A DNA stretch of 8,587 nt from contig CAMPCG010000110.1 in NCBI GenBank assembly GCA_946644025.1, positions 1 through 8,587 on the forward strand, in the 5' to 3' direction. How positions within the stretch are numbered: the stretch's first letter is position 1; the number at the start of each line of letters is the position of its first letter. The position numbers were made by a program, and so were the translations under genes. Below are positions 1-8,587 of the stretch, piece by piece. Origin of the DNA: an uncultured Prevotellaceae bacterium. Its GTDB lineage: Bacteria; Bacteroidota; Bacteroidia; Bacteroidales; Bacteroidaceae. The notes under the pieces are model-generated. The model was not told where the DNA came from. It saw only the letters and a list, made by a program, of their open reading frames with translations, and made no database searches.

Positions 1-51
1 AGCATCTGCCTTACAAGCAGAGGGTCGGCGGTTCGAATCCGTCAACGCCCA
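1..51 (+). tRNA. tRNA-Val (UAC), 3' portion
   Basis: The window opens inside a tRNA. An anticodon stem TCTGC/GCAGA encloses the seven-base loop CTTACAA, which puts anticodon TAC at positions 34-36 and reads valine GUA codons. It is followed by a T arm with stem GGCGG/CCGTC (one G-T pair) around TTCGAAT, then the acceptor strand AACGCCC and discriminator A at 51. No CCA follows, so the CCA end must be added after transcription, as is common in Bacteroidetes. The D arm and 5' acceptor strand lie outside the window, so acceptor pairing cannot be verified. Confidence 0.93.
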
Positions 52-59
52 CAGTCCGC

Positions 60-94
60 AAAGAGGCGTGAAGAACATTTCTTCACGCCTCTTT
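60..94. terminator. Bidirectional intrinsic terminator between tRNA-Val and GH31 gene
   Basis: A perfect 16-bp inverted repeat (AAAGAGGCGTGAAGAA at 60-75 and its complement at 79-94) with a three-base CAT loop. On the + strand it is followed by a T-rich tail (CTTCGTTATTT). On the - strand the stem itself ends in TTT. It lies 8 bp after the tRNA and 5 bp beyond the GH31 stop codon, so it probably ends transcription from both converging sides. Confidence 0.88.
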
Positions 95-99
95 CTTCG

Positions 100-2439
100 T
101 TATTTCCTGAGCGTTGTCTCGCTGCCGTCATAGCTCACCTCGCGGCTGCTGCCGTCGGGGAACACTACGGTGAAGCGGCGCTGCTGCGTCATGCCGGGAT
201 AGCTGCCCTGGCGCTTGCCGATGGTGAGGGTGCGGGCGCTGTCGTCCCACGTCATGTCGATGGTGGTGTATGCGCCCTGCTCGTAGGCATAGCCATCGCC
301 CTCGTCTTCGTAGAGGGTGAAGGCGGCGTCGGCACCGGGGTAGACGCGCAGCTCCAGGCTGTCCCACGACCGCTCGCCGACGTACTCCATCTCGGGGCCC
401 AGGGGCACGATGCTTCCGGCGCGCACGAACATCGGCACGCGGTCGAGCGTGGTCTCGAGCGTCACGTCCTGTCCACCCTTGTACTGACGGCCTGTCCAGA
501 AGTCATACCAGGCAGTGCCCTTAGGCAGGTATTTCACGGCCGTCTTCTTGGCGGTGAAGTCTACGCTGCCCGTGGCCGACTGCTCGCCCGTCGACTGCCG
601 GTCCCACCCGGTCATGGCGTCGGTGCGAATGATTTTCTCCTCGGTGTACTGCGCCTCGACGATGGGTGCGGCCAGGATGCTGCGGCCGAAGAGGAACTCG
701 TCGGTCATGTCCCACGTGCGGCGGTCGGCGGCGAAGTCGGCAAAGAGCGGACGCATGTAGCTGTCGTTGGCAGAGGTCACCTGCCACGCCATACTATATA
801 AATAAGGTATAAGGCGGTAGCGCAGGCGTATCTGCCGCTCGATGGCGTCGTAGACGGGCTCGCCCTTCTTGCCAAACTGCCATATCTCGCGCGGGGCGTC
901 GGCTCCGTGGCTGCGGAAAACGGGGCAGAACAGCCCATACTGCATCCAGCGCACGTAAAGCTCCTGGAACTGCGGGTTGCGGGGGGCCGAGCCGCTGCCA
1001 CGGGTGTTGTAGGAGCCGCAGAAGAAGCCGCCGATGTCGGTGTTGAAGTTGGGGTTGCCCGTCAGCGTGAAGCTCAGTCCGGCGGGCACCTGCTTGCGCA
1101 GCATGTCCCACGACGAGTTGACGTCGCCGCTCCACATGTTCGAACCGTAGTGCTGCTGTCCGGCAAAGGAGGAGCGCGTCATGATGAACACTCGCTTAGC
1201 CCCTCCGGCGGGGTCGGGGGTGAGGCCGCGCTGGGCCTGATAGATGCCGCGCACGGTCTCCAGCGGGAAGGCGTTGCGCTGCGAGCGCCACGTGCCGCCA
1301 TAGACGGGGTGGGCGTAGTCGCTCTCCTTCGGGTTGAAGAAGTCGGGGTCGGTAGAGTCCATCCACCAGGCGTCGCAGCCGTAGTCGTAGAGCGTCTTGA
1401 GGTACTTCCAGTAGATGGCGCGGGCCTCGGGGTTGAAGGCGTCGTAGACCTTCACGCCCGAGGGATAGTTCATGTCGGGGGGCCACACGTGGGAGATGCC
1501 GCTCTGAGGCCACGTCTCGATGGGCAGGAGCAGCCCTTTCTCCGACAGCTCGCGGAACTGCCGCGTCTGCGGGCCGAAGCTGGCCCAGATGGAAATCATG
1601 AAGTGGGCGTGCTTCTTGTGGACGTTCTCTATCATCCGTTTGCCATTGGCGAAGTCCTCGGCCAGGAAGTCCATCGCGTTCCACAGGTAATTGCTGCCCC
1701 AGTACTGCCAGTCCTGTATGATGCCGTCGAGGGGCACGTGGAGCTCGCGGTAGCGGTCTACCACTCCCTCGGTCTCGCGGGCCGTCTTGTAGCGCTCCTT
1801 CGACTGCCAGTAGCCGTAGGTCCACAGGGGGAACATCGGCACGTCGCCCGTCAGGTGGCGCACCTGGGCTACGACGCCGTCGGCACTGCCGCCATACATG
1901 AAGTAGTAGTCTATGCCCTGGCCGCTCTCTGAGTCGAAGGTCATGCCGTCGGCGTTGTCCTCGAAGAGCGTGGGCGAATAGTTCTCCCAGTAGAGGCCCC
2001 ATCCCTTGATGCTCTGCAGCACGTTCTGGAAGTCCTCCAGGTTCGACTGCTCCATGCGCTTCTTCTCGCCGCGGCGGTTCATCTTGCCGTTCTGGATGGT
2101 TCCCAGCCCGTAGATGGCCTCGCCCTTGTCGAGGGTGAAGGTCTGGCGGGCCTGACCGGCGTCGCAGTCCTTCTCGCGCAGCAGCACCTTGCCCCGGGCG
2201 GTAAGGAAGGTGAGGCGGCCCTGCGCGTCCTGACGGACGGTGAGCTCGCTGCTCTTCCACAGCCCGTCGCCCGTGGTCAGCGCTACGTCCTGCGGCTTGG
2301 CAATGACGACCAGACTCTTCGTGGGCTGGCCCTTCACCACGTGTACGATACTTGGAGTCATAAACTCAACACTCACACTTTGCCCTCGGCTCTGGAGGGC
2401 GACGGCCATTATGGCCAGTAATAACAGTTTTCTCATCAT
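100..2439 (-). CDS. Secreted GH31 family alpha-glycosidase (alpha-xylosidase/alpha-glucosidase type)
   Basis: Predicted retaining exo-alpha-glycosidase of family GH31 that would remove alpha-linked glucose or xylose from oligosaccharides in the periplasm or outside the cell. The start is placed at the ATG at 2439 (or the adjacent ATG at 2436): the product then begins MMRKLLLLAIMAVALQSRGQ, a typical signal peptide without a lipobox cysteine. The longer in-frame start at 2559 would lie inside mfd and put a 40-residue basic tail before the signal. In the 779-residue protein, WWMDSTDPD carries the expected nucleophile Asp361 and WSGD the expected acid/base Asp439. PMFPLWTYGYWQSKERY and the RSSFAGQQHYG stretch are also family-typical. 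The N-terminal third looks like the mutarotase-like domain (GLGTIQNGKMNRRGEKKR). The end resembles the beta-sandwich DUF5110 (LRVYPGADAAFTLYEDEGDG). The usual Glu three residues after the nucleophile is Asp364 here. It lies 26 bp after mfd with no promoter seen between. Substrate cannot be settled from sequence. Confidence 0.93.
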   Translation of the reverse strand: MMRKLLLLAIMAVALQSRGQSVSVEFMTPSIVHVVKGQPTKSLVVIAKPQDVALTTGDGLWKSSELTVRQDAQGRLTFLTARGKVLLREKDCDAGQARQTFTLDKGEAIYGLGTIQNGKMNRRGEKKRMEQSNLEDFQNVLQSIKGWGLYWENYSPTLFEDNADGMTFDSESGQGIDYYFMYGGSADGVVAQVRHLTGDVPMFPLWTYGYWQSKERYKTARETEGVVDRYRELHVPLDGIIQDWQYWGSNYLWNAMDFLAEDFANGKRMIENVHKKHAHFMISIWASFGPQTRQFRELSEKGLLLPIETWPQSGISHVWPPDMNYPSGVKVYDAFNPEARAIYWKYLKTLYDYGCDAWWMDSTDPDFFNPKESDYAHPVYGGTWRSQRNAFPLETVRGIYQAQRGLTPDPAGGAKRVFIMTRSSFAGQQHYGSNMWSGDVNSSWDMLRKQVPAGLSFTLTGNPNFNTDIGGFFCGSYNTRGSGSAPRNPQFQELYVRWMQYGLFCPVFRSHGADAPREIWQFGKKGEPVYDAIERQIRLRYRLIPYLYSMAWQVTSANDSYMRPLFADFAADRRTWDMTDEFLFGRSILAAPIVEAQYTEEKIIRTDAMTGWDRQSTGEQSATGSVDFTAKKTAVKYLPKGTAWYDFWTGRQYKGGQDVTLETTLDRVPMFVRAGSIVPLGPEMEYVGERSWDSLELRVYPGADAAFTLYEDEGDGYAYEQGAYTTIDMTWDDSARTLTIGKRQGSYPGMTQQRRFTVVFPDGSSREVSYDGSETTLRK
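1200..1223. repeat. Possible GC-palindrome relic inside the GH31 gene
   Basis: The + strand reads CCCCTCCGGCGGGG followed by TCGGGGGTGAGG. The layout is C-run, short centre, G-run, then a GGGGGTGA tail, as in the intergenic repeat at 6459. In the GH31 protein it encodes part of LTPDPAGGAKR, just before the conserved VFIMTRSSFAG stretch. Many relatives, as I recall them, have a shorter loop here. It could equally be ordinary GC-rich coding sequence, so this is tentative. Confidence 0.3.
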
Positions 2440-2465
2440 GAATAGGTATTTGTTATCGGTAGGTT

Positions 2466-5400
2466 CTATATTTTCTTCAGCACTGCGACGGCCTCGCCCA
2501 CGGTGGGCACGTCGCTGATGACCATCGAGCGCTTGCCGTTCTGTTCGCGCAGGTTGCACCGCCTGACGTTGGCGGTGGCGTAGTCGATGATGCGCCCGAA
2601 GGCGTCGCTCTGGTAGTAGGGGCTGTTCATGTTGCTGACGAAGTAGAGGAACATACGCCCCTGCTTGAGCATGATTTTCTCGCAGCCCAGCTGCTTGCCC
2701 AGCCGTCGCAGGCCGACGACGTGCAGCAGCTCCTCGGCCTGGCGCGGCAGCTTGCCGAAGCGGTCGACGAGCCGCTGGCGGTAGGCCTCCAGCTCCTTGT
2801 CGTCGCGGGTGTTGTCGAGCTCGCGGTAGAGCAGCATACGCTCAGAGTCGGAGGGCACGTACTGGTCGGGGAAGTACATCTCGAGGTCGGACTCCAGGGT
2901 GCAGTCGGCAACAAAGTTATAAGTATTAAGTTCTAAGTCATAAGTATGGTTACTTTGTTCGCTTATGGACTTACCGGTATTTCCGCTGCTGAAGGAATCA
3001 TACTTATTACTTTTTACTTGCGACTTATTACCTATGGATTCCTCGTTCTTCAGCTCGGCCATGGCCTCGTTCAGAATCTTCTGGTAGGTCTCGTAGCCCA
3101 GGTCCGAGATGAATCCGCTCTGCTCGGAGCCGAGCAGGTTGCCTGCACCGCGAATGTCGAGGTCCTGCATGGCGATGTTGATGCCGCTTCCCAGGTCGGA
3201 GAAGTTCTCCAGTGCCTCCAGGCGTCGGCGCGAGTCGGGGGGCAGGGCCGACAGCGGCGGCGCGAGCAGGTAGCAGAAGGCCTTGCGGTTGCCGCGGCCC
3301 ACGCGACCGCGCATCTGGTGCAGGTCGGAGAGACCGAAGTTCTGCGCACTGTTGATGATGATGGTGTTGGCGTTGGGAATGTCGATGCCGTTCTCGACGA
3401 TGGTCGTCGAGAGCAGCACGTCGTAGTCGTAGTTGGAGAAGTCGAGCACTATCTTCTCCAGCTCCTCGGGGTTCATCTGTCCGTGACCGATGGCCACGCG
3501 GCAGTCGGGCACATACTTCTCTATCAGGCCCTTCAGCTCCAGGAGGTTGTTGATGCGGTTGTTGACGAAGAACACCTGTCCGTTGCGGCTCATCTCGAAG
3601 TTGATGGCGTCGGCAATGATTTCTGCCGAGAAGGTGTGTATCTCCGTCTGTATGGGGTAGCGGTTGGGGGGCGGTGTCTGTATGACGCTCAGGTCGCGTG
3701 CTCCTACGAGCGAGAACTGCAGTGTGCGCGGTATGGGCGTGGCGCTCATGGTGAGCGTGTCGACGTTGGTCTTCATCTGGCGCAGCTTCTCCTTCGTGGA
3801 GACGCCAAACTTCTGCTCCTCGTCGATGATGAGCAGACCCAGGTCCTTGAACTTCACGGTCTTGCCAATCAGCTTGTGCGTACCGATGACGATGTCTATC
3901 TTTCCTTCCTCCAGGTCTTTGAGCACAGCGGTGGTCTGCTTCTGCGAGCGTGCGCGGCTGAGGTAGTCCACCTTGACGGGCATGTCCTTGAGGCGTGAGG
4001 AGAAGGTGCGGAAGTGCTGGTATGCCAGCACCGTCGTGGGCACGAGCACGGCCGTCTGCTTGCCGTCTACGGCGGCCTTGAAGGCAGCGCGCACGGCCAC
4101 CTCGGTCTTGCCGAAGCCCACGTCGCCACACACCAGACGGTCCATGGGCACGGGCCGCTCCATGTCGGCCTTCACGTCCTGCGTGGCCTTCAGCTGGTCG
4201 GGCGTGTCCTCGTAGAGGAACGACGCCTCGAGCTCGTGCTGCAGGTAGGTGTCGTGGCTGTAGGCGAAGCCCTTCTGGTGGCGGCGGGCGGCGTAGAGGC
4301 GTATGAGGTCGCGGGCAATGTCCTTGATGTGCTTCTTCGTGCGCTCCTTCAGCCGTTCCCAGGCGCCGGTGCCCAGGGTGGAGAGCCGAGGGGGCTGACC
4401 GCCGTCCTGGCCCTTGTACTTCGACACCTTATATAAAGAATGTATAGAGACGTAGATGGCGTCGCCCCGCTGGTAGATGATTTTTATCATCTCCTGGAAC
4501 CCGCCAGGCCCTCCCCCAGCCCCTCCCTGTGAGGGAGGGGAGTAGTTAGTTTTGTCAGCAGATGAGGCGCCTACCCCCCTCCCTGTAGGGAGGGTCTGCT
4601 GGATGGGCATCCTTACCAGTCCGCCGAACTTACCCACGCCGTGGTCTATGTGGACGATGAAGTCGCCCAGCTCGAACTGCTGTATCTCCTTGAGCGTGAG
4701 GGCCATCTTGCCGCCGCGGGCCTTGTCGCTCCTCAGGTTGTACTTGTGGAAACGGTCGAAGATTTGGTGGTCGGTGAAGAGGCAGAGGCGCAGGTCGTGG
4801 TCCACGTAGCCCTCGTGCAGCGTGCGGTCTACGCCCTCGAAGGTCAGCCCCGACTTCTCCTTCAGGATGTCCTTCAGTCGGTCTATCTGCTTCGCGCTGT
4901 CGGCCAGCACGTAGAGCTGGTAGCCCTTGAGCAGATAGTCCTCGAGCGACTGCGTCAGCAGGTCGAAGTTCTTGTGGAAGAGGGGCTGGGGGGAGATGTT
5001 GAAGTGATAAGTGGCAAGTGATAAGTGACAAGTTTGGTTAGTAACGTCACCGCTTGAATAGTTACCATACTTATTACTTATTACTTCCGACTTATTACCT
5101 AAAAGAATTTTCCGGAACCGCTCGCTGTCGTCCTCAAACTGGCGCCCGCTGATAATCTGGTTGTCGCGGTGCATCTCCTGGCGTATCTGGTACTGCTCCA
5201 CCTCGGTGGCGTTCTCCAGCCGCTCGGTCATGGCCTGGGTGGAGAAGCCCTCCTGCCAGGCGCGCTCCACGCTCTCGCGCACGTAGCCGAAGTTCTTCGC
5301 CACGAGCACCGTCTGCGGCGGCAGGAAGCGCAGCAGCGACTCCCGCTCCTCTGACGTGGCCATCTCGGGCACGATGTCGATGTGGTCCCGCCGCTCGCGC

Positions 5401-6131
5401 GAGAGCTGGTTCTCCACGTCGAAGGTGCGCATGGAGTCGATGTCGTTGTCGAAGAAGTCCACGCGGAAGGGATATTCGCAGCTGAAGGAATAGACGTCGA
5501 GTATGCTGCCGCGCAGGGCGAACTGGCCCGGCTCGTAGACGTAGTCCACCTCGCGAAAACCGAAGTCGCGCAGCTTCCGGCACACGTCGCTCACGCTCAC
5601 CGTCTGACCCACGTCGAGCGACAGGGTGCGGTCGTCAAGGCTGCGCCGCGTCACCACCTGCTCGGCAATGGCCTCGGGGTAGGTGACGATATAAATAATA
5701 TGATTAGGCTTAAGGGTAGTATTCTCACCCTGCGTGTCATCACCTTTCTCTTTTCTCTTCTCTCCTTTCTCATTCAAGTGCGTCAGCACCTCCGTGCGCA
5801 GTATCTCGCTGGCCGGGTCTTTCTGTCCGTACTTGATGGCCCGGCGGTAGCTGCTGGGGAAGAAGAGCACGTCGCTGTCGCCCATCACCTGGCACAGGTC
5901 GTGGTAGAAGTAGCCGGCCTCCTCGGCATCCTGCATGATGAAGAGTAGCACCGGGCAGGGCAACTGTCCCTCCCCTACCCTGCTGTGCAGCCCACTGAAC
6001 ACCATCGCCGTGCTCGAGGCCACAAGACCGTCGAGGCAGATGGTGTCGGGAGCGCCCTTGCCAAGGGCCTTTGCCAGCGCTGCCACCTGCGGCAGACGGG
6101 CATAGATTTTCTGTAATTCCTGTATGTGCAT
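2466..6131 (-). CDS. mfd: Transcription-repair coupling factor Mfd with four in-frame repeat insertions
   Basis: Mfd is an ATP-driven DNA translocase that pushes RNA polymerase off stalled sites and recruits UvrA for nucleotide excision repair. The start MHIQELQKIYARLPQVAALAK fits the family, with no better start nearby. Visible parts of the 1221-residue protein: the UvrB-like N-terminal module to about 340; an RNA-polymerase-interaction (CarD-like) domain around GDFIVHIDHGVGKFGGLV at 489-506; Walker A GDVGFGKTE at 669-677; DEEQ box at 770-773; TMSATPIPRTL from 794; motif VI QMRGRVGRG from 939; and a C-terminal TRCF domain (LESDLEMYFPDQYV) after 1078. It is roughly 100 residues longer than I recall for Bacteroides homologues. 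The excess falls in four repeat-derived segments near residues 121-143, 345-377, 511-544 and 1034-1073. All keep the frame and no motor motif is interrupted, so the protein is probably functional. The GH31 gene follows 26 bp downstream. Confidence 0.97.
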   Translation of the reverse strand: MHIQELQKIYARLPQVAALAKALGKGAPDTICLDGLVASSTAMVFSGLHSRVGEGQLPCPVLLFIMQDAEEAGYFYHDLCQVMGDSDVLFFPSSYRRAIKYGQKDPASEILRTEVLTHLNEKGEKRKEKGDDTQGENTTLKPNHIIYIVTYPEAIAEQVVTRRSLDDRTLSLDVGQTVSVSDVCRKLRDFGFREVDYVYEPGQFALRGSILDVYSFSCEYPFRVDFFDNDIDSMRTFDVENQLSRERRDHIDIVPEMATSEERESLLRFLPPQTVLVAKNFGYVRESVERAWQEGFSTQAMTERLENATEVEQYQIRQEMHRDNQIISGRQFEDDSERFRKILLGNKSEVISNKYGNYSSGDVTNQTCHLSLATYHFNISPQPLFHKNFDLLTQSLEDYLLKGYQLYVLADSAKQIDRLKDILKEKSGLTFEGVDRTLHEGYVDHDLRLCLFTDHQIFDRFHKYNLRSDKARGGKMALTLKEIQQFELGDFIVHIDHGVGKFGGLVRMPIQQTLPTGRGVGASSADKTNYSPPSQGGAGGGPGGFQEMIKIIYQRGDAIYVSIHSLYKVSKYKGQDGGQPPRLSTLGTGAWERLKERTKKHIKDIARDLIRLYAARRHQKGFAYSHDTYLQHELEASFLYEDTPDQLKATQDVKADMERPVPMDRLVCGDVGFGKTEVAVRAAFKAAVDGKQTAVLVPTTVLAYQHFRTFSSRLKDMPVKVDYLSRARSQKQTTAVLKDLEEGKIDIVIGTHKLIGKTVKFKDLGLLIIDEEQKFGVSTKEKLRQMKTNVDTLTMSATPIPRTLQFSLVGARDLSVIQTPPPNRYPIQTEIHTFSAEIIADAINFEMSRNGQVFFVNNRINNLLELKGLIEKYVPDCRVAIGHGQMNPEELEKIVLDFSNYDYDVLLSTTIVENGIDIPNANTIIINSAQNFGLSDLHQMRGRVGRGNRKAFCYLLAPPLSALPPDSRRRLEALENFSDLGSGINIAMQDLDIRGAGNLLGSEQSGFISDLGYETYQKILNEAMAELKNEESIGNKSQVKSNKYDSFSSGNTGKSISEQSNHTYDLELNTYNFVADCTLESDLEMYFPDQYVPSDSERMLLYRELDNTRDDKELEAYRQRLVDRFGKLPRQAEELLHVVGLRRLGKQLGCEKIMLKQGRMFLYFVSNMNSPYYQSDAFGRIIDYATANVRRCNLREQNGKRSMVISDVPTVGEAVAVLKKI
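2914..3033. repeat. 120-bp heptamer-armed palindromic element, copy A, in mfd
   Basis: The left arm is five 7-bp units beginning AAGT (2914-2948: AAGTTAT, AAGTATT, AAGTTCT, AAGTCAT, AAGTATG). The right arm is five inverted units (2999-3033: CATACTT, ATTACTT, TTTACTT, GCGACTT, ATTACCT). The arms match at 26 of 35 positions in register, around a 50-bp core. Length is exactly 40 codons. It is translated within Mfd as roughly GNKSQVKSNKYDSFSSGN up to YNF (about residues 1034-1073), between the helicase core and the C-terminal domain. The right end, 2997-3034, matches copy B (5064-5101) at 35 of 38 bases. Confidence 0.9.
4500..4601. repeat. GC-rich double-palindrome insertion in mfd
   Basis: It holds two related palindromes: CCCCTCCCT/AGGGAGGGG (4520-4540, loop GTG) and CCCTCCCT/AGGGAGGG (4577-4594, loop GT). 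The second is nested in a perfect 7-bp inverted repeat CAGCAGA/TCTGCTG (4556-4562 and 4595-4601). The translation, about Mfd residues 511-544, is Gly/Pro/Ser-rich (SPPSQGGAGGGPGG) and unlike any conserved Mfd segment. It interrupts the RNA-polymerase-interaction domain between GGLVRMPI and FQEMIKIIYQRGD, where I recall other Mfd proteins having only a few residues. The exact borders are estimated from the protein. Confidence 0.85.
5002..5100. repeat. 99-bp heptamer-armed palindromic element, copy B, in mfd
   Basis: Same design as copy A. Five AAGTNNN units lie at 5002-5036 (AAGTGAT, AAGTGGC, AAGTGAT, AAGTGAC, AAGTTTG). Five inverted units lie at 5066-5100 (CATACTT, ATTACTT, ATTACTT, CCGACTT, ATTACCT). 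The arms match at 27 of 35 positions around a 29-bp core, which is 21 bp (three heptamers) shorter than in copy A. Length is exactly 33 codons. It encodes about residues 345-377 of Mfd (GNKSEVISNKYGNYSSGD onward), just after the UvrB-like module and before the conserved SPQPLFHKNFDLL segment. Confidence 0.9.
5744..5771. repeat. Heptamer array (GAGAAAG-like, four units) in mfd
   Basis: Read on the + strand as four contiguous 7-bp units: CTTTCTC, TTTTCTC, TTCTCTC, CTTTCTC. On the coding strand this is a pure-purine tract, translated as part of NEKGEKRKEKGDD at about Mfd residues 120-132. It begins an extra segment (roughly residues 121-143) between EILRTEVLTHL and YIVTYPEAIAEQVV, which I recall as nearly adjacent in Bacteroides Mfd. 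Unlike copies A and B it has no visible inverted partner arm. Confidence 0.75.
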
Positions 6132-6268
6132 TGTATTTCGTCGCAGGTCCCTCTAAGATGGCGATTTCTCCGCCCGAAAGCACGGAACCGTCCAGACTTT
6201 TGTGCGAACGCAGCTGGCCTTTCCGGCGCCCGTTTCCATCCCTTCCAGAGGGTTCCGCCAATTCGAGC

Positions 6269-6277
6269 GCAAAGTTA
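6269..6277 (-). promoter_or_regulatory. Candidate mfd promoter -7 element
   Basis: On the - strand this reads TAACTTTGC, matching the Bacteroidetes -7 consensus TAnnTTTGC. It lies about 140 bp upstream of the mfd ATG and implies a leader of roughly 130 nt. No clean TTTG -33 box sits at the usual 19-21 bp spacing (GCAAGG is found there), so the call rests mainly on the -7 box and on its position upstream of an otherwise promoterless gene pair. Confidence 0.55.
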
Positions 6278-6331
6278 CGAAAATAATTTGACATTCCTTG
6301 CATTTTTCAAAATATTTAGCACCCTTCATGC

Positions 6332-6417
6332 GCAGCCGCTTCCTTCCCCTCAAGGACACACAACGTGGCATCGGCTGCAAAATATGCCGTAGGCATCTTG
6401 TCGCCGCTACCAAGATG
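6332..6417. repeat. Structured block of nested inverted repeats
   Basis: Several short perfect stems overlap here: GCAGCCG (6332-6338) with CGGCTGC (6372-6378); GGCAT (6368-6372 area) with ATGCC (6384-6388); ATGCC-GTA-GGCAT (6384-6396); and CATCTTG (6394-6400) with CAAGATG (6411-6417). The last two share bases and so cannot form together. The ATGCCGTAGGCATCTTG string resembles a dispersed Bacteroidales intergenic repeat as I remember it, which I cannot confirm here. Confidence 0.5.
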
Positions 6418-6458
6418 TGTATAAAGTAGTCAAAGGGGAGATGGCTCTCGTCGGATTT

Positions 6459-6486
6459 CCCCCTAGGGGGGGCACGGTGGGGGTGA
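6459..6486. repeat. Intergenic GC palindrome with G-rich tail
   Basis: A perfect 12-bp palindrome CCCCCTAGGGGG (6459-6470) runs into the tail GGCACGGTGGGGGTGA. The layout of C-run, short centre, G-run and GGTGGGGGTGA-like tail matches the insertion in mfd (on its coding strand: palindrome followed by CTGGGGGAGGG). This suggests one dispersed family with members both inside and outside genes. Confidence 0.6.
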
Positions 6487-6550
6487 CTTCTTTTTTGCGA
6501 ATAAATATAAAAAGGTGGGGCAAAAGCGACGTTTATTCTCAAATTATTAG

Positions 6551-6559
6551 TACCTTTGC
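6551..6559 (+). promoter_or_regulatory. Regulator gene promoter -7 element
   Basis: TACCTTTGC matches the Bacteroidetes -7 consensus and is identical to the box before the esterase gene at 7938. The -33 region is poorly matched (TTTA at 6532, about 15 bp away, is too close). Transcription would start near 6566, giving a leader of about 105 nt that includes the GC repeat at 6611-6640. Confidence 0.65.
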
Positions 6560-6610
6560 GTCGATATTCAAAATTCTTAGGATTACGACAGAGGCCACGC
6601 TCCAGTCCTG

Positions 6611-6640
6611 CCCCCCCATCGAGGGCGAGGGCGGCGTGGG
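6611..6640. repeat. Diverged GC repeat in the regulator leader
   Basis: CCCCCCCATCGAGGGCGAGG followed by GCGGCGTGGG. A C-run and G-run flank a short centre and a GGCGTGGG tail follows, the same order as the repeat at 6459. It would be transcribed in the 5' leader of the regulator mRNA, about 30 bp before the ATG, and could form a hairpin (CCC-ATCGA-GGG). Membership of the family is tentative. Confidence 0.45.
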
Positions 6641-6670
6641 TTCTTAAACTTTCAGACACTGACTTCAGTC

Positions 6671-7783
6671 ATGTACGACCATCAGGTACAGGAACACTTC
6701 TTCTATATGATGCTCTACGGAGCGGTGGCCATGATGTCTTTGCTGGCCAGCTGCTATCTGCTGTTCCGCCGTAGCAACGCCATTGCCCCCGAGGTCACTT
6801 CGCCAGTACGCCTCCGGCGGTGGACAGCGGCCTTCTTTGCCAGCATGACGCTGAGCCATATATGGTATTTGCCTATACTCTTTCTAACCTCCGACGAGGA
6901 CATCCTCCGGAGCTATCTTGCAGGGGCAGTGCTCGACTTCATGACGCTGATTCCCCTGGCCCTCGTCATGCTGCTCGTCATGCTGCAAGACCGCAGGCGC
7001 CCGCTGTGGCCTGTCGGCGTGATGGTGGCACCCGTCATCATAGGTCTGTCAATATGTTTCCTACGGAGTAACATTGACTTCCTGCCGCTGTTCCATGCCT
7101 ATCATGTCTTGCTGGGCATCTGCCTGACTATATATATGATTCGCGCGACGAGGCAGTACGGACGCTGGCTGCGCGAGAACTATGCCGACCTGGAGCACAA
7201 GGAGGTGTGGCAGAGCCTTACCGTCCTGGCCATCATCCTGCTGGTATTCGGCATCTATTCGTATGGCTTCAAAAGCATGACTTATAAATACATCACGCAG
7301 TTGAACAACATTGTGCTCATCAGCTATCTGCTGTGGCGGGTAGAAACACTGAGCGACCTCAGCATCCCTGCCATCGAGACGCAAGACGCGCCGGTCGCCG
7401 CAGCGGAAGCGGAAGGCGACGACCAGCCGCCGACCTTCCTCAACGACATAGGGCCCCTGCTGAAGCAATTTTGCGAGGAGCCCCGGCTCTATCTGCAATA
7501 CGATGTCTCAGTGGCGCAGCTCGCCACGCTGTTAGGCACCAACCGCGTCTATCTCAGCAAGTACTTTGCCCGGCAGGGAACCACTTACAATGCATACATC
7601 AACAGCCTGCGCCTACAGCATGTCATCAAGCTTTACCACGAGGCAGTCGCTGCCGGCCAGCCTGTGATAGCCAAGCAACTGGCCTATCGGAGCGGATTCA
7701 AAAGCTACAGCACATTCAGCGCCGTCTTCAAGCAGATTATGGGAATGACGGTCACCGAATGGATGCACAGCATGGGGGAGTAG
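6671..7783 (+). CDS. Membrane-anchored AraC-family transcription regulator
   Basis: A 370-residue protein with an integral-membrane N-terminal half and a DNA-binding C-terminal domain. Hydrophobic segments near residues 11-33, 50-72, 82-105, 112-132, 138-157, 180-200 and 207-223 suggest seven membrane helices. A polar Ala/Glu-rich linker (about 230-255) follows. The last 110 residues form an AraC/XylS-type domain with two helix-turn-helices: VSVAQLATLLGTNRVYLSKYF (279-299) and IAKQLAYRSGFKSYSTFSAVFKQ (333-355). The second has the typical GFKSYSTFSAVFK signature. Such regulators occur in Bacteroidetes, where the membrane part may sense an unknown signal. No kinase or receiver domain is present, so this is not a hybrid two-component protein. 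The ATG at 6671 is the first in frame after the promoter. It is followed by tandem repeats and an esterase gene on the same strand, which it may control. The inducing signal is unknown. Confidence 0.92.
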   Translation: MYDHQVQEHFFYMMLYGAVAMMSLLASCYLLFRRSNAIAPEVTSPVRLRRWTAAFFASMTLSHIWYLPILFLTSDEDILRSYLAGAVLDFMTLIPLALVMLLVMLQDRRRPLWPVGVMVAPVIIGLSICFLRSNIDFLPLFHAYHVLLGICLTIYMIRATRQYGRWLRENYADLEHKEVWQSLTVLAIILLVFGIYSYGFKSMTYKYITQLNNIVLISYLLWRVETLSDLSIPAIETQDAPVAAAEAEGDDQPPTFLNDIGPLLKQFCEEPRLYLQYDVSVAQLATLLGTNRVYLSKYFARQGTTYNAYINSLRLQHVIKLYHEAVAAGQPVIAKQLAYRSGFKSYSTFSAVFKQIMGMTVTEWMHSMGE

Positions 7784-7804
7784 GAGGGTGCAGCCAATTC
7801 CACC

Positions 7805-7889
7805 GAGACTTTCAGAATTGTAAAAAGAGACTTTCAGAATTGTAAAATGGGCCTTTCGGAATTGTAAAAACGTCTCAGAATTGTAAAAA
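7805..7889 (+). repeat. Four tandem 22-bp repeats, candidate regulator-binding sites
   Basis: Units at 7805-7826, 7827-7848, 7849-7870 and 7871-7889 share the core CTTTCAGAATTGTAAAA. Units 1 and 2 differ only at the last base, unit 3 has four changes, and unit 4 is three bases short at its start. The 22-bp period is about two turns of the helix, so equivalent bases face the same side, as in tandem sites bound by AraC-type proteins. The array ends about 25 bp before the -33 box of the esterase promoter, a typical activator position. There is no other direct evidence for binding. Confidence 0.85.
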
Positions 7890-7914
7890 CCTGCCATCCG
7901 GGACTTACCGAACA

Positions 7915-7946
7915 TTGCAGTTTATAGGGGAATAGGCTACCTTTGC
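7915..7946 (+). promoter_or_regulatory. Esterase gene promoter (Bacteroidetes type)
   Basis: TTG at 7915-7917 serves as the -33 box. After 20 bp, TACCTTTGC at 7938-7946 matches the -7 consensus TAnnTTTGC. Transcription would start near 7953, giving a short AT-rich leader of about 22 nt before the ATG at 7975 with no Shine-Dalgarno sequence, as is usual in this phylum. Confidence 0.8.
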
Positions 7947-7974
7947 GCCGCCAAATATAACCCCTAATTGCAAT

Positions 7975-8587
7975 ATGAGAAAGTTAAAAAACTGGATGTT
8001 TGCCGCCATCCTTATCTGCGGCACGACTAATGTTCTCACATCATGTTCGGACAAAGACGACGACCCGACACCCGTGACGCCAGAGAGCGGGACTAACGAG
8101 AACAAAGAGATTACCGACGGCAACTATGACAGGTCGCTGGCCGTGAAGTGCATCAACGGAACCTTCGTTGGCAAGAAGACAGACAATGTCATTACCTACA
8201 AGGGTATTCCCTACGTCGGCCAGCAGCCTATAGGCAACCTCCGCTGGAAAGCACCAGTAGACGCTACACCCAGCAACGGTGTCTATGAGGCCTATTACAA
8301 TGCTAAAGGTGCGTGTCAGGCTGAAGGAATCGTACCCACTCAGGGTGAGGACTGCCTGTATCTGAACGTGTGGAAAGCCGACGACGCGACTTCGCAGAGA
8401 AAGCCGGTCATGGTATGGATTCATGGCGGTGCTTTTGTTGGTGGCGGAACGGGCATGGACCTGTTTGACTGCACGAATTTCATAAAGGAGAATCCCGACG
8501 TCATCGTTGTGACCGTGGCCTACAGACTCGGCGTCATGGGCTTCCTCCATCTGTCTCACCTGCCTGACGGCAAGGATTATCCTGATG
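7975..8587 (+). CDS. Lipoprotein carboxylesterase, type B family (5' part)
   Basis: The first 204 codons of an alpha/beta-hydrolase of the carboxylesterase type B / para-nitrobenzyl esterase family; the gene runs off the window. The product starts MRKLKNWMFAAILICGTTNV and then LTSC, a lipoprotein signal with the lipid-carrying Cys24. The following SDKDDD is acidic, like the surface-export signal described for Bacteroidetes lipoproteins, so the enzyme may face outward. Family marks are YKGIPYVGQQPIGNLRWKAP (75-94), the EDCLYLNVW signature (125-133) and the oxyanion-hole motif HGGAF (150-154). The catalytic Ser, Glu/Asp and His should lie beyond the window and cannot be checked. The family hydrolyses carboxylic esters; in gut Bacteroidales a plausible target is acyl groups on plant polysaccharides, but that is a guess. 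It has its own promoter behind four tandem repeats. Confidence 0.93.
   Translation, partial: MRKLKNWMFAAILICGTTNVLTSCSDKDDDPTPVTPESGTNENKEITDGNYDRSLAVKCINGTFVGKKTDNVITYKGIPYVGQQPIGNLRWKAPVDATPSNGVYEAYYNAKGACQAEGIVPTQGEDCLYLNVWKADDATSQRKPVMVWIHGGAFVGGGTGMDLFDCTNFIKENPDVIVVTVAYRLGVMGFLHLSHLPDGKDYPD

What the first reader, a model, noticed from the sequence alone, without database searches (positions are those of the whole stretch)
2914..5100. A heptamer-armed palindromic element sits twice, in frame, inside mfd
Elements at 2914-3033 (120 bp) and 5002-5100 (99 bp) share the architecture (AAGTNNN)x5, core, inverted (AAGTNNN)x5. Their right ends match at 35 of 38 bases. Both are exact multiples of three and free of stops in the mfd frame, and their peptides are visibly related (GNKSEVISNKYGNYSSGD versus GNKSQVKSNKYDSFSSGN). 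Both fall at domain borders. This suggests a mobile or copy-prone palindromic element tolerated in an essential-type repair gene, comparable in principle to Rickettsia palindromic elements. I do not know a published name for this family.
Basis: partly seen in the sequence, partly recalled or inferred. Interest (0 to 1): 0.85.

Follow-up and report, generated by a model that had tools for sequence, protein, structure and literature searches.

The report
Heptamer-armed hairpins inside Prevotella genes
Two short DNA palindromes whose arms are built of seven-base repeats sit in frame inside a DNA-repair gene, and relatives of this gut bacterium carry similar but different palindromes in the loops of several other housekeeping proteins, which looks like a self-spreading or self-copying kind of DNA that adds new protein loops.

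Summary
They occupy hypervariable Mfd linkers where related Prevotella carry other heptamer or GC-rich palindromes, one arm, or little. Protein P0001, nearly identical outside the linkers, has a different palindromic cassette in place of the 5002-5100 element. Related in-frame copies occur in seven other genes of two relatives. In the CCA tRNA nucleotidyltransferase loop 10 of 22 genomes carry strong hairpins of several sequence types. In MetH the arms fill two separate loops around a conserved 63-nt host stretch and match within a species while differing between species. Unit insertion alone does not explain that; hairpin-templated arm copying or selection for pairing would. Closest known kind: Rickettsia palindromic elements; differences are heptamer arms, variable loops and low copy number of the one inner sequence tested. 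The enzyme, and whether movement or local copying dominates, are not shown. The window's own genome was not held.

The parts
2466..6131 (-). mfd (transcription-repair coupling factor), 1221 aa, host gene of the elements
   Evidence: ORF, Pfam TRCF/DEAD/Helicase_C/UvrB_inter/CarD_TRCF_RID, 80 Prevotella homologues
2914..3033 (-). Element A: heptamer-armed palindrome in the linker before the TRCF domain (Mfd residues about 1033-1072, IGNKSQVKSNKYDSFSSGNTGKSISEQSNHTYDLELNTYN)
   Evidence: unit positions, lag 7, hairpin, hypervariable linker in 81 Mfd, maps between E. coli Mfd 987 and 1007
2914..2948 (.). left arm of A: (AAGTNNN)x5 ending AAGTATG
2998..3033 (.). right arm of A: four ACTT units at spacing 7 plus one degenerate unit
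5002..5100 (-). Element B: heptamer-armed palindrome in a loop (Mfd residues about 343-377, LLGNKSEVISNKYGNYSSGDVTNQTCHLSLATYHF); replaced by a GC-rich-type cassette in the 95%-identical protein P0001
5002..5036 (.). left arm of B: (AAGTNNN)x5; the arm that L001 still has alone
5066..5100 (.). right arm of B: four ACTT units at spacing 7 plus one degenerate unit
4503..4604 (-). third in-frame palindromic element in mfd, GC-rich REP-like type (IQQTLPTGRGVGASSADKTNYSPPSQGGAGGGPG)
   Evidence: RNA fold -62.5 kcal/mol, z -2.9 on 4495-4612; motif of this type in 28 of 30 relatives, 0 reversed-control hits; site shorter in most of the relatives shown
5697..5780 (-). hypervariable Mfd site, residues about 118-145, with a one-armed T/C-rich period-7 run (5737-5766); P0002 and P0009 carry longer inserts here that look two-armed
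   Evidence: lag 7 = 0.70, next lag 5 = 0.64; alignment; pLDDT < 50 at residues 122-142
5952..5981 (-). hypervariable Mfd site, residues 51-60 (RVGEGQLPCP), short in most relatives shown

Best explanation
The two segments are members of a diverse set of heptamer-armed, hairpin-forming coding palindromes that occupy tolerant protein loops in rumen Prevotella. Shown: in-frame palindromes in several unrelated genes; different palindromes, one arm, or little at the same loop in relatives; heptamer arrays with inverted partners far beyond a foreign-flank control; in MetH, arms on both sides of conserved host DNA that match within and differ between species. Inferred: heptamer arrays grow and turn over by 7-nt slippage; single-stranded DNA snaps back on an array and is copied (template switching, quasi-palindrome correction), which writes or repairs the second arm as a reverse complement; some elements are also copied to new sites; selection removes copies with in-frame stops or in structured parts of the protein. 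The product is a translated, probably disordered loop with no gene-specific function; the DNA persists as nearly neutral or selfish sequence.
For: Period 7 stands out: 144 arrays in 1.11 Mb of mfd loci against at most 15 for the other lags from 2 to 13. 77 of 292 arrays have an inverted partner within 220 bp, against 4 of 292 with foreign flanks and 12 of 292 for direct partners. MetH (not chosen for pairing): 7 of 25 loci have both inserts; pair-score sum 174 against a permuted mean of 93.8, p about 7e-4; on arms registered by hand 172 of 196 positions are Watson-Crick paired against a mean of 114.6 over all 5040 permutations, 4 reach it; L066 has a private variant heptamer, AGAAGCT, on both arms. 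Cassette swap in P0001. In-frame copies: seven in six genes of G022 and one in G012 (Pfam). CCA enzyme loop: 10 of 22 genomes with hairpins of -43.6 kcal/mol or lower, of several sequence types. L001 and P0002 carry what looks like one arm only of element B. Two Mfd insert sites are low-confidence loops in the model.
Against: No genetic or biochemical test. In MetH the number of covarying columns is not exceptional (20; mean 11.5; 494 of 5040 permutations reach it), the 7 loci hold only four heptamer classes, some permutations exceed the observed pair score (maximum 183), and the register was set by hand. The own-arm against cross-element tests (p from 2e-4 to 0.046) are partly circular, because elements were picked for a matching partner. 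Substitutions between close relatives L031 and L062 are not compensated (read by eye). 215 of 292 arrays lack a partner at this threshold. Strict long hairpins inside ORFs are few: 4 of 27, 0 of 7 and 3 of 12 in the three genome samples. CCA-loop folds had no shuffle control. The same loop in L223 and L225 and similar loops in G028 point to movement of whole elements as well. Period 7 itself is not explained.
Confidence: 0.5

Rival explanations
1. They are units of a miniature transposable family (MITE/REP-like), moved whole by a transposase encoded elsewhere, for example a Y1 (HUH) transposase, with later decay of loops and arms.
For: Seven in-frame copies with related arm peptides in G022; L223 and L225 carry the same 21-nt loop in opposite orientation; several G024 copies share the inner end AAGTATGGTTA with its complement; the GC-rich type is high-copy, 28 of 30 genomes and up to 128 sites in G005; Y1 transposase domains over cut-off in 8 of 11 relatives.
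Against: MetH arms flank conserved host coding DNA, although independent insertion of each arm is not excluded. The 14-mer TAAGTATGGTTACT shows no excess in 25 genomes: 28 against 30. Loops mostly differ between copies. No transposase is tied to the elements and target duplications were not examined.
Confidence: 0.27
2. The hairpin itself is selected, as an RNA or DNA structure that tunes expression, mRNA stability or supercoiling, and compensatory change keeps the arms paired.
For: Arms are complementary although their sequence differs between species; the window folds are stronger than most shuffles.
Against: The same loops are empty, short or one-armed in many relatives; unrelated genes, intergenic sites and different sequences are involved; no association with promoter-like motifs, 30 of 132 arrays against 301 of 1390 random non-ORF windows.
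Confidence: 0.12
3. The P0001/window difference at residues 343-378 came from homologous recombination with another species' mfd and not from any activity of the elements.
For: P0004 and P0009 carry a similar GC-rich-type cassette at this site, so donors exist.
Against: Only six substitutions and a small change at 536-542 elsewhere in the shared protein, so the exchanged tract would have to be very short. This rival does not explain within-species arm matching in MetH.
Confidence: 0.35
4. Ordinary low-complexity slippage in disordered linkers; the inverted arms are chance.
For: Heptamer repeats are known to be common among longer simple repeats in bacteria (PMC4679880, citing Mrazek 2007; passages read), and most arrays are single.
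Against: Inverted partners exceed direct partners 77 to 12 and foreign flanks 77 to 4; near-perfect arms of about 34 bp in L244.
Confidence: 0.03

Closest known systems
Rickettsia palindromic elements (RPE) and their Wolbachia and Methanocaldococcus counterparts
   Same: Palindromes of about 150 bp or less inserted in frame in unrelated genes, encoding a related peptide, typically in unstructured parts of proteins (passages in PMC10969869, PMC2996958, PMC3733652; the original Ogata papers were not seen, not held).
   Different: Arms here are tandem heptamers whose sequence differs by locus and genome, loops mostly vary between copies, several palindrome types use the same loop, and in MetH the arms flank host DNA.
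Coding palindromes of nematomorph mitochondria (PMC6649704, passages read)
   Same: Long inverted repeats in coding DNA with matched arms; template switching is discussed there as a possible mechanism.
   Different: There both arms encode conserved amino acids; here arms are extra loop sequence made of heptamers, and the host is a bacterium.
REP/BIME elements and RAYT (Y1) transposases (PMC3733652, PMC6006769, passages read)
   Same: Small hairpins, often paired in opposite orientation, sometimes inside genes, including replication and repair genes; Y1 domains are present in relatives. The GC-rich element at 4503-4604 resembles this kind.
   Different: No GTAG or CGTC tag was looked for; heptamer arms are, to my knowledge, not a REP feature.
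Heptamer tandem repeats: TAACTGA (PMC4679880), GGGAATC and GGGGA(C/T)T (PMC4692102), cyanobacterial heptanucleotide repeats
   Same: Tandem 7-nt units spread over genomes, mostly outside genes (passages read).
   Different: Those are one or a few fixed heptamers, mainly in direct arrays; here there are dozens of heptamers, a quarter of the arrays with an inverted partner, and some in frame in genes.

Membership tests
Rickettsia palindromic elements (as a kind) | Palindromic, about 100-150 bp, folding into one hairpin | tested here: met
   120 and 99 bp; RNA z-scores -2.3 to -5.7
Rickettsia palindromic elements (as a kind) | In-frame insertion in several unrelated protein genes | tested here: met
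   AAA_11/12 helicase, GH31, CCA enzyme, U32 peptidase, FGAR-AT, a probable amidohydrolase (Pfam match below cut-off) and one gene without a Pfam match
Rickettsia palindromic elements (as a kind) | Conserved sequence, loop included, across copies of one family | tested here: inconclusive
   Arms are alike; loops mostly differ, with L223/L225 and some G028 loops alike; inner 14-mer not enriched
Rickettsia palindromic elements (as a kind) | Empty or near-empty orthologous sites in relatives | tested here: met
   Short loops at the same site: P0131, P0160, P0225 in the CCA enzyme; L063, L015, L036 in MetH; short Mfd linkers
Rickettsia palindromic elements (named RPE families) | Sequence homology to the described RPE families | not tested
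   No RPE sequences were compared
MITE | Terminal inverted repeats with target-site duplication and a cognate transposase | tested here: inconclusive
   Inverted arms present; target duplication not examined; Y1 domains present in relatives' genomes but not tied to the elements
REP / RAYT system | Hairpin with conserved GTAG or CGTC tag, cognate RAYT gene | not tested
   Tag not examined; the four main proteins of the window have no Y1 match
Heptamer simple-sequence repeats | Tandem 7-nt units | tested here: met
   Lag-7 excess in the arms and in relatives

The most novel reading that the evidence does not exclude
Some Prevotella lineages have a mutational process that copies one heptamer array into its reverse complement across tens of bases of intervening DNA, so that matched arms are written even into two separate loops of a protein with conserved host sequence left between them (MetH). 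It would be a standing source of new in-frame protein loops that needs no transposition of a unit.
Probability: 0.33. Interest if true: 0.88.

Novelty: new variant of a known kind. Interest (0 to 1): 0.75.

Why it matters
Protein-coding palindromes were known from Rickettsia, Wolbachia and a few others. Here they are seen in gut Prevotella, with many different sequences occupying the same loops of the same housekeeping enzymes, with one-armed and near-empty states, and with arms that match within a species while differing between species. That turns an old question (how coding palindromes arise, move and keep their arms matched) into one that can be tested by comparing strains, and it bears on where disordered loops of bacterial proteins come from and on how these proteins should be annotated and modelled.

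Tried and rejected
Own-genome census: not possible. Fixed high-copy family of the window's element: not supported; 14-mer TAAGTATGGTTACT with up to 1 mismatch gave 28 hits against 30 reversed-control hits in 25 genomes, G024 being the clearest exception (6 against 1). Link of intergenic arrays to the Bacteroidetes-type promoter motif (motif recalled): no excess, 30 of 132 against 301 of 1390. A restriction to Prevotella: not so; pattern CACTTNT x4 was found in 18 of 80 genomes of the genus of G018, 4 of 81 of the family and 11 of 118 of the phylum, so the spread is patchy; the reversed control also hits in many of these genomes, since other heptamers match it. Covarying-column count in MetH: weak (494 of 5040 permutations reach it). 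Own-arm against cross-element permutation: partly circular, so not used as main evidence. Open-frame counts as evidence of selection: of 17 elements tested, the 7 then known as coding have exactly one open frame each; of the other ten, L223, L224 and L225 have one, L229 two and six none; since 'coding' itself needs an open frame, this shows compatibility and not selection. Splicing or ribosomal bypass of the insert: considered and thought unlikely because the host frame is open through the inserts; not excluded. Known RNA family: only a tRNA matched in the window at gathering threshold. Literature: searches listed no paper that by title or abstract start describes heptamer-armed or coding palindromes in Prevotella or Bacteroidales; some of these lists were cut, and most subscription papers are not in the library. 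The AlphaFold model covers Mfd residues 1-600 only (28 sequences, mean pLDDT 66); besides the two insert sites, residues 97-102, 238-246 and 460-600 are also below 50, so the 514-540 site was not assessed, and the 2914 element was not modelled. One search failed by a script error and was repeated.

Full report
WHAT WAS CHECKED. The two segments are there as described, with two corrections: the inverted arms have four exact ACTT units and one degenerate unit, and the right ends match at 34 of 38 bases. Both are multiples of three and open in the mfd frame. Four such units in a row occur six times in the window and never in 500 order-1 simulations. Both fold into a single long hairpin: RNA z-scores -5.7 and -4.3 for 5002-5100, -3.9 and -2.3 for 2914-3033 (plus and coding strand); as DNA z -2.1 to -3.3. 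The gene is mfd.

THE WINDOW'S GENOME. It is not held, so everything about copies comes from relatives: 80 Prevotella loci found with Mfd (best two 80% identical), genomes behind some of them, and metagenome proteins.

MFD LINKERS. An alignment of 81 Mfd shows a handful of hypervariable sites, and both elements lie in them. In the stretch holding the 5002 element the 81 sequences range from 28 to 63 residues; in the stretch holding the 2914 element from 23 to 82. The occupants differ in kind: heptamer arrays such as QHSTLNA repeats (L005), MRNEELEMRN...HSSFLISHSSF-like (L003, L029), and GC-rich-type PSPREG...PLPWGGEGGG. The window has two further occupants: a GC-rich palindrome at 4503-4604 and a one-armed period-7 run at 5737-5766. 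Residues 122-142 and 352-369 are low-confidence loops in an AlphaFold model of residues 1-600; residues 97-102, 238-246 and 460-600, where no insert is claimed or the model is poor, are low too. The 2914 element maps between E. coli Mfd 987 and 1007.

A CASSETTE SWAP. P0001 is 95% identical and 1250 aa long. Apart from a longer start, the swapped segment and a small change at 536-542, it differs from the window by six substitutions (K125R, K127N, S171P, N280D, P965A, D1065N). At residues 343-378, however, the heptamer cassette is replaced by a longer GC-rich-type one (QTHPRPLPAGRGVV...YSPPSRGGAGGGSLSFS) (positions there are printed one lower). P0009 carries an AAGT-type peptide (NKSEVLSNKYGNNSNDDKGNQTYNLKLNTSNL) at another linker. 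L001, P0002 and P0005 have only GNQTYHLSLITY(H/N)F at this site; in L001 the DNA is a single array, GTAACCAAACTTATCACTT....

SAME ELEMENT KIND IN OTHER GENES. A translated search with the 36-residue insert over 25 genomes gave 16 weak matches in 10 genomes (best E 0.012). I read eight of these loci: four show clear in-frame copies, in an AAA_11/12 helicase (two copies), a GH31 enzyme and the CCA tRNA nucleotidyltransferase (G022) and a U32 peptidase (G012); four do not. One further match is L001's own mfd, and several others are interrupted by stops or lie in short frames. Of 13 more elements found by DNA patterns, four have an open frame through them: FGAR-AT (purL), a probable amidohydrolase (Pfam match below cut-off; imidazolonepropionase by my recall) and a gene without a Pfam match, all G022, plus L330 of G024, whose frame I take to be spurious; nine do not. 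The copies share SEK.EV(R/K)S- or NKSEV.S-like left ends, most followed by (E/N)K(Y/F/S) (L223 lacks this), and TSHLSLLTSHL-like right ends. Perfect AAGTGAG repeats would meet an in-frame TGA every 21 nt; the copies in the window, L209, L217 and L222 read TCG, TTA or GGA there (seen directly). Of 17 elements tested for open frames, the 7 known as coding have exactly one of six; of the other ten, three have one, one has two and six have none. As an open frame is part of the definition of 'coding', this is no proof of selection.

THE CCA ENZYME LOOP. 120 homologues of the G022 enzyme vary between EVLENV and YLRWAALL, that segment ranging from 18 to 98 residues with its borders, with dozens of arm-like peptides and near-empty forms (P0131, P0160, P0225). 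For DNA, 30 genomes were searched and 27 matched; 25 loop sequences were read, three of them repeats of the same locus, leaving 22 (query included; five matched genomes were not parsed). Ten fold at -43.6 kcal/mol or lower: three heptameric of different heptamers (L243, L245, L251) and seven GC-rich, four of which share a motif, L244 with arms of about 34 bp. One is at -30.0, and eleven are short, one-armed or weakly structured. No shuffle control was made here.

METH: ARMS ROUND HOST DNA. The MetH activation domain (Pfam Met_synt_B12) was found in 25 of 80 loci. Seven have inserts of at least 30 nt at both of two loops that flank a 63-nt stretch encoding R(I/V)PCLRQQ...L(S/A)DF; the other 18 do not. 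The two inserts are reverse complements within a species and belong to four heptamer classes between species. Pair scores, without hand trimming: observed sum 174, permuted mean 93.8, maximum 183, p about 7e-4 of 20,000. On 28-nt arms registered by hand 172 of 196 positions pair, permuted mean 114.6, 4 of 5040 permutations reach it; covarying columns 20 against 11.5, reached by 494 of 5040, so that measure is not exceptional. Species relatedness is not controlled in either test. L066 carries AGAAGCT on one arm and its complement at the paired place of the other. A unit that jumped in whole would not have host sequence as its loop, so here the arms were copied from each other, selected to pair, or inserted one by one.

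HOW COMMON. Lag-7 arrays: 12.9 per 100 kb in the mfd loci (52 of 80 loci), 19.2, 6.2 and 16.3 in samples of G028, G018 (P. communis) and G002, and 0.77 in 31 stretches (519 kb) from genomes across the phylum; strict hairpins 6.5, 6.8, 1.8, 4.3 and 0.77. Four phylum stretches chosen for heptamer hits were left out before this count. 77 of 292 arrays have an inverted partner (4 with foreign flanks, 12 direct). Arrays with their midpoint in an ORF of at least 100 aa: 87 of 144, 43 of 77, 9 of 25 and 20 of 45, below the coding share of 0.88-0.91 (crude ORF calls). Strict hairpins well inside ORFs: 4 of 27, 0 of 7, 3 of 12, and none in locally shuffled sequence, so in these samples most lie outside genes or near gene ends.

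MOVEMENT OR LOCAL COPYING. For movement: L223 and L225 (G022) share a 21-nt loop in opposite orientation; several G024 copies share the inner arm end AAGTATGGTTA; some G028 loops are alike (8 of 91 same-genome loop pairs against 24 of 855 others, the latter partly orthologous loci); the GC-rich type has up to 128 sites in one genome, 28 of 30 genomes, with no reversed-control hits; Y1 transposase domains exceed cut-off in 8 of 11 genomes. For local copying: MetH, one-armed states, variable loops, and no excess of the family's inner 14-mer (28 against 30). I judge both to occur; the heptamer elements look mainly local, the GC-rich ones mainly mobile (inference).

PRIOR KNOWLEDGE. RPEs are described as palindromes of about 150 bp in ten families, integrated 44 times in R. 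conorii, nearly half inside ORFs (PMC10969869, passages). Intragenic REPs, many in replication and repair genes, are reported for other bacteria (PMC3733652, passages and abstract start). Nematomorph mitochondria have coding palindromes, with template switching discussed (PMC6649704, passages). Fixed heptamer arrays are reported for Beggiatoaceae, Cyanobacteria and five Bacteroidetes (PMC4679880, passages) and for Xanthomonas and Nostoc (PMC4692102, passages). My searches listed nothing on such elements in Prevotella, in a library without most subscription journals and with some lists cut.

VERDICT. It is a new variant of protein-coding palindromic elements, with period-7 arms and matched but fast-changing arm sequences. 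The mechanism is inferred, not shown.

Noticed in passing
window 7805-7889: Four near-repeats of 22 nt (GAGACTTTCAGAATTGTAAAAA type, spacing 22, 22, 19) between the AraC-type regulator gene and the carboxylesterase gene; possibly regulator sites. Period-22 arrays are also frequent in relatives.
   Followed up: no
window 6459-6483: Short GC-rich near-palindrome CCCCCTAGGGGGGGCACGGTGGGGG between mfd and the AraC-type gene, possibly a remnant of the GC-rich element type (read).
   Followed up: no
window 60-94: Perfect 16-bp inverted repeat with a 3-nt loop just after the tRNA, probably a terminator.
   Followed up: no
L005 5457-5588 and 9228-9387: Very long heptamer arrays (about 130 and 160 bp of TCAACAC/GTTGAGA-type units); the first is in frame in the Mfd linker, the second lies downstream of mfd with the complementary unit.
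   Followed up: no
L091 15274-15402 and 16071-16201: Two similar GAGGAAG-armed hairpins inside one 769-codon open frame of G028, with related loops.
   Followed up: no
Genome sample G028 (L089-L108): Period-8 arrays are also in excess in G028 (34 in 400 kb).
   Followed up: no
30 relatives' genomes: The GC-rich motif CCCCCNGCCCCTCCC..GGGAGGGG ranges from 0 to 128 sites per genome, which suggests recent bursts in some species.
   Followed up: partly
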